Shown here one piece after another: positions 1 through 64,000 of a stretch of 64,000 bases of DNA. The translations under genes were made by a program, and so were the position numbers. The notes below the pieces were generated by a model. It had not been told where the DNA came from. It saw only the letters and a program-made list of their open reading frames with translations, and ran no database searches. Source of the stretch: a virus; the IMG/VR virus record IMGVR_UViG_3300024265_000039, positions 1-64,000 of that record. One strand, 5' to 3'. Numbering within the stretch: position 1 is the stretch's first letter; every line of letters starts with the position of its first letter.

Positions 1-981
1 TTCCGATCTCAGGCAGGCTATACCATAACCCCCACCGGTAGGCTATCCCATAACCCCCCAAGCGGTGACGAAGAGGTAGGTTGTCCCATACCCCCCTCCA
101 TAGGTTATCCCATAACCCCCTCCCCGGCAGACTCTTTAAGTATATTAAAGATACCTATACAAAAAACACAAGATAAAACACATTTCCCTCCCCCCCCCGA
201 TGCGGGGGGTGACGGCACAACCATTAAAATCTCTCCAGCAACCAAAGGGGCAGCAACAAAAAAGCTCAATCAGGCGCGCAAATCCGCCCCCATCGACGAA
301 ACAGATTTACAGGTATGGCAACGGGTATTGGCTGACCAGGAGCGCGTGGTCGATCAATTGGTCTTGCACCACGCCAATGGAACTCCCAACCCCACAAAGC
401 TGGCACAGGAGCAGGCCGTGCTGCAAGTTTTGCAGGAACGCGATCCACGTAAAGCCTCCGGTGCGAAACGTAAGCGCCACCAACCGCCCACACCTGAGCA
501 AGACCCGCTTTACTACGCGCTGGCTCAGGTATACAAAATCCCCCCGGCAGCGACCGGTAAGTTGTGGGACTTACGCCACCTTTTTGCTGGCACGTCAATC
601 AAGGGCGAATGGGGCCGTTGTCGGCTCGATCCGGGGGCAACGGCTGATGAGGTGCGTGGTTGGGTGCGTTGGCGGCAGAGGAAATCATATGGTGAATTCC
701 GGTTACCTCAGATTCCTGCCGACATCCAAAAATCATTTTGCCGCTTTCGGGCAGACAAAGGTGGGTGGCAGGCTGGAATGCGCCGGGTCGGGGCTACGCC
801 ACCAGAACCGGTGAAATCAGTTCCGCCTCCGCCCGCCCATGAGATCATGCCGGGGATTTATACCATGCCCGTACTATCGCGCAAGCTGTGGCTGGACAGC
901 CGGGGATACGAATATGACCCAGAAACAATCATTCCGATAGGTGATCCCAGCCCTGAGCGATACGTAGGGGGGCAGTCGTGA
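1..981 (+). CDS. Replication initiation protein, lambda O-like, 5' truncated by window edge
   Basis: Frame 1 is open from the first base to a stop at 979-981, so this is the C-terminal 326 residues of a longer protein; an internal ATG at 328 is probably not the start. The first 40 codons spell degenerate GYxITP repeats encoded by the iterons, followed by a proline-rich linker and a basic C-terminal half with a conserved-looking LFxGTSxKGEW segment. Initiator genes that carry the origin iterons inside their own coding sequence are a known phage arrangement (lambda O), and the following genes are replication enzymes, so the role is inferred from context. No catalytic motif is visible. The stop overlaps the ATG of the next gene by 4 bases, indicating one operon. 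Confidence 0.6.
   Translation, partial: FRSQAGYTITPTGRLSHNPPSGDEEVGCPIPPSIGYPITPSPADSLSILKIPIQKTQDKTHFPPPPDAGGDGTTIKISPATKGAATKKLNQARKSAPIDETDLQVWQRVLADQERVVDQLVLHHANGTPNPTKLAQEQAVLQVLQERDPRKASGAKRKRHQPPTPEQDPLYYALAQVYKIPPAATGKLWDLRHLFAGTSIKGEWGRCRLDPGATADEVRGWVRWRQRKSYGEFRLPQIPADIQKSFCRFRADKGGWQAGMRRVGATPPEPVKSVPPPPAHEIMPGIYTMPVLSRKLWLDSRGYEYDPETIIPIGDPSPERYVGGQS
16..151. repeat. Four 18-bp iterons plus AT-rich dyad: probable replication origin
   Basis: Four near-identical direct repeats lie at 16-33, 41-58, 79-96 and 103-120 (consensus GGYTATCCCATAACCCCC). Each has internal dyad symmetry (GGTTAT-ccc-ATAACC in the last copy). They are followed by an AT-rich stretch containing the perfect inverted repeat TCTTTAA-gtata-TTAAAGA at 133-151. 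Iterons followed by an AT-rich unwinding region inside an initiator gene is the lambda-type origin layout. Function is inferred. Confidence 0.6.
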
Positions 982-1865
982 AATTACCCAGAGCGCAAGC
1001 AACTGCCAAACAGTTTATTGAACTCATATCCCCACACTGCGAATGGGTAGCGGTCGGGGGCAGTGTCCGCCGACAGCGCAACGAAGTAAAAGATATTGAG
1101 ATTATCGCTACCCCCACACCCGCACTCCTGCCATTTCTCGATCAGTTGGTGCAGGCAGGGAAATTGAAAAAGGCTGATTACGGTGGCCGGACACGCTGGG
1201 GACAGAAATATCGGGGAATGGTTTTTATGGAAGCGAAATGCGAATTATTTTTATGCGACCGCCTAAATCGTGGTTGGATTTATTATCTGCGAACTGGCCC
1301 GGCTAATTTGAACAAGATGCTGATGCTGAAGCTGGCACGACAAGCGCCGTTCCGGTTTAGCGGAGGGTATGGCTGGTATCAAGATCGGAAACTGGTGATC
1401 GCTACCGAAGAAAGTTTTTTCGACCTGTTGGGAATCGCCTACGTACCACCACACGAACGCACATTGAAGCGCTACAAAGAGCTTTTCGGTGCAGTCGATC
1501 ATGCCTGGGGGAATCCTCAGCAGTACATATCCCGCCAGAAGCAGGCAACCCAGAGCCAATCACAGGGAACGCTGTGGTGTCTGGAACGGATGCAGGAACT
1601 GGAAGAAGCACATGTAAAAAATATCACCAAGTCTAAAAAAACAACAGCCCTGATTCAATGGGGAAGCGAGTGGCTGGCTGACAACGATCTTGTCTACACC
1701 TATGACGGGTATGGACAGTGGGTCGCTCGTGACCAGGATCATCCAGCCACCCGGTACTGGCAACAGCATTATACCGATTATCCCGACGAGTTTAAAAATG
1801 CAACCGGGAGACTCAGAACCCATTTAAAAGCCGAACAAATTAGGGGAACAGATCATGTTACATGA
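978..1865 (+). CDS. DNA polymerase beta/PolX-like nucleotidyltransferase
   Basis: A 295-residue protein with the family-X nucleotidyltransferase signature near residues 27-43: GGSVRR, then D39-I-E41, corresponding to the GSxRR...DxD metal-binding motif, here with Glu in place of the second Asp. Around residue 150 it has FFDLLGIAYVPPHER, typical of the end of the PolX palm/thumb region. The C-terminal 100 residues match nothing I recognise. Likely role: gap filling or nucleotidyl transfer during phage replication or repair. It overlaps the initiator by 4 bases and the primase-helicase by 11 bases, so it is co-transcribed and probably translationally coupled. The Glu substitution and the short length (no HhH or PHP domain) are the oddities. 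Confidence 0.72.
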   Translation: MKLPRAQATAKQFIELISPHCEWVAVGGSVRRQRNEVKDIEIIATPTPALLPFLDQLVQAGKLKKADYGGRTRWGQKYRGMVFMEAKCELFLCDRLNRGWIYYLRTGPANLNKMLMLKLARQAPFRFSGGYGWYQDRKLVIATEESFFDLLGIAYVPPHERTLKRYKELFGAVDHAWGNPQQYISRQKQATQSQSQGTLWCLERMQELEEAHVKNITKSKKTTALIQWGSEWLADNDLVYTYDGYGQWVARDQDHPATRYWQQHYTDYPDEFKNATGRLRTHLKAEQIRGTDHVT

Positions 1866-3945
1866 AATATTGAAAGAACGCGGTATCGACCGGGCAGCCC
1901 ATGCCGCCCATTGGGAGATAGTTCCCGGCGGTTGGGAATATCCCGTTTACGATTGTCGTGAAGCGGATGAAATTGTGGTCCATCGCTTCAAGGCCCACAA
2001 CCATGGCAAGGGCGCAAAATACCAATGGCGACCGGAAAAGCCTGAATTGGGCTATACGCTGTACTACATGCTCCCAGGAACATTGGAGGCCATCGCCAGC
2101 GCAGGGGGGCTAGCATTTTTGGCTTCCGGCGAGCCGGATGTGCTCGCCTATCGTGCCGCCGGGTATGCCAATGTCCTGTGCTGGTTCGATGGCGAAAAAT
2201 CCGTCCCGGAATCTCTGCCCGACGATTTGCATGATTTCGGGGTGACCCGGTTGATTTATTTCCCTGACAACGATCAAACTGGCCGGGAAGCTACAACCAA
2301 AATTGCCGCGATCCTTGATGAAAGCGGGATTGAATTTGCGCCATACGACATCGGCGGTGATGAGAAGAATGACATCAATGCTGTCTGGATGGAATGCGAG
2401 TTTGACCAGGAGCGGTTCACTGAACAGCTAAAATCCTGCCCCCGCCTAGCTTTCCAAACACCAGCAGAGCCTACCCCGGCGCAGCAACCACTGCGGAAAT
2501 CTCCCCCCAGGAAATCATCTGAACAACCAAATACGTCAGGCATGTCGCCTAAGCAACAGGCCTGGGAAAATTATCTGGAAGAAGTCAAACAACATGTCCC
2601 CCAAGGCGACAGGAAAGGACGGTTCAATTGCCTCAATCCGTCTCACGATGACAGGAACCCAAGTGCTAGAGTTTCCTATGAGAAAAGCAATGAGGGGATT
2701 TATATCTGCCATTGTGGTAACAACTCCAGTTGGGGTTGGCCCGATGTCGGTAGCTGGCTGGGATTGCATTGGGAAAGCTATCGGGATGATTATGTTAAAG
2801 AGGTTGACAGGGAGGGAGTTGAAGATCGTCGTCAACAACAGTTGCGCGACTGGGCCGAGCGTCCATTGGAGACAGCCCCCCATATCGCCGAAGCACTCTC
2901 ATTCTCCGGGTATGGGGTAAAATGGGATGATATTCCTATCGAACGGCTTCTGTTTTCCTCTGACGACGCCGCCGCGCTTTACGCTATGAGGAAACGTGGC
3001 GCATATAAATCTTCAGAGTCCCCCGTTCCATTCCCGTTCTCAGCCTTCCACCATCTGGGGGGGGTGTTCGAGGTCGGATCAGTGGGAGATTCCTACGGGT
3101 TTCTGGGGTTATCGGGGATGGGTAAAACCTCATTCCTGGAAGCTATCATAGATACCGCCCGGCAATACGGATTCAACTGCCTGCTATTGTCACCAGAAAT
3201 CCCCTGGTGGAAATTGGCCGACCGGCAAGTACAACGGTGGGGGGGGGCAACGGTCACCCAGTCATTATTGGACGATCTGGCTTTCCAGGAAGAGCGACAG
3301 CCATTGAATGGGGGGCGACACTTTGGCCGTCACCTAACCGAAGATCAACTTGACCAGGGCCTACGGCAGTTGGACTGGGCCGGGCGATGGCCGGGGAAAC
3401 TGTGGGCATTGGATTACTTTGGGGCTGATGCCATCCAATTCCTGGCGGCAACCTACAAAGCCATCCACTTTCTACGCACTGTGATGCAGCAGCGCATCCA
3501 GTATCTGGTGATTGATTATCTACAATTATTGACACCCCCTCCAAGCTGGCGAGGGAAGATGACGCTCGAAGATATTATGCTCCGCATCCGGGCACTGGCG
3601 CACAACATGGGCTGTATACCCATTGCCACTTCGCAAGTACGGAAAACCGATGCTTCTATAGCGATGACAGGAAAATCCATCGGTCAGGACGCCGGGATGA
3701 ATTTGCGCCCTTTCCAGTTCAAGGGGTTCGGCACCATGCGTCCAGGGTTGGAAGTTATGCCAAATGGAAAAAAAGGCAAGGCAGATTATGTGGTGTTCAA
3801 CATCACCAAAAACAGCGAAGGCCGGACATCTAAATCTATCGAAGTGCAAGTTGACTGGCCCAAGATGCTGTTTGTGGATCATGTGCGCGGGGGACAGCGT
3901 GCCAACATTGAGTCTGTTCCGTCGTTACCGGAAGATGATGATTAG
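1855..3945 (+). CDS. Primase-helicase with Toprim N-terminal to the zinc domain
   Basis: A 696-residue replication protein. Residues about 80-160 form a Toprim-like domain (E93 in SGEPD, D138/D140 in PDND). Residues about 259-292 form a zinc-binding module like the CHC2 finger (C259-x4-H ... CHCG). The C-terminal half is a DnaB-type helicase with Walker A GLSGMGKT (K424), Walker B VIDYLQLL (D554) and the sensor-like SQVRK. T7 gp4-type enzymes place zinc finger, then Toprim, then helicase; here Toprim precedes the zinc module. Expected role: primer synthesis and DNA unwinding at the fork. It sits in the replication operon directly after the PolX-like gene. Confidence 0.85.
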   Translation: MLHEILKERGIDRAAHAAHWEIVPGGWEYPVYDCREADEIVVHRFKAHNHGKGAKYQWRPEKPELGYTLYYMLPGTLEAIASAGGLAFLASGEPDVLAYRAAGYANVLCWFDGEKSVPESLPDDLHDFGVTRLIYFPDNDQTGREATTKIAAILDESGIEFAPYDIGGDEKNDINAVWMECEFDQERFTEQLKSCPRLAFQTPAEPTPAQQPLRKSPPRKSSEQPNTSGMSPKQQAWENYLEEVKQHVPQGDRKGRFNCLNPSHDDRNPSARVSYEKSNEGIYICHCGNNSSWGWPDVGSWLGLHWESYRDDYVKEVDREGVEDRRQQQLRDWAERPLETAPHIAEALSFSGYGVKWDDIPIERLLFSSDDAAALYAMRKRGAYKSSESPVPFPFSAFHHLGGVFEVGSVGDSYGFLGLSGMGKTSFLEAIIDTARQYGFNCLLLSPEIPWWKLADRQVQRWGGATVTQSLLDDLAFQEERQPLNGGRHFGRHLTEDQLDQGLRQLDWAGRWPGKLWALDYFGADAIQFLAATYKAIHFLRTVMQQRIQYLVIDYLQLLTPPPSWRGKMTLEDIMLRIRALAHNMGCIPIATSQVRKTDASIAMTGKSIGQDAGMNLRPFQFKGFGTMRPGLEVMPNGKKGKADYVVFNITKNSEGRTSKSIEVQVDWPKMLFVDHVRGGQRANIESVPSLPEDDD

Positions 3946-3953
3946 GGGGATAT

Positions 3954-4772
3954 ATGCTGAGTCAACGCTATATTGATCTATGTGAAGAACACGAACTTTA
4001 CGAACGTCGTGATACCCCCTTAGTATTTACAGCATTCAGTGGTGGGGCAGACAGCACCGCTCTGGCGGTAGCATTCCCCAATTCGATTCCGGTTTTCACT
4101 GATACCGGATGGGAATTTCCAGAATTATATGAGCAGATTGAAAAGTTTGAGCGGATTACTGGCAGGCGCATTATCAAAATTACACCAAGCGAGTCTTTGC
4201 CGGATTACATTCACCGGACAAAATATCTTCCTGGATTTGGCAGCCGATTTTGCACACGCATATACAAAATCGAAGCTCTAAACAAACGGTTGGGTCGCTT
4301 TGCAAAATACTACAAAGTTATTCTGTGCGTTGGGTTAAGGGCCGACGAGCCACCAGCCCAAAGGGTGGGCAATTTAACAAATATGCCCAATTTGTCCATA
4401 CGCTATCCTTTGCGTGAGGCTGGGATTGACAAGGCCGGGGTGGATCGCATTTGCGAAAAACATAGATTGATGCCTCAATACCCTGTTTATATGTTGCGAG
4501 GGGGATGTATGGGATGCTACCAAAAACGCAAAAGCGAGGTCAAAGCAATGGCGGTACTATGTCCAGAAATCCTTGACAAACTACAAGCATTAGAAGAAGC
4601 CATACAGGATGAACGCGGCAAATTTGCGGTGATGTTTTCGGGCATAAAATTTGCAGGTAAACAAATGAGTATTCGTGAGATTCGAAGGCAACCAACTTTA
4701 TTCGATCTCAAGCCCTATTACACCGACGCCGCTACAATGAATTCGCCATGCGGGATTTTTTGCAATCGATAG
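3954..4772 (+). CDS. PP-loop ATPase, PAPS reductase/DndC-like family
   Basis: A 272-residue protein with the PP-loop nucleotide-binding motif SGGADS at residues 29-34 and the FTDTGWEFPE strand-loop that follows it in PAPS reductase-fold proteins. Two cysteine groups are visible: FCTRIYK in the middle and GGCMGC later, plus CGIFC near the C-terminus, which could ligate an iron-sulfur cluster. Phage members of this family are common but rarely make sulfite; proposed roles include nucleotide or DNA modification and redox chemistry. It follows the primase-helicase by 8 bases in the same operon. The substrate cannot be determined from sequence. Confidence 0.75.
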   Translation: MLSQRYIDLCEEHELYERRDTPLVFTAFSGGADSTALAVAFPNSIPVFTDTGWEFPELYEQIEKFERITGRRIIKITPSESLPDYIHRTKYLPGFGSRFCTRIYKIEALNKRLGRFAKYYKVILCVGLRADEPPAQRVGNLTNMPNLSIRYPLREAGIDKAGVDRICEKHRLMPQYPVYMLRGGCMGCYQKRKSEVKAMAVLCPEILDKLQALEEAIQDERGKFAVMFSGIKFAGKQMSIREIRRQPTLFDLKPYYTDAATMNSPCGIFCNR

Positions 4773-4796
4773 TTTGGCTTAAAATCAGGAGAGCAT

Positions 4797-5723
4797 ATGC
4801 TACGAGAAAAAGTAGAGAATCTGAAGGTAATAGGGGATGCCCTGGTATCCCTGACCACGCCCTATGCGGTTGATCTGATCGATGTGTACGGTGACGGCGT
4901 GAAATGGTATGTGTTCCGACATAATGGTCACGTCCTCTATCTGTCCGATTCCCCGGAAAATTTATTGGCTTTCGCCGAACGCCGTGACTGGCGACGGGCA
5001 TATAACCATCCACCCGTTCCTGTGTTCGGATATTGGGGGCTGAAGTGGAGTGGGGCGGGGGGGAGTTCGCTCTGGGATACTCCTCTGGGCTACGGTATTC
5101 GTACTGCCAATCCTCATTGGTTCTGGTTAACATCGCCCAATACCGGCGGTTTGCGGACGCAGATCATTGTCCCCCGACAACGTTTGTCACGCCCGATCCA
5201 CAATCAGATGCGAGTCCGTGAGGTTGAACATTTCCGGCAACGCGGGGATTGGGCCGAATGGTACTCCAAATATCAGGTGGGCGGAATCTACCACATTTAC
5301 TCCCATAAGAAGCCACAAGTAGCCCATGCGGTTACCGTGCAGATCACCAAGATTGCTACCTGTCGAGTGCGAGATTTACTGTGTGGTCAATATTGGAGGG
5401 AAGGCTATCTGACCAAACATCAATTCACCAGTGCCTGGTCAGACCCTCGGCTAAAATGGATAAACGGAAGCTGTAAGGATGGGAAGCAAGTATGGGTACT
5501 GACCTGTCACCGAGTTTACACTGGGCGTCCACCTCACCAAAAGGGGAAAACTCGCACTTATTATCAACCTCCCGTAGGGCAACTGGCATTCCCCGGAGAT
5601 GGCTGGGAGCAGTCTCCCCCCGGCTTATACAAGCCCGTACTGGCTCAAAAGGCATATTCTCACCGTTCCTTGGTTAAAAGACCGCAAAACGCTGCCCAGG
5701 TAGCGCAGGCAGCGTTTCTATAG
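4797..5723 (+). CDS. Hypothetical protein with ASCH-like C-terminal half
   Basis: A 308-residue protein, last gene of the left plus-strand operon. The N-terminal 90 residues are not recognised. Residues about 140-230 (GGIYHIYSHKK ... YWREGYLTKHQFTSAW) resemble the ASCH/PUA-like fold, in which an EGF...eF..W pattern is characteristic; these domains bind RNA or modified bases. The C-terminal 70 residues are rich in Pro, Tyr and basic residues. A hairpin terminator overlaps its last codons. The start at 4797 is preceded by AGGAGAG. The ASCH assignment is tentative. Confidence 0.45.
   Translation: MLREKVENLKVIGDALVSLTTPYAVDLIDVYGDGVKWYVFRHNGHVLYLSDSPENLLAFAERRDWRRAYNHPPVPVFGYWGLKWSGAGGSSLWDTPLGYGIRTANPHWFWLTSPNTGGLRTQIIVPRQRLSRPIHNQMRVREVEHFRQRGDWAEWYSKYQVGGIYHIYSHKKPQVAHAVTVQITKIATCRVRDLLCGQYWREGYLTKHQFTSAWSDPRLKWINGSCKDGKQVWVLTCHRVYTGRPPHQKGKTRTYYQPPVGQLAFPGDGWEQSPPGLYKPVLAQKAYSHRSLVKRPQNAAQVAQAAFL
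5687..5717 (+). terminator. Rho-independent terminator of the replication operon
   Basis: Perfect 10-bp inverted repeat AAACGCTGCC (5687-5696) and GGCAGCGTTT (5708-5717), loop of 11 nt, followed by a short T-containing run, overlapping the stop of the 4797-5723 gene. The symmetric A/T flanks would let it work for both converging transcripts. Confidence 0.7.
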
Positions 5724-5749
5724 AAGGATCAGGTGGCATAGCTGGCTAA

Positions 5750-5959
5750 TTAGCTGATATATGCGGCTATTTGCTTTGACCCTAGCCAGACCCCAGTGTC
5801 ATCGATTCGATAGGCAGATAGATGTGGATAGTTGGGGTTCCAATTCCAATGGGAATGCATTTCTTCTAGTTTTTCTTTCAAATTACCTAATGTAGTCTCA
5901 ACTGGCGGCCAAGCACCAATTTGTACGCGAACTTGTGTATCATCGTCCAGCATTGCCAT
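5750..5959 (-). CDS. Small hypothetical protein
   Basis: A 69-residue acidic/aromatic protein, not recognised. ATG at 5959 is preceded by AAGGAAGG at good spacing, which supports the start. It overlaps the 3' end of the upstream gene by 73 bases in another frame. It is the last gene of the leftward operon before the convergent terminator. Confidence 0.5.
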   Translation of the reverse strand: MAMLDDDTQVRVQIGAWPPVETTLGNLKEKLEEMHSHWNWNPNYPHLSAYRIDDTGVWLGSKQIAAYIS

Positions 5960-6225
5960 ACCCTGCCTTCCTTGTTGTTGTTGGGTGAGGGAAATATGTC
6001 TAGAATCTTAGCAACTGTGACCTCAGAGTTGCATCGTAATCCTGGATAAGTAGCATTTAAAATCAGGAAAGTCTTATCCCTTACCCAGGTTAATTCTACC
6101 CAGGGGCCATCCTTCATGATTTCAACATACTCCTCATATTCCCCGTGTGAGATTTTGCGTATACATATGCGTTCGACGCTATCGCGCAACAAAAAAACCA
6201 GTTCTTCGTTGTTCATCCTATTCAT
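5887..6225 (-). CDS. Hypothetical protein
   Basis: A 112-residue protein with a plausible N-terminal 85 residues (VERICIRK, VELTWVRDKTFLIL) suggesting a small alpha/beta fold; not recognised. Its last 25 residues overlap the ribosome-binding region and start of the next gene, so the true C-terminus may be shorter if there is a frameshift. The start ATG at 6225 overlaps the stop of a 21-codon ORF (ATGA); a second ATG lies at 6216. Confidence 0.5.
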   Translation of the reverse strand: MNRMNNEELVFLLRDSVERICIRKISHGEYEEYVEIMKDGPWVELTWVRDKTFLILNATYPGLRCNSEVTVAKILDIFPSPNNNKEGRVWQCWTMIHKFAYKLVLGRQLRLH

Positions 6226-6287
6226 CTCCCTATTGCTAAACGTTCGATCAGCAAACGATCATCCAGAGGGCGAATATTGATAGTCAT
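6222..6287 (-). CDS. 21-residue micro-ORF coupled on both sides
   Basis: Reads MTINIRPLDDRLLIERLAIGR. Its ATG overlaps the stop of the upstream gene (ATGA at 6287-6284), and its TGA overlaps the ATG of the downstream gene. It is preceded by AGGGAGAACAGGC, nearly the same leader as the 6680 gene. It may be a real microprotein or a coupling peptide. The first residues recall a GroES N-terminus, but it is far too short to be one. Confidence 0.35.
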   Translation of the reverse strand: MTINIRPLDDRLLIERLAIGR

Positions 6288-6499
6288 GCCTGTTCTCCCT
6301 GTTCTGTTTGGTTCTCATCATCCTCGTCGGGGGTTGGCAATAATCCGCAATCAATCAACAATTGATCTAGTCGATTGACGGCCCCGATCATTTGTAGAAT
6401 GGCTCTATCGTAACGCTCCAATGCAATGTCCCAATCCGATTTTTCGGGATGTTCGGCCTCTCTCGTGCGTCTGCTTGGTGTCCAAATTCGCTCATTCAT
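6284..6499 (-). CDS. Small acidic hypothetical protein
   Basis: A 71-residue protein from the ATG at 6499, chosen because AAGAAAGGATGTGAGG lies just upstream; the same frame is open to 6565. It has one amphipathic helix (DIALERYDRAILQMIGAVNRL) and a strongly acidic C-terminal tail. No family recognised. Confidence 0.5.
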   Translation of the reverse strand: MNERIWTPSRRTREAEHPEKSDWDIALERYDRAILQMIGAVNRLDQLLIDCGLLPTPDEDDENQTEQGEQA

Positions 6500-6539
6500 C
6501 CTCACATCCTTTCTTGTCGCATCATCCCCGTCGCTGGGG

Positions 6540-6680
6540 CTAGCTGGCTTGCTCGTATCGCTCAACCCACAACTTCAGCAGATATTCATGCAATCCACGA
6601 TGATGCGCGGGGAGGTTGTCTGCTTTCAGAATCTCGGCTAACTTTATGATCCTGGTTAAACATCCTTGTTGGTAAGTCAT
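6540..6680 (-). CDS. 46-residue small protein
   Basis: Starts MTYQQGCLTRIIKLAEIL with a strong GAAAGGAGAA ribosome-binding site 5 bases upstream, and ends at TAG 6540. It is predicted fully helical. The opening MTYxQxC matches the opening of each repeat unit in the neighbouring 6709-7035 gene, suggesting a shared duplicated 5' end. Function unknown. Confidence 0.5.
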   Translation of the reverse strand: MTYQQGCLTRIIKLAEILKADNLPAHHRGLHEYLLKLWVERYEQAS

Positions 6681-6708
6681 GCCTGTTCTCCTTTCTATGT
6701 GCCGCCGG

Positions 6709-7035
6709 TTAGCTGTTGGCTTCGTCTAAGCTCCACAAAAGCCACCCCAGGTCATTCGCAAACCGAGCTATCCCCTCGCCGTCATTATGCTCCTCAGCAA
6801 ATGCAAGATTTTCACGAGCCTCTTCAATTTGCTCTTCGAGGGAGACGCTGTTCAATTGGGCGAAATGGGCATCCAACTGGACGCATCGTTGCTTATAGGT
6901 CATGCTGTTGACGCTGTTCAATTGGGCGAAATGGGCATCCAACTGGGCGCATCGTTGCTTATAGGTCATGCTGTTGACGCTGTTCAATTGGGCGAAATGG
7001 GCATCCAACTGGGCGCATCGTTGCTTATAGGTCAT
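6709..7035 (-). CDS. Repeat protein with three 22-residue N-terminal units
   Basis: A 108-residue protein. Residues 1-65 are three near-identical 22-residue units beginning MTYKQRC and containing LDAHFAQLNSV; the rest is an acidic helical domain. Because each unit starts with ATG, shorter products from the second or third ATG are possible. It lies directly downstream of the promoter at 7074-7102. Confidence 0.6.
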   Translation of the reverse strand: MTYKQRCAQLDAHFAQLNSVNSMTYKQRCAQLDAHFAQLNSVNSMTYKQRCVQLDAHFAQLNSVSLEEQIEEARENLAFAEEHNDGEGIARFANDLGWLLWSLDEANS

Positions 7036-7041
7036 GCTGTT
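6844..7041. repeat. Three tandem 66-bp repeats
   Basis: Units start at 6844, 6910 and 6976 and each is exactly 66 bp. Copies two and three are almost base-identical, and copy one differs at a single visible position (gga versus ggg near 6880). The near-identity implies recent expansion or active homogenisation. The array lies within the 6709-7035 gene and stays in frame (22 codons per unit). Confidence 0.95.
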
Positions 7042-7073
7042 TTTGCTCCATAGTATAACCTTCGTCTAATTAC

Positions 7074-7102
7074 AGTATAACACACTTTTTAAAGAGAGAC
7101 AA
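7074..7102 (-). promoter_or_regulatory. Sigma70-type promoter, leftward
   Basis: On the minus strand: TTGTCT (-35, 7102-7097), 17-bp spacer, TATACT (-10, 7079-7074), about 40 bp upstream of the repeat gene. The core TACAGTATAACACA is shared with the promoter at 43156. Confidence 0.7.
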
Positions 7103-7139
7103 GTGAAATCTCCTAAATAATGCTTAATATTGAAAGCGA

Positions 7140-8171
7140 TCAAATGCTCCATCCCGGTTGTCGCTCCTGCCAGTCCACTTCCATACCCACGTAGGCTTCG
7201 GTCACTTGCAGCGATGAGTGTCCCAGATTTTCCCGCAGGGCCTCCCAGGGCATCCCGGTATCCCTGCACAGCTTGGCGTAGGTGCGCCGTAGATCATGTG
7301 CAGCCAGTTTCACCGGTTGCCCGTCGTGCTGGGCGGCATACGCGCCGATCAATCGTTGTGCGCCCCTGGCCGACAAGGGCGTGTCAACATGAGAATAACG
7401 TTTTGAGCGTGGGTTCCACATCGCTCGGTAGAATACCGCATGATCCGGGGATAGTTGTGGTTCCAGGCCGACCTGGTCAATATATGCCTGAGCGTAGGCC
7501 AGCGCCCAGCTATCCCACTTGTTCAGCACGACCACCCGACTTTTGCCATGCTTCCCCCGGCGGACATAGACTCCGCGCTGTCCCTTATCGTTCCAGGTCT
7601 GAAATAGGTCTCGCGCTGTGAGGGATACCGCCTCGGTCACTCTCAGCCCGGTTGCGGCCATGACTGCGACGAGCGCCCGGTCACGCAACCCCTTGATGTG
7701 ATTGGTCGGTATCCCCTCGATATACTGACGTAATTCTGCCAGGGTCAATCTGAGACCATAATCCCGCTCGATCCGATCTTGCTGGATTATGGCTTTGGCG
7801 TCTTTGGCTTTAGCCCAGTCGCGCAAGACCGTTTTCATCTGGAAGTCGGGCACGTCATCGGCGATGGCATGGAGCAGTTGGCGTACCGACGCCAATTTGA
7901 CGTTTATCGTGCGGAGGGCGTATCTCTTACCAGTTGAAGCCAGTACCCGCCCGGCCAACATGTCGTCGCGCCATGCTTCGATTGTCGTCTTGGTAGGGTA
8001 GGGCGATTCTGTGTCCACCATGTAAGCCATGAAGTCCTGGATGCCCCGACCATAGTTTTTGGCCCGGCTGCTGCGCTGTGACGGCGGCAAAGAATCTTCC
8101 GCTAGAAGCGCGTGATGGTGGGAGATCAGAGCATCAAGCTGATTGGATGGGAAGGGGACGATCTGGGACAT
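7140..8171 (-). CDS. int: Tyrosine recombinase (phage integrase)
   Basis: A 343-residue enzyme with a SAM-like N-terminal DNA-binding domain and a C-terminal catalytic domain. All catalytic positions are visible: R177 (TGLRVTE), K207 (RRGKHGK), H292 and R295 (AHDLRRTY), H318 (LGHSS) and nucleophile Y327 (TEAYVG). It should catalyse site-specific integration and perhaps excision. No excisionase was recognised, and the flanking sequence shows no obvious attP core. Confidence 0.93.
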   Translation of the reverse strand: MSQIVPFPSNQLDALISHHHALLAEDSLPPSQRSSRAKNYGRGIQDFMAYMVDTESPYPTKTTIEAWRDDMLAGRVLASTGKRYALRTINVKLASVRQLLHAIADDVPDFQMKTVLRDWAKAKDAKAIIQQDRIERDYGLRLTLAELRQYIEGIPTNHIKGLRDRALVAVMAATGLRVTEAVSLTARDLFQTWNDKGQRGVYVRRGKHGKSRVVVLNKWDSWALAYAQAYIDQVGLEPQLSPDHAVFYRAMWNPRSKRYSHVDTPLSARGAQRLIGAYAAQHDGQPVKLAAHDLRRTYAKLCRDTGMPWEALRENLGHSSLQVTEAYVGMEVDWQERQPGWSI

Positions 8172-8539
8172 CAGGCGCGTACCGCCGATACGAGCATTAA
8201 CAGGTGGTCAATTGAGCAAACCTCAAATCCATAACGTTGTTCTGCTGAACATATTAAGAGTTGCCAATGGAAATCTCCGCGCCGGATTTCGAACCAGCCC
8301 CAGATTGGAAAGCCCAGGTCGATAATCCCACCATAGGGGGGCTTCGTTTTATTAAACATAAAGTGTGAGCGACGACCAGCTTCATCCATCAAGCTGGTTA
8401 TTTTGTCTGAAGCAGCCCACCAGGGCACAAATACGGTGAGCGATAGGGTTTCAAACGATTTATCCTCGTAGTGTACCCCAAAGGTTTCATACTCTGGCAG
8501 GAAACAAATTCGCATTTCCGGCTTGAATGCATAAATCAT
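8171..8539 (-). CDS. Hypothetical protein
   Basis: A 122-residue protein rich in aromatic residues (VFVPWWAASDK, FPIWGWFEIRRGDFHWQ). Not recognised. It overlaps the integrase start by one base and the upstream gene by 4 bases, so it is part of the integrase operon. Confidence 0.55.
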   Translation of the reverse strand: MIYAFKPEMRICFLPEYETFGVHYEDKSFETLSLTVFVPWWAASDKITSLMDEAGRRSHFMFNKTKPPYGGIIDLGFPIWGWFEIRRGDFHWQLLICSAEQRYGFEVCSIDHLLMLVSAVRA

Positions 8540-8805
8540 AACTGAGACAGACTCCTAGATTGCATTGCTTGAAACCGGGCATATGTCTCATCATCGATTT
8601 TCCCCAAACATATCATCAATGCATTGAACCCCATCGCGCCCCCACTAAACTCGTGCCCAGTAGCGATATTAACGTTGCTCAATTTACCATCACTGTCGAT
8701 CCGAAGAGCACGCCCTAGGACTTTGATTGTCTCACCCTGAGCCAGAGCTACCAGGGCAGTACGGGCGCGTTCAACCTCCATTTTTTCATTCATCGTTGTA
8801 CTCAT
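8536..8805 (-). CDS. Small hypothetical protein
   Basis: An 89-residue protein. The first ATG (8805) has GGAGG seven bases upstream and is preferred over the ATGs at 8793 and 8781. It contains an LRIDSDGKLSNVN strand-turn. No family recognised. Confidence 0.55.
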   Translation of the reverse strand: MSTTMNEKMEVERARTALVALAQGETIKVLGRALRIDSDGKLSNVNIATGHEFSGGAMGFNALMICLGKIDDETYARFQAMQSRSLSQL

Positions 8806-9339
8806 TCAGTAACTCCTCCAGATGTTTAATTTCTGCCTCGCACTCGTCAGTGATCTGTTGCAGCCACTCCAAATGGCAAGCGTTCGCTTGCTTAATCCCG
8901 TTATCCCGTTTTTCCCCCGGATCAGTATCATTCTCGCCAGCATTGTCCTGGGATACCTGTACAACTCCATTGCCATCTCATCTCCATCCCCTAACACAAA
9001 TCGAATTGGGGCAGGGAGCTTCACCCAAAAATTGTGAGCATCGGGGTCAAGTAGCCCTTCGCGTATGTCCAGGTGTCCATCACCTTCACATACCACGCAC
9101 CAATCATCACCGGTGGGGCAGGGCACATCGCTGACCGATCTGAGCCGACCGCCTTCAAACAGCCCCAACTTTTCGAGATTTAAAAAGATGGATTTCATCA
9201 ATGGCCGGTTGTATCTCACGGCCCATGCAGCCGCCCGGCAATCGATCTCAATATCATCACTATCAAATACACGGTCTAGGTCCATGAGCCAGCCTTCGGA
9301 TATTCCCGTGATACTCACGGTTCTTTTGTATGGGTTCAT
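8806..9339 (-). CDS. Hypothetical protein, probable frameshift near its C-terminus
   Basis: Starts at ATG 9339 (AGGGAG upstream). It reads as a normal acidic protein with a CPTGDDWCVVC cysteine group for about 130 codons. From about 8970 the frame becomes arginine-rich, while the -1/+1 frame reads NDTDPGEKRDNGIKQ ... EWLQQITDECEAEIKHLEELL and stops at 8786. That frame has no usable start codon, so a single-base indel (real or sequencing error) around 8955-8985 is likely. Annotated as the uninterrupted ORF. Confidence 0.5.
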   Translation of the reverse strand: MNPYKRTVSITGISEGWLMDLDRVFDSDDIEIDCRAAAWAVRYNRPLMKSIFLNLEKLGLFEGGRLRSVSDVPCPTGDDWCVVCEGDGHLDIREGLLDPDAHNFWVKLPAPIRFVLGDGDEMAMELYRYPRTMLARMILIRGKNGITGLSKRTLAIWSGCNRSLTSARQKLNIWRSY

Positions 9340-9359
9340 TTTCAATTTCTCCCTGTCCA

Positions 9360-9644
9360 TCAATTATCGGGGTGACGCTTCTTTCGCTTTTTGCTGCAAT
9401 CGAGGCAAATCCTCAGGTCGCGATTAGCCTCAAGACCATGTTCGCCTTTTTGAAGCGTGACTATTTCTACATACTTCCCGGTCAACCTGCAACCGCACAG
9501 TTCGCAATGCCAGTTCATAACGTTCCAATCCCTGGCGATCTGCAATCCCAGGCGTGGTTTCTCATCCTGTGCCTTCTCCTCGTTCTCATCAGCATTGAGA
9601 TAAACAACAGGCTTCCCAAATATTGTTTTTTGTTTTTTAGCCAT
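9360..9644 (-). CDS. Small zinc-binding protein
   Basis: A 94-residue basic protein from ATG 9644 (also open to 9686). A four-cysteine zinc site is visible: CELCGC in the middle and CLDC near the C-terminus, followed by a lysine/arginine tail. This resembles HNH-like or zinc-ribbon folds, but the HNH catalytic histidines are not evident. It overlaps the end of the ATPase gene. Confidence 0.5.
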   Translation of the reverse strand: MAKKQKTIFGKPVVYLNADENEEKAQDEKPRLGLQIARDWNVMNWHCELCGCRLTGKYVEIVTLQKGEHGLEANRDLRICLDCSKKRKKRHPDN

Positions 9645-10578
9645 CCTCTCGGCCATCCTTTTGGTCGTGTTGGTCTTCCTCAGCAAGATTGATGCGTTGG
9701 CGCTCGTTGAACTCTTCCCACATGGTCGGCGAGTGCGAAGTGACGATTAATTGTCCATTTTTCTCCTCTACGATTTCCCTTATTCGATAAATAAGCTGCC
9801 GTTGTAGAGACACATGCAGATTCATAGCTGGCTCGCTGATGAGGATAATCCCACCAGGCCTCAACCAGAGTGTGACCGTGAATAGTAACAGCAGTGCCAG
9901 CTTTTCCCCGGAACTCAATTCAGCGTAATGGTGTTGTATATCGCCGATGCGAACCATGAGTTTCAGGGGATTGGTGTCCAGGAAAAGCTCTTTGTCCCAA
10001 AGAAACTTGTTCGCAGCTTCGATCATACGGGCGACCTCATCAGGGTTGAGTTCTTTGTGATATGAGATCAGTCCTTCGAGAAATTCTTGCCATTGTGTAG
10101 TTTGGGGGTTGGATTGTATTTCAACCCTATCGTCCACTATCTTGGGCAGACGCATCTTGTCAGTTACATAGGTTATGTTGGGCATTCTTTGTAGGTATGG
10201 TTCGTTCGGTTTGGCGTCTCCAGCAATCCAGTCGCTTAATTGTGGAATAGTTAAAAAGTCCTTTTCTAAATCACCATTACTGGTAGCGTACAACCATAGC
10301 GAGGATTGGATTTCATCATTAAAATTACGCAACTCAATAGCTGATAATCCAATCTCCTCATTATATGGACTCGAACCAGGACTATAATGCGGTGACTGAC
10401 GACTCCTAAAATTCGCCCACAACTTAAAGATAGCCTCCATCACCGTTCTTTTCCCTGATCCATTCGGCCCGGTGAGGAGGACGCTTTTAAGCGGTTTTTC
10501 TGTCCAGTCATTGCGCAAGGTGATGTCTAGGTGTTTGAAGTTGCGGACATCGCGCAGGATAATGCGGTTGATGTACAT
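9637..10578 (-). CDS. ABC/SMC-type AAA ATPase with altered Walker motifs
   Basis: A 313-residue single-domain ATPase of the RecF/OLD-like class. Walker A at residues 37-45 reads GPNGSGKRT (R44 where Ser or Thr normally binds Mg2+). The ABC signature is LSSGEK. Walker B reads IILISEPAMNLH, with Ser replacing the usual Asp, followed by the SHSP switch. Such proteins serve in recombination control, exclusion of other phages, or retron/OLD-like defence. Both magnesium-coordinating positions are changed, so hydrolysis may be impaired. It is the first gene of the leftward operon; its start is preceded by AGGAGAAACAACC. Confidence 0.7.
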   Translation of the reverse strand: MYINRIILRDVRNFKHLDITLRNDWTEKPLKSVLLTGPNGSGKRTVMEAIFKLWANFRSRQSPHYSPGSSPYNEEIGLSAIELRNFNDEIQSSLWLYATSNGDLEKDFLTIPQLSDWIAGDAKPNEPYLQRMPNITYVTDKMRLPKIVDDRVEIQSNPQTTQWQEFLEGLISYHKELNPDEVARMIEAANKFLWDKELFLDTNPLKLMVRIGDIQHHYAELSSGEKLALLLLFTVTLWLRPGGIILISEPAMNLHVSLQRQLIYRIREIVEEKNGQLIVTSHSPTMWEEFNERQRINLAEEDQHDQKDGREDG

Positions 10579-10754
10579 GGTTGTTTCTCCTGTTTCCCCA
10601 TAGACGGACGGCTCTCGTTCTACTCATGTTGAAAATGCCGGATGTTTTACGGATCATTTGTGGCCGCCTGGGGATACCAGGTACGCACAGATAGTTGATT
10701 TAGCACGTGGTGAAATATCCCCTATTGACCACCCTTCTATCATAGCACAGAAGT

Positions 10755-10790
10755 ACGAAGGTCGTCTATTGTACCTTGTACGTCCTTCGT
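10755..10790. promoter_or_regulatory. Operator-like inverted repeat between divergent operons
   Basis: ACGAAGGTCGT (10755-10765) and ACGTCCTTCGT (10780-10790) are complementary except at one position. Inside lie AAGGT/ACCTT and GTAC-ctt-GTAC. It lies 12 bp upstream of the -35 of the rightward promoter and between divergent operons, a typical place for a repressor operator. The binding protein is unknown; the Cro/C1-like protein at 12606 is a candidate. Confidence 0.5.
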
Positions 10791-10801
10791 GAGAGCGGGG
10801 G

Positions 10802-10830
10802 TTTACTTTTTTCGAGGCCTATAGTATACT
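10802..10830 (+). promoter_or_regulatory. Sigma70-type promoter, rightward early
   Basis: TTTACT (10802-10807), 17-bp spacer, TATACT (10825-10830). It directs transcription into the leader and the 11304-17691 gene cluster. Confidence 0.75.
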
Positions 10831-11300
10831 TTAGTTGCCGCAAGGATATATGCGGTGCTGGACAAAGATCACATGAAACAACGGGATGCTCTTAAACAGC
10901 GTTGTACCCGGTCTTAAAAGTGGGAAATCATGTGTAGCCGTTAACCCTGACAGTGTGTCCATCGGCAGACAACCCGTAGCCGATGCCCAAAAAGTGCGGG
11001 TTGGCCCATAGTGATGCAGGGAGCGGAGTGGATAGTCTCATGAACTAACTGCAAAGCACAAATGGAGGGTAGTCCGCTAAGATTAGGGCTGCATGGGTGC
11101 GTGATGCTCGTACCATTGCCCGGTAACCGGCTTTCTCAGTGCAAGGGGAGCGTGGGTTCATGACCCGAAGCCGGTATGGTTTGTACAAACCAATCAAAGA
11201 ACCGGCTTTCTGCGTAACGGCGGCGAGAGATTCGTGATCCGAGGTCGGTGTGATAGCAATATCCTATCTTCGTCCCTGGGCGAAAATATATCAGAGGCAA
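10831..11300 (+). ncRNA. Long structured leader or non-coding RNA
   Basis: About 470 bases downstream of a strong promoter without a convincing gene. Visible pairings: CCGCA/TGCGG near 10840-10855; GGTGCG/CGTACC with a 7-nt loop near 11095-11115; GGTTTGTACAAACC, a perfect palindrome at 11178-11191; and two roughly 50-nt tRNA-like minihelices (11126-11175, 11201-11249). The identity of the RNA is unknown. It could be a leader controlling the downstream genes or an independent small RNA. Confidence 0.45.
11126..11249 (+). repeat. Two copies of a 50-nt tRNA-like minihelix (third copy at 11990-12037)
   Basis: Copy 1 (11126-11175): ACCGGCT pairs with AGCCGGT; inside is TTCTC-AGTGCAA-GGGGA (5-bp stem with 7-nt loop, wobble allowed) and GGG-TTCATGA-CCC. 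Copy 2 (11201-11249): ACCGGCT/GGTCGGT enclosing TTCGTGATCCGA. Copy 3 (11990-12037) shares TTCGTGACCCGAAGTCGGT. The common 3' motif is TTCRTGAYCCGARGYCGGT. The 7-bp closing stem and TTCR 7-nt loop resemble a tRNA acceptor and T-arm, with no D-arm. Confidence 0.6.
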
Positions 11301-11303
11301 CCT

Positions 11304-12005
11304 ATGACCGACGAAACGCAACACGACGACCTCCGCACAATCTATGCGTGGCATTTTTCTGATGGAACATTGAGCTATGGCGATGCTCGCCCCATCATCC
11401 CTGGTTTGGCGCTGACGTGTGAACCGGAAGACATCTCTCTTTGCGGATTTGGCTTCCATGCCAACCTTGATATAATAGATGTGCTTCAATATGCCCCTGG
11501 AGCAGTGTTGTCCTATGTCGAGTGTGGTGGAAAGATTGTCCAGGATGATGATAAGCTGGTCTGCTCCCAGCGTCGCCATCTGGCAGTGGTAGACATCACC
11601 AATACGCTGCACGAATTCGGCTGCTGGTGTGCAGAACAAGCATTGGCATTAATCGATAACCCAGACCCTCGCAGCCTTGCAGCAATCGCGGCAAAGCGCA
11701 AATGGATGCAGGGGGAAATTTCCGATGAAGAGTTGGCTTATGCGGCTTATGCGGCTTATGCGGCGGATGTGCCTGATGCGGCTTATGCGGTGGTTCATGC
11801 GGCGGCTCATATGGCTCGTGTGACTTCTGCGGCTTATGCGGCGAAAGTGGCGTTTTATGCGGCTTCTGCGGCTTCTGCGGCTTATGCGGCTCATTCGGCG
11901 GCTTATGCGGCTCATTCGACGGCTCATGCGGCTCATGCGGCGGCTCATGCGGTGCAATCCAAGCAACTCTTAGAGATGGTATTATCATTGCCGGAATTTG
12001 CCTAA
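11304..12005 (+). CDS. DUF7666-like protein with alanine-rich YAA repeat tail
   Basis: A 233-residue protein. The start at ATG 11304 has AGAGG seven bases upstream; the frame is open further 5'. Residues 1-110 resemble the phage DUF7666 domain (DGTLSYG, CGFGFHA, LALIDN end). From about residue 140 the chain is an Ala-rich degenerate repeat (AAYAAYAAD and variants with His, Ser and Met), encoded by GCGGCTTAT-type triplets. Function unknown. First gene of the rightward early cluster. Confidence 0.65.
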
Positions 12006-12125
12006 TAGGGCACGAGGGTTCGTGACCCGAAGTCGGTATGAAAATAAAAGTAGATAGGGTGTGTGGCTACAGCCGAAATACTTTGAGAGATTTCGAAAAG
12101 ACGACAGCGCGGGGGAGTAAACAGC

Positions 12126-12602
12126 ATGAACTTGCTTGAACAGATTGCCACATTGACAGAGATAATCGAAGAATTGGATCAGGTTCCGCGTGTGCCTATT
12201 TCGTACATGGCAACCGATTTGAATTTGGACCCAATAACGATGACCGGAAACTATTCAGCTATTTACACGGCTTCAGTCTGGGGATCACATCCAGCCAGAG
12301 GCATGGATACAATTCGGACATACTTCAAACCTGGCGAACGATGGCAAAAGGATATGCGCAAGATGATTCCTTTCAGTGGGTTCCTGTCGTCTTGTGGCTG
12401 GCAACACAATCATGAGTCGAATCGCATCGTTTCTGTTCGCGCTTCAGACGGATATGTCCATAAAATCACGCCGGATACTCTGATCTATGTGTCCATAGAT
12501 GCGGTGGATATGGCGCGGGTCATTGATGATTTTCAGCGAATTTTGGGCATCGTGAAAGACGGGCGGCAAGAATTGAAAAAGCCGCCCGACGCCGGGGAGT
12601 GA
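12126..12602 (+). CDS. Hypothetical protein
   Basis: A 158-residue protein, no family recognised. It begins with a short helix (LLEQIATLTEIIEELDQV) and has a central aromatic region (WQKDMRKMIPFSGFL). GGGGGAG lies 10 bases before the ATG. The third minihelix lies about 90 bases upstream. Confidence 0.55.
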   Translation: MNLLEQIATLTEIIEELDQVPRVPISYMATDLNLDPITMTGNYSAIYTASVWGSHPARGMDTIRTYFKPGERWQKDMRKMIPFSGFLSSCGWQHNHESNRIVSVRASDGYVHKITPDTLIYVSIDAVDMARVIDDFQRILGIVKDGRQELKKPPDAGE

Positions 12603-12605
12603 GAG

Positions 12606-12923
12606 ATGAGTGACATGCTGGGTAAAACGATACGATCTATACGAAAAGCCACTGGCGATAGCATGAGCGATGTTGCTGAAACGTGCGGCATCTCAGTGTC
12701 CTATCTATCAGATATTGAGCGCGGGAGGACAGAACCCAGCCTGCATGTCTTACGCCAGTTGGCCGGTGCGCTTGGGGTGCAAATGGTAGAGTTTTTTGAC
12801 GCTGATTCCCACGACTTAACTGAGGACGAATGGAATCTACTCAATCATTATAGGCAGAGAAACTGGCGCTATGTGTTTAATATTATTGCCGACCTGATCG
12901 TTGGGGCGACAGAACAGGAGTAA
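12606..12923 (+). CDS. Cro/C1-family (XRE) transcriptional regulator
   Basis: A 105-residue protein. A helix-turn-helix of the XRE type spans residues 8-62: IRSIRKATGDSMSDVAETCG, then ISVSYLSDIERGRTEPS, then LRQLAGALGV. A short helical C-terminal extension may dimerise. Likely a phage repressor or anti-repressor acting on operators such as the dyads at 10755 or 17705. It begins 3 bases after the previous gene and ends just before the next ATG. Confidence 0.85.
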   Translation: MSDMLGKTIRSIRKATGDSMSDVAETCGISVSYLSDIERGRTEPSLHVLRQLAGALGVQMVEFFDADSHDLTEDEWNLLNHYRQRNWRYVFNIIADLIVGATEQE

Positions 12924-12924
12924 A

Positions 12925-13146
12925 ATGAGATTGCGGTGGAAATTATTGCTACGTAGATATAGATGCATCCCCGCGTTTTGTAAAATCTGCGGTCGGGATG
13001 TCCATGATTTTATTGCACCTGATTGGGCATGGCACATGATCCGACCTTTTATCAAATATGGCGATGTGTTGTGTTACGATTGTTTTTGCGATCTATGTGA
13101 AAAAGCCAGGATTTGTTCTGTGTGGCATTTATTAGGGGAGAAATGA
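12925..13146 (+). CDS. Zinc-ribbon microprotein
   Basis: 73 residues from ATG 12925, which overlaps the previous stop (TAAAATG) with AACAGGAG upstream. A basic N-terminus is followed by CKICGRD and CYDCFCDLC, giving two Cys pairs for zinc. Function unknown. Confidence 0.6.
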   Translation: MRLRWKLLLRRYRCIPAFCKICGRDVHDFIAPDWAWHMIRPFIKYGDVLCYDCFCDLCEKARICSVWHLLGEK

Positions 13147-13436
13147 TGTCAGATCAAATGGCAACCAAATTACAGATTGCACATATCGAATGGGGTGACG
13201 CGGATAGCCTGGTCGGTTGGCATAACCGAGATGTTATCGAGGGCTATATTCAATCGCCCCCATCCCAAATGAAATCAGTTGGGTGGCTACTGCATGATGG
13301 AGACGATTGTGTCATTTTGGCTCAGTCAGTAGGAACGCATAAGGCTGCGGATTTGATAAAAATACCTCGCGCCATGGTGAGGAATATCCACGTACTTGCC
13401 GACCCAACCCCCGGCGAGGCGACAAGGAAGGAATGA
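13146..13436 (+). CDS. Small hypothetical protein
   Basis: A 96-residue protein. ATG 13146 gives a better spacing from GGGGAG than ATG 13143. The segment VGWLLHDGDDCVILAQS resembles a short beta-sheet protein common in phage accessory regions (W..D...GW...VGyLv.ed). No function known. Confidence 0.55.
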   Translation: MSDQMATKLQIAHIEWGDADSLVGWHNRDVIEGYIQSPPSQMKSVGWLLHDGDDCVILAQSVGTHKAADLIKIPRAMVRNIHVLADPTPGEATRKE

Positions 13437-13440
13437 GACG

Positions 13441-13710
13441 ATGCAGAAAAAGCCACAACCGGTAAATCGAGGAGACTATGATTTGTCCACCGTTGCTGAC
13501 ATTAAACGGTTTATCCGTTCAAATGCAACGTATTGGCGACAAATGCGAAATTATGCGGAGGATAATGATTTCGCGGACATAGACCTTGTGACATATGATG
13601 CATATGTCACGGCCTATGGATGGATGGGGGCAGCGTTGGCTTGCGTAATACTCCCATCCGATTTGATGAAAGATGAAACCCCCACCGCCGTCGGGGATGA
13701 GGTGCCATAG
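13441..13710 (+). CDS. Small hypothetical protein
   Basis: 89 residues from ATG 13441 with AAGGAAGGA upstream. Predicted helical and acidic, rich in Tyr and Asp. Not recognised. Confidence 0.5.
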   Translation: MQKKPQPVNRGDYDLSTVADIKRFIRSNATYWRQMRNYAEDNDFADIDLVTYDAYVTAYGWMGAALACVILPSDLMKDETPTAVGDEVP

Positions 13711-13712
13711 AC

Positions 13713-13832
13713 ATGAAACGACGTTATTTAACCAACAAACAGTATGTGATAATCTTGGCTGTACTTGCCGTCTTGGTGCCGTTCTCGTGGTATATTGCTA
13801 TCGAGGTTGGTCTACCCTGGTGGATGTGGTGA
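13713..13832 (+). CDS. 39-residue single-span membrane protein
   Basis: Reads MKRRYLTNKQYVIILAVLAV and continues to WWMW before TGA. A basic N-terminus is followed by one hydrophobic helix (residues 12-30) and a Trp-rich end. GAGGTG lies 8 bases upstream and only 2 bases separate it from the previous stop. Small early membrane proteins in phages may act in exclusion or host takeover. Confidence 0.5.
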   Translation: MKRRYLTNKQYVIILAVLAVLVPFSWYIAIEVGLPWWMW

Positions 13833-13846
13833 GAGGTGGATACGGC

Positions 13847-14167
13847 ATGTTCAATCGTATTCCGCTCGGATGCTTCCTCTGTGGTACGCCCTTGTCCGGC
13901 GGAATAGACACCTGGGGCGATGTCGGCCAGGAATGTTGCCAATCATGCCATTGGGATTTGATGGGCGAAGATCGCGGAACGGCCTGGTTTGGTCTCGCAC
14001 CACACAAACACGACCTATCCCTCACCGGCAGTATCGTGGGAAGCACGGTATTCGATCTGTTGCCAGAACCGCCAACTTTGAATGGCAGCTACTATATCGA
14101 ATCTCACAAGGCGTGGTTTACCCCCGACAAGGAAAATTCCGAAATGGGCATGTGGCACACAGACTGA
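13847..14167 (+). CDS. Zinc-binding small protein
   Basis: 106 residues from ATG 13847 (AGAGGTGG upstream); the frame is open earlier but overlaps the membrane peptide. CFLCGTPL and CCQSCH provide a four-Cys zinc site in the first 30 residues. The remainder is unrecognised. Confidence 0.55.
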   Translation: MFNRIPLGCFLCGTPLSGGIDTWGDVGQECCQSCHWDLMGEDRGTAWFGLAPHKHDLSLTGSIVGSTVFDLLPEPPTLNGSYYIESHKAWFTPDKENSEMGMWHTD

Positions 14168-14188
14168 CGAAACGATTGGAGAAGAGCG

Positions 14189-14407
14189 ATGGCCGGTCAA
14201 CATACCTATGACCAAATGAAGAATTTAGCGGATGAAGCACGCGATGAATATGAATCCACTTTGGCGGAATTGCGAAAAGCCCAGTCATTGATCCGCACCA
14301 TCGGCCTCGACCCCGACGAGGTATACGTGCTGTCTGACCTGATACCCATTTTTGAGCTTGTCAAGATATTGCGCCCTAAGCCTGCGCCAAGATCGACTGA
14401 GGAGTGA
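14189..14407 (+). CDS. Small coiled-coil protein
   Basis: 72 residues with an N-terminal heptad-like helix (MKNLADEARDEYESTLAELRKAQ, shown in part). GGAGAAG upstream within the repeated leader AACGATTGGAGA that also precedes the 15585 gene. Function unknown. Confidence 0.5.
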   Translation: MAGQHTYDQMKNLADEARDEYESTLAELRKAQSLIRTIGLDPDEVYVLSDLIPIFELVKILRPKPAPRSTEE

Positions 14408-14410
14408 CCA

Positions 14411-14770
14411 ATGCCCTTTAGTTTTAGCCATCCAGACAATCCACGAGAAGATGACCCACGCTTCGATACTGAGCGAGAAGCAGTCGAGACCGGGTTGGAA
14501 TATCAACGGCAACACCCCTGGGAACAGTTGTTGGCAATCTGGGATGATGATTATGAGACAGTCGAGGCCATACTACACTGGGGGGAAATATACGCTTCCC
14601 CAGATTATGCGCTCCGGCATTGGCTGCCAAAGGGAACTGATGAAATCCAAGCGCGTGTTTCCCTTCCTGGGACGGGTACAAAGGTCACCGTCTCCGGGGA
14701 TGCCAAGCGACGATTGGCCGAACAAGGTTTATCCGAAGACGATTTTTATATCGAGGTGAACGATGAATAA
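14411..14770 (+). CDS. Hypothetical acidic protein
   Basis: A 119-residue protein, not recognised. The C-terminal region (RVSLPGTGTKVTVSGDAKRR) looks like a small beta unit. It starts 3 bases after the previous gene and overlaps the next by 8 bases. Confidence 0.5.
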   Translation: MPFSFSHPDNPREDDPRFDTEREAVETGLEYQRQHPWEQLLAIWDDDYETVEAILHWGEIYASPDYALRHWLPKGTDEIQARVSLPGTGTKVTVSGDAKRRLAEQGLSEDDFYIEVNDE

Positions 14771-14975
14771 GGACGATAACGGTGTACGATTGGCTATGTT
14801 TGACTCGGAAGCGAACAAGTTTTTTTATCCTGTCCACTATCCATTTCGGCATGGATATGTTTGTTTCCAATGCCGATTCCTATTGCGGACAATGGGGTTA
14901 GGTCGAGCCGATGCATGGAAATGCCCCCAATGTAGTACCTGGAATGATACCAAAGAGAGTAAGTATAAGGAATGA
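14763..14975 (+). CDS. Zinc-ribbon microprotein
   Basis: 70 residues: CFQC and CPQC form a zinc ribbon (residues about 34-57) with the RADAWKCPQC style of ribbon knuckles. Overlaps the preceding gene. Confidence 0.55.
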   Translation: MNKDDNGVRLAMFDSEANKFFYPVHYPFRHGYVCFQCRFLLRTMGLGRADAWKCPQCSTWNDTKESKYKE

Positions 14976-14978
14976 GCG

Positions 14979-15101
14979 ATGAGTGATGTATTAGACTACC
15001 TCGATGGTTGTCCATATTGTGGAGAGGCAGAGGAAATCGAATTGCGATGGAATGGAATTTGGTTCTGCTGGGTGTGCCTTGAGGCTTTTAACGATGAGTG
15101 A
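14979..15101 (+). CDS. 40-residue zinc-ribbon microprotein
   Basis: MSDVLDYLDGCPYCGE ... FCWVCLEAF: two CxxC pairs spaced 15 residues apart. Its stop overlaps the ATG of the MazG-like gene (ATGAGTGA), so translation is likely coupled. Confidence 0.5.
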   Translation: MSDVLDYLDGCPYCGEAEEIELRWNGIWFCWVCLEAFNDE

Positions 15102-15342
15102 CAAAATCCAGCATGACATTATGGCCGAACGCCAACGGCAAGACGAATTGTGGGGCCCGCCCCAGCACGAACACTATACATGGTTGGCAATTCTGACCGA
15201 AGAGGTTGGGGAAATTGCATATGAAATCCTCTCAGGCGGAGGGGTCGGGCGAGTGATTGAATTGCGCAAAGAATTGATCCAGGCTGCGGCTGTTCTCGTT
15301 GCGTGGGTCGAACAACTGGATGGGACGGTAAGTGATGATTGA
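15094..15342 (+). CDS. MazG-like pyrophosphohydrolase
   Basis: 82 residues from ATG 15094. The pattern ILTEEVGEIA ... LRKELIQAAAVLVAWVEQL matches the helical MazG-like fold used by phages, with EExGE and ExxQAAA acidic/helix motifs. Expected role: hydrolysis of nucleoside triphosphates or alarmones, altering nucleotide pools or stress signalling during infection. The N-terminus HDIMAERQRQDELWG is also typical of these phage proteins. Confidence 0.75.
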   Translation: MSDKIQHDIMAERQRQDELWGPPQHEHYTWLAILTEEVGEIAYEILSGGGVGRVIELRKELIQAAAVLVAWVEQLDGTVSDD

Positions 15343-15544
15343 AACAATTAAGAGTCACGATCTCAAACTAGAGGGAGATGGGTTCATTGAAATCTACATT
15401 TGGGAAGATGAACCAGATGTTATCTGTTTCGATCTTGTCAAGGATTATCATGAAGGGATCGACCTGCAATTAACACGCAAAGATGTTCAACGATTGGCAG
15501 AGATACTGAAAGATTTCTGCGATGGATCACTCAGGGTAACGTAA
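15335..15544 (+). CDS. Small hypothetical protein
   Basis: 69 residues from ATG 15335 (a GTG lies at 15332), overlapping the MazG-like gene's end. Acidic, predicted alpha/beta (FIEIYIWEDEPDVICFDL, then a helix). Not recognised. Confidence 0.5.
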   Translation: MIETIKSHDLKLEGDGFIEIYIWEDEPDVICFDLVKDYHEGIDLQLTRKDVQRLAEILKDFCDGSLRVT

Positions 15545-15584
15545 GCCACAGTCCAGAATGACCGAACGATTGGAGAGTACGACG

Positions 15585-15869
15585 ATGGATCACATAATCA
15601 TTATGTTGCAAGGTGTTGGCAAAACATTGGCAATGATTGATACCAGTGAACTTGAGGCACACATAACCGAACATCGTTTGCACCTTGAACATTGGACGGG
15701 CATCGGCCCCCTACTTGACCCAACACAATACCGGGAGGCGATAAAATCAGGCAAGCATCAGGATGCTGTTTTGCAATTAGAAATTTGCGAAGCCCTCCTA
15801 GTGGCTCGCAAAGCTATTGATGTGCGCGAGGGATATATTCGATCTTTATCTAGTGACAAAACTGGGTAA
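15585..15869 (+). CDS. Helical hypothetical protein
   Basis: 94 residues from ATG 15585, chosen because the upstream bases repeat the AACGATTGGAGA leader seen before the 14189 gene; the ORF is open from 15558. All helix, with histidine-rich HITEHRLHLEHW. Function unknown. Confidence 0.5.
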   Translation: MDHIIIMLQGVGKTLAMIDTSELEAHITEHRLHLEHWTGIGPLLDPTQYREAIKSGKHQDAVLQLEICEALLVARKAIDVREGYIRSLSSDKTG

Positions 15870-15967
15870 TGTAAACCGCAACTGTTGCAGATTTGGCAAC
15901 AATTGCGGCCACCGGAATGTTGGAGGGCGAGCGATGAGTAACGAGCTAGAACAAGGAGCGAAACAAA

Positions 15968-16306
15968 ATGATCTGCCCTAAATGCGGACGTGAGATGAAC
16001 AAAACTCCTGATTGGAATACCGAAATCGATTCATTGGAATGTTTTTGTGGCTATAAAGAAACCCGACCAATGCCACGATGTTCTGAGTCCGGGTGTGATG
16101 ACGTAGCCAGCACATATGAGATAGACGATGAGCAATACATTTTATGTGCCGAACATGCCAGCGACAACGGGTTTTGTGTCTTTTGTGGACATTTCGTCGC
16201 CGGGGGCGATGATCGGCATTTGCATCGGACGGGCCTATGCGATGATTGTTATCGGATGAAACGTGACGATGAACGCGCCGAGATTGATGAGTTACACGAC
16301 TGGTAA
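15968..16306 (+). CDS. Multi-zinc-ribbon protein
   Basis: A 112-residue protein with at least three Cys clusters: MICPKCGREM and CFCGY near the N-terminus, CSESGCDD ... CAEH in the middle, and CVFCGHF ... CDDCYR at the end. Probably binds two or three zincs and may contact nucleic acid or host protein. No family assigned. Confidence 0.6.
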   Translation: MICPKCGREMNKTPDWNTEIDSLECFCGYKETRPMPRCSESGCDDVASTYEIDDEQYILCAEHASDNGFCVFCGHFVAGGDDRHLHRTGLCDDCYRMKRDDERAEIDELHDW

Positions 16307-16324
16307 AACAAGGGAGCGAAGCTG

Positions 16325-16813
16325 ATGCAATTTCAACCGGAGTCGATTGAGAAGATATTGGCCGGAAAGAAAACCCAGACCCGGCGGCCAGCATTGCCGA
16401 GCGATGAGATAGTCCGCACCATGACGCAAGGGAAATACCCGGAGCGTGGCGTATATCAGGTTTTCCGCAATGGTCGCTTGCATTGGCAGTGTGGGAAAAC
16501 CTACGCCGTATGCCCCGGACGCGGCAAGAAACAAGTGGCGCGGATTAAGGTGTGGCGTATTAAATGGGAAGATGTGCGAAATATGTCCTATGAGGATATA
16601 ATCGCAGAGGGGTTTGAACACCCCTTCGGGTTTCTAGAAACATGGTGCGGTTTCTATGATCCGCCTTACATAGAAACCATGAAAGCTGAAGCACATTTAA
16701 GTTCTGCCCCTGGCGCTCGCGCCTCCTTGAGGCTGCGCCCCAACGAACTCTACCAAGCGTGGGCGTTGACATTTGAACATGATGATGAGCAAAGGAGCGA
16801 AGGCGATGAATGA
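16325..16813 (+). CDS. ASCH domain protein
   Basis: 162 residues. Classic ASCH features: FQPESIEKILAGKKTQTRRP at the N-terminus, CGKTYAVCPGRGKKQVARIKV, then WEDVRNMSYEDIIAEGFEHP. ASCH domains bind RNA or modified nucleosides, and some are N4-acetylcytidine hydrolases. Common in phage early regions. Confidence 0.85.
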   Translation: MQFQPESIEKILAGKKTQTRRPALPSDEIVRTMTQGKYPERGVYQVFRNGRLHWQCGKTYAVCPGRGKKQVARIKVWRIKWEDVRNMSYEDIIAEGFEHPFGFLETWCGFYDPPYIETMKAEAHLSSAPGARASLRLRPNELYQAWALTFEHDDEQRSEGDE

Positions 16814-17213
16814 AGATATTCAAGGCATCATTGATGGTACCCACGTGCTCTATTCAGACGATGTGGTAGGCGAAGGCATTATGCAGATTATCCATGAAAA
16901 ATTGACAGAAGGCAGCTTGACCTTAGAGAACCTGGATGCGTTGCTGGGAAAAGGTCTCTGGAGCATAGGACGTGTCAAGAATGAAATCGATTATGCAAAC
17001 ATAGCCAGTTGGGGCAGTGAGGGGAATGCAATCGCAGGACCTAACCATCGCGTAGTTGTTGACTTAGGACCGCAATACTCGCCGTTGAACGACGATCATG
17101 TCATCAAGCGAACCATCGTTATTAAGGATGATGGGTCAGGTTTGGGGATTAAAGAAGAGATCGTACCGATTGATGAACCAGACGGGCAGGATATAGAAGG
17201 CTGGAGAGGCTAA
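16806..17213 (+). CDS. Hypothetical protein
   Basis: 135 residues from ATG 16806 (AAAGGAGCGAAGGCG upstream), overlapping the end of the ASCH gene. Acidic alpha/beta protein, no family recognised. Confidence 0.5.
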   Translation: MNEDIQGIIDGTHVLYSDDVVGEGIMQIIHEKLTEGSLTLENLDALLGKGLWSIGRVKNEIDYANIASWGSEGNAIAGPNHRVVVDLGPQYSPLNDDHVIKRTIVIKDDGSGLGIKEEIVPIDEPDGQDIEGWRG

Positions 17214-17217
17214 ACCG

Positions 17218-17430
17218 ATGATCGTGACACGCATACTCATAATTGCAGTGATGTTGCCCCGGTTACTCGTGGCGTGGGCAAAGAACAAGCGCAAGCCAGT
17301 TCAGGTCATTCATTTTCAGCCACGAATGGCTGGTAAACGCAGCCAATGGATGAAGAGTATCCCCCCTGGGTTGTGCCGCGCTCGTTTTATGGTATTGACC
17401 CCGGCTATCCTGGTTTATCGCGGACGGTAG
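17218..17430 (+). CDS. Putative small membrane protein
   Basis: 70 residues with a hydrophobic N-terminal helix (TRILIIAVMLPRLLVAW) and a basic tail. Good GGAGAGG upstream. The last 28 codons overlap the next ORF in another frame, so the real product may be shorter. Confidence 0.35.
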   Translation: MIVTRILIIAVMLPRLLVAWAKNKRKPVQVIHFQPRMAGKRSQWMKSIPPGLCRARFMVLTPAILVYRGR

Positions 17431-17606
17431 TATTTGTTCAGTGGAAAAGCGAATGGGCCACAAACCGTTACCCGAACAGGCTGCTCTCGCCGTCTGATGA
17501 ATTATTGAGAGCGGCTGAAGCCAGTAAACAGATTGACCGTTTTTCGCAGATGTTTTTCATCGAACGGTTCCCGGAAGAAGAGGACGATCATGATGTTCAC
17601 ATTTGA
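17346..17606 (+). CDS. Small hypothetical protein
   Basis: 86 residues with acidic C-terminal EEEDDHD. The ribosome-binding site is weak, but composition and position fit the cluster. Not recognised. Confidence 0.45.
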   Translation: MDEEYPPWVVPRSFYGIDPGYPGLSRTVVFVQWKSEWATNRYPNRLLSPSDELLRAAEASKQIDRFSQMFFIERFPEEEDDHDVHI

Positions 17607-17691
17607 GAACGACCACAAACGCGGTAAAATCCGTGTTAAGATGGATCGAGGCGATGCTGTGCATGTCTGGTTTTTGACGCCGGGGGAATGA
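17590..17691 (+). CDS. 33-residue micro-ORF
   Basis: MMFTFENDHKRGKIRVKMDR and on to LTPGE. Overlaps the end of the previous gene; GAAGAGG upstream. May be real, but short. Confidence 0.35.
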   Translation: MMFTFENDHKRGKIRVKMDRGDAVHVWFLTPGE

Positions 17692-17704
17692 TACTTTTTT
17701 TCTA

Positions 17705-17720
17705 GTTCAAATCTTTGAAC
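17705..17720. promoter_or_regulatory. Perfect 6-bp dyad GTTCAA-atct-TTGAAC
   Basis: Lies 25 bp upstream of the start of the 17746 gene, in the only intergenic gap of this gene cluster. Operator-like; the binding protein is unknown. Confidence 0.45.
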
Positions 17721-17745
17721 ATTCGTTTAACTGTAGGAGGATACA

Positions 17746-18483
17746 ATGCCAAGGCTGAACCAGATCATTGCAATCGAAAAGTATGCGAAAGGCCAGGCGG
17801 CCCGAGACTTCACCGACGCGCATCAGTTGCTACAGAAACCAGCGCTCCTTGCTGGTATCGCCCGCACCTATCGCCCGATTGATGATGATGGCGACCAGTT
17901 GCCACCGGAATCAACCCGTGTGCAAGTCAGGGCGGAGGAAGGCATTCAGGCGATTATCGTCATCATGACAAAGTTGTTTGATGTGACCGCAACCAAAGAC
18001 TGGGCCAACCAATCGGCGGCGGCTGATGTCGTGGTAGATGGGGATGTCATCGTGGAAAATGTTCCGGTCACCTATCTATTGTTCCTCGAAAAGCAACTGG
18101 TCGATTTGCATACGTTCATCAAGAAGTTGCCGGTGTTGGATGCTTCCGAAATCTGGAGCTTGGATTCCGCCCAAAACGTCTGGGCAACCGAACCGGTAGA
18201 AACCACCAAAACCAAGAAGCTGCTACGCAACCACGTTAAGTCTGAGGCGACGCCACAGCACCCGGCACAGGTGGACGTCTACACCGAAGATGTGGTTATC
18301 GGTCGCTGGCACACGGTTAAATATTCCGGTGCGATGCCCACCGCCCGTGTCGCTCTTCTGTTGGAACGGGTACGCAAACTACAGGAAGCGGTCAAGTTCG
18401 CCCGCGAGGAAGCCAACGGCGCTACGGTAGACCATCAAAAAGTCGGTGAACCAATTTTCACCTATCTTTTCGGAAAACAATAG
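17746..18483 (+). CDS. DUF7873-like phage protein
   Basis: A 245-residue protein. The stretch PRLNQIIAIEK, QKPALLAGIARTYRP, STRVQVRAEE, LFDVTATKDWAN, NVPVTYLLFLEKQL, DLHTFIKKLPVLD, KLLRNHVKSEAT and VKFAREEAN matches a widespread uncharacterised phage/actinobacterial family I know as DUF7873. Cytoplasmic, no catalytic motif evident. Strong AGGAGGA ribosome-binding site. The gene has its own upstream dyad and ends exactly where the tRNA-like region begins. Confidence 0.75.
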   Translation: MPRLNQIIAIEKYAKGQAARDFTDAHQLLQKPALLAGIARTYRPIDDDGDQLPPESTRVQVRAEEGIQAIIVIMTKLFDVTATKDWANQSAAADVVVDGDVIVENVPVTYLLFLEKQLVDLHTFIKKLPVLDASEIWSLDSAQNVWATEPVETTKTKKLLRNHVKSEATPQHPAQVDVYTEDVVIGRWHTVKYSGAMPTARVALLLERVRKLQEAVKFAREEANGATVDHQKVGEPIFTYLFGKQ

Positions 18484-18504
18484 GCTACAATGGTAGTTGA
18501 GTAC

Positions 18505-18610
18505 AAACTGAGGCTTAGTCTCAGATTGATGAACGGTCTTAAAGTGTAGGTTCGAATCCTGCCCTCGCCAAACGTGGCGGGGTAGCCCAACAGGTAGAGG
18601 CACCAGACCG
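18505..18610 (+). tRNA. tRNA-like element A, permuted order (3' half before 5' half)
   Basis: T-arm GTAGG-TTCGAAT-CCTGC (18546-18562), 3' acceptor strand CCTCGCC and discriminator A (18563-18570), a 5-nt linker, then 5' acceptor strand GGCGGGG (18576-18582), TA, and D-arm GCC-loop with GG-GGC (18585-18601). The two acceptor strands pair 7/7 with one G-U. CGGTCT (18534-18539) upstream pairs with AGACCG (18605-18610) where the anticodon stem should be. No normal anticodon loop can be drawn, and no CCA is encoded. No other 5' half fits this 3' half. Confidence 0.6.
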
Positions 18611-18683
18611 AACAACCAAGCTCAGATTCTTACTCAAGACTGAGCATCGCCGTTATCGTCAAATCGACTGTTCGGAAACAGAC

Positions 18684-18776
18684 ATTGCAAGATGTGAGTT
18701 CAACTCTCACCCGTTGCTCTTGATGTACATAACCTTTCTTATGCGACGGTAGCTTAACGATAGAGCGTGCGCTGAT
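18684..18776 (+). tRNA. tRNA-like element B, permuted order
   Basis: T-arm GTGAG-TTCAACT-CTCAC (18694-18710) and 3' acceptor CCGTTGC (18711-18717), a 25-nt linker, then 5' acceptor GCGACGG (18743-18749), TA, and D-arm GCTT-AACGATA-GAGC (18752-18766). Acceptor strands pair 7/7 with one G-U. TGCA (18686-18689) can pair with TGCG (18768-18771) as a weak anticodon stem. The anticodon is not identifiable. Confidence 0.6.
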
Positions 18777-18778
18777 TA

Positions 18779-18900
18779 GACTGATTTCCCAACTTAAATG
18801 CCGTTGGCGTGCAAAGAGACGGCAAGCGATAGTGATCGCTTAAAACGATCATAGCAAATAACCGTTCAGGGTAGGGTAACTCTGGGCGGTTTGCGTTATA
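18779..18900 (+). ncRNA. Hairpin-rich segment after the tRNA-like pair
   Basis: Three strong hairpins: GCCGT ... ACGGC near 18800-18823, AAGCGAT-agtg-ATCGCTT near 18824-18842, and a 13-bp stem AACCGTTCAGGGT/ACTCTGGGCGGTT (with wobbles) at about 18860-18892. No ORF. Could be part of the same transcript as the tRNA-like elements. Confidence 0.5.
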
Positions 18901-18907
18901 TCAGAGA

Positions 18908-18962
18908 AATAAAAAAACACCCGCTTGCTGCTCATGTGTGGGCAGTCTGGCGGGGTGTCCGC
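18908..18962 (-). terminator. Leftward rho-independent terminator
   Basis: On the minus strand ACACCCCGCC ... GCGGGTGT forms a hairpin followed by seven T (complement of the A-run at 18911-18917). It would stop leftward transcription before it enters the tRNA-like region. Confidence 0.6.
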
Positions 18963-19146
18963 CTCCCCCGGTATTGGTTCTACCACCTACCGGTCAAGTT
19001 CTGAACAATTAGTTGCCCGTGTGGGCACATAGACATTATAGCACAAAACCCCAATACATAGTATCGAGGCTTTGTGTTCTGTGATGAAACTGGCAACTCA
19101 ATTATACCACCAATTGTTTCAAGCCACAACATAGAAAGGATAGAAG

Positions 19147-19482
19147 ATGAGGCTAAAACGCGGCGAAAAATGCGGGCGGTGTGGAACCAGGCTAGAAAGA
19201 ATGGCCGATGCAACCACATTTTGTTTGCGCTGTTGGAGGGCAAATAAAGAAATGCGCATGGCTAAATGGGAGGCAATCTATAAATGCCGTCTTTGTGGGC
19301 GGCGCTGGGTCGAAAATGACACCGATGATTATGATCTGGCTATAGATATAATAAAGAACATTATCGCTGCAACGCCTTCTATGTTATCTATTGTCGCACA
19401 CATATTTTGCCCGGATGGAAGCATAGGGATCGGTGATTTTCAGGGGATGCAGAGGTCGTCAAAAAAAGAACCCGGCGCATAA
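19147..19482 (+). CDS. Zinc-binding protein
   Basis: A 111-residue protein with CGRCGTRL, CLRCW and CRLCGRRW: a zinc ribbon plus a third Cys pair that could use CPDG further on. Last gene of the rightward early region; its final codons overlap the terminator stem. Function unknown. Confidence 0.55.
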   Translation: MRLKRGEKCGRCGTRLERMADATTFCLRCWRANKEMRMAKWEAIYKCRLCGRRWVENDTDDYDLAIDIIKNIIAATPSMLSIVAHIFCPDGSIGIGDFQGMQRSSKKEPGA

Positions 19483-19496
19483 GCCGGGTTCTTTTT
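19464..19496. terminator. Bidirectional terminator between convergent halves
   Basis: AAGAACCCGGC-gcataa-GCCGGGTTCTT with A-run before and T-run after, so it can terminate transcription from both directions. Confidence 0.85.
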
Positions 19497-19812
19497 GGTG
19501 TGCTATTACGCCAAAGGGTTTATCTGGATACCGTGCCTTATTAGCCGTCGCAACCTCTTGGATATGCTTCCCTAGTATCCCTCCGCATATCCGCACTGAT
19601 TTTATCAGCCGTCACCTGACAGACCGGCCCCACTCTTTTAAGGATGGCTGCTTCTAAGCCCACCTCCCACACACATCCTACCCCGCACGAAGGCGAACCC
19701 AGATGTTCATCTGTTATTATACCACAAAAGACGCAGTTACTACCGCGCCCCCCATGTCTCGCACGTCACATTGATTAGATATGCCTCTACCATCTCTCCC
19801 GGTTGCGGATCG
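19483..19812. other. Intergenic gap of about 330 bases
   Basis: No convincing gene. A minus-strand frame reading DDDPQPGEMVEAYLINVTCE can be joined to the downstream end of the 19813 gene only through a frameshift. Confidence 0.4.
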
Positions 19813-20106
19813 TCATCCCAGGTACTTAAACCGAGTCGGTTTCCGCAAACCCAACTGACCGCGATGGTAGGGGCAAACTCTCGCCCGGAACTGTATCCGG
19901 GTTCCTCTTTTCACATCATTCAATTCGGTGCGCTTGCGGTTGTAGTGCATCCAGGCATGATCGCAGAGGAGTTGGCCGTTGCAATCGGTAATGTCCCGCA
20001 CCAGCATCGTGCGATTGCCATCCAAATCCACCCCCCAACGCACGAAACGCCCCCGAACAGTCACCTGTTTCCTCTTGAGCCGCTTCAATCGTTGTCGATA
20101 CGCCAT
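19813..20106 (-). CDS. OB-fold-like nucleic-acid-binding protein
   Basis: 97 residues from ATG 20106 (AAGGG upstream). The pattern VRGRFVRWGVDLDGNRTMLV, DITD.NG, DHAWMHY, GTRIQFRARVCPYHRG is like small OB-fold proteins of phages and Firmicutes plasmids. Probably binds single-stranded nucleic acid. A possible frameshift at the end would add about 27 residues. Confidence 0.5.
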   Translation of the reverse strand: MAYRQRLKRLKRKQVTVRGRFVRWGVDLDGNRTMLVRDITDCNGQLLCDHAWMHYNRKRTELNDVKRGTRIQFRARVCPYHRGQLGLRKPTRFKYLG

Positions 20107-20220
20107 AGGCAATGCCCTTAATGGAACAGGGAACGACGTTGGCAAATTGCCGACAGGCCATGCGAGGAGCCTGCAAATCTGGGATAGATCGTTGTCGCCG
20201 TCCCCTGATTGTTCCTTACG

Positions 20221-20454
20221 TTACTGAGATTTCCACCCATCCAATTGGACGAACTCATGGAAATCGCACCCTTCTTTCGGGCACACGACCGACGGAGTCA
20301 CCTTGCCATCCGGCGAAATCGTGTGGTCGGTCAACACCGCCAACTGGCTGCACTCAGGGCAGGTGATCGAAACACTTCTACCACCGTTGCCGGAGAGCTT
20401 CAGCCCTTTCCATGTCCCAGGGAGATAGTCGTTTGACTGGTTAGCGTTGTACAT
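20221..20454 (-). CDS. Zinc-ribbon protein
   Basis: 77 residues: ITCPECSQLAVL and VVCPKEGCDFHEFVQL form a Cys4 ribbon over residues about 32-66. Near the promoter-distal end of the late region. Function unknown. Confidence 0.6.
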   Translation of the reverse strand: MYNANQSNDYLPGTWKGLKLSGNGGRSVSITCPECSQLAVLTDHTISPDGKVTPSVVCPKEGCDFHEFVQLDGWKSQ

Positions 20455-20478
20455 GTCTAAATCTCTTTCGTGAATTCG

Positions 20479-21255
20479 TTATCGCAGTATCCACCAGGGG
20501 TGATCGCCACGCTGATGCTCTCCAATCGTATCCACGATCCTGCCGGAGCGGTCGCATAACCAATGTCGAGCACCAATCGCACCATAAACGCGCCTGGCTC
20601 GGTCACGCGAACTGTCCAGAAGGGGGTCAATATTAGCCCCGGTCATCTCTGGAAGCAAGACCATGCCCAGTTTAACCTCGGCTCCGTCCTGACGGGTAAT
20701 GGTCGCCTGCATCGCGTAGTTGTTGCGATGCTCGGCATATTCGGCATCCTCAACCCGGTAATCTGCGAACGCCTGGATCGAAAGGCAGGCCTCTTCATGT
20801 ACCGTCACATTGGTTTCGTAACCAACTTCCCCGGCCACAAACCCTACCCCAAACACATAACCATCATCATATTCGATAGGGATAGGATAGGTGTGATGCT
20901 CATCACCGAACAGGCCAAAGGCGTTCTCATGCAGTTGGTAGATGGAATACGTTTCCGGGCGATATTGCTCCGTGATCCCCTCGGTAATGTCCTCTTGATA
21001 CTCCGTCAGTATCGGGTTATCCAGGCAAGGGTTGGCATTGATGATCTCGAACTGACCCGGAGGCAGATTGCAATTCCGGCTATACCGGGTTGGCTCTGGT
21101 GTCCCGGTAGCCGCTTCCTGGGTAGGGGTCACCGACGTGTTGGTCGGCCAGACCGGATCATCAGTCGGCTCCGGCGTGGTCGTAACCACAATCGCCACTG
21201 GGCGGCAGGCGGCCACCAGCAGAAGGATGAGTAGTAGTAGCGCAAGCTGGCGCAT
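20479..21255 (-). CDS. Phage-encoded lipoprotein
   Basis: 258 residues from ATG 21255 (GGGAGGG upstream). Signal peptide MRQLALLLLILLLVAAC ends in a lipobox (LVAAC, lipidated Cys at residue 17), followed by a Thr/Pro-rich linker (TPEPT, TPTQ) and a roughly 180-residue exported domain with several Cys. Anchored to the membrane outer face; phage lipoproteins often give superinfection exclusion. The linker style is like Chloroflexota secreted proteins. Confidence 0.7.
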   Translation of the reverse strand: MRQLALLLLILLLVAACRPVAIVVTTTPEPTDDPVWPTNTSVTPTQEAATGTPEPTRYSRNCNLPPGQFEIINANPCLDNPILTEYQEDITEGITEQYRPETYSIYQLHENAFGLFGDEHHTYPIPIEYDDGYVFGVGFVAGEVGYETNVTVHEEACLSIQAFADYRVEDAEYAEHRNNYAMQATITRQDGAEVKLGMVLLPEMTGANIDPLLDSSRDRARRVYGAIGARHWLCDRSGRIVDTIGEHQRGDHPWWILR

Positions 21256-21259
21256 CGTC

Positions 21260-21655
21260 CTACCCTCCCGAAGGAACCGGATCGGCTTCTCTTCCAACAA
21301 TCCCTTCCAGTCCAATACGGATTTCCTTGACAGCCTCGTCGTCAATCTTAGTCGTGGATTTGGCGGCCAGTTCTTCCAGTTTGGGCAGCACGGTTTCCAA
21401 GATCATTTGGATACCCGCCTGGCCCCACTTCGGCTGGCTGTGATACAAGGCATACAACGCCCCGCCGAAGAGCATAAACACCGCCGCGACCATACTCATG
21501 GCGATCATAAAGAGGTTATCCATCACACTGCCGTCGATGACATAGGCGTCATCCGGCAGGGCCGTCACTGTTTCCTCGGTGTCCTGTGCCATGACCGGCG
21601 TCACCACCAGCATCAACAGCACCACTACGATCAGCATTTGCATCAGATGTTTCAT
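21260..21655 (-). CDS. Membrane protein with signal peptide, holin-like size
   Basis: 131 residues from ATG 21655 (AAGGAG upstream). Signal peptide residues 1-23 (VTPVMA-Q), a second hydrophobic span about 45-71 (MDNLFMIAMSMVAAVFMLFGG shown in part), then a helical tail. Two hydrophobic segments and the position beside fibre genes fit a holin or pinholin, but no endolysin is recognised nearby. Confidence 0.5.
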   Translation of the reverse strand: MKHLMQMLIVVVLLMLVVTPVMAQDTEETVTALPDDAYVIDGSVMDNLFMIAMSMVAAVFMLFGGALYALYHSQPKWGQAGIQMILETVLPKLEELAAKSTTKIDDEAVKEIRIGLEGIVGREADPVPSGG

Positions 21656-21674
21656 GAGATTTCTCCTTTTTTTT

Positions 21675-21881
21675 CTAACGATTTTGTTCGACCTCGGCGT
21701 GAAACCACCGGATCGCCGCTTCCAGTTCGTCATACGTTTCCGCCTCATTGATGCGATGCACCAGATCATCGACCAGCCCGGCAACGGCGCTGTGTCCTTC
21801 ACTGCGCCACTGAGCGGCACGGGAGATGAGTGCCCCGCGTATTTGCCCTTTGCGTTGCTGTAGGTTCTTTATTGGGGGCAT
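21675..21881 (-). CDS. Small helical protein
   Basis: 68 residues, basic N-terminus and acidic helical C-terminus (AETYDELEAAIRWFHAEVEQ). Overlaps the upstream stop by one base. Not recognised. Confidence 0.5.
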   Translation of the reverse strand: MPPIKNLQQRKGQIRGALISRAAQWRSEGHSAVAGLVDDLVHRINEAETYDELEAAIRWFHAEVEQNR

Positions 21882-22303
21882 TAGGCATCCTCCCTGATCT
21901 CACCAATCCGCATGTAAAGCGGATCATCAGCCTGCAACCGTGCGTCAATGAGGTCGATCATGGCCTGCGTCGTCTGGATGACCACCACCACGCTGCCCGG
22001 AGGACTGCCAGGCGGAGCCGCGCTCTGACAAACGAACCCGCCCACGCGATGGTCTACCGTCTCCAATGCTCTCCGCGTGACATTCCAACCAAGTAACACG
22101 CCCTCTTCGTCATATGTGGCCTTCACATCGACGACACCAGCTTCCAACGCACCCTCTTCGTCCTCTGGGTAGTCGTCCTCAAGGGCGGTCGTATCACGCA
22201 TCACATCCACCTGCCTGACGACAGACTCCAGGGTTTCGCCCTCTTCCAGAGGGATAAATGCCGCGCTGCCGTCCCACCGTGTCAAAAACGTTGCTCTTAG
22301 CAT
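21881..22303 (-). CDS. Hypothetical late protein
   Basis: 140 residues, very acidic (EDDYPEDEEGALEAG), with a VVVVIQTTQAMIDLIDARL segment. It immediately follows the fibre gene at 22304 and may be a fibre-associated or chaperone-like protein. Not recognised. Confidence 0.45.
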   Translation of the reverse strand: MLRATFLTRWDGSAAFIPLEEGETLESVVRQVDVMRDTTALEDDYPEDEEGALEAGVVDVKATYDEEGVLLGWNVTRRALETVDHRVGGFVCQSAAPPGSPPGSVVVVIQTTQAMIDLIDARLQADDPLYMRIGEIREDA

Positions 22304-24544
22304 TTATAACATCCTCAATAAATCTGCCCGTAAACTGGGAACGCTCCGGTAATCTTCAGCATAGGGGCCATTTGGGAGGAACAACCCATGCAGCGTATTG
22401 GAAATGATACCGGCGTCATTGATCGTGGCTGCCTTGATGATGGCATTTCCGTCATACTTGACATTCCAGACGGTCAGATCATCTTTGATCGGATACAAAC
22501 ACACAGGCGTTCCAGCGCTATAGGTGAAGGCCGCCGAAGCTACTACGGCTAGCACACCGGCGACATACGTAATGAGGTAAATTTTGGCGTCAACTTGGTT
22601 GCAATAGGCGATGATACCGTTGGCCGGATTTTCCCAGTCATCCCAGCAGGCCGCCACACCTGCTTGTGTGTCATCAGGAATGGTCAACTTGACCGGTTGG
22701 AATGCGAAGGCGCGGTTCTGCTCGGTCAGTTGGAGCAAGTCGGCAAGCACCAATGGTTGCATAACCACATCGTCTTCGTCGCCATCAAATGACGCATCAG
22801 CGCTCAGATCAAAGGCAGCACCATTTGCCACACCAGTCTCAACAAACGTAGCATTCGTTGATCTGGCTACTCCTGGTGTTGTGCCGAATTTTGGCGTAAT
22901 TATTCCGGCAGTGCGATTGGCAACCTTATGAGTCAGTCTGTACCACGTTCCCGCCGCAAGGGGATCAACCGTCTGCCCTAAATCTGATGCAGTCCCTGCC
23001 GTTTTGGTGGCGACCCCGGCTGCAATTGCCCAGCCCGTCCCTTCGTCCCAGCCATCAGAGGAACCCAAATCGCCATCGTCAATTACGTCCGCCCCCGGAA
23101 TAATCGTCGAAAACGCCTTGTTGTCATCGGTGGCGTGGGTGTTGCCAAGCCATGTCAGGCCAGCCCCGGAACCGGCCACATCAATCGGAGCAACCAACCC
23201 ATTGGTGGTATGCAGTTCGTTGTTCTTCCACCATGCCCAGTTGCCAGAGCCGAAGATTGTATCCAGGTCGGCGCTTGTGAGTGTTTCGGCTGCTAAAGCG
23301 GCATCAATGGTTGCGATTTGCGCAGGGGTTGCCGTAATGTTTCCCAAAACAGTATCCGCGATTAGGCCTTTCCAGGGCACAGAAGGAGCAGTTGAATCTG
23401 CACCTACCACCGATTTGGCCGAATCTAACGCCCCTACCCATACGCCTAAACCCGATTGGGTCGCGCCACTCTGGGAGCCATCCAAAAAAGCTCGGAATTC
23501 ATCTACCCCCTTGTCCCACGAAGTTGCAATTCCAAACTCGTTAAGCGTCGATAACCCGCTAATCACAACAGCCTGCTGAACTCCACCCGCTCTGTAAAAC
23601 ACACTAATTCGATTATCAGTAAGGTCTTTAAATCCAAACACGCGATTGTTAGCGTCTGCACGCAATGCCACAAATTGGTGAAATGTTGCATCAACCCATA
23701 TATCTGCGTTGGGAACTTGCAGGCGTTGAATAAGCGTTCCATTCACGGGATTAAAAAACACAATCAACGCAGCGCTATAAATATCTGTATGTCCATCTCC
23801 TCCATATTGACCCGCACTTCCATTCAGGCCAACCAGAACATGCGTCCCATCCAGGCCATTGTCACCACTGTCCACCGCCACCACACTGTCAAACGTGTCG
23901 CTGGCAACCGGCACGGACACCGGCATATCGGCGATGGCGATCTTGGGATTGGCAAGGGCGGTGGGATTATTAGCCAGTAAAACAGGATAGAGAGGGGTAT
24001 TATTTCGAGTGTCGTTGATCGATACCAGAATAGGAATGCTACCAAACTCACCACCAGAAGCATATCCATAATCACCGGTTTCCCGAAGCATTTTGTATAG
24101 TTCGTAGGCAGTATCATTGGCTAATTGCAGAATGTCTGCACCCAGGCTGCCACCATCGTAGGATGCAAGATTGCGGGACGCATCAATATCAAAGGCCGCC
24201 TCGCCAGCATCGCCCGACGTATCATCGTCCCACCCGAACCGCACCAACTGCAATCCCGTCGCCTGCAACTGTGCCGCCAACGTGCGTCCCGCCACCCGCG
24301 CAAATGACTCCTCGTAGCTAAAGCGAGGATCACCCCACGCCGGAGCAGCCTTTCCAGAAGCAATCAGCAATTCACCGCCAGAGATGCTTATTTTGTTCTC
24401 TGTGTCGGTCACGTCACGGGTGTGCCCGGAATTCGAGAGTGTCCCATCGACGCTTCCCGCAGAGAAGTCCTCAGGGAACAGGTCAACCAGTTGATAGACA
24501 ATCCCTTGCCTTAACAGCAATAGTAGTTTTTGAACGCGATTCAT
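22304..24544 (-). CDS. Tail fibre / receptor-binding protein candidate
   Basis: A 746-residue protein rich in Ala, Gly, Asp and Asn with LamG-like beta patterns (GTGWAIAAGVATKTAGTAS, WYRLTHKVANRTAG). N-terminal 25 residues (VQKLLLLLRQGIVYQLVDL) could anchor it to the tail. It is the largest gene near the end of the tail operon, where receptor-binding fibres usually lie. No enzymatic motif seen. Confidence 0.5.
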   Translation of the reverse strand: MNRVQKLLLLLRQGIVYQLVDLFPEDFSAGSVDGTLSNSGHTRDVTDTENKISISGGELLIASGKAAPAWGDPRFSYEESFARVAGRTLAAQLQATGLQLVRFGWDDDTSGDAGEAAFDIDASRNLASYDGGSLGADILQLANDTAYELYKMLRETGDYGYASGGEFGSIPILVSINDTRNNTPLYPVLLANNPTALANPKIAIADMPVSVPVASDTFDSVVAVDSGDNGLDGTHVLVGLNGSAGQYGGDGHTDIYSAALIVFFNPVNGTLIQRLQVPNADIWVDATFHQFVALRADANNRVFGFKDLTDNRISVFYRAGGVQQAVVISGLSTLNEFGIATSWDKGVDEFRAFLDGSQSGATQSGLGVWVGALDSAKSVVGADSTAPSVPWKGLIADTVLGNITATPAQIATIDAALAAETLTSADLDTIFGSGNWAWWKNNELHTTNGLVAPIDVAGSGAGLTWLGNTHATDDNKAFSTIIPGADVIDDGDLGSSDGWDEGTGWAIAAGVATKTAGTASDLGQTVDPLAAGTWYRLTHKVANRTAGIITPKFGTTPGVARSTNATFVETGVANGAAFDLSADASFDGDEDDVVMQPLVLADLLQLTEQNRAFAFQPVKLTIPDDTQAGVAACWDDWENPANGIIAYCNQVDAKIYLITYVAGVLAVVASAAFTYSAGTPVCLYPIKDDLTVWNVKYDGNAIIKAATINDAGIISNTLHGLFLPNGPYAEDYRSVPSLRADLLRML

Positions 24545-24556
24545 TGCAATAGCCCC

Positions 24557-24928
24557 TTAGACCATCTGAATAGAAACGTTCACGGCATCGATCAATGCAT
24601 CGCATCCGGTGACAGAGACGGTGATAACCGAGCCGGTCACTAGTTGAAATGTCTTGGTTCCACTGGCGACCCCGGCAGCATCAGTTTCGTCAATACGGTT
24701 CAGCACATCAATGTCGGTGGCATTGTTAGGGACGTTTGCCAATTCCTCTTCAAGCCCATTCGCCAGTGTATGCGTCACAACTACATCTGTGGTCGCCCCC
24801 GGAGCTGACGCATGGTAATTGATCGATATGCGGTAAATGAGACCGTCCACTCGCCGCAGGGATTCCTTCTCGCCGGTAGCGCTACCGGCGCTTCCGGTTG
24901 TGGTGACTTTGATCTGAAGTTCTTTCAT
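24557..24928 (-). CDS. Small tail-associated protein
   Basis: 123 residues, beta-rich with Thr/Ala/Val, conserved-looking YRISINYHASAPGATTDVV. Located between fibre gene and membrane coiled-coil gene. Not recognised. Confidence 0.4.
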   Translation of the reverse strand: MKELQIKVTTTGSAGSATGEKESLRRVDGLIYRISINYHASAPGATTDVVVTHTLANGLEEELANVPNNATDIDVLNRIDETDAAGVASGTKTFQLVTGSVITVSVTGCDALIDAVNVSIQMV

Positions 24929-24940
24929 GCGATTGCCCTC

Positions 24941-25621
24941 CTATGAAGGCTGAATAATCGGGTTATCTGCGGTAGGGGTGCCCCCTGATTGTCCGTAAAT
25001 TGCCGCATCTGTTTCCAGCACGCTGGGAGCAATCCCGTTTGAGATTGATACCAGCCTTAATTGTTCCAGGCTTTGGCTCAATGTAGTAAGAATCTCCTGG
25101 ATGACAGTTTGAAGGATGCCGGTCTGCTGGTTATGCTGCGCCTGAATAACCTCTGGGAACCCAGATACAACGCCTTCCAGTTGAGTTACTGCTCCGCGCA
25201 AGGATTCTGTGGTCGTTCCATGCTGCACGATGCTGGCGGAATTGCGCTCCAGCGATACGGTCTGATTGGCAATCGCCTCGTTATTAGCGGTGATTGCAGC
25301 AATGAAGGAGTCGGTGCGCCTTCTATCATTTTCCAGCATCTGGTTGAGCAAGCCGAACAATTCTTTATCGTTTTGGCGGTCAATTTCCAGGCGCTGCAAC
25401 TTCTCTTCCACGTGGCTGTTTTTGGCTTTGGCATCGGCGCTGATTCTATCCGCCCACGCTGCCATCCAGCGTCGAATACCCCACGCCAGGGAAAGCGACA
25501 TGATGATCCCAATCCCCGCATACCAGGGCGCACCTTCCGGCAACGTGATCTCAATCGGTGTAACCTCGGCCAGAATAGGATGGATGATTGTGGTTATGAT
25601 TACGCTGTATAATCTCGTCAT
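24941..25621 (-). CDS. Membrane-anchored coiled-coil protein (spanin-like?)
   Basis: 226 residues: short N-terminal hydrophobic start, one membrane span about residues 32-51 (WYAGIGIIMSLSLAWGI), then a long coiled coil (residues 60-190). This is the layout of an inner-membrane spanin or of a tail-associated membrane protein; no outer-membrane partner is recognised. Confidence 0.4.
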   Translation of the reverse strand: MTRLYSVIITTIIHPILAEVTPIEITLPEGAPWYAGIGIIMSLSLAWGIRRWMAAWADRISADAKAKNSHVEEKLQRLEIDRQNDKELFGLLNQMLENDRRRTDSFIAAITANNEAIANQTVSLERNSASIVQHGTTTESLRGAVTQLEGVVSGFPEVIQAQHNQQTGILQTVIQEILTTLSQSLEQLRLVSISNGIAPSVLETDAAIYGQSGGTPTADNPIIQPS

Positions 25622-25677
25622 AGTTCGTTCCTTCGTTACGGTGACCTAGAACGTCACCCCTATCATGGTGCCCTCTT

Positions 25678-26385
25678 TTAGGCAAATGTGATGGCGTCAG
25701 ATACTACCAACTTCCCGGTAGGAAGTTTGATAACAAGGTAAAAGGTAGGAGTATTGTTTTCGGTTATATCAATATCAATATCCCCATCTGCTTCACTGAT
25801 TAGAAGCCCAGATATTTCTGCCACGTATGGGAGGATACCGCCATCTGTGCCAATTGATATGTCATCTGGTGCGCCCGTAGTGGGGGTAATCCCATTAGCG
25901 TCATCTGCTAAATAGAAAATCACAGCAGCACTGATAGCTAAATCGTTGCCGTTGTGATCGAGCAACTGAATAGCGACATTGATTACATCGCCAGCTTCGG
26001 CACCAACGACAATGGTAGCCCCGGCGGGCGCTCCGTCCGAAATACTACTAACCTGAGTATCGCGCCACCAGGTGCCATCCCACCAGAGTTCAAACAACTT
26101 GCCCGAATCAAGTAGGAAATCGTTCTCGCTTGCCAGGGAGATGTTGCCTGTTTCATGCTTGATTGTGATGGTATCCCCGGCATCAGCGCGAATGACGATG
26201 AATGGCCGGACGGTTGTTCCGGCCACAGCAAGGTCAGTGAAACCTACCGTGATCGTTTTTAACTCATCCTCAACCCCGGATTCGGCGGCAATGGTATGAA
26301 GTGTTTGAGTGGCCGTTACCACGTCAGAAACCATGGTCAGCGTACTGAAGTCATATAAGGCCAGGAAATTATGTCTTGCACCCAT
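25678..26385 (-). CDS. Tail fibre/baseplate-associated protein
   Basis: 235 residues, beta-rich, with FELWWDGTWWRDTQV, a motif common in phage tail-appendage proteins that close with a short pyocin-knob-like segment. The second half looks like an Ig-like domain. TAATG overlap with the next gene. Confidence 0.45.
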   Translation of the reverse strand: MGARHNFLALYDFSTLTMVSDVVTATQTLHTIAAESGVEDELKTITVGFTDLAVAGTTVRPFIVIRADAGDTITIKHETGNISLASENDFLLDSGKLFELWWDGTWWRDTQVSSISDGAPAGATIVVGAEAGDVINVAIQLLDHNGNDLAISAAVIFYLADDANGITPTTGAPDDISIGTDGGILPYVAEISGLLISEADGDIDIDITENNTPTFYLVIKLPTGKLVVSDAITFA

Positions 26386-26600
26386 TATTGTTCCTCCTGC
26401 TTTGGTCCTTCGCTGTCGTCCATCTCTTTAACCGGTTGCCAGCCGGGGGTTTCAACCAAAATAATTCCGGCGGTCAACATGGCCTTACTAGGGTTCAACT
26501 TTTCAATTGCATAGGTAGCCTGCAAGTTCAAACCGTACTTGGTTTGCAGGTCTTGTAGTTCGGCATTGAACCGCCGTTCCCGTTCTACTTTGGTCATCAT
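26385..26600 (-). CDS. Small coiled-coil protein
   Basis: 71 residues from ATG 26600 (AGGGAA upstream; an earlier in-frame ATG is at 26618). Helix (VERERRFNAELQDLQTKYGL) and acidic tail. Between two fibre-type genes. Confidence 0.45.
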   Translation of the reverse strand: MMTKVERERRFNAELQDLQTKYGLNLQATYAIEKLNPSKAMLTAGIILVETPGWQPVKEMDDSEGPKQEEQ

Positions 26601-26610
26601 ATGCTTTTCC

Positions 26611-27495
26611 CTAGTCATTGCATCTTTCTAATTTGGCGACCCTTGCTCTGATGTCGGTTATCTTTATATCTTGTTGCAGGATCGCATCTCTTAGTAATCT
26701 GTCTCGATTAAGCATGTCCCCTCTCGCAAACGGCAATTTTTCCCCGTTTCTCCATTTTCCCAACAAAACAATGTCATCATAGCTATCAAAAACATGGTCG
26801 GTTGCTCCAGTTTGGTCACCGTCCACAGTTAATGTACCACTGATTATGACGTTATGACCAAGTGTAATCCCCGCTCCTATCGTACTCTCCTTTAGGCTGT
26901 CAATAAATATATCGCCTTCAACCTCCAAGTCATTTTGTACCCCTAGATCAGCACCGTTCCCGGCTGTGTCGCAGAGGAGGTTGTCGAATATGTTATTCGC
27001 GGTTTGCCAATATCCAACCGTAACCATATCTGTGTCGGCTGGTGCTGGGCCAGCAATCAGCATGGAGCGTGGATTATAAGTGGCGTTCCCGATCCCGGAT
27101 TTGGGTAGAGCAAAGCGGGTTGTACCACCAGTTGATTCAGTAAAAATGAACTCTATTTTACCCGTCACAGGGCCGGCGATGTTCCTGAACAGTATCGCGC
27201 CATCGAGATCGATATTGCCAACGTTGAACGAAGTCCTCCCAATGGCGGCATTGCCTATTTGAATCATGCCGTAAGTAGGCGTTTCGGTATCGCCTACTTT
27301 GAGATCGTAATTAGTCAACTCCCCATCACCTATCCCCCTAATCGTAACTACGCCCGGTATTGCCACACTCCCATCGCCGAAGTTTTCTATTGCCGAATCA
27401 TCGCAAACCAATTTTTGTGCGTCGTCGGAGATGCGCAAAAGACAATTGGCGTGTCCTGCTAAATCAATCCCCATAGTTATGTATTGAGTAGCCAT
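26611..27495 (-). CDS. Tail fibre-like protein with C-terminal coiled coil
   Basis: 294 residues; repeated short strands (GDGSVAIPGVVTIRGIGDGE; IGAGITLGHNVIISGTLTVDG in part) suggest a beta-helix or triple-beta fold, and the last 25 residues form a coil (QQDIKITDIRARVAKLER), typical for a trimeric phage fibre. It overlaps the previous stop by one base. Confidence 0.5.
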   Translation of the reverse strand: MATQYITMGIDLAGHANCLLRISDDAQKLVCDDSAIENFGDGSVAIPGVVTIRGIGDGELTNYDLKVGDTETPTYGMIQIGNAAIGRTSFNVGNIDLDGAILFRNIAGPVTGKIEFIFTESTGGTTRFALPKSGIGNATYNPRSMLIAGPAPADTDMVTVGYWQTANNIFDNLLCDTAGNGADLGVQNDLEVEGDIFIDSLKESTIGAGITLGHNVIISGTLTVDGDQTGATDHVFDSYDDIVLLGKWRNGEKLPFARGDMLNRDRLLRDAILQQDIKITDIRARVAKLERCND

Positions 27496-28973
27496 TAGGT
27501 TGGGTTCCCCAATCTATCCGCCAAATATGCAAATTCTATAATAACTAACGAGGCAGCGCTACCGTAAGTATCGTCACCATCGGTAGGATCACGGAACATC
27601 CTTATCCCAATGGTGTCCTCCTCCGCCAGGCTTACCCCGGCGATAGTCATGCTACCGGTTTCCAGTAATTCATCCTGTAGACCTTGAGCGGCATCTATAA
27701 CCGAGGTGTTGGTTCCCGCACCACTGATAACCTCATTCGCATTCGATGCTACCGCACTCCAATCCATCTGCCATTTTACATTTCCGGCGTTGCCATTCAC
27801 CGGGGCCCAGTGGATATGCACTGTCAGATCAGTTCCCACTGCCCAGTCGTTGGGCATATGAAACGAAGTGTAAACGGTATCGGTGGTTCCGGCTCCGGCA
27901 AATTGCAAAACTGAGAAATTGCCTATAACTGCTTGCGTAGGGGCAGTCGCTCCAAGTTTGAGGCCTTCAGCTTTAACTTGAATTTCTTTCCGGACTCTGG
28001 CCGTACCTTCCATCCGTAAAAAACCGTCATTCTCAAAGACACTGTAATTTCCAGCGATATGATCTCCGAAGGTTCCGCCAGGTGCGGTAATCCGGCCATC
28101 GCCTTCTAGATCGTAAACCTCGCCAAAGTTCGTGATCTCGCCAGTTGATGAGTTAAACCCATGAACGACCACCGTCCGTCCAGATCGGATAACCAAATCT
28201 TTTGTAACCGGATCGGGGAACCCGTAATGAGGCTTATCGTTTGTCCAGTTACGAATGTCAATGAAATCGACCAGGAGATCATATGCGGTCGCCCCATACG
28301 CCAGGCGGATGCCCATCAATGGAATCCCAGGGAATTGGATGTCTGCGGCCTCAGAAGCAGTCAGAGCGCTGCCGGTTGATTTCGGCGTTCCATAGACCGC
28401 CGCCATTACCGGAGTCGGAAGCGTAGTATTCAGGCCGACGACGACCCAGTAATGCGTGTCCACTCCCGTTGGCGTGGTGGGGGTGATATTGGCGGGGGGT
28501 GAATACTTCCGTTCCCCACCAGCCAGATAGTAAAAAGCGGTCACATTGCAAAGCAACCCGGTAGCGGCATCCGGTAAAACCAGCCCCGGTTCCATCCGCA
28601 GCCCTTCCACCAAATCGACATTACCCCAACCCCAGCGATGGCTATGGGGGGCGCTACCCAGGGATAGTTGCCCTCCCATGTATTCAGCCGCTTCGTGCGC
28701 TTCCGGGCGCGACGCAATAGGTTCGCGCCCTTCCTGGAAGGTGACGACTATCGGGTATCCGCCAAACAGGGGCACGCCAGTGTTAATCGCTTCAATCGCA
28801 TTCCCGGATACGGTCACGTAAATGCGCGGGCCGCCAGACGGGACAGGGATCACCCAATTGGCGCTGCTGTCCAGATAACCAACAACTCCTGGTTTTGTAA
28901 TAGGTACAGCAGCGTTCACCAAATCGGCAAGCCCTTGTACAATTTCGCCATAGAGTTCTTGCAAATCAAGCAC
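27495..28973 (-). CDS. Tail appendage protein
   Basis: 492 residues. N-terminal helix (LQELYGEIVQGLADLVNAA), beta-rich middle, and a C-terminal Ig/jelly-roll-like segment (WAVGTDLTVHIHWAPVNGN, shown in part), also known at the end of other phage appendage proteins. A terminator hairpin sits immediately upstream of its start. Confidence 0.5.
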   Translation of the reverse strand: MLDLQELYGEIVQGLADLVNAAVPITKPGVVGYLDSSANWVIPVPSGGPRIYVTVSGNAIEAINTGVPLFGGYPIVVTFQEGREPIASRPEAHEAAEYMGGQLSLGSAPHSHRWGWGNVDLVEGLRMEPGLVLPDAATGLLCNVTAFYYLAGGERKYSPPANITPTTPTGVDTHYWVVVGLNTTLPTPVMAAVYGTPKSTGSALTASEAADIQFPGIPLMGIRLAYGATAYDLLVDFIDIRNWTNDKPHYGFPDPVTKDLVIRSGRTVVVHGFNSSTGEITNFGEVYDLEGDGRITAPGGTFGDHIAGNYSVFENDGFLRMEGTARVRKEIQVKAEGLKLGATAPTQAVIGNFSVLQFAGAGTTDTVYTSFHMPNDWAVGTDLTVHIHWAPVNGNAGNVKWQMDWSAVASNANEVISGAGTNTSVIDAAQGLQDELLETGSMTIAGVSLAEEDTIGIRMFRDPTDGDDTYGSAASLVIIEFAYLADRLGNPT

Positions 28974-28989
28974 AGGTCCCTACCCTAAA

Positions 28990-29022
28990 ACTAAAAACCG
29001 GCAATCGAAACTAACTTGCCGG
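28990..29022 (-). terminator. Terminator hairpin ahead of the 28973 gene
   Basis: On the minus strand CCGGCAA ... TTGCCGG (29022-29016 with 29004-28998), loop 11 nt, followed by TTTTTAGTTTT. Lies between the 29088 gene and the fibre genes. Confidence 0.75.
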
Positions 29023-29087
29023 GATGGATTTCATGCAGGCTGTATATATCGTATACAAAACCACCCGTAGAATGTAAGTCGCAATGA

Positions 29088-29798
29088 CTATCCATCGAAC
29101 GGGCACGTACCTTCGCCCGAAATAATAATTTTCTGGATCATGGCTATGCCGGGACTGGATTCCACCCCCGCTTCATTGGTAACGTGATAGGCGGAAGCGA
29201 GTGCCGCAAAAATATTGGTCGTATTGGTGGTCGATCCTGACCACGCCCACACTCCAAAATTGTCCGGGCCAGTGTTATCGACCGTCGCAAACGATTTGTC
29301 GATGCGCTCCGCTTCCCCGCCATCAGCCGTAGACCTGACTACCATCGACTGCTTGTCAAATTTCCCGGCTTGTATTAGACCAAAGACTAGCTTGAAATAC
29401 ACTGAGATTTTTGTAAGTGTAGTGGCGGCAAAATCCAAATCGATTGTAACTCGGTTCTTATAAGCATCGAAATGAAAAAGCACCTCGCCATCGTAACCAG
29501 AGTCATTGGGTGTACCGGCCACTAAGGTGTAGGAACCGTGGATTATAGACCAGGTAGGTGAATTGTCTTCATAGGTATAATGTCCAGTATCCGTCCCCTC
29601 TGTGTTGAATAGGAAATAATGTTTCCATGTTCCGCATCCAGCCCCAGTACAATCCTCGGTGGAGTTCTCTTGGATTTGCGCGGCGGCATTCAGACCGCCC
29701 TGCCCCAGTAAGGTGAACAGGTCTTCGGTGACACTCCAAGCTATCCCGCTTTTAGTAGTGAGTAAATCCATCAGTTCAGCGTACTCAGAAGCGGACAA
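29088..29798 (-). CDS. Hypothetical tail protein
   Basis: 236 residues; N-terminal helix (ASEYAELMDLLTTKSGIAWS), then beta sandwich-like. Contains CTGAGC, a possible disulfide or metal site. Placed between a baseplate-type gene and a terminator. Confidence 0.4.
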   Translation of the reverse strand: MSASEYAELMDLLTTKSGIAWSVTEDLFTLLGQGGLNAAAQIQENSTEDCTGAGCGTWKHYFLFNTEGTDTGHYTYEDNSPTWSIIHGSYTLVAGTPNDSGYDGEVLFHFDAYKNRVTIDLDFAATTLTKISVYFKLVFGLIQAGKFDKQSMVVRSTADGGEAERIDKSFATVDNTGPDNFGVWAWSGSTTNTTNIFAALASAYHVTNEAGVESSPGIAMIQKIIISGEGTCPFDG

Positions 29799-29819
29799 CT
29801 GCCCGTCGGAATCCAGAAG

Positions 29820-32189
29820 TCAGTAGATTTCATCGCGCAGTTGATCTCTAAATGTGTCATCGAAAGCGGTACTAATATCCGAGGCGGTTGTCCCATAATA
29901 GTCTTCAGTCAAATCGGTCAGGTAATCGTTATAGGCCAAACTGGGAGACATGACGACGACCAGGGCTGCGCCCATCGTTTGGCGGAATTGAACTTTTGAA
30001 GTGGAAGAATCAATAGCACTGGCAAGCTCTTCGGCAAAGTAATCGACATAATCCGCGATATTGGCTGCTGATAGGCAAGGCCAGTCTTCCCCACCGGGGC
30101 GATCACCTGGGTCTACCGGGTCAGGGGTTTCTACCGTATCGCAATCGACGCAATCTCCCTGCTCCCCAGTATCGCCGGTCACATCACCCAAATCATTCCA
30201 GTCGCTCCCATTCGACGGTTTCCATTCCAAGTTTCCGAATTCATCTACCTGGAAATCTAGGACGTAGGAGTCGAACACGTCATACCCCCAAAGAACGCCG
30301 TCTTGCCCTGCCCCACTCCATGAATTCAGGGCAATCGTTGTTCCCGGCAGCCCGGCTGTTTCTGGGCGCACGGTAACATTCAGATGTTTGGTCAGGCTGC
30401 CCTTTAACTGTCGCCATTCTCGATCTACAGCCAGGGCCAATGCATTCCCAGCGAAGCCCACCCCTCTCGGATCATAGGCAGCATCTATATTTAAGGCGAA
30501 CCACGTATTCCAGTCGCGTGCAGGATCAAACACATCCAGATTCCGACTTAACGGAAGCGGCAAATCCGGGGTAGGAGAATTGTCAAGCGCCATCAAATGA
30601 CCGGCCTTGTCATTCAATTCATCCTGATCGATTACCAATAAACCGGGCCCCTGTGGTTTGTCCGTCCCCTGCCCTTGCGCCCCATCCCCGGCAATAGATT
30701 TCAAGGCGGCGACATCTGAGCCGTCCATATGAAATCCGTAGGCTGTATATTCACCTACACGAGGCCGATATGTCTGGGGGTAGGCGATTCGTTCCTTGAT
30801 ATGATCTTCTGTTAAGGTTAGCCGAGTATCCAGAGCCTCTCTAAAGACTGCGCTTTCCACGCCGGGATTGCGGAGGAAGTAAATCGAGCCATCAGAAGCG
30901 CTGCCCACATTACCGGAAACCGAAGTGGCTACCTCCGCCACCTGCGCTCCCAAATTTGCAGATAGGGTGTTCCATTTTGTTTTCCGTACCGGTGTGGCGT
31001 CCGGCAGCTTGTGATAGTCGAACAAGGAAAGCGCATTATAGCAATGATAATGGATCAGATACCAAACCACGAAACTGGGGGTGGCTAAATTGGTGACCAC
31101 TTCCGTCCAGTTGGCCGGGGTAGCGGATTCACGTATCGCTTGCGGAGGGCAGGCTATGATTTCCATCAGTTTGTATAGGGAGGTGGTTTCCACCGATAGT
31201 TTGTTGGTGGAAAATGTTCCAGATCGGGTCAGGCTGGTAATGAACCCGGCATAGGCATTTACATACCCAGAACCGGATGAAAGCGGCTCACCATTGTACA
31301 GGCCATAATCACTGAGCAGTACCGCACCACCATCCATAAATACGCTTTCCAACTGGTTCCCGTACACATCTAGATTCAGTTGCCGTCCCTGCAAATCCTG
31401 GCGGTCGCTGGTCAACACAAGATCATTCAGGGTCGAAAATGGAGCATTACTCCCGGCGGTTTCATTGATCCAAACCGGGCGCACCCCTCTCCGCGTAGTC
31501 GTTCCGTTTGATACAGTACAGGCCATCAGATAGAAGCCGGGGTCAAATTCAACGCCAATGGAGGAGGACGACAGTGTGCCGGATGTAAGCGTTGCCCCGG
31601 AAGCAGGTAACTCCCATAGATAGGTGAGGCTTTCGGCTACCCAGTCATAGCTGGCGCTGGCGTCAAAGGTCAAGGTGGCCTTGTCATCAGTTCCAACGAA
31701 TGCCTGTCTCCACGCACCCATATTGCAAACCGGTTGCGGGTAATCGCCTTGGTTATCAAAGTCCCAATCAAATTCTTTGTAAAATACCCCCGCCGCAATG
31801 CGAGAAAACATTGTCCAGGGAGGCATATAATCATAGATCGTAATAACATGGTCGTCGCCCAAGGCCAGCGCCTGCAACTGAGCGCGTCCAGGATCACCTT
31901 GCGCTTTAGCATCGATATAGAGCGTGGTTGATGCTGGCGCTTTACGAACAATCCCGGTGGTAACATGCGTCCCGACACTGTTCACCACCCGTACCATCTG
32001 CCCCTTTTTCACAATCGTAAGCCAGTCAGCGCTGGTGTTATCGACTGTCAGCGACGCTACCGGATACGTAATCGATACCTGATTGATGTCAGCAGTGGCG
32101 ACCGGATTCAACGGCCACCGATTCAGATAAGCGTCCACGGTATGCCGGGGGGATAAAAGTCGAGCCAGGTCAGTTGCAGATAGGGCCAT
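29820..32189 (-). CDS. Baseplate/tail protein with PKD-like domain
   Basis: 789 residues. Residues about 170-250 read ATLTFDASASYDW ... LTYLWELP ... GFYLMACTVSNG, a PKD/Ig fold with the canonical YxW and YxVxxTVxN-like strands. The rest resembles large tail-associated proteins of siphophages (domain LARLLSPRHTVDAYLN at the start). Sits between the distal-tail candidate and fibre genes. Confidence 0.55.
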   Translation of the reverse strand: MALSATDLARLLSPRHTVDAYLNRWPLNPVATADINQVSITYPVASLTVDNTSADWLTIVKKGQMVRVVNSVGTHVTTGIVRKAPASTTLYIDAKAQGDPGRAQLQALALGDDHVITIYDYMPPWTMFSRIAAGVFYKEFDWDFDNQGDYPQPVCNMGAWRQAFVGTDDKATLTFDASASYDWVAESLTYLWELPASGATLTSGTLSSSSIGVEFDPGFYLMACTVSNGTTTRRGVRPVWINETAGSNAPFSTLNDLVLTSDRQDLQGRQLNLDVYGNQLESVFMDGGAVLLSDYGLYNGEPLSSGSGYVNAYAGFITSLTRSGTFSTNKLSVETTSLYKLMEIIACPPQAIRESATPANWTEVVTNLATPSFVVWYLIHYHCYNALSLFDYHKLPDATPVRKTKWNTLSANLGAQVAEVATSVSGNVGSASDGSIYFLRNPGVESAVFREALDTRLTLTEDHIKERIAYPQTYRPRVGEYTAYGFHMDGSDVAALKSIAGDGAQGQGTDKPQGPGLLVIDQDELNDKAGHLMALDNSPTPDLPLPLSRNLDVFDPARDWNTWFALNIDAAYDPRGVGFAGNALALAVDREWRQLKGSLTKHLNVTVRPETAGLPGTTIALNSWSGAGQDGVLWGYDVFDSYVLDFQVDEFGNLEWKPSNGSDWNDLGDVTGDTGEQGDCVDCDTVETPDPVDPGDRPGGEDWPCLSAANIADYVDYFAEELASAIDSSTSKVQFRQTMGAALVVVMSPSLAYNDYLTDLTEDYYGTTASDISTAFDDTFRDQLRDEIY

Positions 32190-32232
32190 GATACTTCCTC
32201 AAATACGACAAAGCGGCATAAATGCCGGGCGG

Positions 32233-33729
32233 TTATCCCGAAGGGACACGAGCATAGGCGGAACTCTGAATAGGATATGCTGTCAACTGGGTCGGGGTCA
32301 CATTGGTGGCCGACACCGAAACGGAAGTTTCTGCTTCCAGGTAGGACACGTCAATTTCCGCGCCCCGTTGGGTGACCGTGCCGGAGGTGGCAGTATAGGC
32401 ATAGTGCTTGCTGCCTTCGCACCGGATGATAATCGTATCGGTTGATCCGACTGCCGTTGCGTTAATCCGGTTGGTGGGCGTGCCACTGACAACACTATCC
32501 AGCTTGAAATCCCATTGTGAGCCGGTGTAAGTCACATAGGCCAACCAATGGTTATTGGCATCCTGTTTGCGGAAATACAGTTCGACCTTATCTCCGCTAA
32601 TGGGGCCACCGGGAAGCGTGTAAGTCAGGTAAAAGAGCGCATCGCCCGGTGATAGATCACGCACATCGGAGGCAACATAATCAGCATCAGTGATATGGGC
32701 GGTGAGATTCAGGGACGCTATATCGTACTCCGCCGTCATTGGCCAAGGCAATACCCGCACCTCTGCTTCGGTCATCTTGTACGTTTCATCGTAGGTTTGG
32801 ACAACACCGTAGGCGACTTGCTCCCCCCAGTTGGAAACAAACAAAAGGTTCCCGTCCAGGAATATGAATTCTCCCGCCTCCCGCAGCACAACTGTAAGTT
32901 TGGCATCTGTAGCTGCCGTTAGCGTGGCGATCCCGGTAGAAAGTGTGGACGTATTGATAATTGGTTTTACCGCCAGGGAGGATATGAGGATACCCGATTC
33001 GAGAACACCAGTCTGATTTTGATCGATCCCGATTTTCATGTCCCCTGACCCGGAGGTTATCTGGAAGGTATAGCAAAACATCGTCCCGGCTTCGCGGGGC
33101 ATCTGGCTTGTCCACAACGCCGGATCGCTGTAATCGTTGTTGGTCCCGGCGCAAATCAGAGAACCGGAACTGACGGACAGGTCGTTTCCAGTATCGACAA
33201 TAGTCCATGTCCCCTGCCCTGCTGTTCTGGGGGAGGTGATCGGCGCAGCCTCGTCAACGCTGAATTGATCGTAGAGCAATTGTACATAGATTTGGGTGCC
33301 CAGCACACAATCAATAGTGAGCGTGTACCCACCACCAACCGGCGAAGTAGATTCCTTGATCGTGCCGCGTTGGGCCGTGGCCTGATAATATTCCCATTGA
33401 CCGCTCTTACGGCTGAAAGTACGAGCGGTCACCAACCCGCTATAAGAAAGCGCAGCAAAAAAAGTGTCCAGAATGAATTGCACCTGTAAGGGGGTAAGCC
33501 CGGTAAACACCCAAGTGAAGTTCGGGCGACCATACCCTCCACGCAAACCGGACAGGGATGTGACCGTTTCCTCGGAGTCCATCACCACATCTGCTTCGTT
33601 GCCGGGACGCACCCAGTCCCGGCCCGGCGCTTGATCGTTCTGGCGCGGCCAGTTTTCAATCGCATAGGTGGCGGTTAATTTGTCTGCATCAATGTGCCCT
33701 GCTGAAAGGCGGTATCCTGATATGGTCAT
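32233..33729 (-). CDS. Distal tail / minor tail protein candidate
   Basis: 498 residues, directly after the tape measure gene, the usual position of the distal tail protein. Beta-rich N-terminal half; residues about 330-430 have a concanavalin-like pattern (SLNLTAHITDADYVASDV). No peptidase motif seen. Confidence 0.5.
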   Translation of the reverse strand: MTISGYRLSAGHIDADKLTATYAIENWPRQNDQAPGRDWVRPGNEADVVMDSEETVTSLSGLRGGYGRPNFTWVFTGLTPLQVQFILDTFFAALSYSGLVTARTFSRKSGQWEYYQATAQRGTIKESTSPVGGGYTLTIDCVLGTQIYVQLLYDQFSVDEAAPITSPRTAGQGTWTIVDTGNDLSVSSGSLICAGTNNDYSDPALWTSQMPREAGTMFCYTFQITSGSGDMKIGIDQNQTGVLESGILISSLAVKPIINTSTLSTGIATLTAATDAKLTVVLREAGEFIFLDGNLLFVSNWGEQVAYGVVQTYDETYKMTEAEVRVLPWPMTAEYDIASLNLTAHITDADYVASDVRDLSPGDALFYLTYTLPGGPISGDKVELYFRKQDANNHWLAYVTYTGSQWDFKLDSVVSGTPTNRINATAVGSTDTIIIRCEGSKHYAYTATSGTVTQRGAEIDVSYLEAETSVSVSATNVTPTQLTAYPIQSSAYARVPSG

Positions 33730-33738
33730 TTTATCACC

Positions 33739-36189
33739 TTAGAAAATTTGCCCACGAACACCCTTGGGGGCGTCTTTCGTCGCCTGAATTATGGTGAGCG
33801 CAAATCCGCGCATCCCCTCACTGAATTCAGTATGGGAGATTCCCCCCAGATTAACATCCCCAAAATTAAACTCATAAGCCGGGCCGCCACCAAGCCCACT
33901 GGGGATACCCTGGCTCGGCTCGAATGGGATGACCAGTTCCGGCCCAGCTTCACCGGCTACCAGCAGCGTCGGCTCATCGATGAGCGCTCCACGAGCCGCC
34001 GCTACTCGACGGCGGCCACGACCACCGCCACCCTTACCACTGGAACTCGCCTTAGAGAACATATCCTGCAAGATTTGCACCATCGACTGTGCGCCAGCAC
34101 CCATAATGTCTACCAGGGCTTGCTGCGTATCCTGAGTGATTTCCAGTTGCGCTTGGCCGCCAGACTGGATGATGTCAAGGGCGGAACGCTCCCGATCTTC
34201 GAGCAAATCCATTTCCTTCTGGTGCCCCTCTTCCATCTTTTCCAGTTGGCGCTCCCGATCCAGTGCTTTCTCTTCATCTTCGACTTTGCGCCGTTCGGCT
34301 TCTAGCTTTTGTTCTTCCTCGTAGCGTTCCTTCTCTTCATCCAGCCGCTCCTGCGCCTGCTCAAATTCTTGCTCTTGTTGCTCCTTATAGGCTTTCTTCG
34401 CCTGCTCCCGATCCTTCTGGTACTGGGTAATCAATTCCTGCCTGCGAGTATCCGACTGCGTGCGCAGTTCGGCCAGCTCCTTCTCGAAGGCGACGCGGCG
34501 CTCCTCGCGGCTCTTGCCGAATTCGCGTTCAGCTTCCGATACCTGTTCCGCATTGTCTTCCTCAGCCCGGCCCATCTCTTTCTCATGGGCGCGTTGTGCT
34601 TCCAGGAAGGCGACCACGTTGTTATTGGCTTCAGCATCGTTCAATGCGTCTAGGTGATCTTCCAGCATCCGCTTCCGTTGCTTCTGCCACTCGGTCTCCG
34701 CCTTAGTCATCGATTCTAAATGGATGGATAGTTCCTCGGTGCGAGAGGCCATGTACTGGGCCGATAGTTCCGCGCCCTGGCTTGCCAGTTCCGGCCCGAT
34801 GGCGGCCATCTCCTCCCGGAACTGAGTCTCAAGCTGGAGCATATTCTTGCCATGTTCTTCGGCCATCTCTTCCGTGCGGTCGTAGTAGTCATCGTGGATG
34901 TCAGAAAGCGCGTTCGTATGGCTTTCGGCGGCAGCTTCGTCTGCCCGTTGTCGTTCCCGGCCAGTCCGGGCATCTTCCCATTTAAAGTCGTCGGCAGTAT
35001 CGGCCAATTCCTCGGCGAAGTCGGCAATGCTGCTTTCAGCATCTGCACGGGTAGCAGCTAGATCGCGTTCCGCATCATCGACCCGCCTGGCCGCCGCTTC
35101 CGCTTCCTCACGCGCTTTCACATCATCCATGATCTCCTGACGCAGCGCAATTGCAGCATTATTATCAGCAATTTCTTTGTTCCAGCCGCGTATTTGCTCG
35201 GCTGCATCACCGTAGACGTGGCTTCCGCCAGCCCAATCAGTGACAACAGAGCGTATCTGATCCCATGACCCAGTGTTTTCTGCGATGTCATCTGTAGCCC
35301 CTCGTATAGACTCTCTAACATCCTCATTGGCCGCTTCGTATCCCCGAATATCATCTGTAAGGGATTCTGTAGTACCGGACTCCAGAAGATCGTTTCGCTC
35401 CAATTCCAGGTCTAGCGCATCCTGCTGGGCTTCTAGATTTTTACGAATCGCGGCTGTGGACTTCCCCATCATCGCGTCAAATGCCGTCATACCCAAGTTG
35501 ATACCGGCGATGGCTGCCGTAGCTGGCCCTGCCGCTTTGCTCAGGCCCCCCAATCCCTTACTGGCAAATTTGCCCAGTACGTTGTTGGATTGCCCGGCCA
35601 TTTGTGACATGTTGCTGAAGGTTGACGAAAGCTGATCGCCGGTTGACATAAGATTGGACATTTCGTTCATGGCATTGCCCAGGCCGGAGTCGTAGCCAGC
35701 GAACTGGGAGAGAGATTGGAGCATTCCAGAAATCTCACTGCCAGGGCCCATACCAAACCCGCCGCCCATACCGAAATCGTCCATGCCGCCAATATCGCGT
35801 TTTTTTGATATACGCCCTGTTTCGGCAAGCTCTTTGTTGTATTCTTGTTGGACTAAAATCAGATCGCCCAGTTCTGATTTTAGCTCTTTCTCGCGATCAA
35901 TCAGGACTTGAACCATGTGGTCTGGGGCATTTGCCATTTCCGTATGGAGTAATGCTAGGTTGGTCCCTACGTCCTCAATGCGGAAATCGAGTTCACTGAT
36001 TGCATCAAGGCTATCTTTAGCTGATAGCGAATCCCCACCGAAACCACCAATTGCCCCCCAAATTCCACCAGACTTCTGAAGGGCCTCAAGCAGGTTCCCT
36101 ACCCCGCCGAGGGCGTCCTGGAATATCCCTAATTTCTGAACAGCATCATCAGCGTCGGGGATTTCTAAACTGAAAATAGATTCGGACAT
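33739..36189 (-). CDS. Tail tape measure protein
   Basis: 816 residues, long and overwhelmingly helical. Gly/Met-rich hydrophobic stretch around residues 150-250 (GLGGLSKAAGPATAAIAGIN), an extended Glu/Arg/Lys/Gln coiled coil (residues about 370-690), and a C-terminal GGGRGRRR patch with an FEPSQGIP end. Its length would set the tail length. It is separated by about 7 kb from the tail chaperones, which normally lie next to it. Confidence 0.85.
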   Translation of the reverse strand: MSESIFSLEIPDADDAVQKLGIFQDALGGVGNLLEALQKSGGIWGAIGGFGGDSLSAKDSLDAISELDFRIEDVGTNLALLHTEMANAPDHMVQVLIDREKELKSELGDLILVQQEYNKELAETGRISKKRDIGGMDDFGMGGGFGMGPGSEISGMLQSLSQFAGYDSGLGNAMNEMSNLMSTGDQLSSTFSNMSQMAGQSNNVLGKFASKGLGGLSKAAGPATAAIAGINLGMTAFDAMMGKSTAAIRKNLEAQQDALDLELERNDLLESGTTESLTDDIRGYEAANEDVRESIRGATDDIAENTGSWDQIRSVVTDWAGGSHVYGDAAEQIRGWNKEIADNNAAIALRQEIMDDVKAREEAEAAARRVDDAERDLAATRADAESSIADFAEELADTADDFKWEDARTGRERQRADEAAAESHTNALSDIHDDYYDRTEEMAEEHGKNMLQLETQFREEMAAIGPELASQGAELSAQYMASRTEELSIHLESMTKAETEWQKQRKRMLEDHLDALNDAEANNNVVAFLEAQRAHEKEMGRAEEDNAEQVSEAEREFGKSREERRVAFEKELAELRTQSDTRRQELITQYQKDREQAKKAYKEQQEQEFEQAQERLDEEKERYEEEQKLEAERRKVEDEEKALDRERQLEKMEEGHQKEMDLLEDRERSALDIIQSGGQAQLEITQDTQQALVDIMGAGAQSMVQILQDMFSKASSSGKGGGGRGRRRVAAARGALIDEPTLLVAGEAGPELVIPFEPSQGIPSGLGGGPAYEFNFGDVNLGGISHTEFSEGMRGFALTIIQATKDAPKGVRGQIF

Positions 36190-36207
36190 CTACCATGTCC
36201 TCCGTAA

Positions 36208-36242
36208 ACAAGAAAGGCCCGCATCGAATGCACGACACGGGC
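36208..36242 (-). terminator. Terminator-like hairpin upstream of the tape measure gene
   Basis: GCCCG/CGGGC (36217-36221 with 36238-36242) with inner TCG/CGA, followed on the minus strand by CTTTCTTGTTT. Confidence 0.45.
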
Positions 36243-36318
36243 GGGGCGGAAACGCGCAGCCCAAAAGTCCTACCTTAATTCTATACCTAGGAGGGGGGTG
36301 TTGTCACCACGCAGTGGA

Positions 36319-36346
36319 TTGCGCTTGCCCCAGAGAATAGTATAAG
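36319..36346 (+). promoter_or_regulatory. Promoter for the inserted membrane gene
   Basis: TTGCGC (36319-36324), 16-bp spacer, TATAAG (36341-36346); 20 bp before the AAAGGAG ribosome-binding site of the 36367 gene. Confidence 0.5.
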
Positions 36347-36366
36347 ATAGAAATAAAGGAGATCAT

Positions 36367-36936
36367 ATGGCAATCAAAACGATTAACCCGGCAGTAAAGA
36401 AAATGAAGCAGGCACGAGAACTCATCCAGGCGAAGGAATATGTAGCTGCTCGGAAAATTCTCCTGACTATGGATCACCCGCAGGCCCAGAAATGGCTGGC
36501 GAAATTAGATGACCTCTCCCCGATGGAGACTGACGCCCTACCCCAACCAGTTCCCTGGTGGCTGAATCCCTGGTTGCGGTTCGGCCTGGGGGTCGTAGCT
36601 GCTTTGTTCCTCGGCTTCGTTCTGGGAATGTCTTTTGGCGAACAGAATGCTCCCGGATACTTCTGCCAGGTCGATGAAGATTGGCTCGATATTCAGGGGC
36701 AGATCAGAAGTGATTACATCAACAGCATGAACACTTCTCTGGGCTACGCCTACGTGGTAGAGTATATTGAATATACCCCTGCCCCGGATGCCTGCGAATT
36801 GGAATGGAGCATCTGGGAATACGTTAGTGAGGGGATGATTGAGGTTGAATCTGGCAATCGGGAAATGGGGTACTTGTATATAGGAGAAGGGCTTGGTATG
36901 GCATATGCTTACCTTTTGACTACGGAGGAGAATTAA
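36367..36936 (+). CDS. Membrane-anchored accessory (moron-like) protein
   Basis: 189 residues. A TPR-like helix pair at 15-50 (ARELIQAKEYVAARKILL), one membrane span about 68-90, and an acidic Tyr-rich C-terminal domain. Transcribed against the surrounding late genes from its own promoter, which is typical of lysogenic-conversion genes. Function unknown; exported-face topology is uncertain. Confidence 0.6.
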   Translation: MAIKTINPAVKKMKQARELIQAKEYVAARKILLTMDHPQAQKWLAKLDDLSPMETDALPQPVPWWLNPWLRFGLGVVAALFLGFVLGMSFGEQNAPGYFCQVDEDWLDIQGQIRSDYINSMNTSLGYAYVVEYIEYTPAPDACELEWSIWEYVSEGMIEVESGNREMGYLYIGEGLGMAYAYLLTTEEN

Positions 36937-37673
36937 TCGCCCTGCCCCACAATCTTTTCCCAGTCGGCCAGCAACTCAGTTCCATCCAGGGCGGCATAGC
37001 GCGTGCCTTCGCGCCGTTCGGTGCGATCCCCAAGGGACAATGCCTTTAATCCTCGAAAGAATTCGTCTTCGTCTTTGAAAGATACATAGATCATAAAATC
37101 TGCCCCACCCCCATCAAAGTCGTCGGAGGTGTCGTCAACGGTCTTTTTGTCTTCGAACGCGCCAGTGTAGTCTCCGTCACGCTTCATTTGCTCAATAGCA
37201 TCATTGAGCAAATCATCATCAAATCCGGTCGCTTCGTAGATCGTCAAATCGCATCCACGTAAGGCTTCCAGCAATGGGATAAGGGCATTGGGGTTATCTC
37301 GCCCCCGGCGGCCTGTTTGATTCTCGGCCAATGCATATCCAATCGCTTCTTCTCGCGTGTCCAGGTGGGAAATATCGCAGACAGATACCTGCCATATGCC
37401 CTCATCGACTCGCAACCGTTTACTTTTCTTGATCGCAGTATCGATGCGTTCCCGGTCTTCCCCTCTATTATGCATTGCTCGTATAACCAGTAACGCCTTT
37501 TTACGATGGTTCCCGGCCATTATTTCACCGGCCCAGACATTCAGTTCGTCCTGGAACCCAAACCTCAAAATTGAGGTGATGATTCCTCCGATATCTCCTT
37601 CGTTTGGATTGTCCTCCCACACTTCCAGGTCGTCGATGTTACGCCAGTCTAGTTCAGTCGGTTCAGCAGCCAT
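36933..37673 (-). CDS. ParB/sulfiredoxin-fold protein
   Basis: 246 residues from ATG 37673 (GAAAGAGG upstream). ParB N-terminal-type motifs: IDDLEVWEDNPNEGD, then IITSILRFGFQDELNVW, then IMAGNHRKKALL, with ALAENQTG later. In phages such proteins often accompany methyltransferases or act as nucleases/DNA-binding switches. It overlaps the 36367 gene's end tail-to-tail. Confidence 0.75.
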   Translation of the reverse strand: MAAEPTELDWRNIDDLEVWEDNPNEGDIGGIITSILRFGFQDELNVWAGEIMAGNHRKKALLVIRAMHNRGEDRERIDTAIKKSKRLRVDEGIWQVSVCDISHLDTREEAIGYALAENQTGRRGRDNPNALIPLLEALRGCDLTIYEATGFDDDLLNDAIEQMKRDGDYTGAFEDKKTVDDTSDDFDGGGADFMIYVSFKDEDEFFRGLKALSLGDRTERREGTRYAALDGTELLADWEKIVGQGD

Positions 37674-37674
37674 G

Positions 37675-37884
37675 CTATGCCTCTTTCTCGTTTTGTCGTT
37701 CCCAGGCATCAATGTCATTGCGGAGGTTCATCCCGGCTTCAATGTCCTCCCGACCCTGGCCGATTGCATCCAGGAGATAATGGATCGCCATATCGTAGGT
37801 TATCCCTGCTCCACGACAGAATTCCCGAATCCGGTGCTGCGTATCTGGGCAAACGGACAATCTTCTGGTAGTTTTCTTCGACAT
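37675..37884 (-). CDS. Small DNA-binding-like protein
   Basis: 69 residues with basic N-terminus (MSKKTTRRLSVCPDTQHRI) and a helix pair that could be a ribbon-helix-helix. The stop region abuts the ParB-like gene start, so it is probably co-regulated with it. Confidence 0.5.
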   Translation of the reverse strand: MSKKTTRRLSVCPDTQHRIREFCRGAGITYDMAIHYLLDAIGQGREDIEAGMNLRNDIDAWERQNEKEA

Positions 37885-37934
37885 ACTTGCCTCCCAAAAA
37901 TAGAGGGATTGGGACTATACATATTCTAAGAAGT

Positions 37935-37963
37935 ATAATATGATATAGCTATAGGAAAGGCAA
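37935..37963 (-). promoter_or_regulatory. Leftward promoter
   Basis: Minus strand TTGCCT (37963-37958), 17-bp spacer, TATTAT (37940-37935), 50 bp before the 37884 start. Confidence 0.65.
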
Positions 37964-37989
37964 GAGTCATTGTCTTTCAAAATAATCAA

Positions 37990-38018
37990 AAAAGGCACTG
38001 CGAACAACAGTACCTTTT
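37990..38018. terminator. Symmetric hairpin with A/T flanks
   Basis: AAAAGGCACTG/CAGTACCTTTT (one mismatch), loop CGAACAA. Sits between divergent genes and could insulate them. Confidence 0.5.
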
Positions 38019-38148
38019 GCGAATATCGGTGATAGGATCGCGTCGGGCAATCCAAGATTGTATGCAGTATGACATGCTCCATCGTTCCTGTCAATGGTTT
38101 TTCATTGCGGCTTGATTGCTGCACCTCAAATGGAGGATAGTGAAAGGG

Positions 38149-38358
38149 ATGATGAACCCAATGAAATATCCAGGCAACCCCCGCATTCGGCTCCAAGTAG
38201 CCGCACGGGAAATGAGACAACACCCGAAAAGCAGCCCGGAATACCGAGAGGCCGAACGGCAATATTTGGCGGCCCAAATGGTGGTTCGGCGGCGATATTC
38301 CATCCCCCCATCCGGTAGCATCAAACAGATTTTACAGGGAGACCCGTCATGGTCATAA
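38149..38358 (+). CDS. Small basic protein upstream of ERF gene
   Basis: 69 residues from ATG 38149 (GTGAAAGGG upstream). Basic helical chain (RIRLQVAAREMRQHPKSS). Overlaps the ERF gene by 10 bases. Possibly an accessory to recombination. Confidence 0.5.
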   Translation: MMNPMKYPGNPRIRLQVAAREMRQHPKSSPEYREAERQYLAAQMVVRRRYSIPPSGSIKQILQGDPSWS

Positions 38359-39854
38359 GAGAATTACCGGCGGCAACAACCGCAATAAGTAGCGCCAAGG
38401 TCGCCGTGAAACTGGCGGCGATAATGGGCGATCTGGGGATAGTAGGCAAGGACAAACAACACGGTATGGGTTTCGCTTATGCCAGTGTCGATGCAGTCTA
38501 CGAAGAAGTCCAGCCATTAATGTCAAAGCATGGTCTGGCTTTTACTCCTGAAATCACCAAAATCGATGAAAATGACACCAGATTCTTGGTATTCTACGAA
38601 TATGCAATCATCGATTGCGAAACCGGCGAAACGATCCGGTGCCCCTGGGTCGGCGAAGGGATACATACGACCACCAAGAAAGGCAGCAAGCAGGGCGGGG
38701 AATATTCTGTCCGTGATGAGAAAACATTGGCGAAAATACATTCCCTGGCGACCAAGTATTTCCTCTGCCACCTGTTAATGATCCCTCGCGGCGATCTGCC
38801 CGACCTGGATGAAAATGGGGAGCGGATTGTCCAGCGAAACGGTCAGAAGCCGAGCGGAAACCGAAGCGGCGGGAATCAGAAGAGTCGTAAACAAAACGGG
38901 AAACCCGCCGGGAAAGACCCGGAAGCGTGGCCGTCCCCAACTACCGTCGATCAGATGATGGTTGATTTTCGCAAATTCCTCGGCAACCCCGACTACCCGG
39001 CGGAAGGTATCGCCCGGTTAGCTTTCGGCAACAAGTTGGGCGACCGGCAACCTACTGACCTGGAACTGTGGGGTCAATTTGCTGATGTTGTTGCCGCCAA
39101 GAAAGCTCTGGCGAATTTACCCTGGCCGTGTTTGGCGGCACTAGATCGACTGTGCCTGGAATTCCGGGAGAAAATCGAAGACCCGGACTGCCCCGCCAAG
39201 CGCGTGCAGGAACTAGTCGGGATGGAATCGCGTTCTGATATGGATGCGCTGAAAAAGTTCTCGTCACGGGCCGATGCCCTGGAAGCTATCTGGCAAGCGT
39301 TCACCCGCCCTGCCGGGTCACCCCCTACCCCGCCGGAAGAGATTCCCCCGACCGGGGAAGAGACTGCCCCGACCGAAGAAACTGAGGCATGGACTGATTT
39401 CGATGAACACGCGCTGAATGAGGAAGCGCAGTGCTACGGTTTTGATGCCGGGGATATTGAGGAAGCCGGTCAGGAAGCATTGGAAATCCTGGGCAAACCC
39501 TCATGGCGCGATTTCCCCAACCGTAATGAAGCCAGCGTTGCTCTCCGCGCTCTGGCTATCGAGCGGAAGCTGGCCCTGACCGCCACCCATTACACCTACC
39601 GGGGACAGTACACGGAACTGCATTGCAATCATACCTCCCCATCTGGCGGGGTTACCGTCCGGGTATTACACCGAACTGCTTTCCATTCCGTTGGCGGGAA
39701 ATGGAAGGAAATCGTTAAAAGCTGGCCGAAACATAAAGGCGAACAGCGCGAACTCCCCTACGGGCTGAATATTCGCAGCGAAACCTGGGAAGAAAAGGGC
39801 GACAATTTTGTGGTCGCAAAGGGAGGGTTGTCGCCTGAAGACATCCCTTTTTAG
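38349..39854 (+). CDS. erf: ERF-family single-strand annealing recombinase
   Basis: 501 residues. ERF hallmark in residues 15-130: KLAAIMGDLGIVGKDKQH, FAYASVDAVYEEVQPLM, HGLAFTPEITKI, then the GxxxxTTTKKGSK turn. After a charged linker the long C-terminal extension (residues 300-501) is Pro/Glu-rich and ends in an unrecognised domain. Role: annealing of homologous single strands in phage recombination. It works with nucleases; the neighbouring DnaQ-like protein is a candidate partner. Confidence 0.85.
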   Translation: MVIRELPAATTAISSAKVAVKLAAIMGDLGIVGKDKQHGMGFAYASVDAVYEEVQPLMSKHGLAFTPEITKIDENDTRFLVFYEYAIIDCETGETIRCPWVGEGIHTTTKKGSKQGGEYSVRDEKTLAKIHSLATKYFLCHLLMIPRGDLPDLDENGERIVQRNGQKPSGNRSGGNQKSRKQNGKPAGKDPEAWPSPTTVDQMMVDFRKFLGNPDYPAEGIARLAFGNKLGDRQPTDLELWGQFADVVAAKKALANLPWPCLAALDRLCLEFREKIEDPDCPAKRVQELVGMESRSDMDALKKFSSRADALEAIWQAFTRPAGSPPTPPEEIPPTGEETAPTEETEAWTDFDEHALNEEAQCYGFDAGDIEEAGQEALEILGKPSWRDFPNRNEASVALRALAIERKLALTATHYTYRGQYTELHCNHTSPSGGVTVRVLHRTAFHSVGGKWKEIVKSWPKHKGEQRELPYGLNIRSETWEEKGDNFVVAKGGLSPEDIPF

Positions 39855-39976
39855 AAAACCTCCCAACACTGCCGCGTGAAGCTCGACCGGTAGACATCAT
39901 CCGCATCGAGTCCTCCCCCATTTTCAAACGGGGGAGGCGCGGTCCTCGCAAAAAAGATCGTGCATTTGCTGATGTA

Positions 39977-40210
39977 GTGTTGGGAGATAACGAGACAGTA
40001 CGCATTTCGTTATGGAGTGAGCATATCCAGTCCATCGAGGATTGCGGGTATACGCTGGACGAAGTTTCCGCCGAGTTCCCAGTGACAGTCAAGTTGGTCG
40101 AATTGGGAGTGGGGCTGAGGGTAAGCGAGATCACCCATGCGGAAACACTGAGATTTGTATCTGTGCAAGATTGTGTTGACAAGCGACGACGCGAGACCTA
40201 TGGCGTCTAA
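39977..40210 (+). CDS. Hypothetical protein, 5' end uncertain
   Basis: 77 residues from GTG 39977. The same frame is open to before 39857 and reads protein-like (RPVDIIRIESSPIFKRG), but has no ATG/GTG/TTG there with a ribosome-binding site. The body (VRISLWSEHIQSIEDCGYTL) looks like a real alpha/beta protein. Confidence 0.4.
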   Translation: MLGDNETVRISLWSEHIQSIEDCGYTLDEVSAEFPVTVKLVELGVGLRVSEITHAETLRFVSVQDCVDKRRRETYGV

Positions 40211-40223
40211 CAGGAGAGATGAC

Positions 40224-41312
40224 ATGACCGAACAAACCGTATTGAAGGACTTGCGTGCCTTAGCGCCGCAACTGCACGAAGCCCACAAAGCCGAAAAGGA
40301 AACTAAGGAGGCTTTCAAGGCTCTGGAAGATGCATTTAAAGCCCAGCCGGAAATAGCCGAAGCCTTGGTGTCCAAGAAATCCGCCGCCAATGAAAAGAAA
40401 AGTCTGGAGCGTAAGGCTCGCGCCTTGCTCCAGCAGGCTGGGGAGGAGCAAATTGCTCTGGATACCCGGTATTATCGCATTACCCCCACATCGTCCCTGG
40501 TTCTAGCCGACGAAACGGCCACCGCACTCAAGCTAGCAAAGTTAGCGTTGGCCGCGCCAACCGTATTCTCCCAATTTCTGAAGGTGGATATGGATGCACT
40601 GCTGGCGGCACGGGATACCAACCCCATCATCATGGAACTGTGTCCCGATACCGAGTTTGATATTACCCAATCCCACAAGACATACATCAACTGGTCGCAA
40701 TTGGCGCAGCCGGAACTCAACCACAGCGAAGCCCTGGTGCAGTTGAAGGCTGAATTGGCAGCGATTGGCGATGACTTTGTGGCTATTTCGTCGGAAACGA
40801 CCGGCATAAACATCAAGAAAGACGAACCGGTGAAATTGACTATCATCGACCAGGCAGGGGTTACCCTAATGGATACGATGCTTTTCCCCGAAGCTCAAAT
40901 CCACCCGGAAGCTGAAGCTGTGCATGGAATCAGCGAGGCCGACCTGCTCCATGCCCCGCGCTTCGCCGACATCGCCGATAAGGTGAAGGCGTTGCTAGAA
41001 GGGAAATCTGTGTTGGCCTACAACGCACCGTTCGCCAAATCCATGATCGCCAATGCGGTGAGAGGGGAATTGGCAATTCATGAGTGGACGGTTCCCGGCG
41101 ACTGGCACTGCCTGATGAAGATGGGTGCGACATGGGGCGGGGAGCGTAGTTCCTTGCTGATCCACCAATTCCGGTCATTGAAATTCAATGAACTGGCTTC
41201 CCGCCTCGGTGTTGCCGTCAACGGGTCCAAAGCGGCCCAGGTGTTAGCCGTAACAAAAGCGCTACAATTGCGTTTATCAACCCCCAGCCAGGAAGGTGTT
41301 CTCGATGGATAA
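40224..41312 (+). CDS. DnaQ/RNase T-fold protein lacking catalytic aspartates
   Basis: 362 residues from ATG 40224 (CAGGAGAG upstream). N-terminal coiled coil (residues 10-100, heptads with KETKEAFKALEDAF), then the exonuclease fold from about 180: VAISSETTG where the first Asp of DxE is Ser189, HPEAEAVHGISEADL, and YNAPFAKSM where the NAxFD Asp is Ala271. Without these Asp residues it is probably not an active exonuclease and may bind DNA or proteins instead. Next to ERF, suggesting a recombination role. Confidence 0.7.
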   Translation: MTEQTVLKDLRALAPQLHEAHKAEKETKEAFKALEDAFKAQPEIAEALVSKKSAANEKKSLERKARALLQQAGEEQIALDTRYYRITPTSSLVLADETATALKLAKLALAAPTVFSQFLKVDMDALLAARDTNPIIMELCPDTEFDITQSHKTYINWSQLAQPELNHSEALVQLKAELAAIGDDFVAISSETTGINIKKDEPVKLTIIDQAGVTLMDTMLFPEAQIHPEAEAVHGISEADLLHAPRFADIADKVKALLEGKSVLAYNAPFAKSMIANAVRGELAIHEWTVPGDWHCLMKMGATWGGERSSLLIHQFRSLKFNELASRLGVAVNGSKAAQVLAVTKALQLRLSTPSQEGVLDG

Positions 41313-41613
41313 GCGAGGGGAGTTGACTCCGGCTGAAGCGGATGCACTGGTGGCTATCATTCAACAACGCGACGAACACCTGATCCCATACTATTCTGTC
41401 GATGAGCCGGGATCAGTTCTCAAGCGCCTGGAACGTAACAAGTTGATAGAAACCGGCTATTTCCGCGCCCGGCGCTGGCAAGACTCGTGCAGGGTAACTG
41501 AAAAGGGACTGGCGGCGCTGGACGCTTATCACCAGCATCAAGCCGAACAGGAAGAATGCGAATATAAGCTCAAATATAAGTTCGATTTTTTCCGGGGGAT
41601 AGTATTCCGGTAG
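41305..41613 (+). CDS. Winged-helix-like small protein
   Basis: 102 residues from ATG 41305, overlapping the previous gene. LTPAEADALVAIIQQRDEH, SVLKRLERNKLIETGYF and RVTEKGLAALDAY fit a winged-helix DNA-binding domain. Last gene before the terminator. Confidence 0.55.
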   Translation: MDKRGELTPAEADALVAIIQQRDEHLIPYYSVDEPGSVLKRLERNKLIETGYFRARRWQDSCRVTEKGLAALDAYHQHQAEQEECEYKLKYKFDFFRGIVFR

Positions 41614-41643
41614 TAGCCCCTGAAAGCCCAAAGCGGCCTTAAA

Positions 41644-41679
41644 ACATAAAGCCCGGTAAAAATATACTGGGCTTTATGT
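41644..41679. terminator. Bidirectional rho-independent terminator
   Basis: 15-bp stem ACATAAAGCCCGGTA/TACTGGGCTTTATGT (one G-U), 6-nt loop, with A and T on either side. Ends the ERF operon and the leftward genes. Confidence 0.85.
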
Positions 41680-41767
41680 TTATGGGGGTTGTTATGGTAC
41701 AATTTTCTTAGGATGCAATCCTGCCCATTTCAGCCAGATCGCGCCACGCTACCACGTGGCGTTTGGC

Positions 41768-41845
41768 TTACACCCAGAATCGTTTGCGATCTCCTATAAC
41801 CTCGCCGGGTGTGGCTTCGTAGCATAGTTCTGCCGGTCGGTTCAT
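41768..41845 (-). CDS. 25-residue micro-ORF
   Basis: MNRPAELCYEATPGEVIGDR plus FWV. Its ATG overlaps the previous stop (ATGA). Small and uncertain. Confidence 0.3.
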   Translation of the reverse strand: MNRPAELCYEATPGEVIGDRKRFWV

Positions 41846-42312
41846 ATGTCTAAATCCCGTGTTAGCCAAGCTGTTAGAGCCATATCGTACTGCTCTGGAT
41901 GCAGCGAATCAATGGTGCCTGGCAGGTTTTCGGTGATGGGGTTTTCCATGAAGTCGGGGCAATTGAACAGCAAATCTTCCAATTCATGTCGCCCGTTTAC
42001 CACAACAACGACTCCATCAGTTGTGATAATGGCGATATTTCCCATTGGAGAGCTATCGCTTTCGCGGACAAAGACAATGATCCCACGCCAGTCTTGCGGT
42101 TGAAAACCACACCTCTCCAGGAAAAAAGCCCCGTCTCTAGCACCAGGATGTATACCCCTAACGCCGCCGATATATTCAACCACCTTTGGCTTGGCACGTG
42201 GGTCGTTACGTTCCTTCTCACATTGTGAGCAATAGCAATACCTCTCGTAGTCATGAATGATGCCGATAGGTGTATCTTTGCCGCATCCATTACACTGCTT
42301 CGTCTTGTTCAT
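41842..42312 (-). CDS. Zinc-finger-containing hypothetical protein
   Basis: 156 residues from ATG 42312. N-terminal CNGCGKDT ... CYCSQCEKE gives a zinc ribbon; the rest (IVFVRESDSSPMGNIAII) is a small alpha/beta domain with an acidic end. Function unknown. Confidence 0.55.
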   Translation of the reverse strand: MNKTKQCNGCGKDTPIGIIHDYERYCYCSQCEKERNDPRAKPKVVEYIGGVRGIHPGARDGAFFLERCGFQPQDWRGIIVFVRESDSSPMGNIAIITTDGVVVVVNGRHELEDLLFNCPDFMENPITENLPGTIDSLHPEQYDMALTAWLTRDLDI

Positions 42313-42362
42313 CTTCGTTCTCATCTCCTGTTTCTAAACGTTCGGTACGATTTTCATGATAG

Positions 42363-42656
42363 CTACTCGAAATGCATAACGCTGACAACAACATTGGGGG
42401 TAGCTGACCAGGGCGATGTTAACTGCCCCAGTTGAATCTGCAACCCGTCGGGTAACCCGTCTGGGAATTCTCCAACCAGGAGCGCATCATCAGCCAGGGG
42501 GTAATCCACCCACTGTTCCCATTCCCAGCCATCTTCGATATAAACGTCAATATCCTCACTGGCCGAATCCAACGCAATTTTGAGGGTATCGAATTCCCCT
42601 GGTTCACTTTCCGGGGGTGTTCCTGGCGCATTCACACAAACTATAAATTTCGCCAT
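42363..42656 (-). CDS. Small hypothetical protein
   Basis: 97 residues. Acidic, Pro-rich turn (APGTPPESEPGE), C-terminal strands. GAAAGGAGAACAG before the ATG. A GTG-started 25-residue frame (WIGETLRDLHDHLDQYAEYL) just upstream could be another microprotein. Confidence 0.45.
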   Translation of the reverse strand: MAKFIVCVNAPGTPPESEPGEFDTLKIALDSASEDIDVYIEDGWEWEQWVDYPLADDALLVGEFPDGLPDGLQIQLGQLTSPWSATPNVVVSVMHFE

Positions 42657-42868
42657 TTCTGTTCTCCTTTCGGTGCTATCGTTTTATTGCCAGATACTCG
42701 GCATATTGATCTAAATGGTCGTGTAAATCTCGGAGCGTTTCCCCAATCCACACCACACTCTATCATTTTTGTACCTATAGATTTGGACATAATAGTTCCT
42801 TTCGTCGTCCGTTTAAACCCGGCGGTGTTGCTCGATGCCGGGCGTGGGGCGGTGGGGGATAGATTCTT

Positions 42869-43120
42869 TTATTCGGTCTCTCGCTCGCTATGCATTCTAC
42901 AGACGATTGCCTGGGTGATCGTATCGGCGAGTTGCTTATACATGCTCTCAAATTCGAGTGCAGTTAGCAACTCGTTATCGACGCAAAATTGCGCGGTCTC
43001 TCCCATGTCCGCATTGATTGCAGCAACGCCCTTTTTGGTGAATTCTTTTGTCTCCTCGCTATAGTTGGAGCAATCAATCAATGATTCGATTAATGCAATC
43101 GCTATCGTATTTACTGGCAT
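42869..43120 (-). CDS. Small helical protein
   Basis: 83 residues from ATG 43120 (GGGAGTGAGAG upstream). Helical, with CSNYSEETKEFTKKG in the middle. Transcribed from the promoter at 43156. Confidence 0.5.
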   Translation of the reverse strand: MPVNTIAIALIESLIDCSNYSEETKEFTKKGVAAINADMGETAQFCVDNELLTALEFESMYKQLADTITQAIVCRMHSERETE

Positions 43121-43155
43121 CGCTCTCACTCCCTATATAATCTAGCCTTGCTTAC

Positions 43156-43184
43156 AGTATAACACAGTTCTAAAAAAAAGTCCA
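43156..43184 (-). promoter_or_regulatory. Leftward promoter sharing a motif with the one at 7074
   Basis: Minus strand TGGACT (43184-43179), 17-bp spacer, TATACT (43161-43156). The core TACAGTATAACACA is identical to the promoter at 7074. Confidence 0.6.
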
Positions 43185-43193
43185 TACCTTTAA

Positions 43194-43211
43194 CCCCCTA
43201 AAATCAGGGGG
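43194..43211 (-). terminator. Short G/C hairpin after the tail-chaperone gene
   Basis: CCCCCT-aaaatc-AGGGGG immediately after the stop of the 43212 gene, followed by TTAAAGG on the minus strand; T-tract weak. Confidence 0.4.
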
Positions 43212-43547
43212 TCATCTGCTATTGTCCCGGTGTGTCCACTCATACAGTTCCTGCATCAGCATTAGATCGGATACCCACTTGGGATCATGTGCTACAGCTT
43301 CGTCGTAGGTAGGGATACGAGAATACTTGCTGGCACGATATAGCTGCCAGCCTCGTTGCACTACGCTTACGGGGTGATCGAATCTCCAATCATCCCCAAC
43401 CCCATACGTCTCTCTCGCGGTTCCCGCATCTTGAAGCCAGCCGACCAAGTTTACTCGGACTTGCTTGCGGCGTTCCCTGAGAAAGGGTCTGCCGCCTCTT
43501 CCGGGGTTAGCTCGGCCTCCAATTTCCATTCTGGGGGAGGCGTCCAT
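43212..43547 (-). CDS. Tail assembly chaperone, T-type -1 frame extension
   Basis: The ORF overlaps the 3' end of the G-type gene in the -1 frame. After the slippery site it reads PFLRERRKQVRVNLVGWLQD and ends in an aromatic region (YEWTHRDNSR). It is expected to be made only as the G-T fusion; the ORF's own first ATG is not preceded by a good ribosome-binding site. It should bind the tape measure protein during tail assembly. Confidence 0.7.
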   Translation of the reverse strand: MDASPRMEIGGRANPGRGGRPFLRERRKQVRVNLVGWLQDAGTARETYGVGDDWRFDHPVSVVQRGWQLYRASKYSRIPTYDEAVAHDPKWVSDLMLMQELYEWTHRDNSR

Positions 43548-43984
43548 ACCACCAGGGCTTCATACAGAGCTTGTCGCCACCCTGCTACCCCATCGGGAAG
43601 GCTGCGGCTGGCTGTACGCCCGTAAAGGATGTGGTTGCCGATGCGTTCTTTGAAGAATGCAAAACATTCTTCCGGGGTGCGCATTCCAATGACCATATTC
43701 CACAGTTGCTCCAGCCCCTGAATATCATCCGGGGTATCTTCGTGCCAGTCGAATATGAGCGATTGCGTGAGGGTAATGCAGTCTGCATATAATTCGATGT
43801 AGACTCGTCTGCCTTGGTCATCCGTAGAAATAGAATCCACGCCTTCATATTCGCAGAGTCGGCGTGCCAGCGCCTGGGATTGCAGATCGGTGTCATAGGT
43901 ACGGTAAGCGGCAAATTCGCCGGTAACCATCCCGTGCAGGAAGGCGACGCTGTTAGTTCGGCTTGGCTTTCGTTGTAGTGGCAT
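43451..43984 (-). CDS. Tail assembly chaperone, G-type
   Basis: 177 residues, encoded two genes downstream of the major tail protein, where siphophages keep their tail assembly chaperones. Contains CEYEGVDSISTDDQGRRVYI and an acidic/Pro C-terminus (PEEAADPFSGN) overlapping the slippery heptamer. Function inferred from position and frameshift signal. Confidence 0.7.
   Translation of the reverse strand: MPLQRKPSRTNSVAFLHGMVTGEFAAYRTYDTDLQSQALARRLCEYEGVDSISTDDQGRRVYIELYADCITLTQSLIFDWHEDTPDDIQGLEQLWNMVIGMRTPEECFAFFKERIGNHILYGRTASRSLPDGVAGWRQALYEALVVWTPPPEWKLEAELTPEEAADPFSGNAASKSE
43481..43487 (-). promoter_or_regulatory. Programmed -1 frameshift site C_CCT_TTC
   Basis: Minus strand GAC CCT TTC TCA: the heptamer CCCTTTC is in X_XXY_YYZ phase with the G frame, and a -1 slip leads straight into the T frame. 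Confidence 0.7.
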
Positions 43985-44032
43985 ATGTTTCTCCTCTTTT
44001 CTTATGCCCCAGCGAAAGCCGGGGCATGGTCT

Positions 44033-44332
44033 TTACGCATCGTGCTTTTTGCCAGCCGCAGGTTTACGAACGCTAACCGCTTTCTCCTGGCCTTCTGCCC
44101 AGGCAACAATCGTGTCCCGTTCTTCTGGCGGGAGAGCGCCAACCCCGATAGGCAATAGATAAAAAAGGCTGGTCCCTATTCGGCAAGTAGTGAGCGGTTG
44201 CCCTTTTTGCCGGGTGAACAATGCGCCGGTTGCATATCGTTTCGGCCATGTTACCGCATTCCCGGCTTCATTGCACGTCCCGGTTATGTCCTCGAACCCA
44301 ATTTCCTTGGCTTCCATTTCCTCAGATTTCAT
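44033..44332 (-). CDS. Hypothetical tail-region protein
   Basis: 99 residues between chaperone and tail tube genes. A short acidic N-terminus, then RIGTSLFYLLPIGVGALPPEER and a basic end. Not recognised. Confidence 0.5.
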   Translation of the reverse strand: MKSEEMEAKEIGFEDITGTCNEAGNAVTWPKRYATGALFTRQKGQPLTTCRIGTSLFYLLPIGVGALPPEERDTIVAWAEGQEKAVSVRKPAAGKKHDA

Positions 44333-44344
44333 AATTGATCCTTC

Positions 44345-45244
44345 CTATACGGCAACGTAGGCCGTCTCGTAGAGCGCGGTAAGGACGTTAGTCGCAGCAA
44401 CGGTCAGCGCTGTTCCAACGGCAATCGTAGCGGTGGCTGTCGTGATCGTGTCAGCCACACCTTGGGTTGCGGTATCCGTCGCCACCACATATTTTACCAG
44501 ATGGCATTTGGTACTACCAGCCGACCCCACAACTGAGGATATTGGTTCATAGGCTCCGATAATGCTGGCGTCAGTGCCAGTCACCCGATGGGTCGCCATG
44601 TAAAGCGGATTGGCGGATATTAAATGGTAGTGGCTCAGGGTATTGTTGGTCGCGCCCAGATTGGTGGAGAACGGTTCTCCGTTCAGCCTTCGCCCAGCGC
44701 TACTGGGTGTCACCTGGAACGCATAGTCTCCCGCCGACTGGAATGCCGGCGCGTTTTGCAAGCCCTTCGGTGCACACCAACAACGTGGGACAACTGTCTG
44801 GATATAATAGGTTTGCCCGAAAGTTGCCACCTCGAACGATTGCATCCGGTAGATGAACATCAGGGATACCTGTGGGCGATCTTCGGCCATCGGGTCCTCA
44901 GTTAATTCCGTCCACTCGTCGTTAGTCACTTGGTTGACATTAGTCCCAGTGACCAACGCTATCAAATCTGCGTCCAAATCCTGCATCGTGAATTCAAACG
45001 ATCCCAGCGAAGTCATCCCATATTGAAACGATGTGATCCAAGTATCGCCCCCCGTGAAATCGATGGTGGTGCGATCTGGCAATGGGATGTTGCTTTGTTT
45101 GGGGTAATCCAATACGAGGGGGAGTGTGGTCACCCCGTCAGCGATACCTGACCCGGCAATCCCATACGAAATGCCGTCACTGCCGGTCAGTTGCACCAGC
45201 ACTTTCCAGAGGCCGTGTGCTCCACCCTTTTTAATCATTGCCAT
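44345..45244 (-). CDS. Major tail (tube) protein
   Basis: 299 residues upstream of the chaperones, beta-rich in the first 200 residues (LPDRTTIDFTGGDTWITSFQYG in part; SFEFTMQDLDADLIALVTG in part) as in siphophage tube proteins, with a Thr/Ala-rich C-terminal extension that may be an Ig-like decoration. It should polymerise as hexamer rings around the tape measure. Confidence 0.75.
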   Translation of the reverse strand: MAMIKKGGAHGLWKVLVQLTGSDGISYGIAGSGIADGVTTLPLVLDYPKQSNIPLPDRTTIDFTGGDTWITSFQYGMTSLGSFEFTMQDLDADLIALVTGTNVNQVTNDEWTELTEDPMAEDRPQVSLMFIYRMQSFEVATFGQTYYIQTVVPRCWCAPKGLQNAPAFQSAGDYAFQVTPSSAGRRLNGEPFSTNLGATNNTLSHYHLISANPLYMATHRVTGTDASIIGAYEPISSVVGSAGSTKCHLVKYVVATDTATQGVADTITTATATIAVGTALTVAATNVLTALYETAYVAV

Positions 45245-45270
45245 TGTGATTTATCTCCTTACTATGTCGA

Positions 45271-45765
45271 TCAAACTAAGACTTCCAACGCCTGCTCGAT
45301 CGTTACGATTGTCACAGTGATTACACATCCCCAGAACGGAGATTCGTTTCCTTTTTCCAGAGGGACTAGAACATCTCGGCGTAAACGAAACGACTCTACC
45401 CCCGCCAGCGCAGGCAAGTCCGCAGCTTCCAGGGTACGAGTATTGCTGAATTGTAACTGCGACCGCTTGATGAAATAGGTAATCACCGACGCGGTCAGTG
45501 ATCGGTTTTCCGTCTCCGCTTCCGCATCAGTTACAGCGCCTTGCCCGAACTTCTTCCCATGGATTTCAATAGTGTAGATTTCGGTTGGCTTCTCCACCTG
45601 GGACGCGACGGGGGGGTAATCCCCGCTTCCCACTAAAATCAATGCCGCCGGACGCTGCGAATCGTCTAATGTCGCGACAAATTTGTCAGTAGCGAACACG
45701 AAACGGGTATCCGAATCCTTTGCCATGATAGCCAGTCGCTGGGGTGCAGTCAGGATCAGCGTCAT
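45271..45765 (-). CDS. Neck/tail-completion candidate
   Basis: 164 residues from ATG 45765, whose leader is duplicated at 46285-46310. Contains KDSDTRFVFATDKFVAT and RRDVLVPLEKGNES. Position between tube protein and connector region fits a tail-completion or head-closure protein. Not recognised further. Confidence 0.45.
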   Translation of the reverse strand: MTLILTAPQRLAIMAKDSDTRFVFATDKFVATLDDSQRPAALILVGSGDYPPVASQVEKPTEIYTIEIHGKKFGQGAVTDAEAETENRSLTASVITYFIKRSQLQFSNTRTLEAADLPALAGVESFRLRRDVLVPLEKGNESPFWGCVITVTIVTIEQALEVLV

Positions 45766-45769
45766 GGGG

Positions 45770-46165
45770 TTATCTTTTACGCCCAGAAATTTGCTGTGTT
45801 CGGCGATAAAGGAGATGCAAGGACCGCAACCCTTTCGCATATTCGGGTTTGGCCCGACTTTCTCCCGGTATCGCCCTTAAGCTGCGCTGGAAGTGATTTC
45901 TAGCCTCTTTTGAATAGCGGACAAGCTCGGTGCTTGAACTTGGAAAAAGCCCTGACCCCAAGAGCAACTGTTCAACTACCGGTAGCACTTGGATTAGTAT
46001 CCGATGGATTTCCTCATCCGATCTTGCGTTGGGCCCTCTAGCCAAAGCATATAAGATGTTTAGCTTTCGCAGGGCCATTTTCATTTTCTTTTCGCCATAC
46101 TTAATGGCACGCATCTCCGCTTTTACCATTACTCTGATTTCTGCTCTTAATTGCGGGTTCATCAT
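45770..46165 (-). CDS. Helical basic protein, paralog of the 46305 gene
   Basis: 131 residues beginning MMNPQLRAEIRVMVKAEMRA, all helical and basic. Shares its first 20 residues and leader with the 46305-46688 protein; the remaining sequence has diverged. Possibly a head-associated accessory protein. Confidence 0.5.
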   Translation of the reverse strand: MMNPQLRAEIRVMVKAEMRAIKYGEKKMKMALRKLNILYALARGPNARSDEEIHRILIQVLPVVEQLLLGSGLFPSSSTELVRYSKEARNHFQRSLRAIPGESRAKPEYAKGLRSLHLLYRRTQQISGRKR

Positions 46166-46288
46166 TTACTCCTTACATTATTGATCGGGTATGGATACGC
46201 AAGATCGTGGCGATATCCTTTGGAATAGACAACTCAACTCCGGTAGACATATCTGAAACGCCCTGGCGACCGCCGACGCTACTGTCAG
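46136..46288. repeat. Tandem segmental duplication (partner 46659-46811)
   Basis: The stretch 46136-46288 is nearly identical to 46659-46811 (offset 523). It comprises the last part of the 46696-47841 connector gene and the start of the paralogous helical gene. The left copy of the connector end is a non-coding relic that meets a copy of the 45765-gene leader (GTCAGGATSAGCGTCATGGGG) at 46285. Confidence 0.85.
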
Positions 46289-46304
46289 GATGAGCGTCAT
46301 GGGG

Positions 46305-46688
46305 TCATAGCCCAGGTCTCATTACCCGCATGGCCCGTACCAATTTGGTCAATTTTCGGGCCGCAAAAACAGCTTCGCGTTGTCCCATCTTAGTCTCCGG
46401 CCCCCAACGCAATACCTCCTCATAGGCACGCTGTACCTGCCTTGAGTGTTGGACGAGGATTGCTGTGGCGTTTGGGTCTATTTCTTGAAGCGTTCGGTCA
46501 TCCTCCTTCAACCCTCTCAGTATGAACCGGATATGTTGTTTGGAACCACGCCGACCGCCATTAACTAGATTTGAATAACGCTTCCACCTCGTAAAGACTT
46601 TCTTCATCCTTGGCCCCCCGAACTTAGCGGCCCTTATTTCCGCTTTTATCACTACTCTGATTTCTGATCTCAACTTCGGGTTCATCAC
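46305..46688 (-). CDS. Helical basic protein, paralog of the 45770 gene
   Basis: 127 residues beginning MMNPKLRSEIRVVIKAEIRA; Arg/Lys-rich helices (MKKVFTRWKRYSNL, KLTKLVRAMRV). Sits within a tandem duplication (see repeat). Confidence 0.5.
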   Translation of the reverse strand: MMNPKLRSEIRVVIKAEIRAAKFGGPRMKKVFTRWKRYSNLVNGGRRGSKQHIRFILRGLKEDDRTLQEIDPNATAILVQHSRQVQRAYEEVLRWGPETKMGQREAVFAARKLTKLVRAMRVMRPGL

Positions 46689-46695
46689 TTACTCC

Positions 46696-47841
46696 TTACA
46701 TTATTGATCGGGTATGGAGTTCTAAGATCGTGGCGATGTCCTTTGGAATAGACAACTCAACTCCGGTAGACATATCTGAAACGCCCTGGCGACCGCCGAC
46801 GCTACTGTCAGCATCAAGCCATGTTTTAGCGATAGCCAAGCACGATTCCAGAATAGTCAATGGGACTTCATATCGGTATACAGGTGTGGTTGCGGAATGC
46901 GCCGTTGCCAGAGTGCCGTGCCTTCCCCGACGAACTATGATTTTGTTAGTATCGGTGTCAGTGCTGACCACCCACAACAATTCATCCTCAATGCGCAGCA
47001 GATCGTTTGTTTCAAAACGGGTGATTCCTACATCATCTGTACCGTCCACGTCGTCGAAGGTTAGTTCCGTATCGCCGGCGACTATTCCTCCGGCTTCAAC
47101 TGTTTCCAGGGTATCCACCCAGGCATCTTCATATTGTTCGTTGTACCCCCACCATCCACTGATATAGATAGATGGAGAGTACCTTGTCAGGCCGGTCAGG
47201 ATTCCGCCTGACCATAAATTCGGCCAGACTAATCGAATCCCCCATTTTGGCTGTACATTGTATTCAATCAGGTGGTAATCCACCCCCCCCACCAACGTAT
47301 TCAGGTTCCGTTTGTTGATAGTGGTCGTAGCCGCATGGGTCGCGGCTTGGGTATCAAAGACCGCCCGTTTCACTGTGACGACATTGGTGCTGGTGTCGAT
47401 CTCCCGAACCAGCAGGGCTTCATTGGCAATCTCCAGCACATCCCCGACAGAAATACGCTGGTTTCCATTAGCGTCATTCCCGTCCACGTCAGTTACCGTG
47501 ATCGTCACGTCAGATATTGCCATCCCTCCGCCAGGAACCTCTTCCAGGGTATCGACAACCGTACCCATCGTCACCTGCACCCGGTCTGCCTGTAACAAAT
47601 CGTACCGGACATCCAGGTCTTCATCTGACATAGTGTGCAAACGAAGATCAAGAAACTCCATCGGCACATGGAATCTCCGCACCTCATAATGCGGGGAGAA
47701 CCTTCGCCGGGTTACCCGGTCAATGTACTGGGTTGCCCGGCGAAGATAATCTGAGATTTTGCGTACCTCAGCCGCATTGGGAGTAGTCTCGTCGATTACT
47801 TTCATCCGCAAGTAATCGTTATACCTTGCGTAAGACAACAT
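46696..47841 (-). CDS. Head-tail connector (gp6-like) with duplicated insert
   Basis: 381 residues. N-terminal YLRRATQYIDRVTRRRFSPH and C-terminal LESCLAIAKTWLDADSS fit phage gp6/HK97-type connector proteins. Between them are two about 80-residue homologous inserts, each starting VDTLEEV or VDTLETV and ending ATHAATT/ATAHSATT. Expected at the head-tail interface. Confidence 0.65.
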   Translation of the reverse strand: MLSYARYNDYLRMKVIDETTPNAAEVRKISDYLRRATQYIDRVTRRRFSPHYEVRRFHVPMEFLDLRLHTMSDEDLDVRYDLLQADRVQVTMGTVVDTLEEVPGGGMAISDVTITVTDVDGNDANGNQRISVGDVLEIANEALLVREIDTSTNVVTVKRAVFDTQAATHAATTTINKRNLNTLVGGVDYHLIEYNVQPKWGIRLVWPNLWSGGILTGLTRYSPSIYISGWWGYNEQYEDAWVDTLETVEAGGIVAGDTELTFDDVDGTDDVGITRFETNDLLRIEDELLWVVSTDTDTNKIIVRRGRHGTLATAHSATTPVYRYEVPLTILESCLAIAKTWLDADSSVGGRQGVSDMSTGVELSIPKDIATILELHTRSIM

Positions 47842-47859
47842 CGCCGTTGTTCCTTGAAC

Positions 47860-48630
47860 TTACCGGGTCGAGCCAATAACGACGTAATCAACATCCATTG
47901 CCCTGGCTGAGGTTGCGGTCAGATTGGTGATACTGATCCAGGGGGTCAACAGCGCCGTAGTCGCCACTGCCAAAGCATGTGTCGCTACCAGCGTCGGAGT
48001 CTGACCGGTGTAGAAATAGGCATTCCCGGCTGCATCAATCACAATGGAAAAATCACTATAGGCCGTAGAGGGAGCAGCCGTCAGGTCATCGCCTTGTTCT
48101 GTCCCTCCCCCGTTGACCGATACCGCCGAAAAGATGACCGACGTATCGTCATGATTGAACCCGAACAACGCTGCGTCATCGGCTACCGCCGTCGGCGTGG
48201 TATGTGAGGTGAACGCCTGACCATTGGTTTCGGACAGGGCATCGGACAACCCGATCTCAACACCACGCAAGGTAATCGCAGTGATCTGCTTAACACGAGC
48301 GCGGAAGATGATCGGGCCGGAACTGACCAGCCAATGTAACCCCAAACAAAGCGTCGCATTGGCATTGTCATCGGTATGGGTAGTGAGCCGGATTGCCCCG
48401 GCAGCTTGCTGGTTCAGCGTAGCCGTCGAGGAAGTGGACAAATCGGTTGCCCATTCCGCCTTCATGGTATCGCCCAGGAAATCGTCGAAATAGCCGACGT
48501 GGTTGTGCGACCCGGCGTTTGACAGTAATGAAGCAAGCGCCTCATAATGAAACTCCAACGGGACGGGGGTATTATCCCGTAATCCCATTTCGTCGCCCAT
48601 TTGCCGTCCTGCAATATTTACATTACTCAT
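47860..48630 (-). CDS. Concanavalin-like capsid or neck decoration protein
   Basis: 256 residues with a concanavalin-like beta sandwich (AIRLTTHTDDNANATLCLG; FRARVKQITAITLRGVEIGL; NAYFYTGQTPTLVATHALA, in part), similar to phage head-decoration or fibre domains. Located just downstream of the capsid gene, suggesting a decoration role. Confidence 0.5.
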   Translation of the reverse strand: MSNVNIAGRQMGDEMGLRDNTPVPLEFHYEALASLLSNAGSHNHVGYFDDFLGDTMKAEWATDLSTSSTATLNQQAAGAIRLTTHTDDNANATLCLGLHWLVSSGPIIFRARVKQITAITLRGVEIGLSDALSETNGQAFTSHTTPTAVADDAALFGFNHDDTSVIFSAVSVNGGGTEQGDDLTAAPSTAYSDFSIVIDAAGNAYFYTGQTPTLVATHALAVATTALLTPWISITNLTATSARAMDVDYVVIGSTR

Positions 48631-48641
48631 GGGTCACGCTC

Positions 48642-49055
48642 CTATCCAAGCTGGGATGTCTGAGTATCCCAAGTGCTATCTTGGGTGATGTTCCCCTGGT
48701 TGCGGAGACCACGTTTGATTTCGACCAGCGAGTATGTCCCGCCGCTCAGGGTCACCTTGAGGCTGACATACCTTTTCGCGGCAGTGATTTGGGCCGCATC
48801 TATCTCGAACGTATAGATACGCCCGGCGGTATCGGCGGTTACGGCGGCGGTCAAAATATCTTCCGCGCTCGTACCGGAACTGTCTGTTGCAATAGATATA
48901 TCTACCTCAACATCGCAAGATGCGTGCGAAATTAGCATGTAGACAATCCGTTCGGCGTCAGCAAAAACCTTTGACCATGATTGGGTATAGCTTCCGCTCA
49001 GGGCTTGCCCCAGCAACCTGATTTGTGTCTCGTCATGCAGTGTTCTGTAAGCCAT
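48642..49055 (-). CDS. Small beta protein after capsid gene
   Basis: 137 residues; beta pattern (YVSLKVTLSGGTYSLVEIKR) and ALSGSYTQSWSKVF start. Possibly a capsid-stabilising or neck protein. Confidence 0.45.
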   Translation of the reverse strand: MAYRTLHDETQIRLLGQALSGSYTQSWSKVFADAERIVYMLISHASCDVEVDISIATDSSGTSAEDILTAAVTADTAGRIYTFEIDAAQITAAKRYVSLKVTLSGGTYSLVEIKRGLRNQGNITQDSTWDTQTSQLG

Positions 49056-49068
49056 TGTGTTTGTACTC

Positions 49069-51288
49069 CTAGCTAGTGGCGATCTTGAGGACTTTGATCG
49101 CAGCCGGTTGGGTTACCTGCCCACCCAATCGTGCGCGTCCTAAAAAGAGCGCCTGATCCTGTACTGCATAGGCGCTATCGTCAAACCGTCGAATGCTGAA
49201 TTCTATCCGCTTGCCGATGGTGTAGCCACGGCTCAAATCGCCCAGAATGAGCGGGAAAGCGTTGGCGGCGATGTCGTCAGCGAATTCGTTGTAGACAATC
49301 GGGCGGTTCAAAAGCGATGCGGGGATGCCCTGGTTCAAGCCTTGGTCATCGCCCCACAGATAACGACCGTTAGCATCTTTGATCTGAGCAATGATGTCGG
49401 CAGTATTGGAGTTCATGAACCATTTGGCACGCTTGCGGTATCCGGGCGGTAGCTGAAGCAGCATACTTCGAATAACATCTGGGTCATCCATGGTCGCGGC
49501 TTTCCCACTGGCAAGGTAACCGGAGACACTGGAAACGGCGGTGCTGGCCGATCCGGTGACGCGGGTATCATTGACAATCCCCGACATTTTACCCTGGCCG
49601 TCACCACCCCAAATCAACTCCTCATATTCCTTGGCAATGGCCTCTGCGAATGATTCGGAGATCATCTCTTGCAGATCGAAGGCGGCGTCTTCCAGCGCGG
49701 ATAGAGTTGATGTGGTACTGACAAGCGATACATGGATAGGCAATTGGATTTGCCCCAAGGTGATTTCCGAGATGGCTGAAGCTGCTTGGTTGGCAGGAGA
49801 TTCCCCAGGCCAACTAACGCTACCTGAATAGGCACGACGGCCATCAGACGTAATCAGATCAGGGATCAGAACCCGATCACTTGACGTTTGGCGAACTTTA
49901 CATTCCGCCGCAGTAACTGCATCGACCATGATGTTACGATTCAGTTCGCGCACAAAATCGTCAGGGACAGCAAACCCGATACTGCCTGATGTGCTGGTGT
50001 TGAGCGCCTTGATCGCCTGACCATCAGAATTGCGATGGCTATCAGCGCTCCCCATATCCCTTTCGCCACTCCGCAGGATATAACGCTGGGTTTCGTTCAT
50101 ATTGGGCAGACCGAAACGGATATATTGTACGAATGCTGACTTGTACGCCTTTGGCTGGTCGGCAGCATCCTGGACAACCCGGACGCGCCCCTGCCCTACC
50201 TGGTCTTCACCGGGAGCGGTCATCTGCTCCAATTGGGCAACACGGTCTTCAAGTTTCTCGGTGTAGGATTTGCGGCCCCGTGTCTTTGTACGCGCCTTTG
50301 ATCGACGACGACGGGCCAACTTTTTCATCATGGCACGGAAACTTTTTTCTCCCGCTTCATCATCGTCGAGTTCGGCCATCATAGCTTCGACCGCTTCATC
50401 ATCGTCGAGTTCGGCCATCACAGCGTCGTCGTCTTCATCAAGACCGTCCATCATCACGGCGTCTTCATCATCATCAAGACCGTCCATCATCACGGCGTCG
50501 TCGTCTTCGTCGAGACCGTCCATCGACACGGCGTCGTCATCATCGTCGAGACCGTCCATCGACACGGCGTCGTCGTCTTCGTCGAGACCGTCCATCATCA
50601 CGGTATCATCTTCATCAAGATCGGCGGCAATAGCCTCCACATCTTCTTCAGTAGCTCGATACCCATAAGTTTTCAGGGTATTGCGAACAAATTGCAACGT
50701 GCTTTTTCGTGGCATTGGTGGTTCTCCTTCAATTTGTGTTGACTTCGTAGATATGCCTTCCATCTGTGCGAGGTAAACATGCACAGGGTCAGATTCCGGC
50801 AAGACTGCCTTCATTGCCCGTACCGTAGTTTTATGCGGTTGCGCCGGTGTGGGCGTAATGCTTCCCTCGAATAGAGGCCATACTAAAATCTCTCCGTCAG
50901 GTGCAATTTTCACCAGATGGTCAATGCTTCCCGATGACCAACCGAACTGATGCTGCTTGATCGTCCCGTAGACTTCACGGGCATATTTGTTGGCGAGATC
51001 AATTTGCGCCTGCACCCATAACCCAACATCATCACGCTTCAATGTCTTGACCCTCCCGATTGGATCAAGACCCAACTTGCCGTCGAAACCATGATGAAAT
51101 AGCAGAGGGTAATCAGGAAAATAGTCCAGACGTAACTCAGTTCGGGGGGTGAAAAACTGACCTTCTAAATCCGCATCCGTTGATTTTCCCCAGGCAATCA
51201 GGTAACCCTCGACAAGGCCATTGCCTAACGGTCGTGCCTTGACTCGTAATCCAGGGTGATGAACCATTGTACCGGGGGGTGCAACCAT
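49069..51288 (-). CDS. HK97-type major capsid protein fused to S78 prohead protease
   Basis: 739 residues from ATG 51288 (AGGAGG upstream). Residues 10-165 form the prohead protease: GLVEGYLIAWG, FHHGFDGK with the catalytic His, and FGWSSGS with the nucleophile Ser. Residues about 215-320 are an acidic repeat linker; the HK97-fold capsid follows (from about 380), with the typical TSTSGSIGFAVPDD N-arm and PPGYRKRAKWFMNSNT-like spine. The protease should cleave the linker/scaffold region. One polypeptide doing both is known but less common than separate genes. Confidence 0.88.
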   Translation of the reverse strand: MVAPPGTMVHHPGLRVKARPLGNGLVEGYLIAWGKSTDADLEGQFFTPRTELRLDYFPDYPLLFHHGFDGKLGLDPIGRVKTLKRDDVGLWVQAQIDLANKYAREVYGTIKQHQFGWSSGSIDHLVKIAPDGEILVWPLFEGSITPTPAQPHKTTVRAMKAVLPESDPVHVYLAQMEGISTKSTQIEGEPPMPRKSTLQFVRNTLKTYGYRATEEDVEAIAADLDEDDTVMMDGLDEDDDAVSMDGLDDDDDAVSMDGLDEDDDAVMMDGLDDDEDAVMMDGLDEDDDAVMAELDDDEAVEAMMAELDDDEAGEKSFRAMMKKLARRRRSKARTKTRGRKSYTEKLEDRVAQLEQMTAPGEDQVGQGRVRVVQDAADQPKAYKSAFVQYIRFGLPNMNETQRYILRSGERDMGSADSHRNSDGQAIKALNTSTSGSIGFAVPDDFVRELNRNIMVDAVTAAECKVRQTSSDRVLIPDLITSDGRRAYSGSVSWPGESPANQAASAISEITLGQIQLPIHVSLVSTTSTLSALEDAAFDLQEMISESFAEAIAKEYEELIWGGDGQGKMSGIVNDTRVTGSASTAVSSVSGYLASGKAATMDDPDVIRSMLLQLPPGYRKRAKWFMNSNTADIIAQIKDANGRYLWGDDQGLNQGIPASLLNRPIVYNEFADDIAANAFPLILGDLSRGYTIGKRIEFSIRRFDDSAYAVQDQALFLGRARLGGQVTQPAAIKVLKIATS
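50414..50593. repeat. About five tandem 36-bp repeats in the capsid gene
   Basis: Units encode DGLDEDDDAVMM with S/M and E/D variants, making a highly acidic spacer between protease and capsid domains. Confidence 0.85.
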
Positions 51289-51302
51289 AGGGGAGCCTCC
51301 TG

Positions 51303-51346
51303 AAAAAACAAAAGCCCCAACCTGTATGAGTAATACAGGTCGGGGC
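51303..51346 (-). terminator. Strong hairpin directly upstream of the capsid gene
   Basis: On the minus strand GCCCCGACCTGTAT ... ATACAGGTTGGGGC (one wobble) followed by TTTTGTTTTTT, only a few bases before the capsid AGGAGG. Confidence 0.75.
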
Positions 51347-51421
51347 ACATTTGTACGCAGACCAAAAACAAACTCGATTTCAGCCTACCACAAACAAAGG
51401 GGATTGCGCAACCCCCCAATT

Positions 51422-51661
51422 TTATTTGGTTTTCTTGGCCGGTTTCAACTTGTACGCTCTCTCTATTGCCCGGACAGCCTGCCACCGCCCCCGGCGAACT
51501 GACTCAAAATATGCCTTCAAAGCGGCGGGAAGACGATCGAAATCCAATTTGTCAATCTCGCGTAATTCTTGAAGATAAGCCCGTCGAATAGCCTCCATCT
51601 GCAACCGCAGTTGGGTTTTGGAAATTTTGTCGTTAATGCTGGAACTGCGGTTGTTACTCAT
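51422..51661 (-). CDS. Small basic helical protein
   Basis: 79 residues; helical and Arg/Lys-rich (LRLQMEAIRRAYLQELREID). Overlaps the preceding gene's stop by 4 bases. Could be an accessory scaffold or DNA-binding head protein. Confidence 0.5.
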   Translation of the reverse strand: MSNNRSSSINDKISKTQLRLQMEAIRRAYLQELREIDKLDFDRLPAALKAYFESVRRGRWQAVRAIERAYKLKPAKKTK

Positions 51662-52281
51662 GGCGCGACCGCCTCAAGTTCCGTAGCCAGCACTTCCCCG
51701 GATAATGCATGGGCCTCTCCTACGTAGTGTTGAATGGTAGGGAAAGCCGGTTTCCAACCTCGATCTTTGTGGAACGGTTGGATCGGTTGCCGGTATCGCC
51801 GGGATGACCGGGCGGATTTCCCAAACCCGAAACCTCCTACCACAAAAATATAGTAGCGCGTCTCCCCCTTCCCCCAGGTTGATATGGCGGTATTGCCCAA
51901 CCGCAACTTCAACTTTGTGCGCCCGGCTGTCAGGGTATAATTCCATCCCCTGCCGAGCGCACCTTTACGACGATAACTGATGTCATCAGGGGTACCGCGC
52001 CGAATCGCGTCCCGGCGTAACATCATCAAGACATACCGCCTTTGCTTGGGACTTTTCCAGCGCATCTTCATGCCTTTTTGACGGGGAGGGTAGCGGCGCA
52101 ATTCCCGCAACATCGGCCCCATCACACGTATTCGTATCTGGGAGGCAGTACGCTGCATGACTTTGTTTGGGAGCCGCCTCAATCGTTCTCGTGACTTGGC
52201 TATCCGTGCCTGAGCCGCCCGTAAGGTCGTCGGCTGATTGGCGTTCAGGACAATGGTTTTCAGTTGCTTTCTTCGCGGCAT
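51658..52281 (-). CDS. Minor head/neck protein, gp10-like
   Basis: 207 residues, very basic N-terminal half (RIAKSRERLRRLPNKVMQRT) and C-terminal RQPIQPFHKDRGWKPAFPT with the LxxE end typical of HK97 gp10-type proteins. Possibly tail-completion or head-closure. Confidence 0.5.
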   Translation of the reverse strand: MPRRKQLKTIVLNANQPTTLRAAQARIAKSRERLRRLPNKVMQRTASQIRIRVMGPMLRELRRYPPRQKGMKMRWKSPKQRRYVLMMLRRDAIRRGTPDDISYRRKGALGRGWNYTLTAGRTKLKLRLGNTAISTWGKGETRYYIFVVGGFGFGKSARSSRRYRQPIQPFHKDRGWKPAFPTIQHYVGEAHALSGEVLATELEAVAP

Positions 52282-52348
52282 TATTTCTCCATGTAAAGCC
52301 CGTAATGCGTGGAGTTTGTTCCTTGGTCATGCCTTAGTGTACAACGAA

Positions 52349-52377
52349 TTGTCATACCGTTGCAATTGTGGCATAAT
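52349..52377 (+). promoter_or_regulatory. Promoter of the plus-strand cassette
   Basis: TTGTCA (52349-52354), 17-bp spacer, CATAAT (52372-52377), at the start of a cassette read against the late operon. Confidence 0.65.
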
Positions 52378-52398
52378 AGAGAAGCAGTAAACGCAAGG
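52367..52398. repeat. 32-bp perfect direct repeat (second copy 53379-53410)
   Basis: TGTGGCATAATAGAGAAGCA plus GTAAACGCAAGG is identical in both copies. The left copy holds the -10 of the cassette promoter; the right copy codes the last residues of the DUF5662-like protein and lies ahead of the 53477 gene. Confidence 0.95.
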
Positions 52399-52423
52399 TG
52401 AACGAATATTATAAAGGTAGGGC

Positions 52424-52603
52424 ATGATGATGTACCAAAAAGCCGAAATTGATGATTTGAGAGAACGGGTGGAGTTCTTAGAGCGGCGAGCCAACGACAC
52501 CCAAAAACATATAGAAGGGCTGATGTCGTTGATTGATAAACTTAAACACAATCAGCAACAGGTGGTAAGCGGTATTCAAAAGGAGTTGGAAAGAAGAGGA
52601 TGA
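52424..52603 (+). CDS. 59-residue coiled-coil protein
   Basis: Three ATG codons in a row at the start; the body is a heptad coil (KAEIDDLRERVEFLERRA and HNQQQVVSGIQKELERRG). GGTAG upstream, weak. First gene of the inverted cassette. Confidence 0.5.
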   Translation: MMMYQKAEIDDLRERVEFLERRANDTQKHIEGLMSLIDKLKHNQQQVVSGIQKELERRG

Positions 52604-52607
52604 TGGG

Positions 52608-52853
52608 ATGAGCAGAATAATGAAAGATGTAATTCATTTGACTATCGAATATATTCACCCTGGGCGCTTTGATGAAGATACTATCCCCAGTGCTATGGAT
52701 GTCATACGCTCTCGATTTCCAAGTTCTCTGCGGATTGATTTTGACAAAACCGAGCGACGTGGACATTCAATGGTCGTAATTGCAATTGTGTGGATTGATG
52801 ACCCAGATAATTGCGACTCAGAGATAGCGGAATCAAAAGGCGTAAGACGATGA
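52608..52853 (+). CDS. Small hypothetical protein
   Basis: 81 residues, alpha/beta, not recognised; 4 bases after the previous stop, GGAAAGAAGAGGATG region upstream. Confidence 0.5.
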   Translation: MSRIMKDVIHLTIEYIHPGRFDEDTIPSAMDVIRSRFPSSLRIDFDKTERRGHSMVVIAIVWIDDPDNCDSEIAESKGVRR

Positions 52854-53464
52854 GAAGACATTGGCAATACTTCAAATACATCATGCGCCATAAGTGGTTT
52901 GTGTTGCTGGAATGTTGGCTGGACGGGTTATATTGGCGCGGTATCGTTCACGATTTGAGCAAGTTCTCCCCCTCTGAGTGGAGAGAATATGTATGGAGAT
53001 TTGCCTACAAAAATGTAGACCCCCGCCATATCCATGATAAAGAATATTTGATGGCCTTCAATCATCATTTGAATAAGAACGATCACCATTGGCAACATTG
53101 GTGCTATGTCCGGGATAGTGGTGAAATCAAATACTTGCCAATGCCTGATAAAGCGCGACGTGAAATGCTGGCCGATTGGCGTGGCATGGGGCGGGCGTTG
53201 GGCAAACCGGATACACGCGGTTGGTATCTTGCGAATAGCGAAAATATCCACTTGCATCCTGATACCCGGAAATGGGTCGATTTTCAATTGAAGGTTTGTA
53301 TCTGTGGAGATATGACCTTCAAAGGCTATCATCTTTGCCATGCCTGCTTATTGGGCGAAAGCGCAAGCCGAAAGATAATGTGGCATAATAGAGAAGCAGT
53401 AAACGCAAGGAAGCGCACCCCCCAAGAGGAATGCGCTTCAGATTTCAGTCAGAAAGACCTATGA
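52850..53464 (+). CDS. DUF5662 family protein
   Basis: 204 residues from ATG 52850. Family features: MRHKWFVLLECW, YWRGIVHDLSKFSPSEW, then FNHHLNKNDHHWQHW, YLPMPDKARREMLADWRGMG and ENIHLHPDTRKWV. The His/Asp pattern suggests an HD-like metal site. The C-terminal 30 residues (CICGD and CHACLLGES, then repeat-encoded WHNREAVNARK) differ from the usual family end and include the 32-bp repeat. Confidence 0.8.
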   Translation: MRRHWQYFKYIMRHKWFVLLECWLDGLYWRGIVHDLSKFSPSEWREYVWRFAYKNVDPRHIHDKEYLMAFNHHLNKNDHHWQHWCYVRDSGEIKYLPMPDKARREMLADWRGMGRALGKPDTRGWYLANSENIHLHPDTRKWVDFQLKVCICGDMTFKGYHLCHACLLGESASRKIMWHNREAVNARKRTPQEECASDFSQKDL

Positions 53465-53476
53465 GGAGATTATACC

Positions 53477-54391
53477 ATGCAAATGCAAAATGCGACACTG
53501 TACCGCCTATCAGAAAGTGACAGATTGGAAGCCCGTGCCCAGACGCGGGATAACCTGCTGAAAGGGATGGGGGGGGAACCGCAATGGCAACAATACAAAC
53601 GTGCCGTTGTCCAGGAGTTCCCCGGTTGGCTTCAACTGATCGTGGCCGGACTAGCAACACTGGCTCTGGCAGCCGCCTTCTACATCTCCGCGATGAACTT
53701 GAATACGATTGGGATAGATACGGTCAGCAAAACCCACGACAAAGGTGTTGCTACAGCCGGGATCGCCGTAGTGCTGCTGGCGGAATCGGCCCAGGTGATC
53801 TTCAGCCTTGCGCTGGCAGTCATCGCTAAAAGCCGTTCCAGTCGCGGCATTCTCTTTTCCGGGATGGCCGCCGCTACCGCTATCGCCCTGACCGGCAATA
53901 TTCAGCTAGCATCGCCAGATACCGCCTTCGACTGGCTCCTGGCTATTCTCCCGCCGATGATCGTTCTGGGAGTAGCCTACATCCTCAAAGAACAAATTCT
54001 CAATACGGTGCGCACGCGCCACGCGAACCGGCTGGCATTTCAGGATGCCCAAGACAAATGGGATCAAACGCACCAACACCCGGAAGAGCATCCTGGCTGG
54101 AGGGTGGCTTACGCTACCGCGCTCAAAGAACAACTGATGAAAGTGAATGGCCGGGGGCGAGGAAGAGCCGAGCGGGAACAGGCCATGTCCCAGATGGGAC
54201 GGAGCGAATGGAGCACCCTTGTCCACCAGGAACTTACCAACGATCAGTGGTACATCGACCCGGCATTCCCAGCACCTTCAGCGGGGATGGTTGACGTAGC
54301 GGCCAGTCTCAAAAAGTCAGAAGCGCTTGTCGTCGAAAGCGGTGAGCCTTTTTTAGCCCACAACCCCAACGGGAACAGCCAGAACCGGTAG
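53477..54391 (+). CDS. Four-span membrane protein, probable -1 frameshift product to 54552
   Basis: 304 residues in the zero frame, with hydrophobic spans near residues 52-73, 94-116, 126-144 and 149-170, then a cytoplasmic charged region. At 54349 the in-phase heptamer T_TTT_TTA permits a -1 slip, giving a 358-residue protein whose new end has CLACDRPF and CSTACKQKYYREG, a zinc finger like those found at phage protein C-termini. The strong hairpin at 53411-53438 precedes the start. Confidence 0.7.
   Translation: MQMQNATLYRLSESDRLEARAQTRDNLLKGMGGEPQWQQYKRAVVQEFPGWLQLIVAGLATLALAAAFYISAMNLNTIGIDTVSKTHDKGVATAGIAVVLLAESAQVIFSLALAVIAKSRSSRGILFSGMAAATAIALTGNIQLASPDTAFDWLLAILPPMIVLGVAYILKEQILNTVRTRHANRLAFQDAQDKWDQTHQHPEEHPGWRVAYATALKEQLMKVNGRGRGRAEREQAMSQMGRSEWSTLVHQELTNDQWYIDPAFPAPSAGMVDVAASLKKSEALVVESGEPFLAHNPNGNSQNR
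54349..54355 (+). promoter_or_regulatory. Slippery heptamer U_UUU_UUA
   Basis: Codons CCT TTT TTA in the zero frame place the heptamer in X_XXY_YYZ phase. The -1 frame stays open to TGA at 54550-54552. A 6-bp hairpin GGACGA-agg-TCGTCC begins 38 bases later, farther than usual. Confidence 0.6.
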
Positions 54392-54666
54392 AGGACGAAG
54401 GTCGTCCGACAGGTAAGGGGAACCCGGTAAAACGGCGGCGCTGCCTCGCTTGCGACCGCCCCTTCCGCACGCGGAACAGCAGGAGATTGTACTGCTCCAC
54501 AGCCTGCAAGCAGAAATACTATCGTGAGGGCGATTCGTTACGGACAGTGTGAACGTTTGGGTTAGGTTTGCGAGTGTGTGCGGTGTGTACTGCTTGAGGT
54601 ATCTGAACCCAGGCAGAACTTGGAAGTAGGATGCCTCCGAGAGTGCTGTAATGGCGCTCTCTTTGA

Positions 54667-54942
54667 TTACAGTGGTCGCATGATTGCTTCACGGCATTGA
54701 GTATCCGGCGGGGGCACGTCCAACCCGTCATCCAGCAACGCCTGTATGAACTCTGGGAGCAGGGTTGCCAGCAAGTTTTGTGCTTCCGACAGGGTAGTTC
54801 CCTGGGCATGACAGCCCGGCAACTCCGGGTGCAATGCGATCCAGCAAACTTCTCCGCCAGCCGTATCTTGCAGGATGTGGACTTGGTACGGGCGGAGAGA
54901 CAGCCGGTACGCTTCCAATGATACTTGGTTCGTGTCAGTCAT
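54667..54942 (-). CDS. HicB-like antitoxin domain protein
   Basis: 91 residues: HILQDTAGGEVCWIALHPEL, PGCHAQGTTLSEAQNLL and LLDDGLDVPPP match the HicB partial RNase H fold. In toxin-antitoxin pairs a HicA partner lies next to it; none is visible here. Solitary phage HicB proteins may neutralise host HicA. Confidence 0.75.
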   Translation of the reverse strand: MTDTNQVSLEAYRLSLRPYQVHILQDTAGGEVCWIALHPELPGCHAQGTTLSEAQNLLATLLPEFIQALLDDGLDVPPPDTQCREAIMRPL

Positions 54943-54948
54943 AGGTGG

Positions 54949-55311
54949 TCATCCCAGCAGTGGACGAAGGATCATGCGTGCATCTGTGATAGCTATCATA
55001 ATCTCTTCTAAGTTCTTCTTTAGATCAGAAACCGCCCTCCGATACCTACTGTTATCCTTTGCAAAACCACGAGCCATCAGTTGGACAACTTCGCGCACAC
55101 CCCCGTGCAGCATAGTACAGGCGACCTCGATCAAAGCCGACATCTGCTCGGAAATGTTACGAGGGATGGTTTTCAAAAGGGGTTCCGCCCCCTTCAGATC
55201 GATCAAGACTTCTTCGAGATTGCTTTTCCGAGAACTGTCGATAGAGCTATACGCCCTTCTAACTTTTCTTAAAGCCTTGCCTAGCCTGTCTTCCATCTTT
55301 GCTGCATTCAT
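54949..55311 (-). CDS. Helical protein of the interspersed family
   Basis: 120 residues, all helix: DRLGKALRKVRRAYSSIDSS, IEVACTMLHGGVREVVQLM, then RRAVSDLKKNLEEIMIAITD. Similar in layout to the 56044 protein. Overlaps the head-morphogenesis gene by one base. Confidence 0.5.
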   Translation of the reverse strand: MNAAKMEDRLGKALRKVRRAYSSIDSSRKSNLEEVLIDLKGAEPLLKTIPRNISEQMSALIEVACTMLHGGVREVVQLMARGFAKDNSRYRRAVSDLKKNLEEIMIAITDARMILRPLLG

Positions 55312-56072
55312 CAGTCTCTCCTCACAAGCCCCTCCATCGGGGGCATATTGATGATCTTGAAATCACGGATTTTGAGCGGGTTACATGCCTTCGCCCGGTT
55401 GATGCAAATCCGGCAATGTTCTGCCGGTTGCATTTGCCAGTCCACATCAGCATTGCCCTTCACCGCATCGACGTACCGCCAGACCCACCCGCATTTACAG
55501 TTGTTCCGGCAATCCGTCCTATCTTTCGGGTAAAAGGGCAGGTCGGGGAAGTTTCGGTGGACATTCTTATCCATCGTCTCATAGGCTATCTGTGTCCCCG
55601 CGCCGCCATACATCCGAGCGCGATTAGCAATCCGAGATTCCTTTCGGGCTTCCACCGGCTCACGTTCCAACTGGGCGATCCAGTTATCCAGGTAAACGGC
55701 CTGGGCGCGGGTATGTTCATCCACGCGCTGAATATCTTCCGGGGTCAGGTAACCGATCCCACCAGCACCGGCAGCCGCGCCGGTATAGAGGCTGTAACGG
55801 ATTTCATTGAGCATTAACGCCCGGAACTGGCGCAGGGGAAGCTCCCCTGAGGTCACCCGTTTCGCCAAGACATCCACCCGTTCATTGAACTGGGTTTGAT
55901 AACGCTCAACCATCTCCACAGTACGCTGCTGGCGGGTCTGGGCTTCCGCCTGCGGCTCTTCTGGCTTCCGCCCGGCTAATCTCCCCGCGCCTTCCAATAC
56001 GCGGCGGAAAACGGCTCTAAGGCGATCAGCACCGGGAATAGCCTTAGCAGTTACTTCGGTCATCAGGTCCAT
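55311..56072 (-). CDS. Head morphogenesis / minor capsid protein
   Basis: 253 residues. Central ADRLRAVFRRVLEGAGRLAG and LRQFRALMLNEIRYSLYTGA, then ANRARMYGGAG and the Cys/Trp group CRNNCKCGWVW with CRIC, the pattern of SPP1 gp7/Mu F-like minor head proteins. Encoded next to the portal, as expected. Confidence 0.7.
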   Translation of the reverse strand: MDLMTEVTAKAIPGADRLRAVFRRVLEGAGRLAGRKPEEPQAEAQTRQQRTVEMVERYQTQFNERVDVLAKRVTSGELPLRQFRALMLNEIRYSLYTGAAAGAGGIGYLTPEDIQRVDEHTRAQAVYLDNWIAQLEREPVEARKESRIANRARMYGGAGTQIAYETMDKNVHRNFPDLPFYPKDRTDCRNNCKCGWVWRYVDAVKGNADVDWQMQPAEHCRICINRAKACNPLKIRDFKIINMPPMEGLVRRD

Positions 56073-56487
56073 CCCAATAGTGGCGGCATAGTAGCGGCGA
56101 TCTTTTCAAGGCACGTACCTCCAAAAGATCGGAAATTTTCTGGCGGTGGCGGACTTCTGTACGGGCAATTGCAATCCAGTTAATGGCCTTCGCTACTTTG
56201 CGCTTCGCTTCTCGCGCAAAAGCATTGGAGGTATCCCCAGGCCAGGGCTGCCTTAGATCATGGTAAATGTCTGCGGCGACTTGATAAGCCATATCAACTG
56301 ATCTGGGATATTTTTCGCCGGGGTAGGTAACTATATCATGCAATTCCTCAGTGGCAACACGCGCTTTCCGCGAAGCTACATGGATGTTTGGATTCGCGGA
56401 ATTGAGGGCGACATACGCTTTCTTTAAGCTGATCGTCGCCCGGCGTAATGTGGTTCCAAGCCAGCGTTTTTTCATTTGGTCTCCCAT
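56044..56487 (-). CDS. Helical basic protein between head genes
   Basis: 147 residues from ATG 56487 (AAGGGGA upstream). Helices include RRATISLKKAYVALNSA, ASRKARVATEELHDIV, and AKRKVAKAINWIAIARTEVR. Related in layout to the 54949 protein. Confidence 0.5.
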   Translation of the reverse strand: MGDQMKKRWLGTTLRRATISLKKAYVALNSANPNIHVASRKARVATEELHDIVTYPGEKYPRSVDMAYQVAADIYHDLRQPWPGDTSNAFAREAKRKVAKAINWIAIARTEVRHRQKISDLLEVRALKRSPLLCRHYWDGPDDRSNC

Positions 56488-56555
56488 CGTCATTCCCCTT
56501 CTATATAACTTACGCTTACCTAGATTATATCATACTTCTTCTGGAAAGGGAAACC

Positions 56556-59500
56556 TCAGTTTCCGCTCTCTTCTGGTTCATCGTCGAGCAGTGCCAGCAG
56601 GTCTTCGTCACCGGATTCTTTCAGGCGTTCTGCCCAGGCGACCAGCCCGTCTTCAGCCGTTTCCGGGACGGCAGTCGTTTCGGCCAGGTCTTGCCCGGCT
56701 TCATCAAATACGACATGTATGTCGCGTTTGTTCTCGACGGCTTTCAACCGTTCGCGTACCTGCAATTCAATAGCCAGGGGTAGCCGGGATACTTTGAAGG
56801 TGGCACCATCACGGGGGGCAATATCACCGGAGGGAATATCTGATTTGGCCGTCCCCCGCTTCATAGCAAATGCTCTCCATGATCTCAGTTCTTCTTTCGC
56901 GTTCGGTTGTACCGCTTCCTGTTTCCCTTGCTTCTTTTCGTGTTTGCGTTTCAAGTTTCGCAGTACCGGGTTCTCGATGAAGACCGTATGATCGTCAAAG
57001 TATCCGTCATTGATTGCCTCCATTGTGGCTTCCAGGATGTCGCCTGGGATGCCGGAGTCCATGGCTTCCTGCACTTCTTCTACCAGCACCTTCGGCAAAT
57101 TGCCGGGAATGTCTGAGGTGGCGTTCCAGTGGCGCATCTGCGCTCGTAGGAGGCGGCGGCGTGTTTCAGTTATCCGGGCGTAGGTTTCACGGGATTCCAG
57201 GGCATTGGCTGTATCGGGGTGGCCGTCTTTATCTGCGTCAGCCACTTCGATCACTCGTACCATCTGGTAATTGTCACGCCCGACTGTAATTGCATTGGGG
57301 GCAACAATCGCCTGAGTTTCCAAGTCGGGGATGGGTACTCCCCCGGAAACATAGGCCAACGTGATATGCGGCTTGTACTGCTCCGCCTGGCTGAAATATG
57401 AGGGTTTCACCTGTTCGACGCTTAAAGCCGTCCTCACGCGGCTCTGCAATGCCATCAGGGGAATATCAGGTTCTATTCGGAGCGTAATTGCCTGCAACCC
57501 TTCCGACGTTTGGAATGTCTGAACGCTATCAATCCGCAGACTTATACCTCTCCAATTCCCCGGCAGCAGATCAGCCACCCGCCCCAACGCATCATCGGAG
57601 CAATCTGGGGTATGTGCCAATGTACAGTGCCACAATTCCGGGGCGACCCAATGTACCCGCGACAACTGCTTCTCATCCACCGTACCGGCCAGCTTTGCTT
57701 TCAACTGGGCCGCGACCGTCTGGATCAACGAATCCTCGCCGATCCGTAGGGATATGTAGGCCGGTTGGGATTCCGACTCTGGGGGGCTGAATTTTTCCGG
57801 TTGCTTCTCTTCCACCTCCGTACTCTGCTCCCCTTCCTGAATGGCAGCCTGCGGTGACGATTCCAGCGCTGTCTTTTCCGGTTTTGCGGGGGGAGTAGGG
57901 GGAGGTGAACCATTAGGTGAGGGGTTTGGATTAGTAGCAGCCGTCACCGCGTCGGTACCATTCATTTTAGGAGCTTCCCCCAGCGCTTCAGTTTCGGTAC
58001 CCTCTGCCGATGTTTCCACCTTTGGCGGAGGGAGCGCAAGCGGGGAGGCTTGAGGTTGCCCACCTTGCGGCGGGGGGGCAGACGGGTCAGGGACCAATTC
58101 GTATTTGTATCCGTCCGGCTCATCACTTGGCAACTCCCCCAACAACCTACGGTATTCGTTTCGCTTGATAGCGCCTTCAGCCCAGGCTGTTCCCAGATGC
58201 TGCAACAGGTCGGGGCTGATGATCTTGTCATCACGCAAAATCCGCTCGACCGATTGGAAACGACCGTTAACCATCACGAAGTTAGCCAGAGGCTTGGTCT
58301 GCTCGATACCCAACCGCTCCTGCGTAGTTCCAAGGTCCTGAGCGCCACCCTGGAAGATTGACAATTCAGTTTCCGACCGGGATTGCCGCTCGACATCGAA
58401 TGCCCGGATATTCTTTTCGTCGATGACCAACCGTAACCCAGCTTCGTCGCCCAACCCCAGGCTGTCGTTAACAGCACTCAAGAAATGCCCCCCGACCGGC
58501 ACTACCGCATCAACATAGGCTTGCAGGATCAGATGCTTATGCCGGGCATTGTCGCTACCACTTTCAGGAGGAACGATCAAATCAGGGGCGATCTGGATGA
58601 CACTGGCTATTGCGTTCAGAGCTTCCCGGTTCAGTTCTGGAGCAGTCACCTTATCCGCCGTGACCCCCACATCCTGGACATTGAATTTACGGTCAAAGAA
58701 AGCAGCACGCGCAGTAAACTTGCCAAAGACGCCGCGCCAAAGTTGCTCGAAACGATTTTTGTGGCGTATCAAATCGACTTCAGTATAATGGGCCGGGTCT
58801 TCCTCTGATGGAGTGACCATCAACATGGGTAACGCCCCGCTCATGAAATAATGAGCGGCCCATCGCGCAATAGCTGCGTTGGTGACCGCGTTGTTAATTG
58901 CCAGGGATGCCATCGAAGTCGCCCGATTGCGATACCGGGGGTCATAATCATGCCAGTACACTACCTGTTGGGGGGAGAACATGTGGACCCCGCCACCAAT
59001 TTCTGCGTTGGGAACATAAAGATCAAATCCATGCACAACGTTGGTATAGGGGTCTTCACGCAATTCCCAATCGGAACGCAAAAGCAAGTTGAACCCAGAC
59101 ACCGCCCCATCAGTAAATTTCGAGATCGGGCGTCCGGTCGTACTGGCGAGTTTGGCCTTTAGGGTTTGGCGCTTGTATATCAGCACTTCACCGTGCAGTG
59201 CATAGGTGATATACAGTTCATATAGCATTCGGGGGGTGAATGCTCCCGCTAATCTGTTCAGCAAATGCGAATCCGGCAACTCGATCCATTGCCCTTGCTT
59301 CCGCACTTCTCCGATAATGGGAAGAGATGAGAACAGATTGGCTACACGCCGAATAGCTGAGAACAGATAGACGCTGGCGCGATACGCCCCTTCAATCTGG
59401 TCATCGCTATAATTGCCCTCCGTCGATCCCCCAGAGGTGATGAAGTCCTGGATATACTGGCTGTAAGGCGTGGATTTGTACGCCTGCTGCAAATCAGCTT

Positions 59501-59630
59501 TAACCGCAACATCATGCCTTGCGGCGGTTTGCCACGTCCTGGGGTTGGGGGCATAGCGCTGCGGGGTGAATTCAGCATGGGTCGGCGATCTGAACGGTTG
59601 CGACAAACTTTTAAATCCTGGCAGTTGCAT
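56556..59630 (-). CDS. Portal protein fused to a 2H phosphoesterase domain
   Basis: 1024 residues. Residues about 60-480 are a portal: TPYSQYIQDFITSGG, VANLFSSLPIIGEV, LLNRLAGAFTPRMLYELYIT, FVMVNGRFQSVERILRD. After a Pro/Glu/Ser-rich linker (about 490-610), residues about 620-790 show the LigT/2H fold with both HxT motifs: WHCTLAHTP and YKPHITLAYV. A charged helical tail follows. 2H enzymes hydrolyse 2',5' or cyclic phosphodiesters, including defence-signalling nucleotides. Other portals with such an enzyme are not known to me. Confidence 0.85.
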   Translation of the reverse strand: MQLPGFKSLSQPFRSPTHAEFTPQRYAPNPRTWQTAARHDVAVKADLQQAYKSTPYSQYIQDFITSGGSTEGNYSDDQIEGAYRASVYLFSAIRRVANLFSSLPIIGEVRKQGQWIELPDSHLLNRLAGAFTPRMLYELYITYALHGEVLIYKRQTLKAKLASTTGRPISKFTDGAVSGFNLLLRSDWELREDPYTNVVHGFDLYVPNAEIGGGVHMFSPQQVVYWHDYDPRYRNRATSMASLAINNAVTNAAIARWAAHYFMSGALPMLMVTPSEEDPAHYTEVDLIRHKNRFEQLWRGVFGKFTARAAFFDRKFNVQDVGVTADKVTAPELNREALNAIASVIQIAPDLIVPPESGSDNARHKHLILQAYVDAVVPVGGHFLSAVNDSLGLGDEAGLRLVIDEKNIRAFDVERQSRSETELSIFQGGAQDLGTTQERLGIEQTKPLANFVMVNGRFQSVERILRDDKIISPDLLQHLGTAWAEGAIKRNEYRRLLGELPSDEPDGYKYELVPDPSAPPPQGGQPQASPLALPPPKVETSAEGTETEALGEAPKMNGTDAVTAATNPNPSPNGSPPPTPPAKPEKTALESSPQAAIQEGEQSTEVEEKQPEKFSPPESESQPAYISLRIGEDSLIQTVAAQLKAKLAGTVDEKQLSRVHWVAPELWHCTLAHTPDCSDDALGRVADLLPGNWRGISLRIDSVQTFQTSEGLQAITLRIEPDIPLMALQSRVRTALSVEQVKPSYFSQAEQYKPHITLAYVSGGVPIPDLETQAIVAPNAITVGRDNYQMVRVIEVADADKDGHPDTANALESRETYARITETRRRLLRAQMRHWNATSDIPGNLPKVLVEEVQEAMDSGIPGDILEATMEAINDGYFDDHTVFIENPVLRNLKRKHEKKQGKQEAVQPNAKEELRSWRAFAMKRGTAKSDIPSGDIAPRDGATFKVSRLPLAIELQVRERLKAVENKRDIHVVFDEAGQDLAETTAVPETAEDGLVAWAERLKESGDEDLLALLDDEPEESGN

Positions 59631-59641
59631 ATATCACCGTC

Positions 59642-61099
59642 CTAAGTCTGACCCTCCGGGGCGACGATAGGGGCGTCCGCAGTTTTCGTTCCAGGGATCG
59701 CTGCTAAAATACCACGCATCCAAGCTGCTGCACTCTCATCATCCACTTCGTCATAGGTAGCGGCGGCCAAAGCCTTGAACGATTCGTCCGGCAGAGCCTC
59801 GCTACGACCGACCGCTTCCACCAAATCGTAAGTGGTCACCATCGCCTCTTCCAATACTGCTACCGTAGGCACGGTATCTTCACACTGGTCAGCGAATGCT
59901 TGACCGTATTGGACCAGAGCTTTGATCGGTGGGGTAGGGGTGGGAACAGGGTCAACCGCTTTACCGGCCAGGGTCGCCTGGCGTGATTCCAACATCTTGA
60001 CCACCCGCTCTTGCCGTGATCGCATACTCCATGTATAAGGGAATTTTTGCAGCGAATGAACCAGCCTAATTGCATCGCGCAAAGCATAAGCTGCATCTTG
60101 CAGTTTTCGCTTGTTGACATGACCGGCAGCCTGCCCAACCAGCTTTTTGGCTTTCCACCACGCTGGCATTTGAGGCCACTTGAGTTCTTTACGCCTGGAC
60201 ATGCCCTCCATATCACGAAGCAACCGCTTCAGAATTACCGGGCGGAACGGTTGACGACCACGTTTGATTTGATCGAACACAAAACGGAGCCGGGTTTCCA
60301 TCGCCCGTAGTTGAAGGATTTCATCGCGCTTTTTCATGGCCGTTCCGCGATGCGCCATATCCCCAGCAGTACAGGTCACCATACCGCCATTATCCAACGT
60401 GACGTGATAGATAACTCCACCGTTACGTCTACGAACAACGCCAGACACATACCCGGTCGCATTGATTGTCTTCACGTTTACCGGGGAGTCCAAGAGAAAC
60501 TTGGCCGGGGCATTATGCAAGGCCGATTTAGGATCGGCTCGATCATCATCCGAGACACCAAACCCGACACTACCGGCGTCGGAAGTGTTGATCGTTTTCA
60601 CCACCGTCCCGCCGCGCTCCATCTGGTCAGCCACAGCCTTCGCCCACACAGCACCGGGGACACCCCCGTAACACATGAACGTCGCCCACTTCTCTGACGG
60701 CGCATCAGAGTTGTTCCAACCGGGATCATCATCTGGGGCCGCCTTAGCGAAGAACTTGACCATCTTAGCAATAGCGCGAGGAGTCACCGTCCGGCGTTCA
60801 GCAATATCGCCAGCCAACGTTTTGACATGATGGCTCACCGATAGCCCTTCATTGCCCTTCAGCGCCGACAAGCCGCGCTTGGCCGCATGTGCCATTGACT
60901 GGATCGGGCGGAAATCGATGTGCCCGTACTTGGCAGAGATCGCCTGCGATTGCTTCATCGCATTATCCAATACTGACTTCTGGGCATCAGCCTCATCCTG
61001 AGAGCTACACGTATGGACTGCCTTTCCCTCCGGCCTGCCATCAGCGCCACGCTTGTGGACTGCAAACTTTTTGCTTCGCTTTACGACCATGTATGTCAT
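59642..61099 (-). CDS. Head-region protein, XkdF/prohead-like N-terminal and helical C-terminal
   Basis: 485 residues. N-terminal part: YGHIDFRPIQSMAHAAKRGL, then IAERRTVTPRAIAKMVKFFA, then MCYGGVPGAVWAKAVADQ, a pattern of proteins encoded beside phage capsid genes. Around 270-410 lies a basic helical stretch resembling the interspersed helical family; the C-terminal part is acidic. A VKTIN-T repeat occurs twice. Confidence 0.5.
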   Translation of the reverse strand: MTYMVVKRSKKFAVHKRGADGRPEGKAVHTCSSQDEADAQKSVLDNAMKQSQAISAKYGHIDFRPIQSMAHAAKRGLSALKGNEGLSVSHHVKTLAGDIAERRTVTPRAIAKMVKFFAKAAPDDDPGWNNSDAPSEKWATFMCYGGVPGAVWAKAVADQMERGGTVVKTINTSDAGSVGFGVSDDDRADPKSALHNAPAKFLLDSPVNVKTINATGYVSGVVRRRNGGVIYHVTLDNGGMVTCTAGDMAHRGTAMKKRDEILQLRAMETRLRFVFDQIKRGRQPFRPVILKRLLRDMEGMSRRKELKWPQMPAWWKAKKLVGQAAGHVNKRKLQDAAYALRDAIRLVHSLQKFPYTWSMRSRQERVVKMLESRQATLAGKAVDPVPTPTPPIKALVQYGQAFADQCEDTVPTVAVLEEAMVTTYDLVEAVGRSEALPDESFKALAAATYDEVDDESAAAWMRGILAAIPGTKTADAPIVAPEGQT

Positions 61100-61119
61100 T
61101 TGGCTAGCTCCTCATTACC

Positions 61120-61914
61120 CTACTTTTTGCCCCGTAAGACCTGCTTCGCTTCAAAATCAAGTCCGGCTCCAGCAGTACGAATCCACCATAAGGCACTTTC
61201 AAATTGCTTAACCTGATCTTTTTGAGTACGCGCCGAATAAACCTTCCGTATTTCCCTGGCGCCCTCATTTAACCGATCTCTAGCATTCTCGATTGCCTGA
61301 GTCCGATAAGTGACCCAAAGAGAATTAAGCCCATTAGCCAGCTTCTTTGCCCTGGCTTCCACTTTCTTGACAATTGCTTTGTCCGGTGCTTGTCGGGGGG
61401 ATGAAATAGCCGCTAACTTGTAACATTCCCGCGCCAACAAACGTAGCTTTTTCGCCATTCGGCGCTGCTCCGGCGACACAACCTTCACACGTCGTTCATA
61501 CGCTCGGATCACGCTTCGCCGCGATAGGCGAGGGTTGCGCTGTTTGCGCTTAAAATTCAGAGCATATCGATGCGCAAGCCTTGCCTGCTGTACCGCCATA
61601 ATCATGTGGCGGCGATAATCCCTATCATTGACAGGGGTTCTTCGCGCCAAAACCCTCCGTAAGGAAACCTTCGCCTTCTTAATGCTGTCTCCCCCTCGCT
61701 CAATAGCAATCCTTAGCGATTCAGAGTCGGGGGATTTGGGGATACCTGGAAGCATACTCACCATCTCGCTCCGAAGAAAACCGAGATGGTCAAGAGCCAA
61801 CGGCGCGGCTTTATGGTTCAAGTCCGGCTGGCGCTTGAATATCTCCCTGTCCAGCGAAGCCATAGCGTCGCGTACAAGTTTTAGTTGATGATCGGTAATC
61901 TGATTTGTTGGCAT
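61120..61914 (-). CDS. Long helical basic protein
   Basis: 264 residues from ATG 61914 (AAGGGG upstream), strongly basic and alpha-helical throughout (VSLRRVLARRTPVNDRDYRR). Largest member of the interspersed helical family; role unknown. Confidence 0.5.
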   Translation of the reverse strand: MPTNQITDHQLKLVRDAMASLDREIFKRQPDLNHKAAPLALDHLGFLRSEMVSMLPGIPKSPDSESLRIAIERGGDSIKKAKVSLRRVLARRTPVNDRDYRRHMIMAVQQARLAHRYALNFKRKQRNPRLSRRSVIRAYERRVKVVSPEQRRMAKKLRLLARECYKLAAISSPRQAPDKAIVKKVEARAKKLANGLNSLWVTYRTQAIENARDRLNEGAREIRKVYSARTQKDQVKQFESALWWIRTAGAGLDFEAKQVLRGKK

Positions 61915-61979
61915 TTCATAGCCCCTTTTTCTGAAGAACTGGCCGGGCAATCAGTCTGTTGTTCTCTTTAACCAGATGA

Positions 61980-61993
61980 TGGTCAATTGACCA
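61980..61993. other. Perfect 14-bp palindrome
   Basis: TGGTCAATTGACCA just upstream of the 61914 gene; may be a binding site. Confidence 0.5.
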
Positions 61994-62099
61994 AGTCTAC
62001 GCGAAATTGCGCTTCTGAGAGTATCGTCCAATACCAGCTTACCCTGCCCGACCAACCTTATTTATAATCTTACCACAAAACGATTATAAAAGAAAGCAT

Positions 62100-62490
62100 C
62101 AGATTGGATATTTAACGCAAGTTCTCCACCGGGCAATGCCTCCTCTAAAACAAAAACACACCGCAAGAGCCATGCCGTCCACCAGGGGAACGCCGGGAAA
62201 TGGCATTGGTTCGCGTGGTGCGTGTTTTGTCTTTTGAGTATATGCCCGGTGTGAGACCGCGTTTCTTGCCGTCTGGGGTATAGGACTTGGCCCTATCGCG
62301 CAGACGGCCATCGCCAGTAGGGGGTACGACGGTTACCATGCACAGACAAGTGAACGGCAGGTGTCGTACACCCCAACGCACCAAAATGCGCTTTCTTAGC
62401 GACGGTGCGCGGAGTATTCACACGGCGCAATGAGTTTCGTCGGGAAAGACTACACTCATTTACAAGTATGAATAATCTCCGCGCAGCATT
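62100..62490 (-). ncRNA. Large structured non-coding segment in the head operon
   Basis: No credible gene from 61951 to 62539. Nested helices (plus coordinates): CACCGGGCA 62127-62135 with TGCCCGGTG 62243-62251; ACAAAA/TTTTGT and CACC/GGTG inside; GCCAT 62169-62173 with ATGGC 62200-62204; GCCGTCTG/CAGACGGC (62268-62275, 62301-62308) with inner ATAGG/CCTAT; GGGG+GTACGAC with GTCGTAC+CCCC (62320-62330, 62363-62374); and GCGCGGAG/CTCCGCGC with TATTCACAC/GTATGAATA plus AATGAGT/ACTCATT (62407-62484). Strand assumed from the operon; RNA identity unknown. Confidence 0.65.
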
Positions 62491-62539
62491 CAAGTCGCAG
62501 TGAAGCACTACGACAGAATGATCGGAGGTTGTGAGGGGG

Positions 62540-62978
62540 TTAGCCTTCCGATTGAGCTTCGCCGGTTGCCCAATTTTCACCCTTAATCACTTCAGTATTT
62601 CGGGGTTCGGCAGGGCATGGGGTCAAGGTGATCCCAGTGGGAACCCAGCGTGTAATTTGCCCATCCACGCTATCAACGACAAAACTCATTGATGCATAAT
62701 GTAACTGCCCTTGTTCTATCAAGCCCTGGACTCCTTTTCTGACCAGGGCATCCTCGTCAAGTTGAGTTTCTACCCACAGCCCAACTGCATCGCGTTTAAC
62801 GACGCGGGCTATACCAACGAGAACAGTTCTTGAGGACTCTGGATCGAGTCCATCCACAAAAACAGGCATTGCTTCATCTAGGATAACGATGTTCGTTTCC
62901 GGGGTGAAATATTCGCCTTGCAGATCAGTCTGGTCGGGGCCCCCCAAACAATGAAATACCCCCTAATGCATGGGCCAT
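62540..62978 (-). CDS. Degenerate S78 prohead-protease-like protein, frameshifted in a G-run
   Basis: The ORF from TTG 62947 reads GGPDQTDLQGEYFTPETNIV, typical of the S78 fold, and SMSFVVD where the Ser sits; the His motif is replaced (VFVDGLDPESS). ATG 62978 reads MAHALGGISLFGGP in the other frame; removing one base of the G6 run near 62936-62944 joins the two. Total about 145 residues. Confidence 0.6.
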
Positions 62979-62983
62979 CCGAG

Positions 62984-63319
62984 TTATCCATAGCCTTCAC
63001 CGTCAGTTTCCGGCTCGACCCCATCTGATGCTTCGGTTTCAACCGAGCCAGTTTCCTGGAATCCGGTCGCCGGGTCGGGTGTTGCTGGCCGGGTTTGTCG
63101 CTTCTTTCGGGGCGGGGGCAGGGCGTCCAGACCCAGTATTTCCGCTACAGGGGTCAGGGCGGTAACGACTGCGGACTGGGTAAGCCCGTCCAATGCGATA
63201 CCAACCACCGTCTGACCATTGGTGACGGACACGCTGGGAGGATCGTAACTGTACAACCATGCCTGATCGCCGGTCACTTTCCGAATAGCTTCATCAACTT
63301 GCTCACGACTTGCATCCAT
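62984..63319 (-). CDS. Hypothetical protein
   Basis: 111 residues after the terminase gene. N-terminal helix, VSVTNGQTVVGIALDG, then a Pro/Thr/Glu-rich acidic tail. Not recognised. Confidence 0.5.
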   Translation of the reverse strand: MDASREQVDEAIRKVTGDQAWLYSYDPPSVSVTNGQTVVGIALDGLTQSAVVTALTPVAEILGLDALPPPRKKRQTRPATPDPATGFQETGSVETEASDGVEPETDGEGYG

Positions 63320-63339
63320 GATATATCTCCTCTTATACG

Positions 63340-64000
63340 TTATACGAAAACCACTTTCCGCGCTGCTCTGGCCGCGTACAGTGTCAGCCCCAGGGCGTCA
63401 GCCTTATCCGGGCTTCGTCCCAGACTTTCCCTCAGCCCGTCTTTCCCTTCTACCTGTATCTTACCATCACTTCGGTACTCCCACGAAGGCGCACACAGAT
63501 CGCCGGAAAGTTTGTCGTCGGGGGGCAGGGCAATTGGATCATCACTGTCCGGGTCTAATGCCTCTCGCATCATCCACCAGATTGCACTTCGCAGGTTCAT
63601 AAACTCTTCCCGGTTCCGCCCTCGCATCTTGCTCCGCCTGGATACATTTACCCCCATAACGGCATACTCAAGTTCGGCCAGCCGGGAATAGACCCCGGCC
63701 CCCACGCCAATAGCATCAACAGCGATAGGGGTGTCCTTATCGACAAGCGCAGCGACGCGCCCGGCAGTTTCCATGATCTCCTGCTTGTCATACGATTTGA
63801 TCCAATAGACGACCCGCCCAACCATCTTGCAAATCGCCGTCTTGTCGGCACCCTTATAGGCCGGGTCAACACCATAGGCCGTGCGCGGAGGTTCTGGCTC
63901 TTCGCCTTCCTCCAATTCCGGGGGGATATATTTACCCTCACATTCACGCCACCGGTCATTTGCCTTTTCAACCCAGTGCAACGGGATCACCTTATCCTCG
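63340..64000 (-). CDS. terL: Terminase large subunit, 3' part (nuclease domain), truncated by window edge
   Basis: 220 residues are inside the window and the frame is open to base 64000. The nuclease fold shows three acidic positions: YGVDPAYKGADKTA, IAVDAIGVGAGV and the C-terminal SPDKADALGL. This domain cuts the concatemer during packaging. The ATPase half lies outside the window. Confidence 0.85.
   Translation of the reverse strand, partial: EDKVIPLHWVEKANDRWRECEGKYIPPELEEGEEPEPPRTAYGVDPAYKGADKTAICKMVGRVVYWIKSYDKQEIMETAGRVAALVDKDTPIAVDAIGVGAGVYSRLAELEYAVMGVNVSRRSKMRGRNREEFMNLRSAIWWMMREALDPDSDDPIALPPDDKLSGDLCAPSWEYRSDGKIQVEGKDGLRESLGRSPDKADALGLTLYAARAARKVVFV

What the first reader, a model, noticed from the sequence alone, without database searches (positions are those of the whole stretch)
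18505..18776. Two consecutive tRNA-like elements in circularly permuted order
At both loci a T-arm and 3' acceptor strand come first, followed by a short linker and then the 5' acceptor strand and D-arm. The acceptor strands are complementary 7/7 in both (CCTCGCC with GGCGGGG; CCGTTGC with GCGACGG), while same-order pairings between neighbours fail. A second helix, CGGTCT/AGACCG, links element A at the anticodon-stem position. Permuted tRNA genes are established in some red and green algae and archaea; I know of no described phage example. No normal anticodon loop is visible, so these could be precursors needing splicing or tRNA mimics. A 5/7/5 hairpin (18508-18524) upstream of A has a UUA-centred loop and could be a displaced anticodon arm.
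Basis: partly seen in the sequence, partly recalled or inferred. Interest (0 to 1): 0.9.

Follow-up and report, generated by a model that had tools for sequence, protein, structure and literature searches.

The report
Tandem tRNA-mimic RNA beside DUF7873
Just after a gene of unknown function (DUF7873), this phage encodes a structured RNA with two tRNA look-alike heads built in swapped order; the same gene-plus-RNA pair occurs in many other phages and in hundreds of bacterial genomes, resembles the bacterial Y RNAs that mimic tRNA, and usually has no sign of their usual partner protein Ro60.

Summary
Both elements have a T-arm and 3' acceptor strand, a linker, then the 5' acceptor strand and D-arm, with 7/7 acceptor pairs. 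They lie directly downstream of a DUF7873 gene (17746-18483). Covariance models built only from bacterial chromosomes find element A (E 1.3e-19) and element B (E 3.8e-12) in the window. With anchors that ignore the acceptor, 41 of 41 distinct acceptor pairs from relatives match at 6/7 or better (21% when swapped between loci). Three more helices covary, so the RNA is two stem-plus-tRNA-like-head units in tandem, about 400 nt. In 101 Streptomycetaceae genomes every strong RNA hit (52) sits just downstream of DUF7873.

These are not ordinary tRNAs, and there is no sign of an anticodon loop or splicing. The head is the permuted tRNA-like module of bacterial Y RNAs (Rfam YrlA, 27.0 and 22.6 bits, gathering 69). 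The same model also hits the Y RNAs beside a Streptomyces Ro60 gene. Here the partner is DUF7873, whose predicted fold (pLDDT 95) matches no solved structure, and Ro60 is absent from this record and from 43 of 50 related viral records. Best reading: a Ro60-independent Y-RNA-like RNP. What it does to tRNA-handling enzymes is inferred, not shown.

The parts
17746..18483 (+). DUF7873 gene (PF25283), 245 aa, proposed protein partner of the RNA
   Evidence: Pfam E 7.5e-109; homologues in 73 phage records, 325 viral-contig stretches, at least 493 genome stretches
18485..18897 (+). Tandem tRNA-mimic RNA (approximate limits, inferred from conserved helices and the 3' stem)
   Evidence: folding z-score -4.0
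18498..18503 (+). Helix P1, 5' strand (TGAGTA), pairs with 18631-18636, encloses head 1
   Evidence: 6/6 paired here; double changes at all 6 pairs in 58 relatives
18505..18528 (+). Hexamer-repeat array 1 (AAACTG AGGCTT AGTCTC AGATTG), pattern ANNNTN
   Evidence: 3 or more consecutive units in 61% of relatives vs 0.5% shuffled
18534..18539 (+). Anticodon-position helix of head 1, 3' strand (CGGTCT), pairs with 18605-18610
   Evidence: helix covaries in bacteria
18546..18562 (+). T-arm of head 1
18563..18569 (+). 3' acceptor strand of head 1 (CCTCGCC)
   Evidence: pairs 7/7 with 18576-18582
18576..18582 (+). 5' acceptor strand of head 1 (GGCGGGG)
18585..18601 (+). D-arm of head 1 (GCCCAACAGGTAGAGGC)
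18605..18610 (+). Anticodon-position helix of head 1, 5' strand (AGACCG)
18618..18648 (+). Hexamer-repeat array 2 (AAGCTC AGATTC TTACTCA AGACTG AGCATC); includes 3' strand of P1 (18631-18636)
18657..18662 (+). Helix P2, 5' strand (CGTCAA), pairs with 18804-18809
   Evidence: 93% of cells paired in 58 relatives vs 71% shuffled
18670..18678 (+). Helix P3, 5' strand (GTTCGGAAA), pairs with 18785-18793 (8 of 9 here)
   Evidence: 87% paired vs 52% shuffled; double changes at 9/9 pairs
18694..18710 (+). T-arm of head 2
18711..18717 (+). 3' acceptor strand of head 2 (CCGTTGC)
   Evidence: pairs 7/7 with 18743-18749
18743..18749 (+). 5' acceptor strand of head 2 (GCGACGG)
18752..18766 (+). D-arm of head 2 (GCTTAACGATAGAGC)
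18785..18809 (+). 3' strands of P3 (18785-18793) and P2 (18804-18809) with the conserved TTAAAYG internal-loop motif (18794-18800)
   Evidence: TTAAAYG in 62 of 75 relatives
18860..18891 (+). 3' stem-loop (12 bp), probable end of the RNA; poor U tract

Best explanation
The locus is a two-part module: the DUF7873 protein and, just downstream, a structured RNA of about 400 nt made of two tandem Y-RNA-like units. Each unit is a covarying basal stem carrying a tRNA-like head (T-arm, acceptor stem closed by a linker, D-arm, anticodon-position helix leading into the basal stem), which is why the halves appear swapped in the gene. SHOWN by sequence: the architecture, its covariation, its conservation across phages and bacteria, its linkage to DUF7873, and the likeness of the heads to Y-RNA tRNA-like modules. 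INFERRED: DUF7873 binds the stems or hexamer arrays and holds the RNA in an RNP, as Ro60 does for Y RNAs, while the heads are recognised by host enzymes that handle tRNA (modification enzymes, RNase P, CCA-adding enzyme, exonucleases such as PNPase), so that the RNP recruits, occupies or diverts them. In the phage this would act on host RNA or tRNA metabolism.
For: Models R1 and R2, built only from bacterial loci, hit the window at E 1.3e-19 and 3.8e-12. Descriptor: at least one module in 80 of 92 phage/viral loci including the window and in 74 of 80 genome loci, none in shuffles. R1 at 30 bits or more beside DUF7873 in 70 of 79 viral loci (my count). Acceptor test without selection: 41/41 vs 21%. 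Helices P1, P2, P3 covary. Linkage: all 52 strong R1 hits in 101 Streptomycetaceae genomes are just downstream of DUF7873, and the same 3 of 150 genomes in a phylum-wide sample carry both. No other recurrent neighbour gene. Y-RNA likeness: Rfam YrlA is the best family for both elements, and R1 also finds the Y RNAs beside a Ro60-type gene in a genome without DUF7873. YrlA is known to be treated as tRNA by DusA and TruB and to bind Rsr and PNPase (PMC8394870).
Against: No expression, binding or processing data. DUF7873 has no structural match to any RNA-binding protein and a near-neutral charge balance (29 K+R, 33 D+E), although 11 basic positions are conserved. Rfam YrlA scores are far below gathering. 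The window sequence alone does not fold into the two acceptor stems as MFE. The enzyme that the heads engage is unknown.
Confidence: 0.66

Rival explanations
1. Permuted precursors cut at the acceptor linkers. Host RNase P and 3' processing enzymes cleave the linkers, leaving RNA pieces held together by base pairing with CCA 3' ends, as in two-piece tmRNA from permuted genes; the product could be CCA-tailed or aminoacylated.
For: The linker starts with discriminator plus CCA in 37/75 (head 1) and 27/75 (head 2) relatives, against 4.4 and 2.0 after shuffling within linkers. T-arm, acceptor and CCA are the parts RNase P reads in tRNA (established knowledge).
Against: Half or more of the relatives, including both heads here (AAACGT; TCTTGATG...), lack CCA. 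Linkers vary from 4 to 47 nt in the listed loci with no conserved cleavage element seen. No tmRNA hit in the window. The Ro60-linked Y RNA in L176 also has an ACCACAC linker, so CCA need not mean processing.
Confidence: 0.15
2. Circularly permuted tRNA genes that yield mature tRNAs by BHB splicing, as in algae and archaea.
For: Swapped halves with complementary acceptors and a helix at the anticodon-stem position.
Against: No anticodon loop; ARAGORN negative; the 'anticodon' helix is followed by covarying helices P1-P3 and hexamer arrays; known cases depend on BHB splicing endonuclease and come from algae and an archaeon (PMC3978253), an enzyme bacteria lack (established knowledge).
Confidence: 0.03
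3. Chance or leftovers of a tandem array of ordinary tRNAs, where the 3' half of one tRNA is followed by the 5' half of the next.
For: DUF7873 phages often carry tRNA arrays next to this locus, and true tandem tRNAs do give weaker hits to R1.
Against: Acceptor strands of neighbours pair with each other and covary, unlike independent tRNAs; strong hits occur beside DUF7873 in bacteria without nearby tRNA genes (L099); E 1.3e-19 in the window.
Confidence: 0.01
4. Decoy. The heads are baits that protect tRNAs from, or titrate, tRNA-targeting nucleases or toxins, in phage as anti-defence and in bacteria as self-protection.
For: A similar role was proposed for YrlA against an anticodon nuclease (PMC7790460); the locus is common in large tRNA-rich phages.
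Against: There is no anticodon loop, so anticodon nucleases would not be baited; it is also common in bacterial chromosomes; no defence-family hit.
Confidence: 0.15

Closest known systems
YrlA-type bacterial Y RNA (Rfam RF02553; Salmonella YrlA structure, PDB 6CU1, as cited in PMC8394870)
   Same: tRNA-like head in permuted order, T-arm, acceptor stem closed by a loop, D-arm, anticodon-position helix continuing into a basal stem; found in bacteria and phages
   Different: Two heads in one RNA about 90 nt apart, hexamer arrays and a TTAAAYG internal loop, linked to DUF7873 instead of Ro60/Rsr; scores far below the Rfam gathering threshold
Ro60-linked Y RNAs of Streptomyces (L176)
   Same: Two permuted tRNA-like modules in tandem upstream of one protein gene; one found by the same model R1 at about 53 bits
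   Different: Partner is a Ro60-type (TROVE) protein; modules about 240 nt apart; no DUF7873 in that genome
Circularly permuted tRNA genes (algae, archaeon)
   Same: 3' half, intervening sequence, 5' half
   Different: No anticodon loop; no sign of splicing
Permuted two-piece tmRNA
   Same: 3' acceptor half precedes 5' acceptor half; CCA in the linker of many relatives
   Different: No tag reading frame seen, no tmRNA model hit in the window, two heads

Membership tests
YrlA / bacterial Y RNA | tRNA-like module (T-arm, acceptor, D-arm in permuted order) | tested here: met
   R1 also hits Ro60-linked Y RNAs
YrlA / bacterial Y RNA | Rfam RF02553 gathering score | tested here: not met
   27.0 and 22.6 bits vs 69
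YrlA / bacterial Y RNA | Basal stem closing the tRNA-like module | tested here: met
   P1 for head 1; P2 and P3 for head 2, with covariation
YrlA / bacterial Y RNA | Encoded near a Ro60/Rsr (TROVE) gene | tested here: not met
   No TROVE in the 86-kb record; 43 of 50 related viral records lack it; 21 of 64 DUF7873-positive Streptomycetaceae lack it
YrlA / bacterial Y RNA | Binds Ro60, tethers PNPase, carries tRNA modifications | not testable with these tools
   needs biochemistry
Circularly permuted tRNA gene | Swapped halves with matching acceptor stem | tested here: met
Circularly permuted tRNA gene | Anticodon arm restored on joining the halves | tested here: not met
   no tRNA found; helix continues into conserved non-tRNA stems
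Circularly permuted tRNA gene | BHB motif at the junction | not tested
   no BHB scan was run
tmRNA (permuted, two-piece) | tmRNA model match and tag reading frame | tested here: not met
   no RF00023 hit in the window; no consistent frame, hexamer arrays change phase by 1 nt (by inspection)
Ordinary tRNA | Cloverleaf in linear order with anticodon | tested here: not met
   ARAGORN none; best linear tRNA hit 20.8 bits vs gathering 29

The most novel reading that the evidence does not exclude
A widespread Ro60-independent RNP in which the RNA is cut at its acceptor linkers into a multi-piece tRNA-like particle with CCA-bearing ends, engaging the host CCA-adding, RNase P or translation machinery: a permuted, multi-piece tRNA-like RNA encoded by phages and bacteria.
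Probability: 0.12. Interest if true: 0.9.

Novelty: new variant of a known kind. Interest (0 to 1): 0.72.

Why it matters
It points to a second, Ro60-independent family of tRNA-mimicking RNPs, widespread in actinobacteria and present in Chloroflexi, deltaproteobacteria, cyanobacteria and many phages. It gives a protein of unknown function (DUF7873) a concrete testable role, binding its RNA neighbour, and it shows the Y-RNA tRNA-like head as a portable part paired with different proteins. It also warns that tRNA finders and Rfam miss such RNAs. I found no description of the pair: the papers searched do not mention DUF7873, and Rfam 15 has no family reaching threshold. Key Y-RNA reviews were not held, so an earlier mention cannot be ruled out.

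Tried and rejected
Linear tRNA with intron: no acceptor match, ARAGORN negative. Anticodon-arm hairpin 18508-18524: not conserved, part of the hexamer array. Hexamer arrays as coding sequence (alternating K/R and L/F/I codons): rejected by inspection because arrays change phase by one base in many relatives and start codons are not consistent; array 1 pairing with array 2 was tested and showed only weak locus-specific complementarity apart from P1. Structure prediction of DUF7873 from one sequence failed (pLDDT 34); with 66 sequences it gave pLDDT 95, but fold searches gave no match at E 0.001 or better and profile search of PDB sequences nothing credible. No DUF7873 hit in NCBIfam, PHROGs or PADLOC. 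Neighbour-gene clustering in 80 bacterial loci gave mostly spurious high-GC frames and no recurrent partner. R1 hits of 50-61 bits away from DUF7873 were inspected at three places: two tandem tRNA clusters and one Ro60-linked Y RNA; four such hits lie within about 1.5 kb of a TROVE match. Wolin-group papers were looked up but not held.

Full report
CHECK OF THE OBSERVATION. The window contains both elements as described: T-arm, 3' acceptor strand, linker, 5' acceptor strand and D-arm at 18546-18601 and 18694-18766. Acceptors pair 7/7 within each element and 4/7 or 3/7 across elements. ARAGORN finds no tRNA, and Rfam at gathering threshold finds nothing. With permissive thresholds the best Rfam family for both elements is YrlA, the bacterial Y RNA, at 27.0 and 22.6 bits (gathering 69). 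The YrlA model itself runs T-arm, acceptor, loop, acceptor, D-arm, so the 'permutation' is the normal order for that module.

CONTEXT. The element starts right after a DUF7873 gene (17746-18483; Pfam E 7.5e-109). The record is a virus contig of 86,108 bases with a phage capsid, a portal-like and an ERF-type protein. It has no TROVE/Ro60 gene. DUF7873 occurs in 73 phage records of Gordonia, Rhodococcus, Arthrobacter, Rhizobium, Vibrio, Klebsiella/Serratia and cyanobacterial phages, in 325 viral-contig stretches and in at least 493 genome stretches; the best 80 are mostly Streptomyces and other actinobacteria but include Chloroflexi, deltaproteobacteria, a cyanobacterium and an Armatimonadetes contig. 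In the annotated phage records a gap usually follows DUF7873. Reading those gaps shows the same swapped-order modules, two in many of them.

CONSERVATION AND COVARIATION. A strict descriptor finds at least one module within 1200 nt downstream in 80 of 92 loci (the window plus phage and viral loci), two or more in 42; it finds none in dinucleotide shuffles or on the reverse strand, and about 0.02 per locus upstream. In genome loci it finds at least one in 74 of 80. Because the descriptor requires acceptor pairing, I repeated the test anchored only on the T-arm and D-arm: 41 of 41 distinct acceptor combinations pair at 6/7 or better, against 21% on average when strands are swapped between loci. 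Pair counts on bacterial alignments show changes on both sides at 15 of 21 and 19 of 22 pairs, with the caveat that these modules were selected for pairing. Covariance models R1 and R2 built only from bacterial sequences hit the phage window at 72.3 bits (E 1.3e-19) and 45.9 bits (E 3.8e-12). By my count, R1 scores 30 bits or more beside DUF7873 in 70 of 79 viral loci; in L094 the RNA is upstream of the gene and in L073 on the other strand.

ARCHITECTURE. A scan of all column pairs in 58 non-redundant loci, with no selection on these columns, recovered two further helices, P2 and P3, which join the core between the heads to the sequence after head 2; own-locus duplexes are better than foreign ones in 98% of loci. 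A third helix, P1, encloses head 1. Paired cells are 72% (P1), 93% (P2) and 87% (P3), against 64%, 71% and 52% shuffled, and every pair shows double changes. In the window P1 is 18498-18503/18631-18636 (6/6), P2 18657-18662/18804-18809 (6/6 with one G-U) and P3 18670-18678/18785-18793 (8/9). The RNA is therefore two tandem stem-plus-head units. Further conserved features are two arrays of ANNNTN hexamers (three or more consecutive units in array 1 in 61% of loci vs 0.5% shuffled), TTAAAYG in the P2/P3 internal loop in 62 of 75 loci, and discriminator plus CCA at the start of the linker in 37/75 and 27/75 loci, well above shuffled linkers. The window itself lacks the CCA.

LINKAGE TO DUF7873. 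In 101 Streptomycetaceae genomes DUF7873 is in 64. R1 hits of 65 bits or more occur in 52, all just downstream of DUF7873. In a 150-genome phylum sample the same three genomes carry both. Weaker hits elsewhere that I inspected are tandem tRNA clusters (L175, L177) and, in a genome without DUF7873, two Y-RNA modules beside a gene that gives a TROVE hit and reads as a Ro60-type protein (L176). TROVE is in 57 of the 101 genomes: 43 of 64 with DUF7873 and 14 of 37 without (Fisher p 0.006). Thus DUF7873 is positively associated with Ro60 in this family but is often present without it. Of 50 viral records with DUF7873, 43 have no TROVE, with the caveat that some records are fragments.

PROTEIN. AlphaFold with 66 sequences gives a confident model (pLDDT 95, pTM 0.73). 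No solved or viral structure matches at E 0.001 or better. Eleven basic positions are conserved. RNA binding by DUF7873 is an inference from linkage, not a result.

MECHANISM. YrlA has a tRNA-like domain modified by DusA and TruB and a basal stem that binds Rsr, and it links Rsr to PNPase (PMC8394870). A competitive-inhibitor role has been proposed for YrlA (PMC7790460). By analogy I propose that DUF7873 and this RNA form a Ro60-independent RNP whose two heads engage tRNA-handling enzymes. The architecture, covariation and linkage are shown; the RNP, the enzyme engaged and the biological outcome are inferred.

NOVELTY. Phage Y RNAs with a YrlA module have been reported (cited in PMC7765460), so a tRNA-mimic module in a phage is not new in itself. 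The tandem architecture, the DUF7873 partnership and the breadth across bacteria I could not find described, but several key papers were not held. I file it as a new variant of a known kind: it works like a Y RNA, but it fails the Ro60-linkage feature and the Rfam threshold, so it is not filed as a member of YrlA.

Noticed in passing
window:18505-18528 and 18618-18648: Arrays of ANNNTN hexamers (mostly ARRYTN) flank head 1, conserved across phages and bacteria; function unknown, perhaps a protein-binding repeat.
   Followed up: partly
window:56559-59630 (-): Phage portal-like protein whose C-terminal part matches the 2'-5' RNA ligase / LigT phosphoesterase superfamily.
   Followed up: no
L004:1072-1600: Gordonia phage Phendrix carries a tmRNA match (89 bits, above gathering) in the same tRNA-rich region as the DUF7873 RNA.
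   Followed up: no
L009:3950-4159: In Microcoleus phage My-WqHQDG a HEARO RNA (129 bits) sits downstream of DUF7873, and no tandem module was found there.
   Followed up: no
L094:2659-2886 and L073:4999-5237 (-): Two viral loci with the RNA placed upstream of DUF7873 or on the opposite strand.
   Followed up: partly
L180 (G052:C4:4559500-4566500): One Streptomycetaceae genome has a TROVE hit about 2.4 kb from DUF7873; gene calls in the stretch were not conclusive.
   Followed up: partly
Streptomycetaceae, 101 genomes: DUF7873 and TROVE co-occur more often than expected (43/64 vs 14/37, p 0.006), possibly a genome-size effect.
   Followed up: no
window:19147-19482: Small protein with a zf-FPG_IleRS zinc-finger match downstream of the RNA, followed by a strong terminator-like hairpin near 19461-19496.
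   Followed up: no
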